Below, in pieces: positions 1 to 45,965 of a DNA stretch of 45,965 nt; position 1 is the stretch's first letter; every line of letters starts with the position of its first letter. Below the pieces are notes generated by a model. That model made no database searches and had not been told where the DNA came from. It worked only from the letters and a program-made list of their open reading frames with translations. A program made the translations under genes and the position numbers. Location of the stretch: NCBI GenBank assembly GCA_027067555.1, contig JAMOVU010000063.1, positions 1-45,965 of the forward strand. Direction: 5' to 3'. This stretch comes from Candidatus Aminicenantota bacterium (GTDB lineage: Bacteria; Acidobacteriota; Aminicenantia; JAMOAD01).

Positions 1-124
<124 letters not shown>

Positions 125-150
125 CTAAAAAATTTAAATCAAGTGCAAAA

Positions 151-223
<73 letters not shown>

Positions 224-230
224 GTTTAAG

Positions 231-302
231 AGCGGGAGACGGGATTTGAACCCGCGACCTCCTGCTTGGAAGGCAGGAGCTCTACCGCTGAGCTACTCCC
301 GC
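231..302 (-). tRNA. glyT: tRNA-Gly (anticodon TCC)
   Basis: Minus-strand cloverleaf with acceptor stem GCGGGAG/CTCCCGC, anticodon loop CTTCCAA (anticodon TCC, reads GGA/GGG) and T loop GTTCAAATC. No CCA is encoded. It lies 7 nt upstream of tRNA-Thr(GGT) in the tRNA-tuf operon. Confidence 0.96.
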
Positions 303-309
303 ATTAAAA

Positions 310-392
310 TGGGCAGGAGAGGATTCGAACCTCTGTAGCCTCTCGGCAACGGGTTTACAGCCCGCCCCATTTGACCGCTCTGGCACCTACCC
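310..392 (-). tRNA. tyrU: tRNA-Tyr (anticodon GTA)
   Basis: Class II tRNA on minus with a long variable arm between the anticodon and T arms. The anticodon loop is CTGTAAA (anticodon GTA). The acceptor stem GGGTAGG pairs with CCTGCCC through one G-U pair. The T loop is GTTCGAATC. Third-last gene of the tRNA-tuf operon. Confidence 0.95.
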
Positions 393-398
393 ATTAAC

Positions 399-471
399 AG
401 CTGGCGGAGGGACTTGAACCCACGACCTGCTGATTACAAATCAGCTGCTCTACCGATTGAGCTACGCCAGC
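399..471 (-). tRNA. thrU: tRNA-Thr (anticodon TGT)
   Basis: Minus-strand cloverleaf with acceptor stem GCTGGCG/CGCCAGC and anticodon stem-loop GCTGA-TTTGTAA-TCAGC, anticodon TGT (reads ACA/ACG). It is the first gene of the tRNA-tuf operon, and its 5' end lies 12 nt downstream of the -10 box. Confidence 0.96.
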
Positions 472-483
472 AAAAACAGGCTA

Positions 484-512
484 AATTTAGCAAAAATAAT
501 CAGATTTGTCAA
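484..512 (-). promoter_or_regulatory. Sigma-70 promoter of the tRNA-tuf operon
   Basis: On the minus strand TTGACA (507-512) is separated by exactly 17 bp from TAAATT (484-489). Transcription would start a few bases before the 5' end of tRNA-Thr(TGT). The -35 matches consensus fully. Confidence 0.75.
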
Positions 513-529
513 TACTTTTATTATATTTT

Positions 530-922
530 CTAAAAATTTTCCAAAACTTTATAGTAAAGGATTCTCTGTCTTGGCCCATCAAACTCTGCAAAGAATATTC
601 CGCCCCATCTTCCAAGAATTAATTTTCCATCTTCAAAAAATACAAAAACCTCATTTCCAACTATTACAGACTTTATATGTGAATCTGAATTTCCTTCAAA
701 ATGTCTGTAACCAGCACCCTCGGGAACAAGAGAGCTCAGTTTTTTATTTATATCAAAAGCCACATCAGGATCAGCTGATTCATTTATAAAAATTCCAGCT
801 GTTGTATGAGGAACATATAGAAAAATTATCCCACTCTTTTTTGCCTGAATTAATTCTTCTACCTTTGAAGTTATATTTAATGCTTCTATCCTTTCAGATG
901 TTCTAACAGAAAATGAATTCAA
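530..922 (-). CDS. YjbQ-family protein (UPF0047)
   Basis: A 130-residue protein covering the whole of the small YjbQ/UPF0047 fold. The family signature HTTAGIFINESADPDVAFDI is visible at about residues 39-58, and GRWGGIFFAEFDGPR lies near the C-terminus. Members have thiamine-phosphate-synthase-like activity in vitro in some bacteria, but the physiological role is unsettled. It lies 6 nt after exbD and is the last gene of the minus-strand group, just upstream of the tRNA promoter. Family assignment is firm; function is not. Confidence 0.9.
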   Translation of the reverse strand: MNSFSVRTSERIEALNITSKVEELIQAKKSGIIFLYVPHTTAGIFINESADPDVAFDINKKLSSLVPEGAGYRHFEGNSDSHIKSVIVGNEVFVFFEDGKLILGRWGGIFFAEFDGPRQRILYYKVLENF

Positions 923-928
923 GGCCTA

Positions 929-1339
929 CTATTCTTCGTACTTCTCCGGGACTATACCTATTACTTCCACCCCTGCAGCTTTGGCAGCATCAATTATTTT
1001 AACCACCTCTTTATAAGGAAGCTTAGAATTTGCCCTTATGAATATGGTCTTATCCTGTCTTGTGGAATAGATATCTCTCAATCTTTGAACTAACAAATCA
1101 TAAGGGACTTTTTCCTGATTTATCATAACTGTCATATCAGCTTTCAAAGATAAAATAATAACATTGGAAGGTCCTTGATCCTGACCGGATGCGGTTTCGG
1201 GTAATTTTAAATCTATACCCTTCTGAGTAGAAGGAGTAATAACCATAAAAATAACCAATAGAACTAATAAAATGTCAATTAAAGGAACTACATTAGGATC
1301 TGATTTCGTGGTACCTGTACCACCAACTGCCATACCCAT
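929..1339 (-). CDS. exbD: ExbD/TolR-family biopolymer transport protein
   Basis: 136 residues. A short N-terminal cytoplasmic tail is followed by one membrane helix (about residues 18-36) with the conserved membrane aspartate in NVVPLIDILLVLLVIFMV, which carries proton flow in ExbD/TolR/MotB proteins. A periplasmic domain with FIRANSKLPYKEVVKIID follows. These proteins normally work with ExbB/TolQ to power outer-membrane events. No exbB/tolQ lies beside it here: the gene upstream encodes an acetyltransferase-like protein. A GGAGG site precedes the ATG, and a promoter-like TTGACA lies in the 63-bp gap upstream. Confidence 0.93.
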   Translation of the reverse strand: MGMAVGGTGTTKSDPNVVPLIDILLVLLVIFMVITPSTQKGIDLKLPETASGQDQGPSNVIILSLKADMTVMINQEKVPYDLLVQRLRDIYSTRQDKTIFIRANSKLPYKEVVKIIDAAKAAGVEVIGIVPEKYEE

Positions 1340-1366
1340 TGTGCTACCTCCAAATTTTAATAGCTT

Positions 1367-1395
1367 TTTTTATCACATAAAACCAATTTTGTCAA
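1367..1395 (-). promoter_or_regulatory. Probable promoter of exbD-yjbQ
   Basis: On minus TTGACA (1390-1395), 17 bp, then TAAAAA (1367-1372) preceded by TGA, as in an extended -10 element. The -35 is perfect and the -10 is weak. The position in the 63-bp gap before exbD supports a separate start there. Confidence 0.4.
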
Positions 1396-1402
1396 TTGAT
1401 TT

Positions 1403-2524
1403 TTATAACTCTTTTCCATATATTCCATAAATTTTGTACTTTGTTGCATTAATGTTTTTTAGAATATTATTCATCACCACATTATCATCAAGTATCCAAG
1501 ACATCTCCGACCCAACTATTCCCATCTTTCTTGCATTCTCAATAACATTGTAATATAAGGCCACATCAAAACCTCTTCTTCTGAATTTTTTCTTAACTCC
1601 GAGAGTAACAACCCTCATATGTTTTATCTTCTTCATTCCGAATAAAAGTTTAAAAATACCAAAAGGAAATAATTTTCCTTTTAAATCAATTAAAATCTCG
1701 TGAACATCCCTAAAAGCAATCAGAAACCCCGCCGGTTCACCATTAACCTCTGCAAAAAGAACAAGATTTGGGTCCACTATCATTTTCAAATCCTTTGCAA
1801 GTTTATCAATCTCCGCATCAGTATAGGGGACAAACCCCCAATTATCAATCCATGCTTCATTATATATTTCCTTGATTCTTTCCACTTCATTCTTAAAATC
1901 TTTCATATTTATTGTTCTGATTACAGTATCCTCTCTACTCTCAACCCTTTTAACAAAATTTTTCATCCTATCGGAAATTCTAACATTCCACTTATCCACA
2001 TACCATGCCCACCACTCTTTTATTTTCCTTAATCCAGCCTTTTCATAAAGCTTAATATAGTACTCGGGATTATATGTCATTAAAAGCATAGGAGGTCTGT
2101 CAAAACCCTTTATTAAAAGTCCACCTTCTTCATTGGTAGAAAAATTAAAAGGACCCATGATATCTTCCATTCCTCTTTCCTTAAGCCATTCAAAAGCAGT
2201 TTCAAAAAGTGCATCAGCAACATACTGCCTGTCAACAGACTCAAAAAATCCAAAAAAGCCTGTTTTTTTATTAAAATGCTCATTATACCTGTGATTAACC
2301 GATGCTGTTATTCTTCCCAAAACTTCTCCATCTTCTTCATAGATAAAAAATTCCGAATCACTGTATTCAAAAAAGGGATAATGCTTTTTATCTAATCTTT
2401 CTTTCATATCAAGCTCAAGAGGGGGAACCCAATTTCTGTAGAGCTTACCATAAATAGAATAAGGACATCTGATGAATTTCTTTAAATCTTTCTTTGTCTT
2501 TACTATTTTGATATTTTTGTGCAT
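1403..2524 (-). CDS. GNAT-like N-acetyltransferase, YghO-type
   Basis: 373 residues, the usual length for the YghO-like group of GNAT proteins. The N-terminal third contains VPPLELDMKERLDKKHYPFF and the glycine-rich GPFNFSTNEEGGLLIKGFD (about residues 123-141). The C-terminal half has a GNAT-like acyl-CoA region, with VNGEPAGFLIAFRD and VTLGVKKKFRRRGFDVALY, the basic pyrophosphate-binding loop of this fold. The substrate is unknown. A GGAGGTTGTAATG site sets the start 9 nt after the stop of the upstream secreted protein, so the two are probably one operon. Confidence 0.8.
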   Translation of the reverse strand: MHKNIKIVKTKKDLKKFIRCPYSIYGKLYRNWVPPLELDMKERLDKKHYPFFEYSDSEFFIYEEDGEVLGRITASVNHRYNEHFNKKTGFFGFFESVDRQYVADALFETAFEWLKERGMEDIMGPFNFSTNEEGGLLIKGFDRPPMLLMTYNPEYYIKLYEKAGLRKIKEWWAWYVDKWNVRISDRMKNFVKRVESREDTVIRTINMKDFKNEVERIKEIYNEAWIDNWGFVPYTDAEIDKLAKDLKMIVDPNLVLFAEVNGEPAGFLIAFRDVHEILIDLKGKLFPFGIFKLLFGMKKIKHMRVVTLGVKKKFRRRGFDVALYYNVIENARKMGIVGSEMSWILDDNVVMNNILKNINATKYKIYGIYGKEL

Positions 2525-2533
2525 TACAACCTC

Positions 2534-3004
2534 CTAATATATTCTGTATTCTTTTTCAACCGGATTTACAAACTTAATAGCATACTTTTCATTAATATTG
2601 GTAATAAAACCCTCAAAAACGATTTTTAAAACATATTTACCCCTTTTAAAATCTTTTAAAACTTCAAAAGGGATCACAATTGGCCTGTTTGTGTTAACAT
2701 ATTTTTTCTTTCCAATATTTAAAAGCTCAACATCAATTTCATTCATTTTAAAAGAATCTTTTGAAAAATTCAGTCCGGGATATTCTTTAAGTTGGATACT
2801 CAGTAAAGGATAATAATTTAGATAATATCCACTGTTCAACTTAAATTTAATTATAAGCTTGTTTGGTTCCCCTCTTTTTAACCTATTAGTAGAAAAAGAT
2901 ATTAGTATGTTTATATTTTCATTATTCTCAGCTTTAAGTGAAAAAGTACAAAAAAAAGAAAAAAAGAGCCACAACAATAAATAAAGACTCACCTTCTTTG
3001 ACAT
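2534..3004 (-). CDS. Small secreted protein, beta-sandwich, unknown function
   Basis: 156 residues with a clear signal peptide (KK start, hydrophobic stretch, probable cleavage after SLKA near residue 25). The mature part is about 130 residues of alternating hydrophobic strands. The stretch KLIIKFKLNSGYYLNY faintly recalls the N-terminal domain of DsbD, but the mature protein has no cysteine, so a thiol role is unlikely. It opens the minus-strand group that continues with the YghO-like gene. The ATG lies 9 nt from a good -10 box and has no Shine-Dalgarno sequence, so the mRNA is probably leaderless or nearly so. Function unknown. Confidence 0.65.
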   Translation of the reverse strand: MSKKVSLYLLLWLFFSFFCTFSLKAENNENINILISFSTNRLKRGEPNKLIIKFKLNSGYYLNYYPLLSIQLKEYPGLNFSKDSFKMNEIDVELLNIGKKKYVNTNRPIVIPFEVLKDFKRGKYVLKIVFEGFITNINEKYAIKFVNPVEKEYRIY

Positions 3005-3013
3005 TGTCTTTTA

Positions 3014-3042
3014 ATTCTATGTCTTTTTTATCCTCTTGTCAA
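3014..3042 (-). promoter_or_regulatory. Promoter of the secreted-protein/YghO group (near-leaderless)
   Basis: On minus TTGACA (3037-3042), 17 bp, then TAGAAT (3014-3019). The ATG follows after 9 nt, so the predicted start of transcription is only 1-3 nt before it. No ribosome binding site fits in between. Confidence 0.7.
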
Positions 3043-3145
3043 ATTCGCTCTATTTTATAAGAATCCTTCGTATTATATTTATTACATTTTTACTGGAAGA
3101 TTTTTTCCAAAAGGTAGAATTACTCCCTACAGTAGCTCTTTTCTC

Positions 3146-3174
3146 TTTACAATAAATGGCTTATTTGTTATATT
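3146..3174 (+). promoter_or_regulatory. Promoter of guaA, placed for a leaderless mRNA
   Basis: TTTACA (3146-3151), exactly 17 bp, then TATATT (3169-3174). Five bases later comes the ATG at 3180, so the first transcribed base is expected at or within a base of that A. There is no Shine-Dalgarno sequence. The in-frame ATG at 3156 falls between the -35 and -10 boxes and cannot be the start if this promoter is used. Confidence 0.7.
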
Positions 3175-3179
3175 TTGCT

Positions 3180-4712
3180 ATGAGAAAAACGGTTCTAATA
3201 CTTGATTTTGGGTCTCAGTATACCAAGTTAATTGCAAGAAGAGTAAGAGAACTAAAAATATATTCTGAAATACTCCCTTTTAATACTTCTATGAAAAAAA
3301 TAAAAGAAATTTCTCCATCAGCTATAATTTTATCCGGTGGACCATCAAGTGTTTATGATAGGGAAGCTCCTTCAATAAGCAAAGAAATCTTTGAATTAAA
3401 TATTCCCATCTTGGGAATCTGCTATGGTTTACAGCTAATTGCCCATCTTCTGGGAGGAAAGATAGAAAGCACAAAAAAAAGAGAGTTTGGATTTGCAAAG
3501 ATAAAAAAGGTAAAGGAAACAGAATTCTTGAAAGGTGTAAGAGACGGAAGTCAGGTGTGGATGAGTCATGGAGATGAAGTTGTAAAACTACCTGAAGGCT
3601 TTGAGAGAACAGCATACACGGACAATACACCAAATACAGTAATAGAAAACAATAAAAGAAGAATCTACGGAGTTCAATTCCACCCGGAAGTTGTTCATAC
3701 AGAGGAAGGAAAAAAGATTTTTAAAAACTTTTTATACAGGATTGCAAATATAAAACCAGAATGGACGATGGAATCTTTTGTGGATACTTCTGTTAAAAAA
3801 CTAAAAGAAGTCATAGGGAATAAAAAGGTATTATTGGGACTAAGCGGTGGAGTTGATTCTTCTGTAACAGCTGTTTTGCTCCACAAAGCAATAGGAAAAA
3901 ATCTTATACCTGTTTTTGTTAACACCGGTCTTTTAAGAAAAGATGAAGAGAAAATTCTTTCCGAAGAATTTAAAAAACTCGGGATTAGAGTAAGAAAGGT
4001 AAATGCATCTTCTCTCTTTTTCAAAAAACTTAAGGGAGTTAGAGAACCTGAAAGAAAAAGAAAAATTATTGGAAAAACATTTATAGATGTCTTCTACAAA
4101 GAAGCTAAAAAATTGGGAAAGATTGAATTTTTAGCTCAGGGGACGACATATCCTGATGTGATTGAAAGCACCTCTGTAAAAGGCCCTTCTGCTATTATAA
4201 AAAGTCATCATAATGTGGGAGGACTTCCTGCAAAATTAAAGATGAAATTAGTAGAGCCTTTAAGAGAATTATTTAAAGATGAAGTAAGAGAGGTGGGTAA
4301 GATTTTAGGGCTTGATGATTGGTTTATCAGAAGGCATCCATTCCCCGGCCCCGGTCTTGCAGTAAGAATCTTGGGCGAAATTACGAGAGCCCGGGTTAAA
4401 AAGCTTCAGGAAGCTGATTTTATAATAAGAGAAGAGGTGAAAAAAGCCGGGATTTATGATGAGCTCTGGCAAGCATTTGGAGTTTTGCTTCCAGTAAAAA
4501 GTGTGGGAGTGATGGGGGATAAAAGGACATATGAAAATGTGTGTGCAGTACGAATGGTTGTTTCTTCGGATGGAATGACCGCAAGCTGGTATCCTGCAAA
4601 CTATGAAATTCTAAACAATATTTCAACAAGAATTGTAAACGAAGTGAGAGGAATAAACAGAGTGGTCTATGATATAACATCCAAACCTCCCGGAACAATA
4701 GAATGGGAATAA
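3180..4712 (+). CDS. guaA: GMP synthase (glutamine-hydrolysing)
   Basis: Converts XMP, ATP and glutamine to GMP in the cytoplasm, the last step of guanine nucleotide synthesis. From the ATG at 3180 it has 510 residues, normal for the family. Residues 1-190 are the class I glutamine amidotransferase (nucleophile Cys in GICYG near residue 81; HPE triad end in VQFHPEVVHT). The ATP-pyrophosphatase domain follows, with P-loop SGGVDSS near 222, then the dimerisation domain ending PPGTIEWE. A longer start at 3156 is in frame, but the promoter and the family's usual N-terminus (KTVLILDFGSQYT) favour 3180. The next gene begins 10 nt after the stop, behind AAGGAG. Confidence 0.97.
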   Translation: MRKTVLILDFGSQYTKLIARRVRELKIYSEILPFNTSMKKIKEISPSAIILSGGPSSVYDREAPSISKEIFELNIPILGICYGLQLIAHLLGGKIESTKKREFGFAKIKKVKETEFLKGVRDGSQVWMSHGDEVVKLPEGFERTAYTDNTPNTVIENNKRRIYGVQFHPEVVHTEEGKKIFKNFLYRIANIKPEWTMESFVDTSVKKLKEVIGNKKVLLGLSGGVDSSVTAVLLHKAIGKNLIPVFVNTGLLRKDEEKILSEEFKKLGIRVRKVNASSLFFKKLKGVREPERKRKIIGKTFIDVFYKEAKKLGKIEFLAQGTTYPDVIESTSVKGPSAIIKSHHNVGGLPAKLKMKLVEPLRELFKDEVREVGKILGLDDWFIRRHPFPGPGLAVRILGEITRARVKKLQEADFIIREEVKKAGIYDELWQAFGVLLPVKSVGVMGDKRTYENVCAVRMVVSSDGMTASWYPANYEILNNISTRIVNEVRGINRVVYDITSKPPGTIEWE

Positions 4713-4722
4713 GGAGTTAAAA

Positions 4723-5844
4723 ATGGCAAATGAAGTAAAAATTTTAGAGACGATTGAAAATTTATTAAAGAAAAAGGTTTCGGATATTAGCTCAGAGATT
4801 ACATCAAAAATCAGGGAAGTAGAAGATAAACTAAAAGATGTAAAGGAGGCGAGTAAAAAGATAAGCGTGGTTCTTTCCGATGAAGAGAAGGACGAAGTTA
4901 TGAAAACTCTTCCGGTAAAGGAAGAAATAATCCAGGAAGTTCAAGAAAAAACCGAAGAAGTAAATATGTCTCACTTCCGAATGATTATAGAAAAAATATC
5001 TGCTTCTGATACTCAGGCAAAAATCCTTGATAGTATGATGGAAGGGTTGGAGTTCCTTACCAGAAGAGCTTATTTTTTTGTTAAAAGGGGAGAGAAAATT
5101 GTTTGCTTTAAAGCAGTCGGTACAAACCTAAAGAATACATCGGGTATACTTTTGCCATTTTCATTAAACACATCCATAAAGTATGTTTTTGAAAAGGGAA
5201 ATTTTTATTATGGAACACCTCAACAATTTGAAGAAGAGTACATATTGACAAAAAAATTAGAACAACCTGAAGCAAAAGAAATAATGGTTCTGCCAATAAA
5301 AATAAAGGGAAAAGCAATGGCAGTAATTTATGTGGACAACAAGGGAGAAAGTATTACAAACACTGATGCTCTTTTAATTCTAACAACTGTTACATCCATG
5401 TCTCTTGACCTCATTCCTATAAAAAAGTGGGTTACTTCTACCTTTGGAGAAGGTCAGGAAATAAAAAAGAAAGAAGAAGCTAAGAAAAAAACCTCCACAG
5501 AAGAAGATGAAACACTTGAACAAATAGCTATAGTTCAGGATAAAAAGGAGCCCGAGCCTTTAACTCCGGAAGAAGAGAAAAAGCATAAAGAGGCTAAAAG
5601 ATTAGCAAATGTTATAATCTCAGATTTAACATCCTACAATAAAGATAGAATTGAAAAGGGGATAAAGGAGGGGAATATTTACAAATATCTTAAACATGAA
5701 ATAGATCAAGCCGCCGCACATTTTTACAATAAGATTCCTGAAAGTGTGTGGAAAAGAGAAAACTACTTTGAAAAAGCTCTTATTGAAAAAATAGCAAATG
5801 GTAACAAAAGTCTTTTAGATGGATTTAATTTCAGAACAGAATAA
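4723..5844 (+). CDS. Coiled-coil protein with GAF-like domain
   Basis: 373 residues, soluble, no signal peptide. Residues 1-75 are charged and heptad-like (coiled coil). Residues about 80-245 look like a GAF-type sensor fold: MIIEKISASDTQAKILDSMM is followed by RRAYFFVKRGEKIVCFKAVG, and MAVIYVDNKG precedes the last helix. A highly charged Lys/Glu linker (about 245-290) leads to a helical C-terminal region of about 80 residues. No output domain is recognised. The end overlaps the start of the slt gene by 26 nt, implying translational coupling. The signal it senses, if any, is unknown. Confidence 0.7.
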   Translation: MANEVKILETIENLLKKKVSDISSEITSKIREVEDKLKDVKEASKKISVVLSDEEKDEVMKTLPVKEEIIQEVQEKTEEVNMSHFRMIIEKISASDTQAKILDSMMEGLEFLTRRAYFFVKRGEKIVCFKAVGTNLKNTSGILLPFSLNTSIKYVFEKGNFYYGTPQQFEEEYILTKKLEQPEAKEIMVLPIKIKGKAMAVIYVDNKGESITNTDALLILTTVTSMSLDLIPIKKWVTSTFGEGQEIKKKEEAKKKTSTEEDETLEQIAIVQDKKEPEPLTPEEEKKHKEAKRLANVIISDLTSYNKDRIEKGIKEGNIYKYLKHEIDQAAAHFYNKIPESVWKRENYFEKALIEKIANGNKSLLDGFNFRTE

Positions 5845-7915
5845 AAAGAAGAAAACAGCCTTTTTCCTTATAATTTTAATTTTATTTTTATCCTTTGTTT
5901 TTTCAGTTATTTTTCTAATCTACGAAAGTAAAAAATTTAAACTCAAAGAAAAAAAAGTTTATAAAAAGATATACAAATTTAACTATAAAACAGAATTCCA
6001 GTTCTCAGATCAATATGAAAAATTTAAAAAGTACAAAGATTTTCTTAAAAAGAAAAAAAACAGAAAAGCATATAAAGTATTTAAAAAAATCACATTTCCC
6101 ACTTTTCTTAATGATTATCAATTCATAGAAAACCTGAGGATGATGAAAACCTTAAAAAAAGACCAACAATTAATGTTAAAATGCCTGAAGATAAAAAAAT
6201 TTTATTTATCACCCTTCTATCAGGATATTCTGAAAATTTGCGCTCAAACTTATAGGGAAAATAAAAGATGGAAAAACTTAGAAAAGCTTCTAAATGAAAA
6301 TGAAAAGATATTATCACTTAAGGCACCCGTTTTTTATTTATTCTTAAAAGGAGAAATAATCAGGCACAAATACGGAAAAGAGAAAAGAAAAGCACGGAAT
6401 TTATTTAAGAAAATATTAATAAACTATCCACTTTCAGAATACGAAAAACCAATAAAAAAGATTTATCCGCGGCTTTTGCAAAAATTAAATAATGAAGAAA
6501 AGATGAAAAGAATAGAGAATCTTATTCGAAAGAGAAAATTTAGAACAGCAAGAACAGAGCTTTATAAAGTGAAAGATTGTGAAAGAAAAAAATATTTAAT
6601 CGGATTAAGTTATTACAAAAGAGGTCTCTTTTCTTTTGCCAGCCAGTGGTTTAAAAAAGTTAAACCGACATCCGAAAGTGGTGTGCCTGCCTGTAAACAT
6701 CTTTTGAGAATATCCTATAAAAGGTCAAAGCTTCTAAAAATAGACAATATCTATAATGAATGTATAAGAGCAGGGGCAAATAAAGATAGTTTAAGAGAGA
6801 TAATGGGAGATTTTTATTTTTCAAATTTAATTTTATTCAGAGCCAAACATTTTTATGAAAAAACTATAAAAGCGGAAATCCCTCTTGTACAGGGAGATGA
6901 GATTAAAAGAAGATTGGCGTGGATAAATTTTGTTTTGGGGGAGAAGGAAAAAACATTTGATTATTACAAAAACAAACACCTTTACCCAAAAAATGAACCT
7001 TCTGCTTCAGATGAATACTGGTATGCCAGATTAAAAGAAAATCTCTTTGGGAAAGATAAAGAAACAAAAAAAATATATGAAAGGATAGCAAAAAATTATT
7101 ATTATCACTATTATGGACAGTTAGCATTTAAAAGACTTTCAAGAAAAGCAAAAAAAGAGATAGAGCAGACAATAGAGCATAGAGAACTTGATCTTCCCTA
7201 TACTCCCCTTATAATAAAAGAATTTAAAAGGCTTGATTTTTTTTACAAAAACAACCTTATTTCAGAATTCAGGAGAGAATTAAGATATCTATCTTTTATA
7301 TATTCCTCCGAAGAGCTTAAATATTATTATCTGGATGAATTAAAAAGACTTGACAATTTGTACTTTATAATAAGAAAGAGACTGGACTTAAAGTATCCTT
7401 ATTCTATTACAACTCCAGTAAAATATCTTTATTTTGCCTATCCTCTGCCCCCACAATACTTTTTACTTATTAAAAGAGAAGCTTCAACATATGGAATAGA
7501 CCCTTATCTCATTGTATCTCTCATAAGACAGGAGAGTCTTTTTAATGAGGGGGCGATTTCTTATGCAGGGGCACGGGGATTAATGCAACTTATGTATTAT
7601 ACAGCCCGGAGATTAGCGAGAGAATTAAATATGAGAAGAGTATATAAAAAACATCTTTACATACCTCAGACAAATATAAAATTAGGTGTCTATTATTTAA
7701 AAAAATTATTTGACAGGTACGGGGAAGACAATTATGTATATGTGCTTGCATCTTATAATGCTGGAGAGCACAGAGTTGATTATTGGGATAAAATTTTAAA
7801 AGACTTAAAAAAAGATGAATTTGTTGAGATGATTCCTTTCACCCAGACACGAAAATATGTGAAGATAATTTTAACAAATTATTTTATTTACCGAAAGATT
7901 TACACACCTGAATAA
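5819..7915 (+). CDS. slt: Membrane-anchored soluble-type lytic murein transglycosylase
   Basis: 698 residues. A basic N-terminus and one hydrophobic helix (about residues 14-35) form a signal anchor. A long alpha-helical superhelix of repeat-like helices rich in Lys, Tyr and Phe fills residues 40-540. The C-terminal SLT domain has the catalytic Glu at about 572 in LIRQESLFNEGAIS, followed by GARGLMQLM and ASYNAGEHRV. It cleaves the MurNAc-GlcNAc bond of peptidoglycan to give anhydro-muropeptides. The ATG overlaps the previous gene by 26 nt. The stop lies 4 nt from the stop of the convergent oxidoreductase gene, with no terminator between. Confidence 0.92.
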   Translation: MDLISEQNKKKKTAFFLIILILFLSFVFSVIFLIYESKKFKLKEKKVYKKIYKFNYKTEFQFSDQYEKFKKYKDFLKKKKNRKAYKVFKKITFPTFLNDYQFIENLRMMKTLKKDQQLMLKCLKIKKFYLSPFYQDILKICAQTYRENKRWKNLEKLLNENEKILSLKAPVFYLFLKGEIIRHKYGKEKRKARNLFKKILINYPLSEYEKPIKKIYPRLLQKLNNEEKMKRIENLIRKRKFRTARTELYKVKDCERKKYLIGLSYYKRGLFSFASQWFKKVKPTSESGVPACKHLLRISYKRSKLLKIDNIYNECIRAGANKDSLREIMGDFYFSNLILFRAKHFYEKTIKAEIPLVQGDEIKRRLAWINFVLGEKEKTFDYYKNKHLYPKNEPSASDEYWYARLKENLFGKDKETKKIYERIAKNYYYHYYGQLAFKRLSRKAKKEIEQTIEHRELDLPYTPLIIKEFKRLDFFYKNNLISEFRRELRYLSFIYSSEELKYYYLDELKRLDNLYFIIRKRLDLKYPYSITTPVKYLYFAYPLPPQYFLLIKREASTYGIDPYLIVSLIRQESLFNEGAISYAGARGLMQLMYYTARRLARELNMRRVYKKHLYIPQTNIKLGVYYLKKLFDRYGEDNYVYVLASYNAGEHRVDYWDKILKDLKKDEFVEMIPFTQTRKYVKIILTNYFIYRKIYTPE

Positions 7916-7919
7916 AAAT

Positions 7920-8942
7920 CTATTTTTTTGAGTTAAAGTGATAAATCTCTTCTATCTTTTGAAGGGCTTTATACCCATCTATCAGATTAGAAAATGGTTG
8001 CTTTTTTTCTTTTAAAGCTTTTAATATTTCAAAGTATGGTCCATTAAAGGTCATATTATTCCTTAATCTTTCAAGAGGGAATCTTATTTTTTTTAAATCA
8101 TTAAAACCAGAATAAAGAGTACTCTCTTCTGCAATATAAAGCTCTTTTATCCCGTTGCCCACAATTAATTTTCCCCTACTACCCTCAATTTCAATTGAAA
8201 AGTGAAAGTAATCCCTTTCACCTCCGATCTCAACAAAAATAGGAATATACTCATTTTTCACAAAAAAAAGTGCTATAACACGAGTTTCAAGTATTCCATC
8301 TTTTTCTATATACACATCTTTTATTTCAAAGTCTTTAAAAAAATACAGCAATAAATCAATAAGGTGGGTACCATCGTGAATAAGCGGTCCACCGCCTTCA
8401 AGATCTAACATTAATTTCTGAAAATCCCGGGGGATAGAGCCCAAAAGAACCTTTCCGTAAATTGCTTTTATTTTGCCTATTTCCCCTTTTTCAATTATCT
8501 GTTTGGCAAGAGTATATTTGGCATCCCATCTTCTTTCATGATTAACAACCACCGGAATTTTATGTTCTTTCCACCTATCTATCATCTTTTTACCTTCTTT
8601 CAAATTTCTCGCAATAGGTTTCTCCAGAACAATACCTTTAACACCATTTTCAAGGGCATGGATAAAGATATCTTTGTGTGTTTTGGTCCAGGAAGCAATG
8701 GTTATTATGTCAGGTTTTATTTCTTCAATTGCCTTTTTATAATCAAAATAAAAGGGCACATTTATATTTTTCTCTTTTAAAAATTTCTCTTTTCCTTTGT
8801 CAATATCACAAACAGCTGAAAGTTGTAATTTCTCCGGGAAAGATAAAATACCACCATAATGGGAAGCAGGTTTTTTTCTTTTGGGATCAAATTCATACAG
8901 AAGACCTGCATTTCCGGCTCCTATCAAAAGAACTTTATACAT
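7920..8942 (-). CDS. Gfo/Idh/MocA-family oxidoreductase
   Basis: 340 residues. The N-terminal Rossmann fold starts MYKVLLIGAGNAGLLYEFD (GxGxxG-like dinucleotide site). The family's EKPIARNLKEG loop, with the lysine that contacts substrate and NAD(P), lies at about residue 95. A C-terminal alpha/beta domain contains GGPLIHDGTHLIDLLLYFF with the usual conserved His. Likely substrates are sugars or inositols, but the sequence does not say which. It is the last gene of the response regulator/pseudouridine synthase operon and overlaps the previous gene by 8 nt. Confidence 0.9.
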   Translation of the reverse strand: MYKVLLIGAGNAGLLYEFDPKRKKPASHYGGILSFPEKLQLSAVCDIDKGKEKFLKEKNINVPFYFDYKKAIEEIKPDIITIASWTKTHKDIFIHALENGVKGIVLEKPIARNLKEGKKMIDRWKEHKIPVVVNHERRWDAKYTLAKQIIEKGEIGKIKAIYGKVLLGSIPRDFQKLMLDLEGGGPLIHDGTHLIDLLLYFFKDFEIKDVYIEKDGILETRVIALFFVKNEYIPIFVEIGGERDYFHFSIEIEGSRGKLIVGNGIKELYIAEESTLYSGFNDLKKIRFPLERLRNNMTFNGPYFEILKALKEKKQPFSNLIDGYKALQKIEEIYHFNSKK

Positions 8943-9663
8943 TGCTATTATTTGTTAATGCTTTTAACCATTTTAAATCATTTTCCCCGAGAACTTTTAT
9001 TCCCCCTAAAGGGATTCCCTTTAAATAAAAATTTCCTATTCTTGTCCTTTTTAACTTTAAGACAGGGTGTCCTATCTTTTCGAACATTTGTCTTATTTGA
9101 TTCTTTTTACCCTCTTTAAGTCTCACCTCATACCATGAATTTGATTTTGTTTTTCGCAAAAATTTTATTTTACAGGGAAGGGTTTTTATTCCACTTTTTA
9201 ATTTTACACCTTTCCTTAATAGTCTTATCTTTTTCTCATCGGGAAAACCGGAAACTTTCACTAAATACCATTTTTCAAGGCCACTGTTTAGAACAATATT
9301 GGCAATATCGCCATCATTTGTAAAAAATAATAAGCCTTCTGATTGAAGATCCAGTCTCCCCACTGGATAAACTTTTAGCTTCCTGAATTTATAGGGAAGT
9401 AGCTCCCTTACTGTTTTCCTGTCTTTCGGATCATCAAGGGAGGTAATATACCCTTTTGGCTTATTCATGAGAAGATAAACTTTTGGTAGAGGAGGCGGAA
9501 GCCTTCTCCCTTTGATCAGAATAACATCTTTTTCACTAACTTCCAAAGAGAGATCTCTTACTATTTTCCCATTTACCCTAACGTGGCCATCCTTTATCAA
9601 CTCTTTAATTTTTCGTCTTGAACTGACTCTTCTATCGGTCAAAAGTTTAATCAGAGTTGTCAC
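8935..9663 (-). CDS. 23S/16S rRNA pseudouridine synthase, RluB/RsuA family
   Basis: 242 residues. An N-terminal S4 RNA-binding domain (about 1-60: LIKLLTDRRVSSRRKIKELI, HVRVNGKIV) is followed by the RsuA-type catalytic domain with VGRLDLQSEGLLFFTNDGD, which holds the catalytic Asp. It isomerises a specific uridine in ribosomal RNA. S4 plus the RsuA core fits RluB/RluE/RluF/RsuA, and the exact target cannot be read from sequence alone. It overlaps the response regulator gene by 17 nt and the oxidoreductase gene by 8 nt. Confidence 0.92.
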   Translation of the reverse strand: MTTLIKLLTDRRVSSRRKIKELIKDGHVRVNGKIVRDLSLEVSEKDVILIKGRRLPPPLPKVYLLMNKPKGYITSLDDPKDRKTVRELLPYKFRKLKVYPVGRLDLQSEGLLFFTNDGDIANIVLNSGLEKWYLVKVSGFPDEKKIRLLRKGVKLKSGIKTLPCKIKFLRKTKSNSWYEVRLKEGKKNQIRQMFEKIGHPVLKLKRTRIGNFYLKGIPLGGIKVLGENDLKWLKALTNNSNV

Positions 9664-11029
9664 TTTTTTTCCCTGATGGTAAATTTAATCTTTTTAACAT
9701 CTCATTAAAAGTTGTACTTTTCATTCCCAACATCTCAGCTGCCTTTTTCTGAACTCCGTTGGCTTTTTTTAATGCTTTCAAGATCAAGTATTCTTTCAAC
9801 TGCTCCACCTTATCCTTCAACGGTGTTCCATTAAGTTCAAGCAAATTATACAAAAAAGGAATCGAAGAGTACCTCTTTTCAAGAGGTATATCATTTTTCG
9901 TTAATATGGATTTTTCTGATAAAACTACCATGCTTTCAATAACATTCTCAAGCTCTCTAACATTTCCTGGCCAATGATAATTCATTAAATAATCAAGAGC
10001 AGAATCATCAATTCCTTCTATCTTTTTCCCATTTATTTCAGAATACTTGCTAATAAAGAAATCCGCGAGAAGAGGAATGTCCTCTTTTCTTTCTCTTAAG
10101 GGGGGAATTTCAATTCTTATTACATTTAATCTATAATAAAGGTCCTCTCTAAATTCTCCCTTTTCCACCAATTCATTTAACTCCTGATTGGTAGCTGCAA
10201 TAACCCTCACATCAGCTTTTCTCACCTTTGTATCACCTAAAACAATATACTCTTTCTCCTGGATTACTCTTAAAAGTTTTACCTGTGTTTGAAGGGGAAC
10301 AGTGGCAACATCATCAAAAAAGAGTGTTCCTCCCTTTGCAACCTCTATCAAGCCTATTTTATCAGCTATTGCTCCCGTAAAGGCTCCCTTTTTATGTCCG
10401 AAAAGATTGCTTTCAAAAAGTTCATCCGGAGCTGAATATGCCACCACAAAAGGTTGGGTACTCCTCAATGATTCCATATGAATAGCTCTTGCAACCAACT
10501 CCTTGCCTGTTCCACTCTCACCATAAATGAGAACAGTGCTATTGGTTTTAGCCACTTTTTTTATTTTTGCTATTACTTCTTTTATTGCATTACTTTTTCC
10601 TACTATATTGTGAAAATAAACACTTCCCTCAAAACTTGTTTTTAATTCTTCAATATCTTTTTTTTCTTCAGAGAAAAGAGCTTTTTCTATGGTATTTATT
10701 AAATGCTCATTGTCAAAGGGTTTGTTTACATAATCAATAGCTCCCATTTCAACTGCTTTAACGGCTGTTTCAAGAGTACCGTATGCGGTCATTATTATAA
10801 CTTTCACATCACTATCTATCTTTTTTAGCTCATTAAAAATCTGGATGCCGGAAGTTCCGGGAATCATTAAATCTAAAAGAACAAGGTCATATTGTTTAGT
10901 CTTATGTTTTTCAAGAGATTCTTCAATATTAGTGGAAAAATCAATTTCATAATCCTTATCCTTCAATATTCTTGAAATAATATCATGAATTATTGGCTCA
11001 TCATCAATTACATGAATTCTATAACTCAT
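9647..11029 (-). CDS. Sigma-54-dependent response regulator (NtrC family)
   Basis: 460 residues in three parts: a receiver domain (1-120; acidic pocket at 9-11, phospho-acceptor Asp53, IIMTAYG and Lys103), an AAA+ domain with Walker A GESGTGKE (about 170-177) and the sigma-54 contact loop GAFTGA (215-220), and a C-terminal Fis-type helix-turn-helix (ALKKANGVQKKAAEMLGMKSTTFNEMLKR). It should activate sigma-54 promoters when phosphorylated. No histidine kinase is nearby, so the partner is elsewhere. It heads the operon with the pseudouridine synthase and oxidoreductase genes, behind a good sigma-70 promoter and a GGAGAGG site. Confidence 0.95.
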   Translation of the reverse strand: MSYRIHVIDDEPIIHDIISRILKDKDYEIDFSTNIEESLEKHKTKQYDLVLLDLMIPGTSGIQIFNELKKIDSDVKVIIMTAYGTLETAVKAVEMGAIDYVNKPFDNEHLINTIEKALFSEEKKDIEELKTSFEGSVYFHNIVGKSNAIKEVIAKIKKVAKTNSTVLIYGESGTGKELVARAIHMESLRSTQPFVVAYSAPDELFESNLFGHKKGAFTGAIADKIGLIEVAKGGTLFFDDVATVPLQTQVKLLRVIQEKEYIVLGDTKVRKADVRVIAATNQELNELVEKGEFREDLYYRLNVIRIEIPPLRERKEDIPLLADFFISKYSEINGKKIEGIDDSALDYLMNYHWPGNVRELENVIESMVVLSEKSILTKNDIPLEKRYSSIPFLYNLLELNGTPLKDKVEQLKEYLILKALKKANGVQKKAAEMLGMKSTTFNEMLKRLNLPSGKKSDNSD

Positions 11030-11051
11030 TTCCTCTCCTTACAAAGAATAA

Positions 11052-11080
11052 ATTATATACAGTAGTCTCTTTCAGGTCAA
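11052..11080 (-). promoter_or_regulatory. Promoter of the response regulator operon
   Basis: On minus TTGACC (11075-11080), 17 bp, then a perfect TATAAT (11052-11057). The -35 overlaps the stop of the upstream dTMP kinase gene. GGAGAGG lies just before the ATG at 11029. Confidence 0.7.
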
Positions 11081-12216
11081 TAGAAAAGAGAAAGGGGGAA
11101 ACGCTCTTCAATCTTTTTAACTATATACTTCATAATAATGGAGGGACGCTGATCAGCATTAATATAGTGAATATCTTTTCCCCAAAAATCATAGTAATTC
11201 TCTCTTACCTTTTTAAGAAACTCAATATTTTCAAACAAATTATCCTTCTTTCTGTCTCCGATTCTCTTCCAAGCTACTTCAACCGGTAAATCAAGAATAA
11301 ACAGCATTTCAGGAGGAGAGCAAATTCTCAAATTTTCTTTTAAAATCCTTTTTTTATCTATCCCAAAAGCTCCCTGGTAAGAATAAGTGGAATGATAGTA
11401 TCTGTCCAAAATCACTAAATATCCTTTTTTCAAATATGGTAACAAATTGTGAAAAAAGTTGTATTCTCTATCTTTAAGAAAAAGGTCCAACTGTTCTTCC
11501 GGAGATAGACTATCCTTTTCCGATGACTTTTCTCTAATCAATTTTCCCCATTTTGAATCAGAGGGTTCTCTAAATTTAATGACTTTTATACCTTTGCTCT
11601 TGAAATATTCAAGCAAAAGCTTTGCCTGCGTGCTTTTCCCTGTGCCATCAATACCCTCTATAACAATAAGAGCTCCTTTGTAAGAAAGCCTTTTTAATGA
11701 GAAATCATTAAAAACCCTGAAAGGAGTAAATACTCTCTTTGAATTGAAAAGATTTTCCTTTCCATTAAGAGCAATAAAAAAAGAGTTTATTCCTTTTCTT
11801 TGGAAAGAGTCAATGATATTTTCCACGTATTGTTTAAAATCAGCAGCAGTTATTTCCCCTCTTATCTCTTTTTTTACCAACTCTTTTAGCTTTCTGGGAG
11901 ATTCCTCAATTAGAATATTTTCACAATTGAATTTCCACTTTTTATCAGAAACAATGAACCCAATTTTACTCTTTTTTTTGCAAAAATAAGACTCCAAATC
12001 AGCTAAAAGATTAAAAACACTTTGATCCAGCTGCTCTTGATAAATGTTATAAAATGAGGAATCAAAAGATATTGCTAAGTCAAAGGAGAACAAAACATCC
12101 TTCTTAAATTTAAGAGGCGAGATAAACCAAAAATTATCATATTTTTTGTTTAACAGTCCCTTTAATACTCCATCACGATGGGTTAGATTATCAACTGCAA
12201 CTAAAAATTCCTTCAT
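11077..12216 (-). CDS. dTMP kinase domain fused to an unknown N-terminal domain
   Basis: 379 residues, nearly twice the usual 200-210 of thymidylate kinase. Residues about 180-379 are the kinase: P-loop FxxEGIDGTGKST-like at 187-196, KFREPSDSKWG (the Arg-Glu-Pro of the substrate site), VILDRYYHSTYSYQG (DR[YH] motif) and LFILDLPVEVAWKRI. It would phosphorylate dTMP to dTDP. Residues 1-175 match no family I know; they alternate strands and helices (FLVAVDNLTHRDG, KKSKIGFIVSD, INSFFIALNGKEN) and may be a second Rossmann-like domain. The DREYN segment replaces the commoner DR-x-H signature, so substrate preference could differ. It follows the SDR gene by about 8 nt. Confidence 0.85.
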   Translation of the reverse strand: MKEFLVAVDNLTHRDGVLKGLLNKKYDNFWFISPLKFKKDVLFSFDLAISFDSSFYNIYQEQLDQSVFNLLADLESYFCKKKSKIGFIVSDKKWKFNCENILIEESPRKLKELVKKEIRGEITAADFKQYVENIIDSFQRKGINSFFIALNGKENLFNSKRVFTPFRVFNDFSLKRLSYKGALIVIEGIDGTGKSTQAKLLLEYFKSKGIKVIKFREPSDSKWGKLIREKSSEKDSLSPEEQLDLFLKDREYNFFHNLLPYLKKGYLVILDRYYHSTYSYQGAFGIDKKRILKENLRICSPPEMLFILDLPVEVAWKRIGDRKKDNLFENIEFLKKVRENYYDFWGKDIHYINADQRPSIIMKYIVKKIEERFPLSLFY

Positions 12217-12224
12217 TCTCTTAA

Positions 12225-12979
12225 TTAATGTACATAGCTTGCTGCATTTATATCAAAGGTAGCACCAGTTGCGTGATCAGCCAAACCACTTGCAAGAAAA
12301 CAACAAGAGGAGCTATATCTCCAGGTTCAGTAAGCTTTGGAAGCGCTATGTCGTCAAGAGCAATTCCCTCTCCATATTTATCTATAAAATCTTTTGCCAT
12401 ATCTGTTCTGACAAAACCGGGAGCAATTAAAAAGGCTTTGATATTTTTCTTTCCGAACCCTCTTGCAATTGATCTTGTCAGTGAAACAATTCCTCCCTTT
12501 GAAGCTGCATAAGCTATGTAATCAGGGGTGTCTCCTCTGAAAGCTGCTCGGGAAGAAATATTTATGATTCTTCCGCCTCCTGTTTTCTCAAAATGATTTA
12601 TCGCGAGTTTGCAAAGAAAGGCAAGGGAAGTCAGGTTAACTCTCAGTGTCCTCTCCCAGTCTTCAAGCCACTTTTCATCTTCTGATTCTATGGAAGAATC
12701 TATTGCTATCCCTGCATTATTTATTAATACATCGATCTTCCCGAATTCATTGATAACCTCAGAAAACAATCTTTTCACTTCACCGAGATCTTCCAGATTC
12801 CCCTGGAAAACTTTCCCACTACCACCTTTCTTTACCAGATCATCAAGATTGCTGCGATTTTTGTTATAATGTAAAGCAACTCCTGCACCACTTTCAAGTA
12901 ATAGTTTTGCTATTGCAAAACCTATTCCTCTGCTTGCTCCCGTAAGAAGAACATTTATACCATTAAGATCTATCTTCAT
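12225..12979 (-). CDS. SDR-family oxidoreductase (FabG-like), frameshifted near the 3' end
   Basis: Short-chain dehydrogenase/reductase: NAD(P)-binding TGASRGIG (13-20), NNAG (87-90), catalytic Ser near 142, Tyr157 and Lys161 (YAASK). The open frame runs to 12248 and ends in an unlikely tail (VVWLITQLVLPLI). At about 12294-12302 a one-base shift restores the family C-terminus, reading ASGLADHATGATFDINAASY and stopping at 12225, 8 nt before the kinase gene. A single T lost from a T run would explain it. Whether this is a real mutation or a sequence error cannot be told here. The start lies just after the aminotransferase stop, in one operon. Confidence 0.82.
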
Positions 12980-12983
12980 TTTT

Positions 12984-14243
12984 TCATGGAAAAATCACAG
13001 CATCCTTAAGCTTTCTTTTTTTTATCTCATCTTCATATTCAATTATGGCTTCTGCTAATCTCTTAACCCCCTCTCTTATTTTCTTTGGAGATGGATAAGA
13101 GAAGTTCAGCCTAAAAGCATTTTTCATTTTGCCCTGTGGATGAAAGGCATCCCCTACTACATAGGCAACCTTTTTGTCAATTGCCTTTAAAAACAGCTCT
13201 CTTGAATCCATATACTCCGGAAGGGTTACCCAGAGGAATAATCCTCCATCAGGCTCTGTCCACTTTAAACCTTCAAGTTCAGGAAGTTCTTTTTCAAGAG
13301 AATCAAGCATTATTTCCATCTTTTCTTTATAATTTTCTTTGATTTTTTTAATCTGCTCTTTTAAATATCCTCTCTTTAAATATTCATAGGTTATGGATTG
13401 GGTGAACGGGGAGGTACATAGATCAGCCGCCTGCTTTGCCATTATAATTTTCTCTATGACCTCTTTTGAGCCAACAATCCATCCGAGTCTGAATCCGGGA
13501 GCAAATATTTTTGAAAATGTAAAAAGAGAGATTACTCTGTCATTGGTGTCCAGTGAGTAAATAGGAGTTACACTTTCCCCTCTGTATCTAAGCTGTCTGT
13601 AAGGGGTATCCTCAATAACTATAAGATCATACTTTTCAGCAACTTCGAGTAGCTTTTTCCTTCTTTCCAGAGAAGTTGTAATCCCTGATGGATTTTGAAA
13701 ATCCGGGATAATGTAAATAAGTTTAAGCTGGCTTCTGAATCCATTTTTAATCAAACCTTCAATTGTTGTTTCCAGTTCATCAGGCAAGATTCCATTATCA
13801 TCACTCTTAACTGCAACCATTCTTGCTCCGTATGAATTAAAAGCCTGAATTCCACCAACATAGGTAGGTTCTTCAACAAAAACAATATCTTTCCTGTTGA
13901 GAAAAACCTTTGCTATAAGGTCCAGTGCCTGTTGCGAAGCTGAGACTACCAGGACATTCTCAACATTAGTCTTTAAACCTTCCTCTTCCATATGTTTTAC
14001 AAGCTCCTCTTTAAGCCTCTGGTCTCCCTCTGTAGGGCCATATTGTAAAGCTATTTTCCCTTCTGTGTCCAAAATATAATCTGTTACCTCTTTGACCTGC
14101 TCAACAGGAAAAAGTTCTGGAGCCGGAAGACCTCCCGCAAAAGATATAATTTCAGGTCTTCTCGTAACTTTCAAAAGTTCCCTTATCTCAGATCTTTTCA
14201 TTCCCAATGCATTTTTTGAAAAGAGTTTTTCATAATTAATCAT
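12984..14243 (-). CDS. PLP-dependent aminotransferase (class I/II, 2-aminoadipate type)
   Basis: 419 residues, full-length fold type I aminotransferase. Signatures: ISFAGGLPAPELFP near the N-terminus, LQYGPTEGDQRLKEEL, YIIPDFQNPSG (180-187), the PLP-binding Lys245 in SLFTFSKIFAPGFRLGW, and RLNFSY with the carboxylate-binding Arg near 390. The pattern is that of the LysN/2-aminoadipate and branched/aromatic aminotransferase group, so the amino donor cannot be fixed. It sits 11 nt after the glycosidase gene and just before the SDR gene, with a GAGGAGG site. Confidence 0.9.
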   Translation of the reverse strand: MINYEKLFSKNALGMKRSEIRELLKVTRRPEIISFAGGLPAPELFPVEQVKEVTDYILDTEGKIALQYGPTEGDQRLKEELVKHMEEEGLKTNVENVLVVSASQQALDLIAKVFLNRKDIVFVEEPTYVGGIQAFNSYGARMVAVKSDDNGILPDELETTIEGLIKNGFRSQLKLIYIIPDFQNPSGITTSLERRKKLLEVAEKYDLIVIEDTPYRQLRYRGESVTPIYSLDTNDRVISLFTFSKIFAPGFRLGWIVGSKEVIEKIIMAKQAADLCTSPFTQSITYEYLKRGYLKEQIKKIKENYKEKMEIMLDSLEKELPELEGLKWTEPDGGLFLWVTLPEYMDSRELFLKAIDKKVAYVVGDAFHPQGKMKNAFRLNFSYPSPKKIREGVKRLAEAIIEYEDEIKKRKLKDAVIFP

Positions 14244-14254
14244 AATTCCTCCTC

Positions 14255-15676
14255 TTATTTTATTAATTCTTTCAATTTTATATTAAAGGTAAAATCATAA
14301 AACATTCTTTCAGGAGAAGAATGTTGATAAACCTTTAAAAGTCCAATGCCTCTATCAATTTCATTCTTTTTCTCTTTATCACCTATTTCCCTTTTTAATT
14401 CAGATAAAAACTTTATAGTATCTTTAACTAAAAGCTCAAAATTATCAGCTTTTTTTTCTCTTTCCATAGCTAAAAATACATTTCCCCATCTTATTAAAAG
14501 TTTGGAAACCTCTTTTTTTAACACTGGCTTTTTATTTAAAAAACTTTCGTATTTTGAACTGAGCTCATAGTAGAATTTAATATTTTCCCTTGAAACATTG
14601 TTAATTAAATATTTTTTCTTTTCCTTTCTCAAGTTTTCAATAAGGTCCCTTTCATACGAAACAAAAGCATTGTATGCACATGCCTTTTTCCTCTCTTTCT
14701 CATCATCATTATTATCTTCAATAAAATCTGATTCATTGGCAATGAAGTTTTTGTATGTATAGTAAGCCTTTTTTGGGGTATTATTGGATTTTAAAATTCC
14801 GTAATAGGATACATTTTCAATATCTTTAATTTCATAAAAAAAGACCTTATCAACAGAAGATGAGTTTAAGATTCTTTTCAAAAGTTCAAAATAATTTGTA
14901 GCCTGTTGATCTTCTGTAACAACTGCTGTTGTCCACCCTGTTTCAGTGAGCCATAACTCTTTGCCACCATATCCCGTAATTGTCTTAAGATTTACAACAG
15001 AGGGATAAACAGCATCTCCTTCCTCTATTTTTTTCATTATCGCATCAGCTCCGCGATTGTCATATATATGGATGGAAACTATATCAATGAATTTTTTCCC
15101 TTTGTTCAAAACAGTTTTCATATAAGTATCCCACCTGGATTCGGGTGCTGTTGAATAACTTATTTCAGGGGCTACAATTTTTGCTGTTGAGTCTGCATCT
15201 CTTATCTCCTGTCCGGCAGGAATAAGAATTTTCTCAAGGTAGTCTGTAGGACTTCCAACGAAAAAATCTTTTAAATTCGGTTCATTCCAGATAGACCAAT
15301 AGTGAACTTTCCCTTTATATCTTTTCACTGTTGTTGAGACAAACCTTCTCCAGTAAGAAACATCGAGGGGAGGATAGATTGGGGCTTTCCCCCCATTTGC
15401 CCAGGATGGGGTGTAGGCAAGCACACACAGAACTTTTAGCCCATTGTTAGCTGCATAATTTATTGCTTGATCTAGTCTTGAATAATTAAAAAATCCCTTT
15501 CTCTCTTCAATTTCATTCCAGGATGCATCAACTCTAATCCATCCGATCCTGGCTTCTTTGACCTTTTGCAGGACAGTTGGTCCCCACACATGGGTGTTTA
15601 TACCGTATATGTCGGCGGATAGTAAAATCCCGCTTAAAAGCAACACTAAAACAAAATTTAAAAAGGTTTTTTTCAT
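14255..15676 (-). CDS. Secreted PslG-like glycoside hydrolase
   Basis: 473 residues with a signal peptide (about 1-21, LLSA). Residues 22-320 form a TIM-barrel glycosidase of clan GH-A resembling PslG/GH39: acid/base Glu132 in WSIWNEPNL and nucleophile Glu245 in LWLTETGW, plus IRVDASWNEIE near the start. The last 150 residues are Lys/Glu-rich helices without a known domain. It probably cuts a polysaccharide outside the cytoplasm, possibly the cell's own exopolysaccharide as PslG does. It leads the operon with the aminotransferase, SDR and kinase genes. The mRNA looks leaderless: the -10 ends 5 nt before the ATG. Confidence 0.85.
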   Translation of the reverse strand: MKKTFLNFVLVLLLSGILLSADIYGINTHVWGPTVLQKVKEARIGWIRVDASWNEIEERKGFFNYSRLDQAINYAANNGLKVLCVLAYTPSWANGGKAPIYPPLDVSYWRRFVSTTVKRYKGKVHYWSIWNEPNLKDFFVGSPTDYLEKILIPAGQEIRDADSTAKIVAPEISYSTAPESRWDTYMKTVLNKGKKFIDIVSIHIYDNRGADAIMKKIEEGDAVYPSVVNLKTITGYGGKELWLTETGWTTAVVTEDQQATNYFELLKRILNSSSVDKVFFYEIKDIENVSYYGILKSNNTPKKAYYTYKNFIANESDFIEDNNDDEKERKKACAYNAFVSYERDLIENLRKEKKKYLINNVSRENIKFYYELSSKYESFLNKKPVLKKEVSKLLIRWGNVFLAMEREKKADNFELLVKDTIKFLSELKREIGDKEKKNEIDRGIGLLKVYQHSSPERMFYDFTFNIKLKELIK

Positions 15677-15681
15677 AATAA

Positions 15682-15710
15682 AATATATCAGTAAAGAGCT
15701 TTTCAGTCAA
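15682..15710 (-). promoter_or_regulatory. Promoter of the glycosidase operon, placed for a leaderless mRNA
   Basis: On minus TTGACT (15705-15710), 17 bp, then TATATT (15682-15687). The ATG at 15676 follows after 5 nt, and no Shine-Dalgarno sequence exists. The layout is the same as at guaA. Confidence 0.7.
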
Positions 15711-15794
15711 TCTTGACTATAGAGGGAGAGATCCTCTGTGTCATTTTTTTTACAGATGTAAAAAAATCTTTTCATCGATGGATAGCTAAATATA

Positions 15795-15824
15795 GTGAAA
15801 AGGTGCGAATAAATCTGGTATGAT
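15795..15824 (+). promoter_or_regulatory. Probable extended -10 promoter of the PA14-OmpA gene
   Basis: GTGAAA (15795-15800), 18 bp, TATGAT (15819-15824) preceded by TGG, matching the TGn extended -10. AAGGAGG lies 5 nt before the ATG at 15863. Confidence 0.5.
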
Positions 15825-15862
15825 TTTTGAAAGAATAAAAACTTGAGCTTAAGGAGGTCAGC

Positions 15863-17149
15863 ATGAAGGATAAAGCAAAGAATGGAATTATCGTCTTTCT
15901 TATTTCATTCTTTTTATTTCCAGTGTTTTTACTCAGTAAAACTCAGGTTTTCGGCACATCCGAAAAGATACTATTTTCTCTTAAAGGAAAAATTTATTAT
16001 CTTAATGATGGCACATTAAAACTACCTGATTTCTCAAAATTAAAACCTGTTGGGGAGATATTTACGAACTCTCTTAATATTACCCCGCGAAGCTTTTCAG
16101 AAGGATTCCCTGGAGTAACAAAAAGATTTGAATGGTTTGCTATTGATTACAAAGGAAAGTTTTATATAAATAAAACAGAGGAAATAAATTTTAACCTTTT
16201 GAGTGATGATGGTTCAAAATTAATAATTGATGGTAAGTGCATAATAGATAATGATGGTGTTCATCCTCCGAGAAAAGTCTCAGGTAAGGCTCTTCTTAAA
16301 AAAGGCTTTCACACAATTGAAGTTCAATACTTTCAGGGTCCCCGATATCAGGTGGCATTGGTTCTCACTTACATGGAAAATAACAGGAAAAAAGTCTTTA
16401 ATATAAAAGATTTCACACCCCTTAAAATAAAAGAGAGTGATTGTGAAATAAATTTAAGGATAGGTGATAAAATCTTATTTGATTTTAATAAATACAACCT
16501 TAAAAAAGAAGCCAGAGAACTTCTTGATGCTTTATATCTTGAACTTTCATCAATGAAATTCACAAAAATAATAATCGAGGGATACACAGATAGCATAGGC
16601 ACGGAAGAGTATAACCTTAAACTTTCCAGAAAAAGAGCCGATGCTGTTGCAAACTATCTGATAAAAAAAGGAATTAAAAAGGAAAAAATTAAAACAATAG
16701 GCTACGGGGAAAGTAAACCTCTTTTCTCAAACAAAACAGAGGAGGGAAGAGCAAAAAATAGAAGAGTGGAGATAAAAATCATCAAAGAGTGTGAGACAGG
16801 GGAAAAGGTCAGCAATAATAATAGCCTTTCTCTTCTCAAGATTGGAGAAAATCCCTTAAAGTTCAAAGATAAAATTGTGGAATTATCCGGATATGCAAAG
16901 GGGTGGGCAGTTAATAATATTCCGGAAGATATTAGAAAACTTTTTTTAAAATTACCCTTTGCAAAGAACAACACAGGTCTTTCAAGAAACTGGGGAAGCT
17001 TTACTGATGGCACAGCAGTAATTCTGTTTCCCATCTCGCCGGTATCCTTCGGAAAATACAAAATAAAGGCAAAAATAATAATTACTCAAAATAACAAATG
17101 GTATGTTAAAGTATTATCAATGAAAAAGATAGAGGAGGATAAAAAATGA
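15863..17149 (+). CDS. PA14 domain-OmpA C-terminal domain envelope protein
   Basis: 428 residues, exported (signal peptide about 1-25). Residues 45-190 look like a PA14 domain: FEWFAIDYKGKFYI, FNLLSDDGSKLIIDGK, FHTIEVQYFQG. This fold often binds carbohydrate. Residues about 200-305 are the OmpA peptidoglycan-binding domain, with ILFDFNKYNLKKEA, IIEGYTDSIGTEEYNLKLS and KNRRVEIKI holding the conserved Asp and Arg that grip diaminopimelate. A C-terminal part of about 120 residues is not recognised; its strand pattern (KDKIVELSGYAKGWA) suggests a small barrel. The stop overlaps the next start by 4 nt. Confidence 0.85.
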   Translation: MKDKAKNGIIVFLISFFLFPVFLLSKTQVFGTSEKILFSLKGKIYYLNDGTLKLPDFSKLKPVGEIFTNSLNITPRSFSEGFPGVTKRFEWFAIDYKGKFYINKTEEINFNLLSDDGSKLIIDGKCIIDNDGVHPPRKVSGKALLKKGFHTIEVQYFQGPRYQVALVLTYMENNRKKVFNIKDFTPLKIKESDCEINLRIGDKILFDFNKYNLKKEARELLDALYLELSSMKFTKIIIEGYTDSIGTEEYNLKLSRKRADAVANYLIKKGIKKEKIKTIGYGESKPLFSNKTEEGRAKNRRVEIKIIKECETGEKVSNNNSLSLLKIGENPLKFKDKIVELSGYAKGWAVNNIPEDIRKLFLKLPFAKNNTGLSRNWGSFTDGTAVILFPISPVSFGKYKIKAKIIITQNNKWYVKVLSMKKIEEDKK

Positions 17150-17877
17150 GGAAAAAACTAATATTTTTCTCTCTTTTTCTTTTTTTCATCCATTCTTATA
17201 TTTTTTCAGGTAATTGTCTCAATGATGCGAAAAAACTCCACGATTTACAGAATGAAATCATAACAAAGGCATTTTTCAATCTGCCCCCGGGCAGCTGGGC
17301 TCAACACGGAAATATAAAAGCAATATATCTTGGGAAAATGGTCTCTCCAAAAACAGGTTTAAAATTAAGGGTTATTGAATTTCAGGGAAGACCGGCAGGA
17401 CAGCTCTGGTTTAAATTAACAAAAAAGAAAGAAAGCTATAATGGGCAAACATATGAATTCTGGACTATAGCGCCAATGGAGGCATACCTCCTTTTGGGCG
17501 GAAAGCTTTTTTACATATCAAAACCTCTCATAGAACTTTTTATGCAGGGAAAAAGCTGGAGCACAATTATATTTGAAGGACAGATTTTAACACCTCCAAA
17601 TTGTGAAAATAGAGTAACAATCAAGGAAGAGACTGAGATTTTTCCCGGTGGCAAAAAAATAAAAGCCACAATAATAGAATCAGATAAAAATCATGGAAAA
17701 GTTTACTGCTCTCCGGATGTCCCATTCGGTATGATAAAAAGTGTTGATTCACACGGTAAACCAGATGCTATGGCTTTGATAGATTTCGGCTTTTCAGGAG
17801 GGAAAAGCAAAATATCAACAGATAAATTAAAAGAATCCACTCTATTACCTGTATTCGGAGGAAGGTTCGGGAAATAG
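17146..17877 (+). CDS. Secreted protein of unknown function, partner of the PA14-OmpA gene
   Basis: 243 residues with a clear signal peptide (basic start, FFSLFLFFIHSYIF, cleavage near residue 21). The mature protein has no recognised domain. Notable stretches are LPPGSWAQHGNIKAIYLGK, near the N-terminus, and KVYCSPDVPFGMIKS, near the C-terminus. Three Cys remain after the signal. The 4-nt overlap with the upstream gene means the pair is translated together. Beyond periplasm or cell surface, no role can be assigned. Confidence 0.65.
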   Translation: MRKKLIFFSLFLFFIHSYIFSGNCLNDAKKLHDLQNEIITKAFFNLPPGSWAQHGNIKAIYLGKMVSPKTGLKLRVIEFQGRPAGQLWFKLTKKKESYNGQTYEFWTIAPMEAYLLLGGKLFYISKPLIELFMQGKSWSTIIFEGQILTPPNCENRVTIKEETEIFPGGKKIKATIIESDKNHGKVYCSPDVPFGMIKSVDSHGKPDAMALIDFGFSGGKSKISTDKLKESTLLPVFGGRFGK

Positions 17878-17895
17878 AGAGGAGACATTGTAGAG

Positions 17896-17914
17896 GACGC
17901 ACAACCCGTGCGTC
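17896..17914. repeat. Imperfect REP-like inverted repeat
   Basis: GACGCAC-aaccc-GTGCGTC hairpin, preceded by TGTAGAG and followed by TC. It looks like a degenerate copy of the GTAGAGAC palindromes at 17955 and 19857. It lies 18 nt after the stop of the secreted-protein gene. Confidence 0.5.
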
Positions 17915-17954
17915 TCAAACACAATACAAATAATATAAAATAATATAAAACCAA

Positions 17955-17984
17955 TGTAGAGACCTTGCATGCAAGGTCTCTACA
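17955..17984. repeat. REP-like perfect palindrome, 30 bp
   Basis: Perfect inverted repeat centred between 17969 and 17970; each arm is TGTAGAGACCTTGCA. It is preceded by TAAAATAATATAAAA, which also precedes the copy at 19857. GTAGAGAC...GTCTCTAC palindromes of this kind occur in many bacteria beside REP-associated transposases (RAYTs), and a RAYT fragment starts 11 nt downstream. Confidence 0.8.
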
Positions 17985-17994
17985 GAGGGATGGG

Positions 17995-18222
17995 AAAAAC
18001 AAATTTATGTCAAAAATATCGCCAAAAACAGGTTCATTGTCGGTAATTATCCGTTCGTACAAATCAGCGGTTACAAATACTGCCCGAAAAATCAACAAAA
18101 ATTTCTCATGGCAGCCGCGATACTATGAACACATAATAAGAGATGAAAATGATTTTATAAAAATATCGGAATACATATTGGAAAATCATCTCAAATGGGA
18201 GGAGGATGAATATTATTTGTGA
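17995..18222 (+). pseudogene. C-terminal remnant of a REP-associated tyrosine transposase (RAYT)
   Basis: About 75 codons read SLSVIIRSYKSAVTNTARKI, then FSWQPRYYEHIIRDENDF and ISEYILENHLKWEED. This is the C-terminal half of IS200-like TnpA_REP proteins. The N-terminal half with the HUH nuclease motif is missing, so the product cannot be active. The frame stays open back through the palindrome to an ATG at 17965, but that part is repeat DNA. RAYTs are domesticated single-copy transposases that act on REP palindromes; here one lies directly upstream. Confidence 0.75.
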
Positions 18223-18402
18223 TGATTCCAAAACATATATTCCTCAAAAATCAGATAAATTAGAAAAATACAAAAGAGTCAAACTGAATTAAAAATAATT
18301 GGATTACATTTGAATAATTAAAGGATTTTTTGCCTGTAAGCTTGATTTTGCATGTAAAAAGCTGTTTTTGTTTATAATAGAATATATTATTTTTTTAACT
18401 TC

Positions 18403-18431
18403 TTGATTTTTATACTTTAAAGTATTATACT
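18403..18431 (+). promoter_or_regulatory. Promoter of the ATPase gene, leaderless layout
   Basis: TTGATT (18403-18408), 17 bp, TATACT (18426-18431), then 7 nt to the ATG at 18439. No usable ribosome binding site is present. The spacer and the -10 are covered by two inverted repeats. Confidence 0.6.
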
Positions 18432-18440
18432 TAAGAGTAT
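18412..18440 (+). promoter_or_regulatory. Two tandem ATACT-N4-AGTAT inverted repeats (candidate operator)
   Basis: The first, ATACT-TTAA-AGTAT (18412-18425), is a perfect 14-bp palindrome inside the promoter spacer. The second, ATACT-TAAG-AGTAT (18427-18440), overlaps the -10 and ends inside the start codon. Their centres are 15 bp apart. A dimeric repressor bound here would block both transcription and start-codon access. The repeats are seen in the sequence; the operator role is inferred. Confidence 0.55.
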
Positions 18441-19794
18441 GAAATTTGTTAATAGAATTAAAGAGCTTGAACTTTTAAAAAAATATCTTGGAAAAGGTCT
18501 TGTTATAGTCTATGGAAGAAGAAGGGTTGGAAAGACAGCTCTTATTCGTAAACTTATTGAAAACCAAAAAAGTATCTATTATCAGGCAGTAAAAATACCT
18601 AAAGAACTTCTCTACAAAGAGCTTTCCACTATAATCGGTAACAAAATAGGTGATGAGATTTTAAGCTCGGGAGAGATAAGAGACCCGGCAATGATTTTTA
18701 AACTATTTTCAAAAAATGCAAAAGGCTATACCCTCGTTCTTGATGAGTTTGGTTATATGGTTGAAGTGGATCCTTCGCTTCCTTCAATAATTCAAAGAAC
18801 AATTGATGAAAACAGAGGAGAATTCGGGATAATTCTTACAGGTTCAACATACTCAATAATACAAACGCTTTTAGGAGAAAAATCTCCTCTATGGGGTAGA
18901 ATTGAACTTTCTCTTGAAATTAAACCGATTGATTTTACATACACAAAGGATTACTGGGAAAATTTTGATTTTTACTACAGAGCTTCACTTTACGGAGCTC
19001 TCGGAGGAATGCCTTACAACTGGGAGAGAGTTATTTTAAAAAAAGATATTTTTAAAACACTTTATTATACATTTTTTAAACCCGAAAGCCCGCTTTTTCA
19101 GGAAGTTTTTTATATTTTAAGGGAAGAGTTGAGAGAGACAAAAAATTATATGGCAATACTTAATGCCATATCAAGCGGAAGGAGAAGGTTTAATGAGATA
19201 GCTGATCTTTCGTCAATAAATCCATCAAGCATTATGAAGTATCTTGAAGTTTTAAAGGAGATGAAAATAGTAACCCAGGAAATTCCCGTCGGAATTAAAG
19301 AGGGAAGAAAAAGAGGACTCTGGAGAATAGAGGATCCCATGGTAAGGTTCTGGTTCAGATTTGTTTTTCCGAAAAGACATCTTATTGAAATTGATGCTGG
19401 AATGGGAATAATTGATAGTTTGAAAAGGGAGTGGGATAATTATATGGGCAGAGTTTACGAGGATCTTTCAATGCAGATTATTTATGATTTAATAAGAAAA
19501 GAAGAAGTGACTGAAGTTGAAAAAATCGGAAGATGGTGGGGGAAAGCAAAAAATGGAGAGAACATAGAGATAGATATTTTGGGTTTAAATGGAAAAGAAA
19601 TTGTTTTGGCGGGAGAAGTTAAATGGGGATATTTTACGGAGAGTGATTATAAAAGATTTATTAAAAAACTTGAACTTATACCTTTTAAAAGGTATTCTAA
19701 TATGAAAATAATACTTTTTTCAGGAAAAGGTTTCAGGTTTGAAATCCCTGCCAATGTATTGGCAGTGGAGAGAGATAAAATAATGAGAAAATAA
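18439..19794 (+). CDS. Archaeal-type ATPase with DUF234 C-terminal domain
   Basis: 451 residues. The N-terminal AAA/STAND-like ATPase has P-loop GRRRVGKT (26-33), Walker B TLVLDEFGY and ILTGSTYSI (sensor). A winged-helix part (about 233-300) carries RRRFNEIADLSSINPSSIMK. The DUF234 end has E377-x-D379 and E393-V-K395, spaced as in PD-(D/E)XK nucleases. This family is abundant in archaea and thermophilic bacteria, often as scattered mobile genes, and its function is unknown. REP palindromes flank the gene, and its promoter carries a paired repeat. The winged helix could read that repeat, but this is inference. Confidence 0.85.
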   Translation: MKFVNRIKELELLKKYLGKGLVIVYGRRRVGKTALIRKLIENQKSIYYQAVKIPKELLYKELSTIIGNKIGDEILSSGEIRDPAMIFKLFSKNAKGYTLVLDEFGYMVEVDPSLPSIIQRTIDENRGEFGIILTGSTYSIIQTLLGEKSPLWGRIELSLEIKPIDFTYTKDYWENFDFYYRASLYGALGGMPYNWERVILKKDIFKTLYYTFFKPESPLFQEVFYILREELRETKNYMAILNAISSGRRRFNEIADLSSINPSSIMKYLEVLKEMKIVTQEIPVGIKEGRKRGLWRIEDPMVRFWFRFVFPKRHLIEIDAGMGIIDSLKREWDNYMGRVYEDLSMQIIYDLIRKEEVTEVEKIGRWWGKAKNGENIEIDILGLNGKEIVLAGEVKWGYFTESDYKRFIKKLELIPFKRYSNMKIILFSGKGFRFEIPANVLAVERDKIMRK

Positions 19795-19856
19795 CATTTG
19801 CAATAATATACGAAGAAAATATATTAGTGAAAATAGATGGTAAAATAATATAAAAT

Positions 19857-19888
19857 CCGTAGAGACGTAGCATGCTACGTCTCTACGG
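19857..19888. repeat. REP-like perfect palindrome, 32 bp
   Basis: Perfect inverted repeat centred between 19872 and 19873; each arm is CCGTAGAGACGTAGCA. The same TAAAATAATATAAAA stretch precedes it as at 17955. The arms differ from that copy only in the inner bases (GTAG versus CTTG), and the differences are matched on both arms, which argues that the paired structure is selected or copied as a unit. Confidence 0.8.
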
Positions 19889-19956
19889 GAAATAATCCCT
19901 ATCCCCCGTCCCCATTTTACTTTAACAACCAAAAAATAAAAAAAGGTAAAACCTCA

Positions 19957-20025
19957 TCACCCGTTATTGATTGATATCCCAAACTGTTTTGCCCTTCTGT
20001 TAGCTTTATAAAGATCGATATGCAT
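19957..20025 (-). CDS. Possible 22-residue peptide, or gene remnant
   Basis: Minus frame MHIDLYKANRRAKQFGISIN followed by NG and stop, with AAGGGG 5-10 nt upstream of the ATG. The composition looks protein-like, not random AT-rich DNA, yet I know no family. It lies in the 299-bp gap between the ATPase and S9 peptidase genes, next to the REP palindrome. It could equally be the tail of a deleted gene. Confidence 0.2.
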   Translation of the reverse strand: MHIDLYKANRRAKQFGISINNG

Positions 20026-20093
20026 CCTTTCCCCTTGCAAAAAAAGAGTATTTCTGATTAAATTAATAACATAGTTAAAAGCAGGAGGTTGGT

Positions 20094-22148
20094 ATGAAGA
20101 AAAAAATCATAGTATTATTACTTTTTATCGGACTTATAGGTATAGGTTTTTCAGTACAAAAAAGAGCTTTAACATATGCTGATTTTCTTAAGGTTAAATT
20201 GGTAAGTGGTCCGGTAATCTCTCCCGATGGAAATTATCTTGCATACACAGTAAAGGTCCTTGATAAAAAGAAAAATGGCTCAAGGTCATCACTTTACCTT
20301 TTTGATCTTTCAAAGGGAAAAGAGATAAGACTTACAAATTCAAATGCTTCGGATTTTTCTCCTGAGTTCTCATATGATTCAAAATATCTCTACTTTCTTT
20401 CCACAAGGAGTGGAAAAGTTGCTATCTGGAGAATCAGGGTAAACGGAGGAGAAGCTGAAAAGTACCTTGAAATTCCTACGGATATTGATAATTTTAAGTT
20501 ATCACCAACGGGAAATCGTATTGCTTTCACAGCTTTTGCATCGCCAAACATAAGGACATACCAAAAGCAGGTTGAATTCTGGAAAAATGAGAAAAACAGA
20601 AAAACATCCGCATATGTTAGTGACAGGCTTTTTTACAGAGTGTGGAATTATTGGAGAAAGGGAAAATATTCCACTCTGTTTGTTTACTCACCTTCCATAA
20701 ATAGAATAAGGCAGCTTACGAGCGGGTATTATGATGTTCCTCCGGCTGACCTTGGCTCTTCCCATGATCTTGAATTTTCAAAAGATGGAAAATACATATT
20801 TTTTGTTATGAATAAATCTTCTCAACCTCAAAACTCCACAAACAATGATATATTCAAGGTGTCAGTTTACGGAGGAGCAATTACAAAAATAACATCAAAT
20901 GCAGCCAATGATAATAATCCTCTTTTATCGCACAATGGCAAATTCCTTGCCTATAAAGCCATGAAGAGGCCAGGATTTGAAGCTGATAAATACAATATTA
21001 TGGTAAAAGACTTAATAAGCGGAAAACTCGTAAGCTTAACGGAAAACTTTGATAGAAGTGTGAATACAATAAGATGGTCCCCAAATGATGATTCCATATT
21101 CTTTTCGGTAAGCAAGGAGGGATACCATCCGATTTATAAAGTTAATCTTGATACGGGTGAGAAATTCCCGATTGTTAAAAAGGCTTTTGTTAAAAACTTT
21201 GTTGTAAGCAGTGATGGTAAGTATCTTTTTTATACAAAGGAAAAAGTAAACAGACCATCGGAAATTTATGCTTTTAGCATAGAAAAAAACAGGGAATTCC
21301 AATTAACTCACTTTAATGATAAATTGGTTGCATCACTTGAGATGAACCCCCTTGAAGAGTACTGGTTTGAAGGAGCAGGAGGAGATTCTGTTCATTTGAT
21401 GGTGGTTAAACCTCCCTTTTTCAACAAAAGGAAAAAATATCCCGCAATAATGCTTATTCACGGAGGACCTCAGGGAGCATGGGGAGATGATTTTCATCCG
21501 AGGTGGAATGTTCAGATGTTTGCAGCAAGAGGTTATGTAATATTAATGGTTAACTTTCATGGCTCAAGAGGATACGGACAGGCATTTACGGATTCAGTAA
21601 GCAAGGACTGGGGAGGAAAGCCTTATATTGATATAATTAAGGGAACACAGTATGCAATTAACAAATTCAAATATATTGATCCCACCAGGATAGGAGCAGC
21701 AGGAGCTTCATACGGAGGATTCATGATTGATTGGCTTGAAGGTCATGAGCATCCTTTCAAGGTACTTGTATCCCATGCCGGAGTTTATGATCAAAAGAGT
21801 ATGTATGGAGCAACAGAAGAGCTCTGGTTCCCTGAGTGGGAATTCGCAGGTACTCCCTGGACAAATCCAAAAATGTATGAAAAATTTTCTCCCTCTTCTT
21901 ATGTTATGAATTTCAAAACTCCATGCCTTGTTACCGCCGGAGAAAGGGATTACAGGGTCCCCTACACTCAAAGCCTTCAATTTTTCACAGCTCTTCAAAA
22001 AATGGGAGTACCTTCAAAATTGATAGTATTTCCGGATGAGTGCCATTTTATACAAAAACCCAACAATGCTGAATTCTGGTGGAATGAAGTTTTAAATTGG
22101 TTTGACAAATATCTTAAAACTCATAGAAAATACAAGAGAAAAAGATAG
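20094..22148 (+). CDS. S9-family prolyl oligopeptidase/acylaminoacyl-peptidase, exported
   Basis: 684 residues with a signal peptide (about 1-20), so it acts in the periplasm or outside. Residues 30-400 are a seven-bladed WD40-like propeller (ISPDGNYLAYTVK, FSYDSKYLYFLSTRS and similar blades). The C-terminal alpha/beta hydrolase has catalytic Ser539 (GASYGG), Asp619 (GERDYRVP) and His651 (DECHFI), with the oxyanion HGGP. It removes dipeptides or acylated residues from peptides. AGGAGG precedes the ATG. A strong hairpin lies 8 nt after the stop, so it is probably a single-gene transcript. Confidence 0.93.
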   Translation: MKKKIIVLLLFIGLIGIGFSVQKRALTYADFLKVKLVSGPVISPDGNYLAYTVKVLDKKKNGSRSSLYLFDLSKGKEIRLTNSNASDFSPEFSYDSKYLYFLSTRSGKVAIWRIRVNGGEAEKYLEIPTDIDNFKLSPTGNRIAFTAFASPNIRTYQKQVEFWKNEKNRKTSAYVSDRLFYRVWNYWRKGKYSTLFVYSPSINRIRQLTSGYYDVPPADLGSSHDLEFSKDGKYIFFVMNKSSQPQNSTNNDIFKVSVYGGAITKITSNAANDNNPLLSHNGKFLAYKAMKRPGFEADKYNIMVKDLISGKLVSLTENFDRSVNTIRWSPNDDSIFFSVSKEGYHPIYKVNLDTGEKFPIVKKAFVKNFVVSSDGKYLFYTKEKVNRPSEIYAFSIEKNREFQLTHFNDKLVASLEMNPLEEYWFEGAGGDSVHLMVVKPPFFNKRKKYPAIMLIHGGPQGAWGDDFHPRWNVQMFAARGYVILMVNFHGSRGYGQAFTDSVSKDWGGKPYIDIIKGTQYAINKFKYIDPTRIGAAGASYGGFMIDWLEGHEHPFKVLVSHAGVYDQKSMYGATEELWFPEWEFAGTPWTNPKMYEKFSPSSYVMNFKTPCLVTAGERDYRVPYTQSLQFFTALQKMGVPSKLIVFPDECHFIQKPNNAEFWWNEVLNWFDKYLKTHRKYKRKR

Positions 22149-22156
22149 TAAGTGAA

Positions 22157-22184
22157 AAAGGCGGAGCTTTAAAGCTCCGCCTTT
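22157..22184 (+). terminator. Perfect palindromic hairpin after the S9 peptidase gene
   Basis: AAAGGCGGAGCTTT is followed directly by its reverse complement AAAGCTCCGCCTTT, a 14-bp stem. The following bases are CCTTGATTTTT, so the T tract is weak on plus. It probably ends the S9 transcript before the gene at 22234. Confidence 0.65.
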
Positions 22185-22233
22185 CCTTGATTTTTAACGG
22201 GAAAAGAGTTATTTTATAAAGTGAGAGTTTAAA

Positions 22234-22797
22234 ATGAAGAAAGATTTAACATTTTGGGTTACGTTAGTTTCTGTTTTTATATTAATCATCGTACTCCAAT
22301 TTTTTCTAAAGCACACATCTTTCAACCCCCCATCAGTAAAAGAAGTGGAAAATTCAATTAAGGTAATTTTGGTAAACACTGATTGGACATATAAGTACAG
22401 AACAAAAAATGAAGTAAGAATAGTTCCCGAAATCACATTTAAAATCAAAAATGTTGGTAGCAAACCGCTTCAGCATCTTATTGCCAATGTAATTTTTGAG
22501 CTTGAGGGGTTAAATCAGGAGTTAGGCAATGGATGGAAACCGATAATCACAAAAAAGCCCCTTTTACCCGGAGAAACGAGTGAGCCGATAACGATAAAAT
22601 CCGGGTTCGGATACAGAGCAAGCTCTGTAAAAGCTTTTTACAATAATTATTATAATTGGAAAAGAGCGTGGGCAAATATTTTTATAAAATGGAATGGCTC
22701 ACAATATGTAAAATTCGGAAGTTTTGAAATAAGAAAACATATAAAAGGAGTAAAGGTTATTCAGGACAAGGCCCTTTCCGTTGAAAGAATTAAATGA
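22234..22797 (+). CDS. Membrane-anchored protein with Ig-like domain, unknown function
   Basis: 187 residues. One N-terminal membrane helix (about 7-25) works as a signal anchor. The rest is a beta-sandwich, with ITFKIKNVGSKPLQHLIANV then LLPGETSEPITIKSGFGY, the pattern of FxLYD-type domains (a conserved comparison strand, then a proline-Gly-Glu turn). It overlaps the diguanylate cyclase gene by 4 nt, suggesting a shared role near the membrane, perhaps sensing. TTGATT-17-TATTTT upstream is a weak promoter candidate. Confidence 0.6.
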   Translation: MKKDLTFWVTLVSVFILIIVLQFFLKHTSFNPPSVKEVENSIKVILVNTDWTYKYRTKNEVRIVPEITFKIKNVGSKPLQHLIANVIFELEGLNQELGNGWKPIITKKPLLPGETSEPITIKSGFGYRASSVKAFYNNYYNWKRAWANIFIKWNGSQYVKFGSFEIRKHIKGVKVIQDKALSVERIK

Positions 22798-24887
22798 TAA
22801 AAAAACTCATCAATCTTTTTAAAAATTCCCTAACCTTAAAACTGCTAACTCCTATGGTGGCTTTATCTTTCATAGTTCTGTATTCAACAGTTGCCATAGT
22901 GCACAAACAATATAAAACCTCCTTTAATCAAATTTTAAAAACAAGAAAAATAGAAATAGAAGAATACATTAAGAAAGAGATAGAGGATGAAAAAAGCAAA
23001 TTAATGAATATTTCAAAAACACTGTCTCATAATCCTGAAATAATTAATATTTATAAGGAAGACAAAAGAGAAAGATTTAAGCTTTTAAGTATAATTCAGA
23101 TACTGGAATCCGACAAAAACCTTAAAATTCATTTTCATAAGTATCCCGGATTTTCCTATTTCAGATCTTGGGTGCCAGATGATTATGGGGAGGATTTGAG
23201 AAAATTCAGGAGATCCATATCAATACTGTACGAAAGGAAAAGACCTCTTTTTATTCTTGAAAACGGGAGATATAGCTGGAGTCTAAGATGTCTATATCCC
23301 ATCTTTGTAAATGGGAAAATAGCAGGTTCGGTTGAGGCTTTTTACAATATAAAGGATGTAATCCTGACTCCCATAGAAAAAATCTTTAATGTAAAAGCAG
23401 CCTTAATAACAAGAAAACCTGAAACAGAAAAAAAACTTTTTATCCAATATGAAACTCTTTCCAACAAATACATAGCCATTTTCTCAAAGCAAGAAGATGA
23501 ATTGATAAGAGATTTAAAAAAACTGAGAAAATTTGATTTTGATGATTTTTTAATAACAAAAAGTTCCGCATACTTTTCCATACCCATAGAATCAATTGAG
23601 AAAAAGAATTCGGCCTTTTTGATAATAGGAATTCATTATAAAAGGATAGAAAACCTTTTTTATTCAACTTTTTATAAATATGCTTCATTTGAAATAATAA
23701 TTATTTTATTGGGACTTCTAATATATTACATAAGTATAAAAAGATCCATAATATCTCCTTTAAGAAAAATAGATAAGAATATAAAAGAAATTTCGTTAAC
23801 AGGTAATTTAAAAAATAAAACTTTAAAAGTTTCCTCAAGAGATGAGCTTGGAAGAGCAATAGAAACATTTAATAAATTGGTTTTAAGAACATCGGAGCTT
23901 TTTGAATTTAAAGAAACAATAGAAGAAGATTCTTCAACCGAGGATGTATTTAAAAGAATAGAATACCTATTAAAAAATAAATTCGGGATAAAAACATACA
24001 GTATTTATCTTGTAAAAAATTCTCAGGATAAGATGAACATAATATCTTCCCAAAAGGATAAGATGTGGTGCAGCAGAGAGATTCTATTAAATTCATCCCT
24101 CTGTAGAGCCAAAAGGATAGGGAAGATTGTTGATTCAAAGGAAGATTTTCCGGGAATATGTCCATACTTCAGAGGAGGAGACTTATATCATCTTTGTGTA
24201 CCAATTTATTTTCAGGAAAGCGTGGGAGCTATTCTTCAAATAGTTTATAAAAAAGAAGAAGCAGATTTCATAAAGAAAAACAAGCCCCTTCTATTAAACT
24301 ACATAAAGGAAGCCGCACCTGTTCTTGAAGCAAAACAATTAATGAAAAGCCTTAAAGAAAGCGTAATGAGAGATCCTCTTACAGGAATTTACAATAGAAG
24401 ATTTTTAGAGGAATTTGAAGAGCATATATCAGGGCAGGCTGATCGTGATAAGATAAAATTCGGAGTATTAATGATTGACCTTGACCATTTTAAAAGAGTA
24501 AATGATAGATTTGGCCATGATGTGGGAGATTTTGTTCTGACAGAAATCGTTGATGTTTTTCATAATACAATAAGAAGGCTTGATATGGTATTCAGGTACG
24601 GAGGAGAGGAGTTTTTGATTATCTTAAATAATGTTAAAGCAAAAGAGAATGCTGTTAAGGTTGCTGAGAAAATAAGAGAGAATGTGGAGAAACATGAGTT
24701 TAAAAAGATGTCAATAAGGATACCTCAAATAACTATTAGCATAGGAGTATCCGTGTTTCCCGATGATTCGGAAGATTTCTGGGAAAGTGTTAAAAAAGCG
24801 GATATTGCCCTTTATAGAGCAAAAGAGACAGGAAGGAATAAAGTAATAGCTTTTGACTCTTCAATGGAGGAGCAAAAAGGGGATTAA
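22794..24887 (+). CDS. Membrane diguanylate cyclase (sensor-HAMP-GAF-GGDEF)
   Basis: 697 residues. A membrane helix (about 18-36), a periplasmic sensor of about 250 residues and a second helix (about 300-322) are followed by a HAMP-like linker (SPLRKIDKNIKEIS), a GAF-like region (about 370-510) with several Cys, and a C-terminal GGDEF domain. The active-site motif GGEEF (603-607) and the inhibitory RxxD (RRLD, five residues before it) are intact, so it should make cyclic-di-GMP from two GTP and be inhibited by product. The stop overlaps that of the convergent sirtuin gene. Confidence 0.92.
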   Translation: MIKKLINLFKNSLTLKLLTPMVALSFIVLYSTVAIVHKQYKTSFNQILKTRKIEIEEYIKKEIEDEKSKLMNISKTLSHNPEIINIYKEDKRERFKLLSIIQILESDKNLKIHFHKYPGFSYFRSWVPDDYGEDLRKFRRSISILYERKRPLFILENGRYSWSLRCLYPIFVNGKIAGSVEAFYNIKDVILTPIEKIFNVKAALITRKPETEKKLFIQYETLSNKYIAIFSKQEDELIRDLKKLRKFDFDDFLITKSSAYFSIPIESIEKKNSAFLIIGIHYKRIENLFYSTFYKYASFEIIIILLGLLIYYISIKRSIISPLRKIDKNIKEISLTGNLKNKTLKVSSRDELGRAIETFNKLVLRTSELFEFKETIEEDSSTEDVFKRIEYLLKNKFGIKTYSIYLVKNSQDKMNIISSQKDKMWCSREILLNSSLCRAKRIGKIVDSKEDFPGICPYFRGGDLYHLCVPIYFQESVGAILQIVYKKEEADFIKKNKPLLLNYIKEAAPVLEAKQLMKSLKESVMRDPLTGIYNRRFLEEFEEHISGQADRDKIKFGVLMIDLDHFKRVNDRFGHDVGDFVLTEIVDVFHNTIRRLDMVFRYGGEEFLIILNNVKAKENAVKVAEKIRENVEKHEFKKMSIRIPQITISIGVSVFPDDSEDFWESVKKADIALYRAKETGRNKVIAFDSSMEEQKGD

Positions 24888-25615
24888 GATAAATAATTGT
24901 TAATTTGACTTAAAATATCGGAGGCTTTCCCCTTAAAAAAGAAATCCGCAAGGGGTGTAAGAGCGGTTTCTTCAATATTTATTTCTATAGTGCTACCACC
25001 ATTCTTTTTTGTTATTTGCGGAAGATAGGCAGCGGGGTAAACAATTGATGATGTTCCTATAACAATGGCAACATCAGCTGATTCAAAAAGATTAAAAGCC
25101 TTTTCAAGAATTAGCGGATCAAGAGCCTCTCCAAACCAGACGACATCAGGCCTAATAAGACCACCACACTCAGAGCATTTGGGAGGAAATTCTTTAATAG
25201 GATTTTCTTTAAATTTAAAAACCCTGTTCTCCTTTAAACATATGGCCTGCCAGATATTTCCATGCAATTCCACAACTTTTTTTGAGCCTGCTCTCTGATG
25301 CAATCCGTCAATATTCTGGGTTACTATCTCAATATTTCCCAAAGAATTTTCCCACTCTGCCAAAATCCTATGAGCTTTATTGGGTTCTACCTTGGATATT
25401 AATCGCCTTCTGTAATCATAAAATTTCCAGACCAGAACAGGGTCCTTCTGGAAAGCTTCAGGTGTGGCAAGCTCCTCCGCTCTATACTTTTGCCACAGCC
25501 CTCCTCTTCCTCTGAAAGTAGGAACTCCGCTTTCCGCAGAAATCCCGGCACCTGTCAAAACAGCTATTTTTTTCGCACTTTTTATTAACTCTGCTGCTCT
25601 TTCAAAATCACTCAT
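24884..25615 (-). CDS. Sir2-family NAD-dependent protein deacylase, class III-like
   Basis: 243 residues from the ATG at 25615, which overlaps the tatC stop; a longer in-frame start at 25648 would lie inside tatC. NAD site GAGISAESGVPTFRG, TQNIDGLHQRAG, catalytic His118 (ELHGN). Y66 and R69 (FYDYRR) match the Tyr-x-x-Arg pair of class III sirtuins (CobB, SIRT5), which remove succinyl and malonyl groups. Only three of the four usual zinc Cys are present (126, 147, 150); the second is replaced in ICLKENR. Zinc binding may therefore be altered. Last gene of the Tat operon. Confidence 0.92.
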   Translation of the reverse strand: MSDFERAAELIKSAKKIAVLTGAGISAESGVPTFRGRGGLWQKYRAEELATPEAFQKDPVLVWKFYDYRRRLISKVEPNKAHRILAEWENSLGNIEIVTQNIDGLHQRAGSKKVVELHGNIWQAICLKENRVFKFKENPIKEFPPKCSECGGLIRPDVVWFGEALDPLILEKAFNLFESADVAIVIGTSSIVYPAAYLPQITKKNGGSTIEINIEETALTPLADFFFKGKASDILSQINNYLS

Positions 25616-26387
25616 CCTTTTTCTTCTTTTTCCCGAAAATAAGAGCAATTATAATACCTATTCCATAAAGGGCAATTAATGGAAGGGCAATAACACTTTG
25701 GGTTATCATATCAGGTGTTGGAGTTATAACAGCAGCTATGATAAAAGCAATTAAAATAAAGTATTTAAAATATTTTAAAAGAAACTTCGGAGTGACGATA
25801 CCAAATCTCGATAAAAAGAAAATCAAAACAGGAAGCTCAAATGTAAGAGCTATCCCCAAAAGAACCTTTGTGGCAAGGGAAAGATACTGACTTACTGTGA
25901 TCACAGCGGTAAAATCCTTTCCTATATCAAGAAAGAATTTACATGCATAAGGGAAAACAATTTTATATCCAAACCATCCGCCTATAAGAAAAAATATTGT
26001 AGAAAGAAATATAAAGGGGATCGCAAATCTTTTCTCCTTTTTCTCTAAGGCAGGAGAGATGAATTTCCAGAATTGGTAAAATAGCAAAGGAGATGTGAGA
26101 AAAAGTGAAGCAAGAAAGGAGAGCTTTATATACATCATAAAAGGCTCTGTTAAAGATGTATAGGCAAGCTTTCCATCTTTAAGAAATTTTAAAACTGGCA
26201 TTGCAATAAATTCATAGATTTTTTTTGAATATGCCCAGGAAACAAGAAATCCGATTAAAACAATAATAATGGAATAAAAAATTCTTCGTCTTAACTCATC
26301 AAGGTGTTCCCAAAAAGTAAGATTATTGGGATCTTTTTTCCTTTTACCTTTAAGTTTTTTCTTCTGTTTGTTTTCCGTTTTCTCCAT
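25608..26387 (-). CDS. tatC: Twin-arginine translocase subunit TatC
   Basis: 259 residues. It starts in a basic region, then the family signature FWEHLDELRRRIFYSI (about 24-39). Six membrane helices by eye, with SPLLFYQFWKFISPALEKKEKR and VITPTPDMITQ late in the chain. TatC binds the twin-arginine signal and forms the core of the folded-protein export channel. It overlaps tatA by 38 nt and the sirtuin gene by 8 nt. Confidence 0.96.
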   Translation of the reverse strand: MEKTENKQKKKLKGKRKKDPNNLTFWEHLDELRRRIFYSIIIVLIGFLVSWAYSKKIYEFIAMPVLKFLKDGKLAYTSLTEPFMMYIKLSFLASLFLTSPLLFYQFWKFISPALEKKEKRFAIPFIFLSTIFFLIGGWFGYKIVFPYACKFFLDIGKDFTAVITVSQYLSLATKVLLGIALTFELPVLIFFLSRFGIVTPKFLLKYFKYFILIAFIIAAVITPTPDMITQSVIALPLIALYGIGIIIALIFGKKKKKDE

Positions 26388-26661
26388 TTATATTTTCTTC
26401 GCTTTTTTTATCATCCTCTTCTTCTGAAACATCAATTACATCCCCTGCTAACACAATATCTTTTTTTACATCATCAATATCCTGCGTAATGTCTCCTATT
26501 TCATCCTCTATTGTCTTTCTTACATCAGCCATCTCTTTTTTTATGGTCCTCGCTGTTTTAACAGCACTCTTAATAAGCTCAGGTAATTTTTCAGGGCCAA
26601 AAACAAGAAGGGCTATTATAAGGATTAATACTAATTCCGGAAAACCGAGATTACCTAACAT
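26350..26661 (-). CDS. tatA: Twin-arginine translocase subunit TatA/TatB
   Basis: 103 residues from the ATG at 26661. The family N-terminus LGNLGFPELVLILIIALLVF is followed by GPEKLPEL and an amphipathic helix, then an acidic tail of about 60 residues. An upstream in-frame ATG at 26700 would add 13 residues not found in TatA and lies inside the lipoprotein gene. No separate TatB is seen, so this may serve both roles, as in Gram-positive systems. Its long charged tail is somewhat TatB-like. No strong ribosome site; probably translated by coupling. Confidence 0.92.
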   Translation of the reverse strand: MLGNLGFPELVLILIIALLVFGPEKLPELIKSAVKTARTIKKEMADVRKTIEDEIGDITQDIDDVKKDIVLAGDVIDVSEEEDDKKSEENINGENGKQTEEKT

Positions 26662-27025
26662 CAGAAGAAAACACCACTTGAATGGAGACCTCTCCTGCAC
26701 CGGGCATTGTAGCCGTCACATTAGCAGTCCCCGCTTCTCCAGTACTGTATAGCTTTACTGAAACCTTACCATTTTTTGTTTTTGCTTCCTCCACAATTGA
26801 GCCAAGATCAGAATAAAAATAAACTGTAATACCATCTCTGATAGGTCTCCCGCTCTTTTCAAATGCGGTTACGGTTATAATAGAATAATCATTATCATAA
26901 TATATAACACTTGGCTTCGCAGTGATTGAAAGAGTTGTTCCTTCGGGAGCAATCAAATAATCCTGAATACAGGAAACGGAAAACACAATCAAAAGAATTA
27001 GCACAAAAAGACTTATCTTTTTCAT
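26651..27025 (-). CDS. Probable lipoprotein with invasin-type Ig-like domain
   Basis: 124 residues. A hydrophobic signal ends in FSVSC, a loose lipobox with the lipidated Cys near residue 19. The rest is one bacterial Ig-like (Big_1 type) domain: ITVTAFEKSGRPIRDGITVYF, then GSIVEEAKTKNGKVSVKL and GTANVTATMPGAG, the usual strand order. It overlaps tatA and heads the operon lipoprotein-tatA-tatC-sirtuin. The mRNA appears leaderless: the -10 ends 5 nt before the ATG. Confidence 0.75.
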   Translation of the reverse strand: MKKISLFVLILLIVFSVSCIQDYLIAPEGTTLSITAKPSVIYYDNDYSIITVTAFEKSGRPIRDGITVYFYSDLGSIVEEAKTKNGKVSVKLYSTGEAGTANVTATMPGAGEVSIQVVFSSDVR

Positions 27026-27030
27026 ATCTT

Positions 27031-27059
27031 AATATACTACTTTGAAGAGAAATATTCAA
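27031..27059 (-). promoter_or_regulatory. Promoter of the lipoprotein-tatA-tatC-sirtuin operon, leaderless layout
   Basis: On minus TTGAAT (27054-27059), 17 bp, TATATT (27031-27036), then AAGAT and the ATG at 27025. The 17-bp spacer, TATATT box and 5-nt gap repeat those of guaA and the glycosidase gene. Confidence 0.7.
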
Positions 27060-27078
27060 CATTAATTTCCATTAAAAT

Positions 27079-27107
27079 TTGCCTTTTATTTAAGAAGGGT
27101 GTAGACT
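27079..27107 (+). promoter_or_regulatory. Possible promoter of the Pro-rich protein gene
   Basis: TTGCCT (27079-27084), 17 bp, TAGACT (27102-27107), then a strong AAGGAGG ahead of the ATG at 27125. It diverges from the Tat-operon promoter. Confidence 0.4.
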
Positions 27108-27124
27108 AATAAAAGGAGGTTACA

Positions 27125-27637
27125 ATGAAAAACCTTTTTATTATCACTTTAATATTTTCTTTTATTATCCTATCATCAAATTCCCTATTTTCAAAAAATG
27201 AAATCAAGAATTTCTCAAATGAGCCTCTTTATCAAAAAGCTGAAATTAAGTTGGGGCAAGTTAACCAACCGTCAGTTAACCCACCGGCTGGTCAAGTTGC
27301 TCCAGCTTTGAAAGAGCCTGCTCCCTTACCACCTCAAAATCAAACACCTCCTCCCCCAAGAAACCAGGTGCCTCCTCCGGCAGGACAAACTCCACCACAA
27401 CCGCAGGCTATTGGGCAGACCCTTCCTCCACCTCCTCCACCAGCTCCAGTGCCTTTTTTAGGCCCCACTTTAAATTTTATTATTATGTTATTGATTCTCG
27501 CTGGTATAATATACCTCATCTTTTTAATATCAAAGAAAACTAACAAACCCGAACAAAAAGAAGAGAGTGAGTTAAAAGAAATTTTAAAAAGACTTGAGAA
27601 AATGGAGGAGGAAATAAAGAGGATAAAAAAAGAGTGA
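27125..27637 (+). CDS. Exported Pro-rich protein with C-terminal membrane helix and coiled coil
   Basis: 170 residues. A signal peptide (about 1-23) is followed by a Pro/Gln-rich stretch (about 45-110, repeated PPP and PAGQ/NQ units), one membrane helix (about 113-137, FIIMLLILAGIIYLIFLI) and a charged coiled coil to the end. This predicts a periplasmic Pro-rich arm, a membrane anchor and a cytoplasmic coiled coil, an arrangement seen in envelope-spanning linkers. No family recognised. G+C rises locally because of the proline codons. Confidence 0.6.
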   Translation: MKNLFIITLIFSFIILSSNSLFSKNEIKNFSNEPLYQKAEIKLGQVNQPSVNPPAGQVAPALKEPAPLPPQNQTPPPPRNQVPPPAGQTPPQPQAIGQTLPPPPPPAPVPFLGPTLNFIIMLLILAGIIYLIFLISKKTNKPEQKEESELKEILKRLEKMEEEIKRIKKE

Positions 27638-27702
27638 TTTTTAGCCAATAAAAATTCAATTTTAATTTACAAAGGTAAGTATATATTATAAAATCTTACA
27701 AA

Positions 27703-28809
27703 ATGAGAGAAAAATTTAAAGTTTTGTTAAAAGATAATACTATTTTTTTACCTTTTATCCTCTTGTTACTTGTTCTTTTTTTTGTTTTTCCAGAGAAAAT
27801 TATGGAAACTCACAAATTTGTTGACTGGCGAACCATAATCACCCTTTTAGGATTACTTATTATAACCACAGGTATAAAAGAGAGTGCTTTTTTGAGAAAA
27901 ATCTCAAGAATAACTTTAAGAAAGGTGAAAAATGAAAGAATTTTAGCTTTTTACCTAATAGCTCTTTCAGCGGTTTTTTCAATGGTTCTTACAAATGACA
28001 TAGCCCTATTTATCATAGTTCCATTGACAATAAGCATGCAGGAGAGCCTTGACAATGATTTAAAAAAAATCGTTATTTTTGAAGCTATTGCAGTAAATGT
28101 AGGCTCTGCATTAACTCCGATAGGAAATCCACAAAATCTTTTTTTGTGGCACAAATGGAATAATTCCTTTGTAAACTTTGTTGTAAATATGTTTCCGCTT
28201 TTTTTAACAATGGTGGTAATACTTTTGGTTTTTGCCTTGACTGTTTTCAAGAACAAGACTCTCCTATTCAAAGAGAAAACCGAAAATATTAAAACAGATA
28301 ATAGACTATTTTTAATCTCAATTTTTCTCTTACCGCTTTTTATAGCTGCAATTGAACTTGATTTTTATGTGTCTGTTCCTATTGTTTTTCTTCTGTATTT
28401 ACTGCTTTTTAAGAAGGTTATTTTAAAGGTGGATTATCCTTTGATTATTCTATTCATTATAATGTTTATTGATTTTCATCTGATAAGTGAACTCGGATTT
28501 GTTTCTTCTTTTATTGAAAAATTAAATATGAACTCATCCTCAACTGTGTTTTTCACATCTCTTTTTTCATCACAAATTATGAGCAATGTGCCAGCAAGCA
28601 TATTTGTCTCAAAATTCTCAGCAAACTGGAAGGCCATTGCTTATGGGGTATCAGTCGGAGGAAATGGTTTAATTTTTGCATCTCTTGCAAATATCATTGC
28701 CATAAGATTTCTCAAGGGAGAAAAAGTCCTATCATCTTACCATAAATACTCAATTATATATCTTCTATTATCAACGATCGCTGTATATTTTCTGTTTTAC
28801 CTACCTTAA
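27703..28809 (+). CDS. ArsB/NhaD-type ion transporter (IT superfamily)
   Basis: 368 residues, about ten membrane helices. Family marks are SMVLTNDIALFIIVPLTI and GSALTPIGNPQNLFLW in the first half and SSQIMSNVPASIFVS in the second, the two pseudo-repeated Asn-containing loops of ArsB, NhaD and related anion or Na+/H+ carriers. It is shorter than the usual 410-430 residues, with a compact linker between halves. Substrate unknown. No Shine-Dalgarno sequence precedes the ATG; AT-rich -10-like boxes (TATTAT at 27684, TATAAA at 27687) suggest a leader of a few bases only. Confidence 0.82.
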   Translation: MREKFKVLLKDNTIFLPFILLLLVLFFVFPEKIMETHKFVDWRTIITLLGLLIITTGIKESAFLRKISRITLRKVKNERILAFYLIALSAVFSMVLTNDIALFIIVPLTISMQESLDNDLKKIVIFEAIAVNVGSALTPIGNPQNLFLWHKWNNSFVNFVVNMFPLFLTMVVILLVFALTVFKNKTLLFKEKTENIKTDNRLFLISIFLLPLFIAAIELDFYVSVPIVFLLYLLLFKKVILKVDYPLIILFIIMFIDFHLISELGFVSSFIEKLNMNSSSTVFFTSLFSSQIMSNVPASIFVSKFSANWKAIAYGVSVGGNGLIFASLANIIAIRFLKGEKVLSSYHKYSIIYLLLSTIAVYFLFYLP

Positions 28810-28883
28810 AAAAAGTCTAAACTACCAATATAAAAACATACTTTTTTTATTAATTTTAATTCTAAAATACCTAAAAAATTAGA

Positions 28884-28912
28884 TTGATTAAAAAGCTTAT
28901 ATCAATTATAAT
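28884..28912 (+). promoter_or_regulatory. Sigma-70 promoter of the MBL-fold gene
   Basis: TTGATT (28884-28889), 17 bp, perfect TATAAT (28907-28912). The mRNA has a leader of about 26 nt with AGGAG before the ATG at 28945. Confidence 0.75.
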
Positions 28913-28944
28913 AGTGTATAAATTTTTGTATTTAGGAGTTTCAA

Positions 28945-30054
28945 ATGACATCAGCGAAAATTTCTGAAATAGGGAAAGATTTTTTTCTTGTAAGATCAAA
29001 GGAAAAAGAGCTTCACAGAAATATTTATTTTAAAAGATTTTCAAACAATGGACAAACAGTTAATATGATTTTTGACCCGGGAACAAAACTTGATGGGGAC
29101 ACTGTGATGGATGCTGCGAAAAGACTTTTCGGCGGTATTCAAAACATAGATATTATCTTTTTAAGCCATCAGGATCCCGATGTATCATCTCTCACACCAT
29201 TTTTATTAGCAGGCTCAAAAAAATCCATTTTATTAACCTCAATAGATACTTTTAGATTGGTCAGTATGTATGGTATTCCGGAAAAAAGAGTTGTCCTGAT
29301 TGAAAACTTTAATTCGGAAGTTCTCACAATAAAAAAGACAGGGCATAGGATAAGATTCGTCCCTGCATACTATTGTCACTTCAGAGGAGCTATGATGCTC
29401 TTTGATTATGAAACCAAAATACTTTTTTCGGGAGATTTTGCTGCCGGGGTAAATACAAAAAAGAGTGATGAAGGAATATTTGCCACCGAAGAATCATGGG
29501 AAGGTATAAAGATTTTCCACACGATTTATATGCCAAGCAATCTTGCGGTAAGAGAAACTGTTGACAGAATAGGGCTTTTAAATCCTCTTCCGGAAATAAT
29601 AGCCCCTCAGCACGGGGATGTTATAAGGGGAGAGTTTACAATAGAATTCCTTACAAGGCTCAGTGAGCTTGAGGTGGGAATAGATTATATTAAGAGCACA
29701 GAGCCTCAGAAGGATTTACTTCTGGATTCCCTCTCTGATTTTATAAACAGACTAAAAACAGCTTATCCGGAAGAGTGGGAAAAATTAAAAACAGAGCTTA
29801 AAAAACCGGGCCAGTTTACAACTGTTTTTAAGCTTGAAAGAGATACTATAACAGATATAAAAGTAGATTATCTTGATGCGCTAAGGCATTTAATAGAAGT
29901 GGTGGAGAGAGTTAATGATCCCTCCACAGTGAACCAGATAAAAACATTCTTAAATTTTGAACTTGAAAATCATAATGTTATGCTTCCTGTTTCAATCCAG
30001 AATAAACTCAAAACAGAGGGAGAGGAAGAAAAAGTTGAGAACATAATGTTCTAA
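28945..30054 (+). CDS. MBL-fold protein of the diiron oxygen-binding (ODP) type
   Basis: 369 residues. Metal ligands fit the beta-lactamase-like domain of flavodiiron proteins: H75-x-D77-x-D79 (SHQDPDVSS), H145, D164 (FSGDF) and H223 (APQHGD). Flavodiiron enzymes usually have HxExD; Asp replaces Glu here. There is no flavodoxin domain. Residues 240-369 form a helical extension of unknown role ending in a charged tail. Such stand-alone ODP proteins act as oxygen or redox sensors in chemotaxis and signalling, so sensing is as likely as oxygen reduction. Confidence 0.82.
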   Translation: MTSAKISEIGKDFFLVRSKEKELHRNIYFKRFSNNGQTVNMIFDPGTKLDGDTVMDAAKRLFGGIQNIDIIFLSHQDPDVSSLTPFLLAGSKKSILLTSIDTFRLVSMYGIPEKRVVLIENFNSEVLTIKKTGHRIRFVPAYYCHFRGAMMLFDYETKILFSGDFAAGVNTKKSDEGIFATEESWEGIKIFHTIYMPSNLAVRETVDRIGLLNPLPEIIAPQHGDVIRGEFTIEFLTRLSELEVGIDYIKSTEPQKDLLLDSLSDFINRLKTAYPEEWEKLKTELKKPGQFTTVFKLERDTITDIKVDYLDALRHLIEVVERVNDPSTVNQIKTFLNFELENHNVMLPVSIQNKLKTEGEEEKVENIMF

Positions 30055-30089
30055 TTAATATAATTTTTTATTTCCTTTTTTAATGAAAA

Positions 30090-32516
30090 TTATTTGAAAA
30101 TCAAAAGCTCAAGCCAATCAGCATGGTCATAATCTTTGCCATCACCCGAATCGGAAACTTCAAGGGTTAAAACCTTTACACCTTTAATTTCCACATCCGC
30201 CTTTTTTAGAACACCGGCCTTAACCAATCCGCTCTCCCAGAGAAGTTTATCATCCCCGTAAATTTTAAAAATAACAGAGCCCTTTCCCTTTGTCTCATCA
30301 TCTATTCCCACCTTTACTTTCAGATTATTAAAAAGACCACCTAAATGATACTTGATTATTGAAGGAGCATGGGTTCCTATTCCTTTTTCAAACTCCTTTC
30401 CTCCAACTTTCAGAGTATTGCCATCAATTGATCGGTTGAGCTTTGAGTAATTCCAGCCGGAAGTTGAATAAAAGGGTTTAAAATCAGAAAGATAAACTTT
30501 TTTACCGAAAAGTTCGGAAGGATCTAACTTATAAACAAAAGGCTTTTCGCTCTCCCTTCCATCATACCAGACACTTTTTATCTCAATCTTATGAATTTTT
30601 GAAAGCTCATTCAATTTTATCTTTGCCTCCCCCAAAGGAGTATATCCTATAAGTTTTCCATCAAGATAAACATTATAGCCGGCTGTAAGATAATAGTGCG
30701 GATACCACTTTAAAACAAATTCATTCATGGAGACAGGTTTTGCATTGTAAATCTTATAAGGTTTTCTTACAGGATAGGAATAGCACTCTGTCTTTTCAAA
30801 ATCAAAAGCCCACTCATACTCTCCACTTCTCTCAGGTAAAAGTTTAAGCTCTGACCAAATGCCGTGATTTATAAGCTTATACTTTACCCTTGTTTTAACA
30901 TCCTTGAGTTTATAACAAACCCCATGGGGATTTGCAAAAGAGAGAGTATAATTATCTCCCTTTATCACATAACTTTTCCCCTTTATGTAATCTTTTCCGT
31001 ACTCAATTGACTTTAAATCAGTCCAGCCCTGCGTTATATGCCTTGAAGTTGAGACAAGTACCGGAGTGTTCTTTTCCTCAACAATTGTAATAACCCTTAC
31101 TCCATGCGGTACGACATCAACATAATATCCACCTTTCCACGAACCTAAATACTCATGATTCCAGAAATCAAAAATATTATAATTTTCATCTGATTTTAAG
31201 CCGAGCTCATTAAAAACAATAAACTCACCATCTCTTTTCTCACCTAAATTAAAAACAGCCACTATATCATAATTTCTTCCGAGATGAGAAACTTTAAGAT
31301 CCCAGATATTCTCATGTGTCTTGACAGGGAAAAGATCCATAGGTTTAATATTTACCGCAGGATAAATCTTTTTAAGCAAATTAACTCTTTCTTCAGGAAG
31401 TTCGTACATCATATCGGATTCCATAAGAGCCTGCCCTGTGAGTCCCTGTAAAGTGGCCCATGCCTGAGCTATTTCAAATTTCATTGGAGGCCTTACCAAG
31501 ATGACATCGGGGTCAGCATACCAGAGGATATTATGCAAAAAGTACCATTTCATAGTGGCATCGAATGCCTCCATAAACCCGCTCCAGCCAAGCCAGACAT
31601 CTCCCGCTGTTCTTGAGCCATTCATTATACCGGCGCCCTCTATGGGAATACCCCAACATCCCAGAAGATAACTATTTTCTCCTATTGCTTCCCTTATTGC
31701 CATCAGGGTTTCCCTGTACTTTTCCTCACCTTTTTTATCGCTCTTTAAAAGTCTCTTATATTCCCTTACAACTATCGGCTGACCATCTATTTTAAAATAT
31801 TCGTATCCCCATTTTCTTAAAATTCTGAAAAGATTTTTAAGATACCTTTTTCCGTATTTGTTGGGTTTTACGAGATAGGTGCCTTCCCAGGTACTTGAAA
31901 GGCTCTTTCCCTTTGAATCAAGGAAGAATGCTTTTTTATTTTTTTTCACAATTTCATAATTGCTCTCTCCGTGGGGTGCAAGCCAGAGCCCCGGTTTTAA
32001 TCCCAAACGTTTAATCTCTTTTGCAATCCCATCCATCCCCGGTTTTAAAAATCTTGAATTAATTGTAAACCAGTCTCTGTTTTCTCCCAGACCATGACCT
32101 GTTCCCTGCCATCCATCGTCTATTTGAATATATTTTGCTCCGTATTCTTTCAGGTTTTCTGCCATCCATCTTGCATTTTTCAAAATCTCATCAGCATTTA
32201 TCTCCTGATAATAAAAATACCATGAGCACCAGCCCGAAGGAGGCTCTTTAAAGATAGATTTATCTATTGGTTTAAAATATTTAACTCCGAGATTTTTTTT
32301 ATAATAATTTTCAATTTTTTCCCCGTCTTTCAACACCAAAAGATCCCTTGAAGGATAATATAATCCTTCAGCAACAGAGGTTTTTACATTGCCGAGAGTC
32401 ATAAACAGTATGGAACTTTCCTTTGCCGAGACTCTGCAAGGAATGCCCTCTTCAGCTGAATAAACAAAGGAAAACATAAAAAAAACAATAAGACTAAATA
32501 AAATAATTTTTTTCAT
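30090..32516 (-). CDS. Secreted alpha-galactosidase-like GH36/GH27 glycosidase with NPCBM domain
   Basis: 808 residues with signal peptide (about 1-20). The (beta/alpha)8 barrel has GWCSWYFYY, YIQIDDGWQG, the nucleophile Asp in YFKIDGQP and the acid/base Asp in RTAGDVWLG, as in clan GH-D. A beta domain follows, then an Ig-like part with NVYLDGKLIGYTPLG, and a C-terminal NPCBM carbohydrate-binding domain (about 675-808, GGKEFEKGIGTHAPS). It should release alpha-linked galactose or a related sugar outside the cytoplasm. It overlaps lnt by 4 nt, an odd place for a glycosidase. Confidence 0.87.
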   Translation of the reverse strand: MKKIILFSLIVFFMFSFVYSAEEGIPCRVSAKESSILFMTLGNVKTSVAEGLYYPSRDLLVLKDGEKIENYYKKNLGVKYFKPIDKSIFKEPPSGWCSWYFYYQEINADEILKNARWMAENLKEYGAKYIQIDDGWQGTGHGLGENRDWFTINSRFLKPGMDGIAKEIKRLGLKPGLWLAPHGESNYEIVKKNKKAFFLDSKGKSLSSTWEGTYLVKPNKYGKRYLKNLFRILRKWGYEYFKIDGQPIVVREYKRLLKSDKKGEEKYRETLMAIREAIGENSYLLGCWGIPIEGAGIMNGSRTAGDVWLGWSGFMEAFDATMKWYFLHNILWYADPDVILVRPPMKFEIAQAWATLQGLTGQALMESDMMYELPEERVNLLKKIYPAVNIKPMDLFPVKTHENIWDLKVSHLGRNYDIVAVFNLGEKRDGEFIVFNELGLKSDENYNIFDFWNHEYLGSWKGGYYVDVVPHGVRVITIVEEKNTPVLVSTSRHITQGWTDLKSIEYGKDYIKGKSYVIKGDNYTLSFANPHGVCYKLKDVKTRVKYKLINHGIWSELKLLPERSGEYEWAFDFEKTECYSYPVRKPYKIYNAKPVSMNEFVLKWYPHYYLTAGYNVYLDGKLIGYTPLGEAKIKLNELSKIHKIEIKSVWYDGRESEKPFVYKLDPSELFGKKVYLSDFKPFYSTSGWNYSKLNRSIDGNTLKVGGKEFEKGIGTHAPSIIKYHLGGLFNNLKVKVGIDDETKGKGSVIFKIYGDDKLLWESGLVKAGVLKKADVEIKGVKVLTLEVSDSGDGKDYDHADWLELLIFK

Positions 32517-33961
32517 CTCTTACCCTCTCTTTTATTTTTTAAATATAAAAAAACATAAAGTAAAAAGCCGAAAAGAATCAGGTATCTTAAAAAATAATAA
32601 ATTGAATAAAAAACAGAAAAGCTCTTTTCCTTTACATATATCTTTGACATTATAAGCCCTTCTTTTCCGTAACCCAATTTTTTCAAAATTTTTCCATCGT
32701 ATTCAAAGACTCCGCTTATACCGGATGTTGCAGCCCTTAAAACAGGAACAGACATTTCCATAGCTCTTATCCTGGAAAGGTAAAAATGCTGAACAGGGCC
32801 CGAAGTATTTCCAAACCATGAGTCATTGGTTATAGTGACTAAAAGATTCACTCCCTTATCATAAAATTTTTTGATTAATGATGGAAAGACCATTTCATAG
32901 CAAATAGGGATACCTATTTTTAAGCCATCAATATCAAAGACTTTTACATTTTTTCCCTTCGTAAATTCTCCCTCTACATTAGCAATCTTATTAGCAAAAA
33001 AGAATATTTTTTTATATGGTATGTATTCACCAAAGGGAGTTAAGTGGACCTTATGGTAATAATCCATCTTACCTTTATAAAATATAAAAGCAGTATTATA
33101 ATAATTTCCCGATTCAAGATCATTGGCTCCTAAAATAAGAATAATATCATTAATCTTCGTAAATTCTTTTAATTTATTGGTAAGGGAACTCTGGTACTTC
33201 GGATAGTAAGGAAAACAAAATTCAGGCCATGCAATAACTTTAGCACCTTCTCTTACTGCTTTTCGTGTATATCTCATATACTTTTCAAATTCACTTAAAA
33301 CTCTCTCTCCTGTCCAGACAGTATTCATCTTCTCATTTCCCTGAACAGCTGCAACCTTTATCTCTTTGCCCTTTTTTACTTTTATGAAATATCCGGGAAT
33401 ATTTAACACTATGATGAGAAAAATCGTTATCAAAGAAGCATTCCTGTTTTTGCTCTTTATGGTTTTATAAATAATGATATTTGAAAATAGTACAAAAAGA
33501 CTTACCCCTCTAACTCCGAGAAAGTGAAAAAGATAATTTAAACCTGTATTTGAAGCTTGAGAATTGGCAAGAATACCCCACGGAAACCCGGTTAAAAAAT
33601 GTTCTAAAATTATTTCAAAAGAGAGATAAAAAAAGGGAAAAAGAAAAATCAATTTATTTTTAAAGAAATACAAAGGTATTGAAAGGTAGAGAGAAAGATA
33701 GCTAAACAAAAGAATTAATGATAATACTGCAAAATACCAAGGCATTCCTCCGTATCCTGTAAGTACAGGAAAAAGCCAGTATAAAAGCAAAAAGTTAAAA
33801 ATAAAACCGGATAAAAAAAGCTTTAAAAAACTTTTTTCTTTCTCAAAACTAAAAAATAGTGGTATAAAAGCTATGAAAGCTAAAGGATATAAATTAAATG
33901 GGGGAAACGCAAAAAATAAAAAAAGGGGAGTTAGTAAGTAAGGGAGGTATCTTTTAATCAT
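32513..33961 (-). CDS. lnt: Apolipoprotein N-acyltransferase
   Basis: 482 residues. About seven N-terminal membrane helices are followed by a periplasmic nitrilase-type domain and a final helix. The triad is visible as Glu in IAWPEFCFPYY, Lys in YHKVHLTPFGEYIP and Cys in IGIPICYEMVFP. It adds the third acyl chain to lipoproteins in the inner membrane, which implies an outer membrane. It overlaps trmI by 8 nt and the GH36 gene by 4 nt. Confidence 0.96.
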   Translation of the reverse strand: MIKRYLPYLLTPLFLFFAFPPFNLYPLAFIAFIPLFFSFEKEKSFLKLFLSGFIFNFLLLYWLFPVLTGYGGMPWYFAVLSLILLFSYLSLYLSIPLYFFKNKLIFLFPFFYLSFEIILEHFLTGFPWGILANSQASNTGLNYLFHFLGVRGVSLFVLFSNIIIYKTIKSKNRNASLITIFLIIVLNIPGYFIKVKKGKEIKVAAVQGNEKMNTVWTGERVLSEFEKYMRYTRKAVREGAKVIAWPEFCFPYYPKYQSSLTNKLKEFTKINDIILILGANDLESGNYYNTAFIFYKGKMDYYHKVHLTPFGEYIPYKKIFFFANKIANVEGEFTKGKNVKVFDIDGLKIGIPICYEMVFPSLIKKFYDKGVNLLVTITNDSWFGNTSGPVQHFYLSRIRAMEMSVPVLRAATSGISGVFEYDGKILKKLGYGKEGLIMSKIYVKEKSFSVFYSIYYFLRYLILFGFLLYVFLYLKNKREGKR

Positions 33962-34715
33962 TAAGATTTCTGGCTATTGTAAGAAACCCCGTATGAGATA
34001 TCATTCTTTCGGAAGGCCTTACTCCGTACTCTCTTACAAGAATTTCCCTCTCAAAAAGCTCAACCGTTCGTTCAACAAAAAAACCTGTTTCAATAAGTTT
34101 AAAATGGGTTTTTTTTACCTGTTCAAAATTGGGAGATAGTGAAACCCAGAAGTATCCGGGAATAATAACCTTTTTCGCATGCTCTACAATTTCCCAAGGC
34201 TCAGGCACATCAACAAATAAAGCTTCAAAAGTATAATCTCCGAAGCCTTCGTCTGCAACATCTTTTAAGATAAATTCCACGATCTTCTCAAGTCCGTATT
34301 TTTTTATATTTTTTATTGCATACTTTTGATGCTCTTCTCTTCTTTCAAAAGAGTAAACCTTGCCGGATTCTCCGACAGTAATAGCCAAAGCAGTTGTTAA
34401 AGCACCTGAACCACTTCCAACCTCAGCAACAATGCTCCCGCTTCCTATTCCTGTTGACATAAACATATAGCCTATATCCTTTGGATACAAAATGGTGGTT
34501 TTCCTCTGGACTTTTTTTATAAGATCAAAATTCGAAGGTTTTAGCACATAAAATTTTGCCCCCTTGTTTGAGAGAAGAGTATCCCCATATGTTAATCCTT
34601 TTTCAAAAATAAGGTTTCCTAAATTAGTGCTAAAACTTGAACCATCCTTGAAAGTTAAAAGATAAGTATCCCCCCTTTCACTATAAAGGAGAAAAAGGTT
34701 TCCGTCTTTTAGCAT
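33954..34715 (-). CDS. trmI: tRNA (adenine-58-N1)-methyltransferase
   Basis: 253 residues, the usual length for bacterial TrmI. A small N-terminal beta domain is followed by the Rossmann methyltransferase with SAM site VAEVGSGSGALTTAL, EALFVDVPEPWEIV (catalytic Asp region) and PNFEQVKKTHFKL. It makes m1A58 in the T loop of tRNA, a mark linked to thermal stability of tRNA. Its start overlaps the pdxJ stop by one base. Confidence 0.93.
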   Translation of the reverse strand: MLKDGNLFLLYSERGDTYLLTFKDGSSFSTNLGNLIFEKGLTYGDTLLSNKGAKFYVLKPSNFDLIKKVQRKTTILYPKDIGYMFMSTGIGSGSIVAEVGSGSGALTTALAITVGESGKVYSFERREEHQKYAIKNIKKYGLEKIVEFILKDVADEGFGDYTFEALFVDVPEPWEIVEHAKKVIIPGYFWVSLSPNFEQVKKTHFKLIETGFFVERTVELFEREILVREYGVRPSERMISHTGFLTIARNLND

Positions 34716-35434
34716 TATAAATTAAAATTCAGAAGAGATTTCATCTCTCTTACGGCTCTTTCAAGTCCCACAAAAGCAGCTCTGCTGATTATTGAATGCC
34801 CTATGTTCACTTCTTCAACCTCTTTTAGGTTTCTGAAAAGTTGAATATTTCTGTAATTTAATCCGTGTCCTGCAAGAACCTCCATTCCCAATTTTTTTGA
34901 ATATTTTACAATTTCCTGAAGTTTCCCATACTCTTTTTTTTCACATTCCCTATCCTTACACTCTGAATATCTTGTAGTATTAAGCTCAATAGTTTTTACC
35001 CCTATTTTATGAGCGGCTCTTATTTGTTCTTTATCAGGATCTATAAAAATACTGACCTTAATTCCAGAAACTTCGAGTTCTCTAATGTAATCTGGAAGAA
35101 CATTCTGGTTTAAGATTACATCAAGCCCCCCTTCGGTTGTAACTTCATCCTTTTTTTCGGGTACAAGAGTCACCTGATGGGGAAGAATGGTAAGCATTAT
35201 TGCTTTCATTTCAGAAGTGGCTGCCATTTCAACATTAAGGGGAACTTTAATAGTAGCTTTTAAAAGTTCAACATCTCTTTCTTTAATATGACGCCTATCA
35301 CCTCTTAAATGAACGGTTATCCCATCGGCTCCCCCAAGTTCGGCAAGAACAGCAGCTTGTACAGGATCCGGTTCACTTCCTTTTCTTGCTTCTCTCAGTG
35401 TTGCAATATGATCAATATTTACTCCAAGCCTCAT
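34715..35434 (-). CDS. pdxJ: Pyridoxine 5'-phosphate synthase
   Basis: 239 residues with the full PdxJ pattern: MRLGVNIDHIATLREARKG, GITVHLRGDRRHI, LNVEMAAT, HQVTLVPEKKDEVTTEGGLD and the C-terminal LNYRN...EEVNIGHSIISRA. It condenses 3-amino-2-oxopropyl phosphate with deoxyxylulose 5-phosphate to make vitamin B6. It overlaps glmM by 4 nt. Following glmM is a common order in Acidobacteriota and the former Deltaproteobacteria. Confidence 0.97.
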   Translation of the reverse strand: MRLGVNIDHIATLREARKGSEPDPVQAAVLAELGGADGITVHLRGDRRHIKERDVELLKATIKVPLNVEMAATSEMKAIMLTILPHQVTLVPEKKDEVTTEGGLDVILNQNVLPDYIRELEVSGIKVSIFIDPDKEQIRAAHKIGVKTIELNTTRYSECKDRECEKKEYGKLQEIVKYSKKLGMEVLAGHGLNYRNIQLFRNLKEVEEVNIGHSIISRAAFVGLERAVREMKSLLNFNL

Positions 35435-36762
35435 TCTTTCACCTCTTCTATTTCATTTTTAATTTTATTTGAATAAGTTTTAACAAAATCTTTTATTTTC
35501 CCTTCATCCTTTCCTTCTATCATTACCCTTAAAAGCGGCTCTGTTCCTGAATACCGTATAATCATTCTTACATTATTACCAAAAAGCTTTTCGCTTTCTT
35601 CTTTCATCTCTTTTACAGAAAAAAGTCTATCAAGAGGGATTTTTTTCTTTACGGGTATATTCTCCATAATCTGGTGAGCAAGGGGGATTTCATTTCTGTA
35701 TTCTGAAAGTTTTTTCCCGGTTTTCACAGCTATTTCCAGAACCTTAAGAGCTACAATTATTCCATCCCCGGTTATATGATAATCTCTTAAAATTATGTGT
35801 CCGGAAGTTTCCCCCCCTATAAGACTATCTGTCTCAACCATTTTTCCCCATACATATTTATCTCCTACAGGAGTTCTATAGAATTTAAGACCCATATCCT
35901 TAACTTTTTCTTCAAGAGATAAATTACTCATAATTGTTCCAACTATGGCTCCTTTATAGCCATTTTTTGAGTAATAGTCTGCAAGTATGTAAAGAAGGAT
36001 ATCACCATTTAAAATCTCTCCTTCTTCATCCACAAGAATAACCCTATCACCATCACCATCAAAAGCTATTCCCGCAAATGCCTTTACTTCTTTCACCTTT
36101 TTAGCCACCTTTTCGGGATAGAGTGAACCGCAATTTTTGTTAATGTTTTTTCCATTGGGAGAGCAATTTATCATAATAACATCATACCCCAATTCTTTGA
36201 AAAGAGTTTCCGAAAGATTTGAAGTGCCACCATTTGAGCAATCAATTGCGATTTTCAAATGCTTCGGGCATCGCTGAAAATTTTTTCTAATGAAATCAAT
36301 ATAAAAGCCTTTCTTATCAGTTCTTACAATATTACCTTTTAAGTGAGGAGCTCCATTATTCTCCAAAAGCTCAAAAATTCTTTTTTCAAGTTCAATTTCA
36401 ATATTATCACTTAATTTCATCCCCTTTGAATTTAGAATTTTAATCCCATTAAATTCGGCTGGATTGTGTGAAGCAGAGATCATTATTCCGCCATCATATT
36501 CCTTATCAAGCGAGACTATTTTGGCAAGAGCCGGAGTTGTGATAGTCCCTGTATAATCAAATTCAATGTTTGAGCTTGCAAAACCATCTGCCAAAGTTTT
36601 AAGAATCCACTCTGAACTTTCTCTACTGTCATCTCCAACCAAAACTTTATTTATGCTTAATTTTTCGGAAATAGCTCTTCCAAGATTATAAATAATATCT
36701 CTCGTGAGAGGAAATTCACCGGCAATCCCTCTTATTCCATCTGTCCCGAAAAGTTTTTTCAT
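35431..36762 (-). CDS. glmM: Phosphoglucosamine mutase
   Basis: 443 residues. LFGTDGIRGIAGE at the start, the phospho-serine loop GIMISASHNPAEFNGIK, the metal loop AFDGDGDR and the sugar loop GGETSGHI, ending with the phosphate loop RYSGTEPLLRVMIEG. It turns glucosamine-6-P to glucosamine-1-P for peptidoglycan and lipopolysaccharide. It overlaps ybbR and pdxJ by 4 nt each. In firmicutes GlmM is controlled by CdaA, whose gene is two places upstream here. Confidence 0.97.
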   Translation of the reverse strand: MKKLFGTDGIRGIAGEFPLTRDIIYNLGRAISEKLSINKVLVGDDSRESSEWILKTLADGFASSNIEFDYTGTITTPALAKIVSLDKEYDGGIMISASHNPAEFNGIKILNSKGMKLSDNIEIELEKRIFELLENNGAPHLKGNIVRTDKKGFYIDFIRKNFQRCPKHLKIAIDCSNGGTSNLSETLFKELGYDVIMINCSPNGKNINKNCGSLYPEKVAKKVKEVKAFAGIAFDGDGDRVILVDEEGEILNGDILLYILADYYSKNGYKGAIVGTIMSNLSLEEKVKDMGLKFYRTPVGDKYVWGKMVETDSLIGGETSGHIILRDYHITGDGIIVALKVLEIAVKTGKKLSEYRNEIPLAHQIMENIPVKKKIPLDRLFSVKEMKEESEKLFGNNVRMIIRYSGTEPLLRVMIEGKDEGKIKDFVKTYSNKIKNEIEEVKE

Positions 36763-37451
36763 TTTTTCCTCTTTTTTTTCAAAACTTTTTTACTTTCACT
36801 TTTACTGACCTCAACATTCACCACAACTTTATCACTGCTGAAAGTGACCCTTGAATCAAAAATTTTCAAAGGAATTTCCTTTGTAAAACTTCTATCCACA
36901 CCTGTTTTTTGAAATTCGACCACAATGTAAGATCGCCTTTTTAATATGGAGATTGGCCCTTCAACTAATATGGATTTGGGAGAATAATCAACGCTCCTTA
37001 TAATAAATCCTTCTTTGGCAATTATCCTCTTTTTCAATAAGATTTTGATTTGTTTTTTTATTTTTTTCTCAAGAGTTATTTGAATAGTAGGTGGTAAAAT
37101 ATTCTCAACTTTTATTCCCTTGGGTGTTTGGACATTGCTTCTCTTTATTTTTATATTAAAGGTTTTTTCCTCTTTAAACCTATCAATTTCAGGAATGTCT
37201 TTTGGTATATTAATTAAAATTGCAATATCAGATGGTGCAAGATTTTTTATTAAACTTAAAGGGCCTTTTAATTTTAAATTTACTGTAGTTGGAGAGATTT
37301 TAAGTATTTCCACATCTTTTGGAATATTCATAGTCCCAACTGGGATAGAGGAAATCATAATGTTCGTCTGAACTCTTTTTTCACTCGCTACCCATAGCCA
37401 AATTGATAAAGCAATTAAAAAAGATAAAAGTTTAAGTCCTATGTTTCGCAT
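36759..37451 (-). CDS. ybbR: YbbR-like protein (CdaR type)
   Basis: 230 residues. One N-terminal membrane helix (FLIALSIWLWVAS) is followed by two to three YbbR repeats of about 80 residues (VNLKLKGPLSLI; ILVEGPISILKRR). It ends in a basic tail. CdaR proteins regulate the diadenylate cyclase encoded next to them from outside the membrane. The gene overlaps cdaA by 20 nt. Confidence 0.88.
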   Translation of the reverse strand: MRNIGLKLLSFLIALSIWLWVASEKRVQTNIMISSIPVGTMNIPKDVEILKISPTTVNLKLKGPLSLIKNLAPSDIAILINIPKDIPEIDRFKEEKTFNIKIKRSNVQTPKGIKVENILPPTIQITLEKKIKKQIKILLKKRIIAKEGFIIRSVDYSPKSILVEGPISILKRRSYIVVEFQKTGVDRSFTKEIPLKIFDSRVTFSSDKVVVNVEVSKSESKKVLKKKRKK

Positions 37452-38226
37452 TTTCTATAAGTTCCTCTTTTAATGTTTCTTTTAATGATTTCAAAGTATA
37501 ATTTCTCGTGAGATTACCTCTATTTGCAATGGAGATAGTTCCGGTTTCCTCTGACACAACGAGAGCGATACAATCAGTTGTTTTAGAAATACTAATAGCT
37601 GCAAGGTGTCTTGTCCCATAATTTTTTCTTCTCTCAACAATTTCCTCAGGCAATGGAATTACTACAGATGCAGCCACGATTCTATTTTTACTGATAATCA
37701 CCGCTCCATCATGCAAAGGATTGTTGGGATAAAAAAGTGCTATTATAATTTCCTTTGTGATTTTAGCATCAATAATTTTTCCCTTTTCAGTAAGTGAACC
37801 AAGTGATACATTTCTCTCAAAAACAATTAAAGCTCCTATCTTATTCTTTGTAAGCTCTTCCACAGCATCTACAATAGAATCAATACTTTCCTGAGAAGCG
37901 GTTTCTCTTTTTTTAAATGGGAAACCGGATCCTATAGAAGCAAGATAAGCTTTGATTTCATCACTAAATATAACTATCAAACCAAAAATTGAATATGTTA
38001 TAACAAAACTCAAGACCCAGTTCAATGCATTTAACTTAAAAACAGCACTTAAAAGATCCACAAGAAGAATAATAAGAATACCTGTCAAAATCTGATTCGC
38101 CTGTTTCCCTTTTAAAAATTTCAATATATAGTAAATGAAAACTGTTAATACCAGAATATCTATTGCATCAACTATTGTAAAACTTGAAAAAAGATAAAAT
38201 AAATTTGAAAAAAGGCTATTTATCAT
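37432..38226 (-). CDS. cdaA: Diadenylate cyclase CdaA (makes c-di-AMP)
   Basis: 264 residues from the ATG at 38226, which overlaps the ftsH stop; a longer in-frame start at 38268 is inside ftsH. Three membrane helices (about 15-85) precede the DAC domain with LHDGAVII (the DGA motif) and [13 protein letters not shown]. The second motif is normally RHR and here reads [15 protein letters not shown] closes the domain. It condenses two ATP to cyclic-di-AMP. The gene order ftsH-cdaA-ybbR-glmM is conserved and ties c-di-AMP to cell-wall sugar supply. Confidence 0.93.
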
Positions 38227-40195
38227 CCGATTCTTTTGAGGATACTTTTTTCTTCTTTTTAGTTTCAACTCTTGTTGTTTTTCTTTTTCTTACGGTTCTC
38301 TTTTTTGCCGGCTTTTTCTTACTTTTGGGTTCTTCCACCTGAATTCTATATATATTAACATCCACATCCTCGCCTTTCTCCTCTTTTATGATTTTTACAA
38401 TATCATCAGAAGTTATGCTTTCTTTTTCAAGCAAAAGTTGAGCTATTTTTTCCAGGACAGTAAAATTATCAAGAATAATCTTTTTCCCTCTTTCGTACGC
38501 TTCACTTATTATCTTATTTACTTCATTATCAATTTTTACCGCAGTCTCTTCAGAATAAGATCTTTTGGATGAAATTTCCTTTCCCAAAAATACCATCTCA
38601 TCCTTTTCTTCAAGGGAGATAGGACCCAATGAGGACATTCCCCATTCACATACCATCTTTCGTGCAAGCTCCGTTGCTCTTTTTATATCATTACCCGCAC
38701 CGGTTGTCATTGTCCCCAAAGAAAGCTCCTCTGCAATTCTTCCGCCTAAGAGAACAGCTATCTGAGCTTCAAGGTATTCTTTCGAATATGTATATTTGTC
38801 ATCTACAGGTAACTGCTGAGTTAATCCTAAAGCCATTCCTCTCGGAATAATCGTAACTTTGTGAATAGGGTCAGCTTCAGGAATAAGTGCTGCCAGGAGT
38901 GCATGCCCTCCTTCATGATAAGCAGTAATTTTTTTCTCATTCTCTGAAATAATCATGCTCTTTCTTTCGGCACCCATCATAACTTTATCTTTCGCATATT
39001 CAAAATCAGCCATAGTAACAGATTTTCTGTTTTCTCTTGCTGCTTTTAAAGCAGCTTCATTTACAAGGTTGGCAAGATCCGCTCCGGAAAAACCGGGTGT
39101 TGACCTCGCGATTATGTCCAGTCTAACATCATCCGAAAGAGGAATATCCCTTGAATGAATTTTTAAAATTTCCTCTCTTCCTTTTACATCGGGAGTGGGG
39201 ACAACAATTCTTCTGTCAAATCTTCCAGGTCTTAAAAGAGCAGGGTCAAGGATATCAGGCCTGTTTGTAGCTGCAATGACTATTATCCCCTCATTGGCAT
39301 CAAATCCATCCATTTCAACAAGAAGCTGGTTAAGTGTTTGCTCTCTTTCATCGTGACCTCCACCAAGACCAGCTCCTCTATGCCTTCCGACAGCATCTAT
39401 TTCATCAATAAATACAAGACAGGGAGCAAGCTTTTTTGCCTGATCAAAAAGATCTCTTACTCTTGAAGCTCCAACACCTACAAAAAGCTCAACAAAATCA
39501 GAACCTGAAATTGATAAAAACGGAACATCTGCTTCTCCTGCAACCGCTTTTGCAAGAAGTGTTTTACCTGTTCCCGGAGGCCCCACAAGAAGGACACCTT
39601 TAGGAATTTTACCACCTAATTTTTGAAATTTTTTCGGATTTTTAAGAAAATCTATTATCTCCTTAAGCTCTTCTTTAGCTTCATCAACCCCAGCCACATC
39701 TTTAAATGTAATTTTCTTATCTTTTGCAGTAAAAAGCTTTGCCTTGCTTTTCCCAAAAGAAAAGGCTTTATTTCCTCCTCCCTGCATCTGCCTTATAATA
39801 AAAATCCAGAAAACAAAAATTAAAATAAGGGGAAGCCAGCTGAAAACAAAGTTCCAGAAAGTCCCGTCAGAAGGCTTTTTTACCTTTATTTTCACATTAT
39901 GTTTATCCAAGAGTTTAACCAACTCGGTATCATAATTTTTGGGCATATATGTTATGTATATCCCGGATGTTTCTCCCTTTGTTTTAAATGTTATTTTTTG
40001 CTCATCAATATTTACTTCCTCAACGGAACCATTTTTCACATTATTTAAAAAGTCTGAAAAATCCATTTTTTTCGGTTTTTTACTAACAGGACCTGATATA
40101 GTCCATAAAACCACAAGAATAGAAAGGACAATCAACCAAAAAATCAAAGAGTCAAATCCTCTCTTTTTAAACTTGCTTCCTTTATTTTTTGCCAT
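38216..40195 (-). CDS. ftsH: ATP-dependent zinc metalloprotease FtsH
   Basis: 659 residues. Two membrane helices (about 15-32 and 110-130) flank a periplasmic domain. The AAA+ domain has [18 protein letters not shown] and the second region of homology [20 protein letters not shown]. The M41 protease has HEGGH. It degrades membrane and short-lived cytoplasmic proteins. The C-terminus ends in a Lys/Arg-rich tail of about 40 residues, longer than usual. It leads an eight-gene run with overlaps at every junction, behind GAGGTG and an extended -10 promoter. Confidence 0.97.
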
Positions 40196-40212
40196 TTATC
40201 ACCTCTTATGTA

Positions 40213-40241
40213 ATTATATCAAAATATATAGTAGTTTTCTA
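40213..40241 (-). promoter_or_regulatory. Promoter of the ftsH operon
   Basis: On minus TAGAAA (40236-40241), 17 bp, TATAAT (40213-40218) with TGA directly before it (extended -10). GAGGTG is the ribosome site before the ATG at 40195. Confidence 0.6.
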
Positions 40242-40288
40242 CCAATTCTTTCTCTTTTAGTGGTTGGTATTATTTGAAAAAAATATTG

Positions 40289-40317
40289 TTGACAAAAACC
40301 TGATGAGTTGATAACTT
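40289..40317 (+). promoter_or_regulatory. Possible promoter of the DUF5684 gene
   Basis: Perfect TTGACA (40289-40294), then after 17 bp TAACTT (40312-40317), a weak -10. GAGGAGG lies before the ATG at 40352. Confidence 0.4.
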
Positions 40318-40351
40318 TATATTTATTACTAATAAAAGAGGAGGCAAAAAC

Positions 40352-40708
40352 ATGAATGATTCAACTGGTATTGCAATTTTCGGAGGAACTTTTTTTATTG
40401 TATGGTTGGCCTTTGTTATTTTTTACATCTATGTGATGTGGAGAATATTTGAAAAAGCTGGACAGCCCGGATGGGCAGCCATAATTCCCATTTATAATAT
40501 CTACATCCTGCTAAAAATAGCAAAAAAACCGGGGTGGTGGTTGATTCTCATGTTCATACCACTTATAAATATTATCATAGGCATTATTGTAGCCATTGAT
40601 ATTGCAAAAAACTTTGGGAAAGATGTTGGCTTTGGAATAGGTCTCATCCTCCTTGGATTTATCTTCTGGCCAATTTTAGCTTTTGACAATTCTACTTATA
40701 AAGGTTAA
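40352..40708 (+). CDS. DUF5684-family small membrane protein
   Basis: 118 residues with about four membrane helices. The family marks are AGQPGWAAIIPIYNIYILLKI and KPGWWLILMFIPLIN, then AKNFGKDVGFGIGLILLGFIFWPIL. The fold is common and of unknown function; some members are fused to or near signal peptidases. The ATG has a good GAGGAGG site. It converges with the M50 protease gene, 9 nt between stops. Confidence 0.85.
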   Translation: MNDSTGIAIFGGTFFIVWLAFVIFYIYVMWRIFEKAGQPGWAAIIPIYNIYILLKIAKKPGWWLILMFIPLINIIIGIIVAIDIAKNFGKDVGFGIGLILLGFIFWPILAFDNSTYKG

Positions 40709-40717
40709 GAGTACTAA

Positions 40718-41614
40718 CTACTTTGAATAGTAAAGCGGAGAAGGAGTAAAAGAAGCAAGAAAGATAATTATAATTAAATAGAAAATTAACTTTCTTTTAA
40801 AGTCAAGTTCTCTATCATCATCAAAAACCGGTGGATGTTTTATACCGAAAATAAAGATAAGTAATGCCCATAGAATCCAGCCTTCCCAGAAGAGCACTCC
40901 TGCGAGAATAAGCCCCCCTATAAAAAAATATCTTAGTTTGTTATAAGCCCCTGGAGAAAAAGCATAAAGGATATGCCCCCCATCTAATTGTCCAAGAGGG
41001 ATAAGATTAAAGGCAGTAACTAAAATTCCGAACCATCCTGCAAATGCAAGAGGATGTATAAGCAAATTTGCGTTTTCTGGCAAATTTTTAAAAAAGAAAG
41101 AAGCTATTAGTTTAAAAATCAAAGGTTCTCCAAGATTTAGCCCCTCGTTTGGAAGTGAAAAAACTATTTTTGATTTACCAATTCCATAAATAAGGACAGG
41201 GATAGAAAGAAAGAAACTCATTAAAGGTCCTGCTACTCCAATATCAAAAAGAGGAATCTTAGAATAAATAGGCTCTTTTATTTTTATCACAGCCCCAAAA
41301 GTTCCTGCAAGAGTAGGAGCGGGTATAAAGTAGGGAGGGGTGGCATTAATTTGGTATTTTTTGCACATCAAATAGTGTCCCATCTCATGGGCAAATAAAA
41401 TTATTAAAAGTGGTAAAGAATAATAGAGCCCGTAAATATAATTTGACGGTTCAAGTAAATAATTTTTTACAAATTCTGTGGAGAGCTCTTTTGAAGGGTT
41501 TTTAAAAGAAAGAAAAAATATAGCACCCACAATTGTTGTGGTAAAAAAAGTTAATACAAAAAGTATAATATTTAAATAATATTTCCTCAGCAGCTCCCAA
41601 AAAGAATGTATCAA
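40718..41614 (-). CDS. Site-2-protease-like M50 metalloprotease
   Basis: 298 residues, about seven membrane helices. Zinc site HEMGH (about 82-86) and the second motif NLIPLGQLDGGHILYA with the metal-binding Asp. PPYFIPAPTLAGTFGAVIKI matches the soluble-substrate loop of the EGY1/S2P plant-cyanobacterial group. It cleaves membrane-embedded helices. No PDZ domain. It overlaps mrp by 4 nt. Confidence 0.9.
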   Translation of the reverse strand: MIHSFWELLRKYYLNIILFVLTFFTTTIVGAIFFLSFKNPSKELSTEFVKNYLLEPSNYIYGLYYSLPLLIILFAHEMGHYLMCKKYQINATPPYFIPAPTLAGTFGAVIKIKEPIYSKIPLFDIGVAGPLMSFFLSIPVLIYGIGKSKIVFSLPNEGLNLGEPLIFKLIASFFFKNLPENANLLIHPLAFAGWFGILVTAFNLIPLGQLDGGHILYAFSPGAYNKLRYFFIGGLILAGVLFWEGWILWALLIFIFGIKHPPVFDDDRELDFKRKLIFYLIIIIFLASFTPSPLYYSK

Positions 41615-42405
41615 TTTGATGTTTTTTCTACTATTTTCTCCACTATGTTTTCATAGGTTTTTGAAATTTCATTATCGGGTGAGACAAGAACAATGGGTCT
41701 TCCCTCGTCACTATGGGAAGATACTTGAGGATCAAAAGGTAAACTTCCGAGAAAATCTATATTAAAAAGTTTACTGATATTTTCTCCTCCGCCCTGAGGA
41801 AAGAGATAAATTTTCTCTCCGCACTTTGGACAAACTACATAGGACATATTTTCAATGACACCGAGAACAGGTACATTGACAGCTTTAAACATATTTACTG
41901 CTTTTTTAACATCATATTGAGATATCTTCTGAGGGGTTGTAACAACAATACCACCGGTAAGTTTTAATTTTTGAGAAAGTGATATCTGAACATCACCAGT
42001 TCCCGGAGGAAGATCGACAAGGAGATAATCAAGCTCTCCCCATTCCACATCATTTATGAATTGATTAATTAAATTAGAAACCAATGGACCTCTCCAAATT
42101 AAAGGTTGATCCTCCTGAACAAAAAAGTGAACAGAGATAATTTTTATTCCATCCTTTTCAAGGGGAATGATTTTTTTATCATCGGTAATATTGGGGGTCC
42201 CGGAAAGCCCCATCATAACAGGGACATTCGGTCCGTAAACATCAGCATCCATAAGTCCTACTTTGAACCCTTTGTTTTTAAGGGTTAAGGCGAGGTTAAC
42301 GGAAACAGTTGTTTTTCCGACTCCTCCTTTTCCACTACCAATTGCAATAATATTTTTCACCTCTTCAAGAGGATTTTTATTTATAAAAAACTTAGGTTTA
42401 TCCAT
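41611..42405 (-). CDS. mrp: Mrp/ApbC-type iron-sulfur cluster carrier ATPase
   Basis: 264 residues. Deviant Walker A GKGGVGKTTVSVNLAL (about 23-38), DADVYGPNVPVMMGL, DYLLVDLPPGTGD and ENMSYVVCPKCGEKIYLF, whose CPxC pair binds a cluster between two subunits. It carries Fe-S clusters to target proteins. A terminator-like hairpin sits just before its ribosome site (AAGGAGAG), and no promoter fits between, so its expression may rely on read-through from the ferredoxin gene. Confidence 0.94.
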   Translation of the reverse strand: MDKPKFFINKNPLEEVKNIIAIGSGKGGVGKTTVSVNLALTLKNKGFKVGLMDADVYGPNVPVMMGLSGTPNITDDKKIIPLEKDGIKIISVHFFVQEDQPLIWRGPLVSNLINQFINDVEWGELDYLLVDLPPGTGDVQISLSQKLKLTGGIVVTTPQKISQYDVKKAVNMFKAVNVPVLGVIENMSYVVCPKCGEKIYLFPQGGGENISKLFNIDFLGSLPFDPQVSSHSDEGRPIVLVSPDNEISKTYENIVEKIVEKTSN

Positions 42406-42432
42406 TTTTTCTCTCCTTTCTAATAAAAAAAT

Positions 42433-42456
42433 AGGGGGAGAATTTTTTCTCCCCCT
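42433..42456 (-). terminator. Rho-independent terminator between the ferredoxin and mrp genes
   Basis: On minus AGGGGGAGAA, loop of four A, TTCTCCCCCT, then ATTTTTTT: a 10-bp stem and T tract. It ends the ferredoxin transcript but also lies directly before mrp. Confidence 0.8.
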
Positions 42457-42475
42457 TTAATTAAGCCGAATAAAA

Positions 42476-42739
42476 TTAAACTTTAGGTTCTTTATCAGGA
42501 TGGAGCTTTTTAAATTTTTCAAGGAGTTGCTCTTTTGTCTCTCTATGGTCAGGATCATCAACTATACAATCAACAGGGCAAACCTGAACACATTGAGGCT
42601 CATCATACCATCCGACACACTCAGTACATTTGTCAGGGTCAATTATAAAAATATCCTCTCCCTCAGAAATAGCTTCATTAGGGCACTCAGGAACACAAGC
42701 TCCGCAATTGATACATTCATCTGTAATAATTAATGCCAT
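42476..42739 (-). CDS. 2[4Fe-4S] ferredoxin, YfhL-like
   Basis: 87 residues. Two cluster motifs: CINCGACVPECPNEA (9-23) and CTECVGWYDEPQCVQVCPVD, in which the second CxxC is followed by an 8-residue insertion before the last two Cys. This is the YfhL/Alvin type. The C-terminal helix is Lys/Glu-rich. It is a small electron carrier with low-potential clusters; the partner is unknown. GAGGAGG precedes the ATG, and the promoter is strong. Confidence 0.93.
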   Translation of the reverse strand: MALIITDECINCGACVPECPNEAISEGEDIFIIDPDKCTECVGWYDEPQCVQVCPVDCIVDDPDHRETKEQLLEKFKKLHPDKEPKV

Positions 42740-42768
42740 CTTTATACCTCCTCTTTTAATTAATAGAA

Positions 42769-42797
42769 ATTATATCTAAAAAAAGAAAAAATATCAA
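42769..42797 (-). promoter_or_regulatory. Promoter of the ferredoxin gene
   Basis: On minus TTGATA (42792-42797), 17 bp, perfect TATAAT (42769-42774). It lies between the Hsp20 terminator and the ferredoxin start. Confidence 0.75.
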
Positions 42798-42812
42798 ATT
42801 AAATTTAATAAA

Positions 42813-42838
42813 AAAAGCCCCTCACAAGAGGGGCTTTT
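42813..42838 (-). terminator. Rho-independent terminator of the Hsp20 gene
   Basis: On minus AAAAGCCCCTC, loop TTGT, GAGGGGCTTTT followed by more T: an 11-bp stem with a T tract, 19 nt after the hsp20 stop. Confidence 0.85.
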
Positions 42839-42856
42839 ATAAGGAATTACTTTGAA

Positions 42857-43303
42857 TTATTTGACTTCTACAGGGATAGTTTTGGCCTTGGCTTTTTCAC
42901 TCTTGGGTATTGTAATCTCAAGAACGCCATTGTCCATTTTAGCTTTTATCTTGTTGGGCTCTATATTCTGAGGAAGCTGAAAGCTTCTCTGAAAACTACC
43001 ATAGAATCTCTCGATTCTGTGGTAATTTTCCTTTTTCACCTCATTGTCCATCTTCTTTTCACCTTTGATAATGAGAACATTATCTTTAACCTCTACTGCA
43101 ACATCATCTTTTTTGAAACCGGGAAGTTCAACATTGAACTTGTAGCTATCCTTGGTTTCATAAATATCTGTTGCTGGCTGCCACTTTGCAAGAGGCATGG
43201 TTTCACCTTCTAACTCACTCCAGAGCCCTTCATCAAAAAGCCTGTTTAATCTGTCTGTTAAGCTCATTAAATTTGCCAATGGACTCCATTTTGTTATTGT
43301 CAT
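42857..43303 (-). CDS. Hsp20/alpha-crystallin small heat-shock protein
   Basis: 148 residues from the ATG at 43303, which has a strong AAAGGAGGTG site; a longer in-frame start at 43348 lies between the promoter and that site. Residues about 45-135 are the alpha-crystallin domain: YKFNVELPGFKKDDVAVEVKD, RIERFYGSFQRSFQLP and the A-x-x-x-N-G-V-L signature KAKMDNGVLEITIPK. The tail has IPVEVK. It is an ATP-independent holdase for unfolding proteins. A monocistronic gene with its own promoter and terminator. No CIRCE element is visible. Confidence 0.95.
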   Translation of the reverse strand: MTITKWSPLANLMSLTDRLNRLFDEGLWSELEGETMPLAKWQPATDIYETKDSYKFNVELPGFKKDDVAVEVKDNVLIIKGEKKMDNEVKKENYHRIERFYGSFQRSFQLPQNIEPNKIKAKMDNGVLEITIPKSEKAKAKTIPVEVK

Positions 43304-43336
43304 CTTCCCACCTCCTTTCTTAAAATTTCCACTATT

Positions 43337-43365
43337 AATATAGTCCAAAGTTAAAAATTTGTCAA
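43337..43365 (-). promoter_or_regulatory. Strong sigma-70 promoter of the Hsp20 gene
   Basis: On minus TTGACA (43360-43365), 17 bp, TATATT (43337-43342). The mRNA leader is about 27 nt with AAAGGAGGTG. It looks like a housekeeping promoter, not a sigma-32 type. Confidence 0.8.
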
Positions 43366-43458
43366 GTGTTTTTTGATAAATTTTATATAAAATAATATGA
43401 GTATAAGGTTATCAAGTTTGAGAAAGAAAAAGTCTCTTTTTTCAAAGCATTGGATTTA

Positions 43459-44061
43459 TTAGTCTTTTAGGACCTTTTTACCGTGAAAAAGTCTCTGAAA
43501 AGCTGTAATATTAGCTCCTACTCCTATTAATAAAACCCCCCAGAACATAAATCTTTTGTCAAAATAGGATAAGAGAGCAAAAGTTACAAAGGCAAAAAGT
43601 CTTTCAAGCCTTTGGACAATACCAACATTACATTCTTCCCCTAAACTCTCAATTTTCGCCCGTATATAAGATGTTAAAACAGAGCCTAAAAGATAGAAAA
43701 GTGCAATAAAAGAAAACTCCGATTTTCCTGCTTTGTTAAACCAATAGATAAGTCCTGCTAATTGAAAAATTTCCACATACCTGTCTGATGCAGAATCCAG
43801 AAGAGAGCCAAATTTTGAACCTCTTCCGTATCGTTTGGCAACCAAGCCATCAAAAACATCAAAAAGCCCGGCAGCCCATAAAACAAAACCCGCCGCCATA
43901 AAATAACCATACGCAAAAAGAATAGCACTTCCAATTGATATAATTACACCTGTTATTGTTAAAGTATCGGGATTTAATTTAAGAATATCTCCCAAAAAAT
44001 AGAGAATAATTTCTCTTATTTTAACAAGGATGCTGTTAATAAAATTAAATACAAATTTCAT
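43459..44061 (-). CDS. CDP-alcohol phosphatidyltransferase, probable phosphatidylinositol-phosphate synthase
   Basis: 200 residues, about five to six membrane helices. The catalytic CDP-alcohol motif is complete: D-x2-D-G-x2-A-K-R (DVFDGLVAKRYGRGS), then G-x3-D-x3-D (FGSLLDSASDR). The spacing and the SKFG...LDS...DRY wording resemble actinobacterial and archaeal enzymes that use inositol-1-phosphate. The adjacent inositol-phosphate synthase supports that substrate. Alternatives are PgsA or di-myo-inositol-phosphate synthase. The ATG has no direct ribosome site: a hairpin plus T tract lies just upstream, and a small leader frame overlaps it. Confidence 0.8.
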   Translation of the reverse strand: MKFVFNFINSILVKIREIILYFLGDILKLNPDTLTITGVIISIGSAILFAYGYFMAAGFVLWAAGLFDVFDGLVAKRYGRGSKFGSLLDSASDRYVEIFQLAGLIYWFNKAGKSEFSFIALFYLLGSVLTSYIRAKIESLGEECNVGIVQRLERLFAFVTFALLSYFDKRFMFWGVLLIGVGANITAFQRLFHGKKVLKD

Positions 44062-44095
44062 TTGAAAAAAATGGCGGAGAATAGATCTCCGCCAC
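44045..44095 (-). CDS. Possible 16-residue leader peptide overlapping the CDP-alcohol transferase start
   Basis: A GTG at 44095, 3 nt after AGGAGGA (44098-44104), opens VAEIYSPPFFSNEICI and stops at 44045, 17 nt inside the transferase gene in another frame. The hairpin at 44072-44094 is inside this frame. Ribosomes on it would unfold the hairpin and finish close to the transferase ATG, which otherwise has no ribosome site. The sequence is real; use as a leader is inference, and the short spacing to the GTG weakens it. Confidence 0.25.
   Translation of the reverse strand: MAEIYSPPFFSNEICI
44072..44094 (-). terminator. Terminator-like hairpin between ino1 and the transferase gene
   Basis: On minus TGGCGGAGA, loop TCTAT, TCTCCGCCA, then seven T directly before CAAATG. 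It looks like an intrinsic terminator for ino1 but abuts the start of the next gene, leaving no room for a promoter. Attenuation is therefore possible. Confidence 0.7.
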
Positions 44096-44119
44096 TGTCC
44101 TCCTATATATTATGTTTTA

Positions 44120-45229
44120 TTATTTTTTTTCTTTAGATTTTTTACCATACTTTTTAATAAATTCTTCCACCAACTGTTTTGCTGTGTGATCATCATACTG
44201 AATCGGAGGAGATTTCATAAGAAAAGCAGCGGGACCTTCGAGGGTACCGGAAATTCCATTATCTTTGGCAAGTTTAATCAGCCTTACCGCATCAATGATA
44301 ATTCCTGCAGAATTTGGAGAATCCTCAACAGAAAGCCTGCATTCAAGATTCATAGGCACATCGCCGAAGTGTTTTCCCTCGATTCTCAAATAACAAACCT
44401 TATTGTCTTTAAGCCAGGGCACATAATCGGAAGGTCCAACATGCACCTTATCAGGATCAAGCTTAATTCCTCTGTTTTCCAATTGAGATGTAACCGCATT
44501 GGTTTTGGAAATTTTCTTGGAATCAAGTCTCTCTCTTTCAAGCATGTTTAAAAAGTCGGTATTTCCCCCAACATTGAGCTGATAGGTTCGATCAATAATC
44601 ATTCCTCTATCAAGAAAAAGATTAACAAGCGTTCTATGAAGTATAGTAGCCCCTACCTGAGATTTAATATCATCTCCAATAATGGGAAGTCCATACTCTT
44701 TGAATCTATCCTGCCAATACTTCTCTCTTGCAATGAACACAGGAATTGCATTAACCATACCAGCTCCACCTTCAAGAATCTGCTCCACATACCATTTTGT
44801 AGCCATTTCAGAGCCAACTGGAAGATAGTTAATAACAACATCTGCTCCTGAATCTTTGATAACCTTTGCAACATTAACCGTTGAACCGGGAGCTTTTTTA
44901 ATTACATTTGCAAGATACTTACCGATTCCATCATGGGTCATTCCCCTCATAACCTTAACACCGAGTTTTGGAACATCAGCGAATTTTGTGGTGTTGTTGG
45001 GATGAGCAAAAATAGCTTCTGAGAGGTCTTTCCCAACTTTAGTTTCATTAATGTCAAAAGCAGCTACAAATTCAATATCGGAAATATGATAACCACCCAG
45101 ATTAACATGCATCAAACCGGGTACAAATTCATCATCCCTTGCATTTTTATAGTACTCCACACCCTGAACTAAAGATGATGCGCAATTACCGACTCCGATA
45201 ATTGCAACTCTTACTTTATCCTTTCCCAT
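44120..45229 (-). CDS. ino1: Inositol-3-phosphate (1L-myo-inositol-1-phosphate) synthase
   Basis: 369 residues, the shorter actinobacterial/archaeal type. Rossmann start [22 protein letters not shown], then [52 protein letters not shown] (catalytic Lys region), [12 protein letters not shown] and [17 protein letters not shown]. It turns glucose-6-phosphate into inositol phosphate with NAD. AGGAGG precedes the ATG. It follows mlaD by 11 nt and precedes the CDP-alcohol transferase gene, a pairing that points to inositol phospholipid synthesis. Confidence 0.95.
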
Positions 45230-45240
45230 AGCAACCTCCT

Positions 45241-45965
45241 CTAAAATATAGATAGTTTAACATATTTTTTTGGATTTTTCTTTATGTCAGTTATTAAATT
45301 CTTTAACTCCTCAATGGTCTTATTCAAATTTTCAATATATTTTTCATCATTAAGGAGCTTCCCAGCGCTCCCCTTTCCATTGTTTAGTTTATCAGAAATT
45401 TCATCCAACTTTTTTGTCAAATTACTTAAGTTCTCAACTAATTTATCTACCTTCTCAATCGATTCTCTTCCCTTTTCAGCCGTTACATTTAGCTCTTTTC
45501 TTGCATCTTTAATGAAAAGGGTTAGGTTATCACCGGCTTCCCCGATTTTTTTTATTTGCCTGTTATACTCAGCAACATTAACTTTATCTATCCGATCATT
45601 AATTTTAACAAGAGCATTATGTAATAAATCCAGAGATCTTGAAACTTTAGCTATTTTATCCTCAAAATTTTTCTTTTTTATTCTTTCTTTTATTGTATCA
45701 AGGATTTCTTTTGCTTCAATCATTATATCTTTATTCTTCCCTTTTACTAAATCTCCCGCTTGTAAAAATTCGTCTGAAATTCCCGGCTTAATTGTTATGG
45801 CCTTCTCTCCCATAAAATTAAGTGTGTTTATTTCAAACTTCGAATCGGCCGGGATTCTGTATTTTTTCTTAACATCAACTCTTACTACAACACCATCCTT
45901 TTCAAATTTTACTCCCTTTGTCCATCCCACTCTGTATCCTCTCATATAAACCTGTGAATGATCCC
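45241..45965 (-). CDS. mlaD: MlaD-type MCE protein (N-terminus beyond the window)
   Basis: The frame is open to the window edge and starts in mid MCE domain ([37 protein letters not shown]), so the true start lies to the right. After the MCE barrel come about 150 residues of helical, heptad-like chain ending KKYVKLSIF. MlaD proteins bind phospholipid and form the hexameric periplasmic ring of an ABC lipid transporter. The gene directly before ino1 suggests transport of the lipids made by its neighbours. Confidence 0.88.

Follow-up and report, generated by a model that had tools for sequence, protein, structure and literature searches.

The window, by which we mean the whole stretch of 45,965 nucleotides under study, contains a gene for a DUF234 ATPase, P0001, that stands alone among unrelated chromosomal genes, its neighbours encoding an OmpA/PA14 protein, a 243-residue protein without match and an S9 peptidase. 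Two adjacent palindromes lie in its promoter region, separated by 1 bp and centred 15 bp apart, and the second of them reaches into the ATG at 18439 (Table 1); the original prediction had described this arrangement, and it proved right letter for letter over 18403-18441. The whole candidate operator can be written ATACTTTAAAGTAT-T-ATACTTAAGAGTAT, and a 15-bp tandem is also called, independently, by TRF at 18410-18440. Since a gap of 7 nt separates the -10-like hexamer from the ATG and since there is no Shine-Dalgarno sequence, we infer that the promoter is leaderless. Its consensus score of 9/12 is unremarkable, shuffles yielding 2.4 such sites, and the argument for an operator therefore rests on the relatives of the gene. 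Across the 2.8 Mb of the genome the word ATACTN4AGTAT has seven copies, and it is paired only at the window gene.

Table 1. Features in and around the DUF234 ATPase gene, in window coordinates
Feature	Position	Strand	Basis or remark
REP palindrome, perfect, 28 bp, GTAGAGACNNNGCATGCNNNGTCTCTAC	17956..17983		upstream of the ATPase gene
Truncated REP-associated tyrosine transposase (RAYT), C-terminal half	17965..18222		NF047646, E 6.2e-9
-35-like hexamer TTGATT	18403..18408	+	consensus match only
Candidate operator, whole	18412..18440	+	both palindromes
Operator palindrome 1, ATACTTTAAAGTAT, occupying the promoter spacer	18412..18425	+	sequence; perfect
-10-like hexamer TATACT, overlapping the left arm of palindrome 2	18426..18431	+	17 nt from the -35
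Operator palindrome 2, ATACTTAAGAGTAT, over the -10 and the first two start-codon bases	18427..18440	+	arms perfect; layout conserved in relatives
DUF234 ATPase gene P0001, 451 aa	18439..19794	+	start backed by relatives, which share the N-terminus MKF-x-[ND]R
ATPase_2 domain, residues 3-171; Walker A GRRRVGKT, Walker B D102-E103, G135-S136, R154	18445..18951	+	Pfam, alignment, nearest folds 2qen and 2fna
Winged-helix region, residues about 234-300	19138..19338	+	Pfam, profile, model
Predicted recognition helix, residues 262-274, PSSIMKYLEVLKE	19222..19260	+	model; residue 267 most associated with operator letters
C-terminal DUF234 domain, predicted PD-(D/E)XK nuclease fold, residues 320-451; E341, D379, E393, K395	19396..19791	+	fold and motif
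REP palindrome, perfect, 28 bp, GTAGAGACNNNGCATGCNNNGTCTCTAC	19859..19886		downstream of the ATPase gene

The ATPase and the winged helix that had been read from the product are both recovered by Pfam, which finds ATPase_2, a helix-turn-helix (HTH) of the IclR/ArsR type at residues about 238-281 and DUF234, PF03008 scoring 73.1 bits (cut-off 22.5) and PF01637 52.2 bits (cut-off 33.2), both above the gathering score. The Walker A and B motifs are intact, with G26, R28, G31, K32, D102 and E103 invariant across 82 homologues, and an AlphaFold2 model built from 25 relatives has a mean pLDDT of 92.7. Both the best sequence matches (E about 1e-24) and the nearest solved folds of this model are the archaeal ATPases SSO1545 (2fna) and PABY2304 (2qen), followed in fold by STAND and ORC/Cdc6 proteins, and the profile match also reaches TnsC. 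The likeness to the two archaeal chains, which are 350-357 residues long, covers the ATPase and the winged helix and ends at the winged-helix region, these chains being without the DUF234 nuclease domain. The C-terminal E-x-D...E-V-K motif, earlier singled out as nuclease-like, is conserved in 76-82 of the 82 homologues, the putative catalytic E...D...E-x-K residues being kept in 80/82 (E341), 82/82 (D379), 76/82 (E393) and 79/82 (K395). Modelled alone (AF2 pLDDT 93.8), the C-terminal domain has PD-(D/E)XK proteins as its top Foldseek matches (Bax1, AF1548, Can2, R2 endonuclease, NucS, EcoT38I and Card1), which are remote with a best E of 1.6e-3, and its HMM profile reaches AF1548 with an E of 9.3e-5. 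The comparison with PD-(D/E)XK enzymes that had been proposed hence comes out in favour of kinship as far as models and profiles can tell, and the notion that DUF234 is a predicted PD-(D/E)XK nuclease is well supported at the level of fold and motif.

The REP repeats that were taken to mark the gene as part of a flanked system are indeed present on both sides of it, but they belong to a decayed RAYT, of which the truncated copy nearby accounts for them, and they are not a feature of the family. Seven such REPs occur in the genome, two of which flank the window gene, while others lie, among other places, beside unrelated genes. REPs as part of the system were rejected on these grounds, and a composite transposon or a RAYT/REP element carrying the gene was likewise discarded, the REPs lying by unrelated genes too and the RAYT being truncated. 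As a separate observation, one REP precedes the second DUF234 gene of the genome (C60) by about 200 bp and another follows an AAA-ATPase_like/PD-DEXK_9 gene (C135) at about the same distance, and REPs may favour accessory regions or the neighbourhoods of ATPase-nuclease genes.

Tandem palindromes upstream of DUF234 genes

Relatives were sampled as 82 DUF234 genes from the same phylum, from public plasmids (haloarchaea, Rhodothermus, Fusobacteria, Rhizobium and Bacteroides among them) and from viral contigs, members of the family being often plasmid-borne. The fixed word ATACT-N4-AGTAT was dropped as a measure of the family, because most relatives use other letters, and a sequence-blind score was adopted instead, which counts two palindromes with 5-bp arms and gaps of 4-6 plus their mutual identity, at periods 10-25 and with dinucleotide shuffles as the null. 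On this score the window gene reaches 20/20, and a score of 16/20 is found upstream of 34/82 genes at period 15 and of 10/82 at period 16, where shuffles lead one to expect 0.87 in either case. The stricter score of 18/20 is seen in 24/82 at period 15 and 5/82 at period 16 (0.07 expected each), and periods 10-14 and 17-25 have no excess over background among the 82 upstreams. The signal is furthermore retained upon thinning, with 26/68 genes at period 15 and 9/68 at period 16 below 60% identity (mean of other periods 0.9) and 8/30 and 3/30, respectively, below 40% identity (other periods 0.3). In the same loci, 128 upstream regions belonging to other genes give 1.6% at period 15, which is no more than background, 246 stretches within DUF234 genes give 0% at that period, and none of 25 upstreams of the related AAA_14-DUF4143 ATPases has a 15/16-bp tandem signal. 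An AT-rich repeat that arose by chance and has no function might come to mind, given that the region is AT-rich and that short palindromes are easily found in such DNA, but the more than thirtyfold excess over shuffles at period 15 and the tenfold excess at period 16, confined to those periods and carried by differing letters, speak against it, and on these family statistics we regard a chance repeat as excluded for practical purposes.

The period exceeds the palindrome length by one, most palindromes with a gap of 4 having period 15 and most with a gap of 5 having period 16, and inspection by eye reveals many relatives in which palindromes of other letters (CTACT, ATAAC, GCAAC, ATAAT, ATCCT, ATACC and ATGTT) stand 1 bp apart. 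Pairs of ATACT-N4-AGTAT had been expected upstream of homologues, and of this expectation the paired layout holds in about half of them, far above chance, whereas the fixed word is not conserved and the letters vary by protein lineage; in about half of the sampled homologues the score detects no 15/16-bp pair. Some observations hint at other layouts: the DUF234 genes L022, L032 and L034, which lack a 15/16-bp pair, have longer-spaced inverted repeats upstream (TTATCCGCACAT... and ATCCGCAAAT...), which may represent a second class of operator belonging to a different winged-helix clade, and some AAA_14-DUF4143 ATPase genes (L111-L117) have different inverted repeats (TTGCAAATTGAAAG...) near the -10, possibly another type of self-operator.

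Among the relatives the operator ends at a median of 18.5 nt before the ATG, it overlaps the best-scoring promoter by at least 20 nt in 20/42 genes, and it runs into the start codon in the window gene, in the 43%-identical relative L035 and in L024. As judged from the letters, palindromes so placed on the core promoter have the geometry of steric self-repression. Activation by the protein of its own promoter, through recruitment by the upstream palindrome, could be considered, since STAND-type regulators such as IniR can activate; indeed IniR induces iniBAC and its ATPase domain has been likened to SSO1545 (PMC5760070). The palindromes are however found in the spacer and on the -10 and start, both here and in many relatives, which is typical of steric repression, and they are not upstream of the -35, so that activation appears very improbable. 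The same positions bear on the notion that the array is the target of an ORC/TnsC-like machine for replication initiation, partition or transposition and overlaps the promoter merely from adjacency to the gene. The order of fold likenesses, from archaeal ATPases to STAND and then ORC/Cdc6, with the profile touching TnsC, is in agreement with such a machine, as are the three tandem palindrome copies at some relatives' genes and the many plasmid-borne members. On the other hand the sites are one-sided, matching far-side copies being absent in most sampled loci, and hence they do not represent the ends of an element; they lie across -10 and start regions at the distances given above, reaching into the start codon here and in L035, and the window gene is without replication or partition neighbours. 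We consider a target of this kind improbable, and steric self-repression is the reading retained in what follows.

Operator letters and their likely reader

The ATACT pair is shared by Aminicenantes-like bacteria, an unclassified bacterium, a Rhodothermus plasmid and a haloarchaeal Halapricum plasmid, and paralogues within one genome mostly differ in their letters (GCAAC, GTAAC and ATACC in G052; ATGTC versus CAAGT in G214), which suggests that the operator letters track the lineage of the protein, or its predicted recognition helix, and not the host. When the similarity of half-sites was set against the identity of each protein region, the winged helix gave the strongest correlation (0.51, versus 0.43 for both the ATPase and the nuclease), and its partial correlation is 0.31 with a permutation p of 0.002, whereas the nuclease region keeps 0.16, ancestry not being fully removed. 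Of all columns of the protein, the one most strongly associated with the operator is residue 267, which lies in the predicted recognition helix. All seven ATACT genes have [SNM]KY[LI] in this helix and all four CTACT genes have H[KR]YL, and [KR]267-Y268 goes with a C at half-site position 4 (15/17 genes versus 2/25), while in nearest-neighbour prediction the recognition helix by itself did no better than the whole winged helix. The covariation of helix and letters is supportive, and not conclusive, of a protein that reads its own operator, because shared ancestry partly remains and because the nuclease region also keeps a partial correlation.

The pair was furthermore searched for in reverse. 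Allowing up to two mismatches, the ATACT pair occurs in 5/297 genomes of the phylum, and its reversed control in 0/297. Four exact pairs exist in the 297 genomes, and each is found upstream of a DUF234 gene (the window gene, G005, G009 and G045). The fifth genome has two mismatches and three ATACT-like palindromes at 15-bp steps (L041; G154:C318, about 1501-1544), and these precede an ATPase gene of the ATPase_2/AAA_14 kind without DUF234, so that the operator layout may extend beyond DUF234. The CTACT pair occurs in the same genomes three times exactly and once with a single mismatch, always upstream of DUF234 (G041, G049, G016 and G178), and one further match with two mismatches lies elsewhere; the latter is probably due to chance, since the reversed control also yields one. 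A truncated 205-residue ATPase_2 gene with a partial ATACT palindrome upstream (L147; G033:C57) looks like a gene and an operator decaying together. Ten contigs of the viral collection carry an exact pair, nine of them ATACT and one CTACT, and no DUF234 gene was found in their records, from which it follows that the motif alone is not diagnostic of the gene. Two viral contigs (L180:1170-1270 and L179:2896-2996) carry three tandem ATACT operators, ATACTCCAAAGTAG-T-ATACTCTAAAGTAT-A-ATACTCTAAAGTAT, directly upstream of a portal-like gene, neither record yielding a DUF234 gene, and a search with L010 for close relatives among viral contigs gave none.

For most genes the operator palindrome is found nowhere else in the sampled locus, and as the pair is also unique in its genome, the operator is, on the evidence of these sequences, without a regulon. 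Letters that follow the protein, a winged helix that correlates best with them and the lack of a regulon together favour the protein as its own predicted reader. It is well established that host factors can silence acquired genes (xenogeneic silencing), and the palindromes might accordingly be sites of a separate host transcription factor that holds such genes off, the more so as binding by the DUF234 protein itself is a prediction. Uniqueness of the pair in its genome is however unusual for a host regulator, related proteins in another phylum and in archaea share the letters while paralogues of one genome mostly differ, and the best correlate of the letters is the protein's own winged helix; a host factor is hence unlikely. 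The original idea that the gene is self-controlled is supported by the family-wide operator on the core promoter.

A probable self-repressed ATPase-nuclease among known defence candidates

Taken together, we consider it likely that the gene encodes a stand-alone, self-repressed ATPase-nuclease, whose winged helix sits on the tandem palindromes until a trigger relieves repression and the nuclease acts. We infer that the protein itself does the binding, that binding represses rather than activates, that there is a trigger and a defensive role, and that release and arming of the nuclease are driven by ATP or a ligand. The winged helix, probably as dimers, would bind the two adjacent palindromes, one between -35 and -10 and the other on the -10 and start codon, RNA polymerase would be kept out, and the gene would idle at a low level set by feedback. 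The ORC/STAND-like ATPase domain would then engage a trigger, most likely foreign DNA or an activity of the invader, upon which the protein would change state by ATP- or ligand-driven assembly and leave the operator, and it would then be produced in larger amounts and act by way of its C-terminal PD-(D/E)XK nuclease. The coupling of an ORC/STAND-like ATPase to a nuclease indeed suggests that assembly both frees the operator and arms the nuclease.

The original prediction saw in this gene the best candidate for an undescribed system, but the family is already listed as PADLOC PDC-S27 and as arCOG03166 (PMC4158269). The PDC-S27 profile matches the window gene with an E of 3e-30 over residues 2-396, and 25/25 aligned members match it (best E 9.6e-178). 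PDC-S27 is a single-gene phage-defence candidate that has its make-up of ATPase and PD-(D/E)XK domain in common with P0001; it is one of the defence candidates enriched in archaea (3503 instances there and 4562 in bacteria), most PDC candidates of this sort still await validation, and its definition rests on protein sequence only, with no mention of promoter or palindromes (PMC12988326). Makarova et al. (2014, PMC4158269) list arCOG03166 as an 'AAA+ ATPase fused to HTH and RecB nuclease domains' and as a likely defence or plasmid gene of archaeal dark-matter islands. It has the three domains of P0001, a match by description and not by profile, and a term search of that paper gave no regulation or operator for it. 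We likewise found no description of a mechanism or of regulation for PDC-S27 in the literature searched, nor any of the family-wide operator among the open-access papers that could be searched. The protein family is thus already known as an unvalidated defence candidate, and the family-wide self-operator is undescribed in the searchable literature. No known defence genes are neighbours of the window gene, and the wider family offers only single cases such as a Csm5 or an N-6 methylase neighbour; a location of this kind would speak for defence, though it does not define PDC-S27. About 20 annotated plasmid loci have no conserved partner gene, their neighbours differing.

Palindromic operators over defence promoters are a familiar theme, being read by winged-helix or HTH proteins in the case of BrxR, CapW (WYL) and the C proteins of restriction-modification systems. 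These are self-repressing or otherwise operator-linked regulators of defence (for BrxR, PMC9122589). Unlike in these systems, a single polypeptide here comprises both the predicted repressor and the predicted effector nuclease, and the operator consists of palindromes repeated in tandem at a fixed step of 15/16 bp. Other stand-alone P-loop ATPases are related as well, namely AAA_14-DUF4143, in which the 25 upstreams lack the tandem signal and some have other inverted repeats, and AAA-ATPase_like/PD-DEXK_9 (DUF1703), which also has a PD-(D/E)XK domain (PMC1913061).

A wider proposal, which we put forward tentatively and regard as somewhat doubtful, is that DUF234/PDC-S27 proteins are one-protein systems found across domains, in which the effector would be its own repressor through a private tandem operator of 15/16-bp step, and in which letters and helix would co-diverge, sparing co-resident copies from mutual silencing. 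Viral carriage of the operator, as on L179/L180, might then decoy or trigger the system. The family-wide operator predicts the DNA bound by each protein and thereby supplies probes for EMSA and reporter assays, and it furthermore allows a recognition-helix code to be tested at the sequence level in archaea and bacteria alike. Finally, it indicates that the gene is probably designed to stay off, as one would expect for a harmful effector nuclease.
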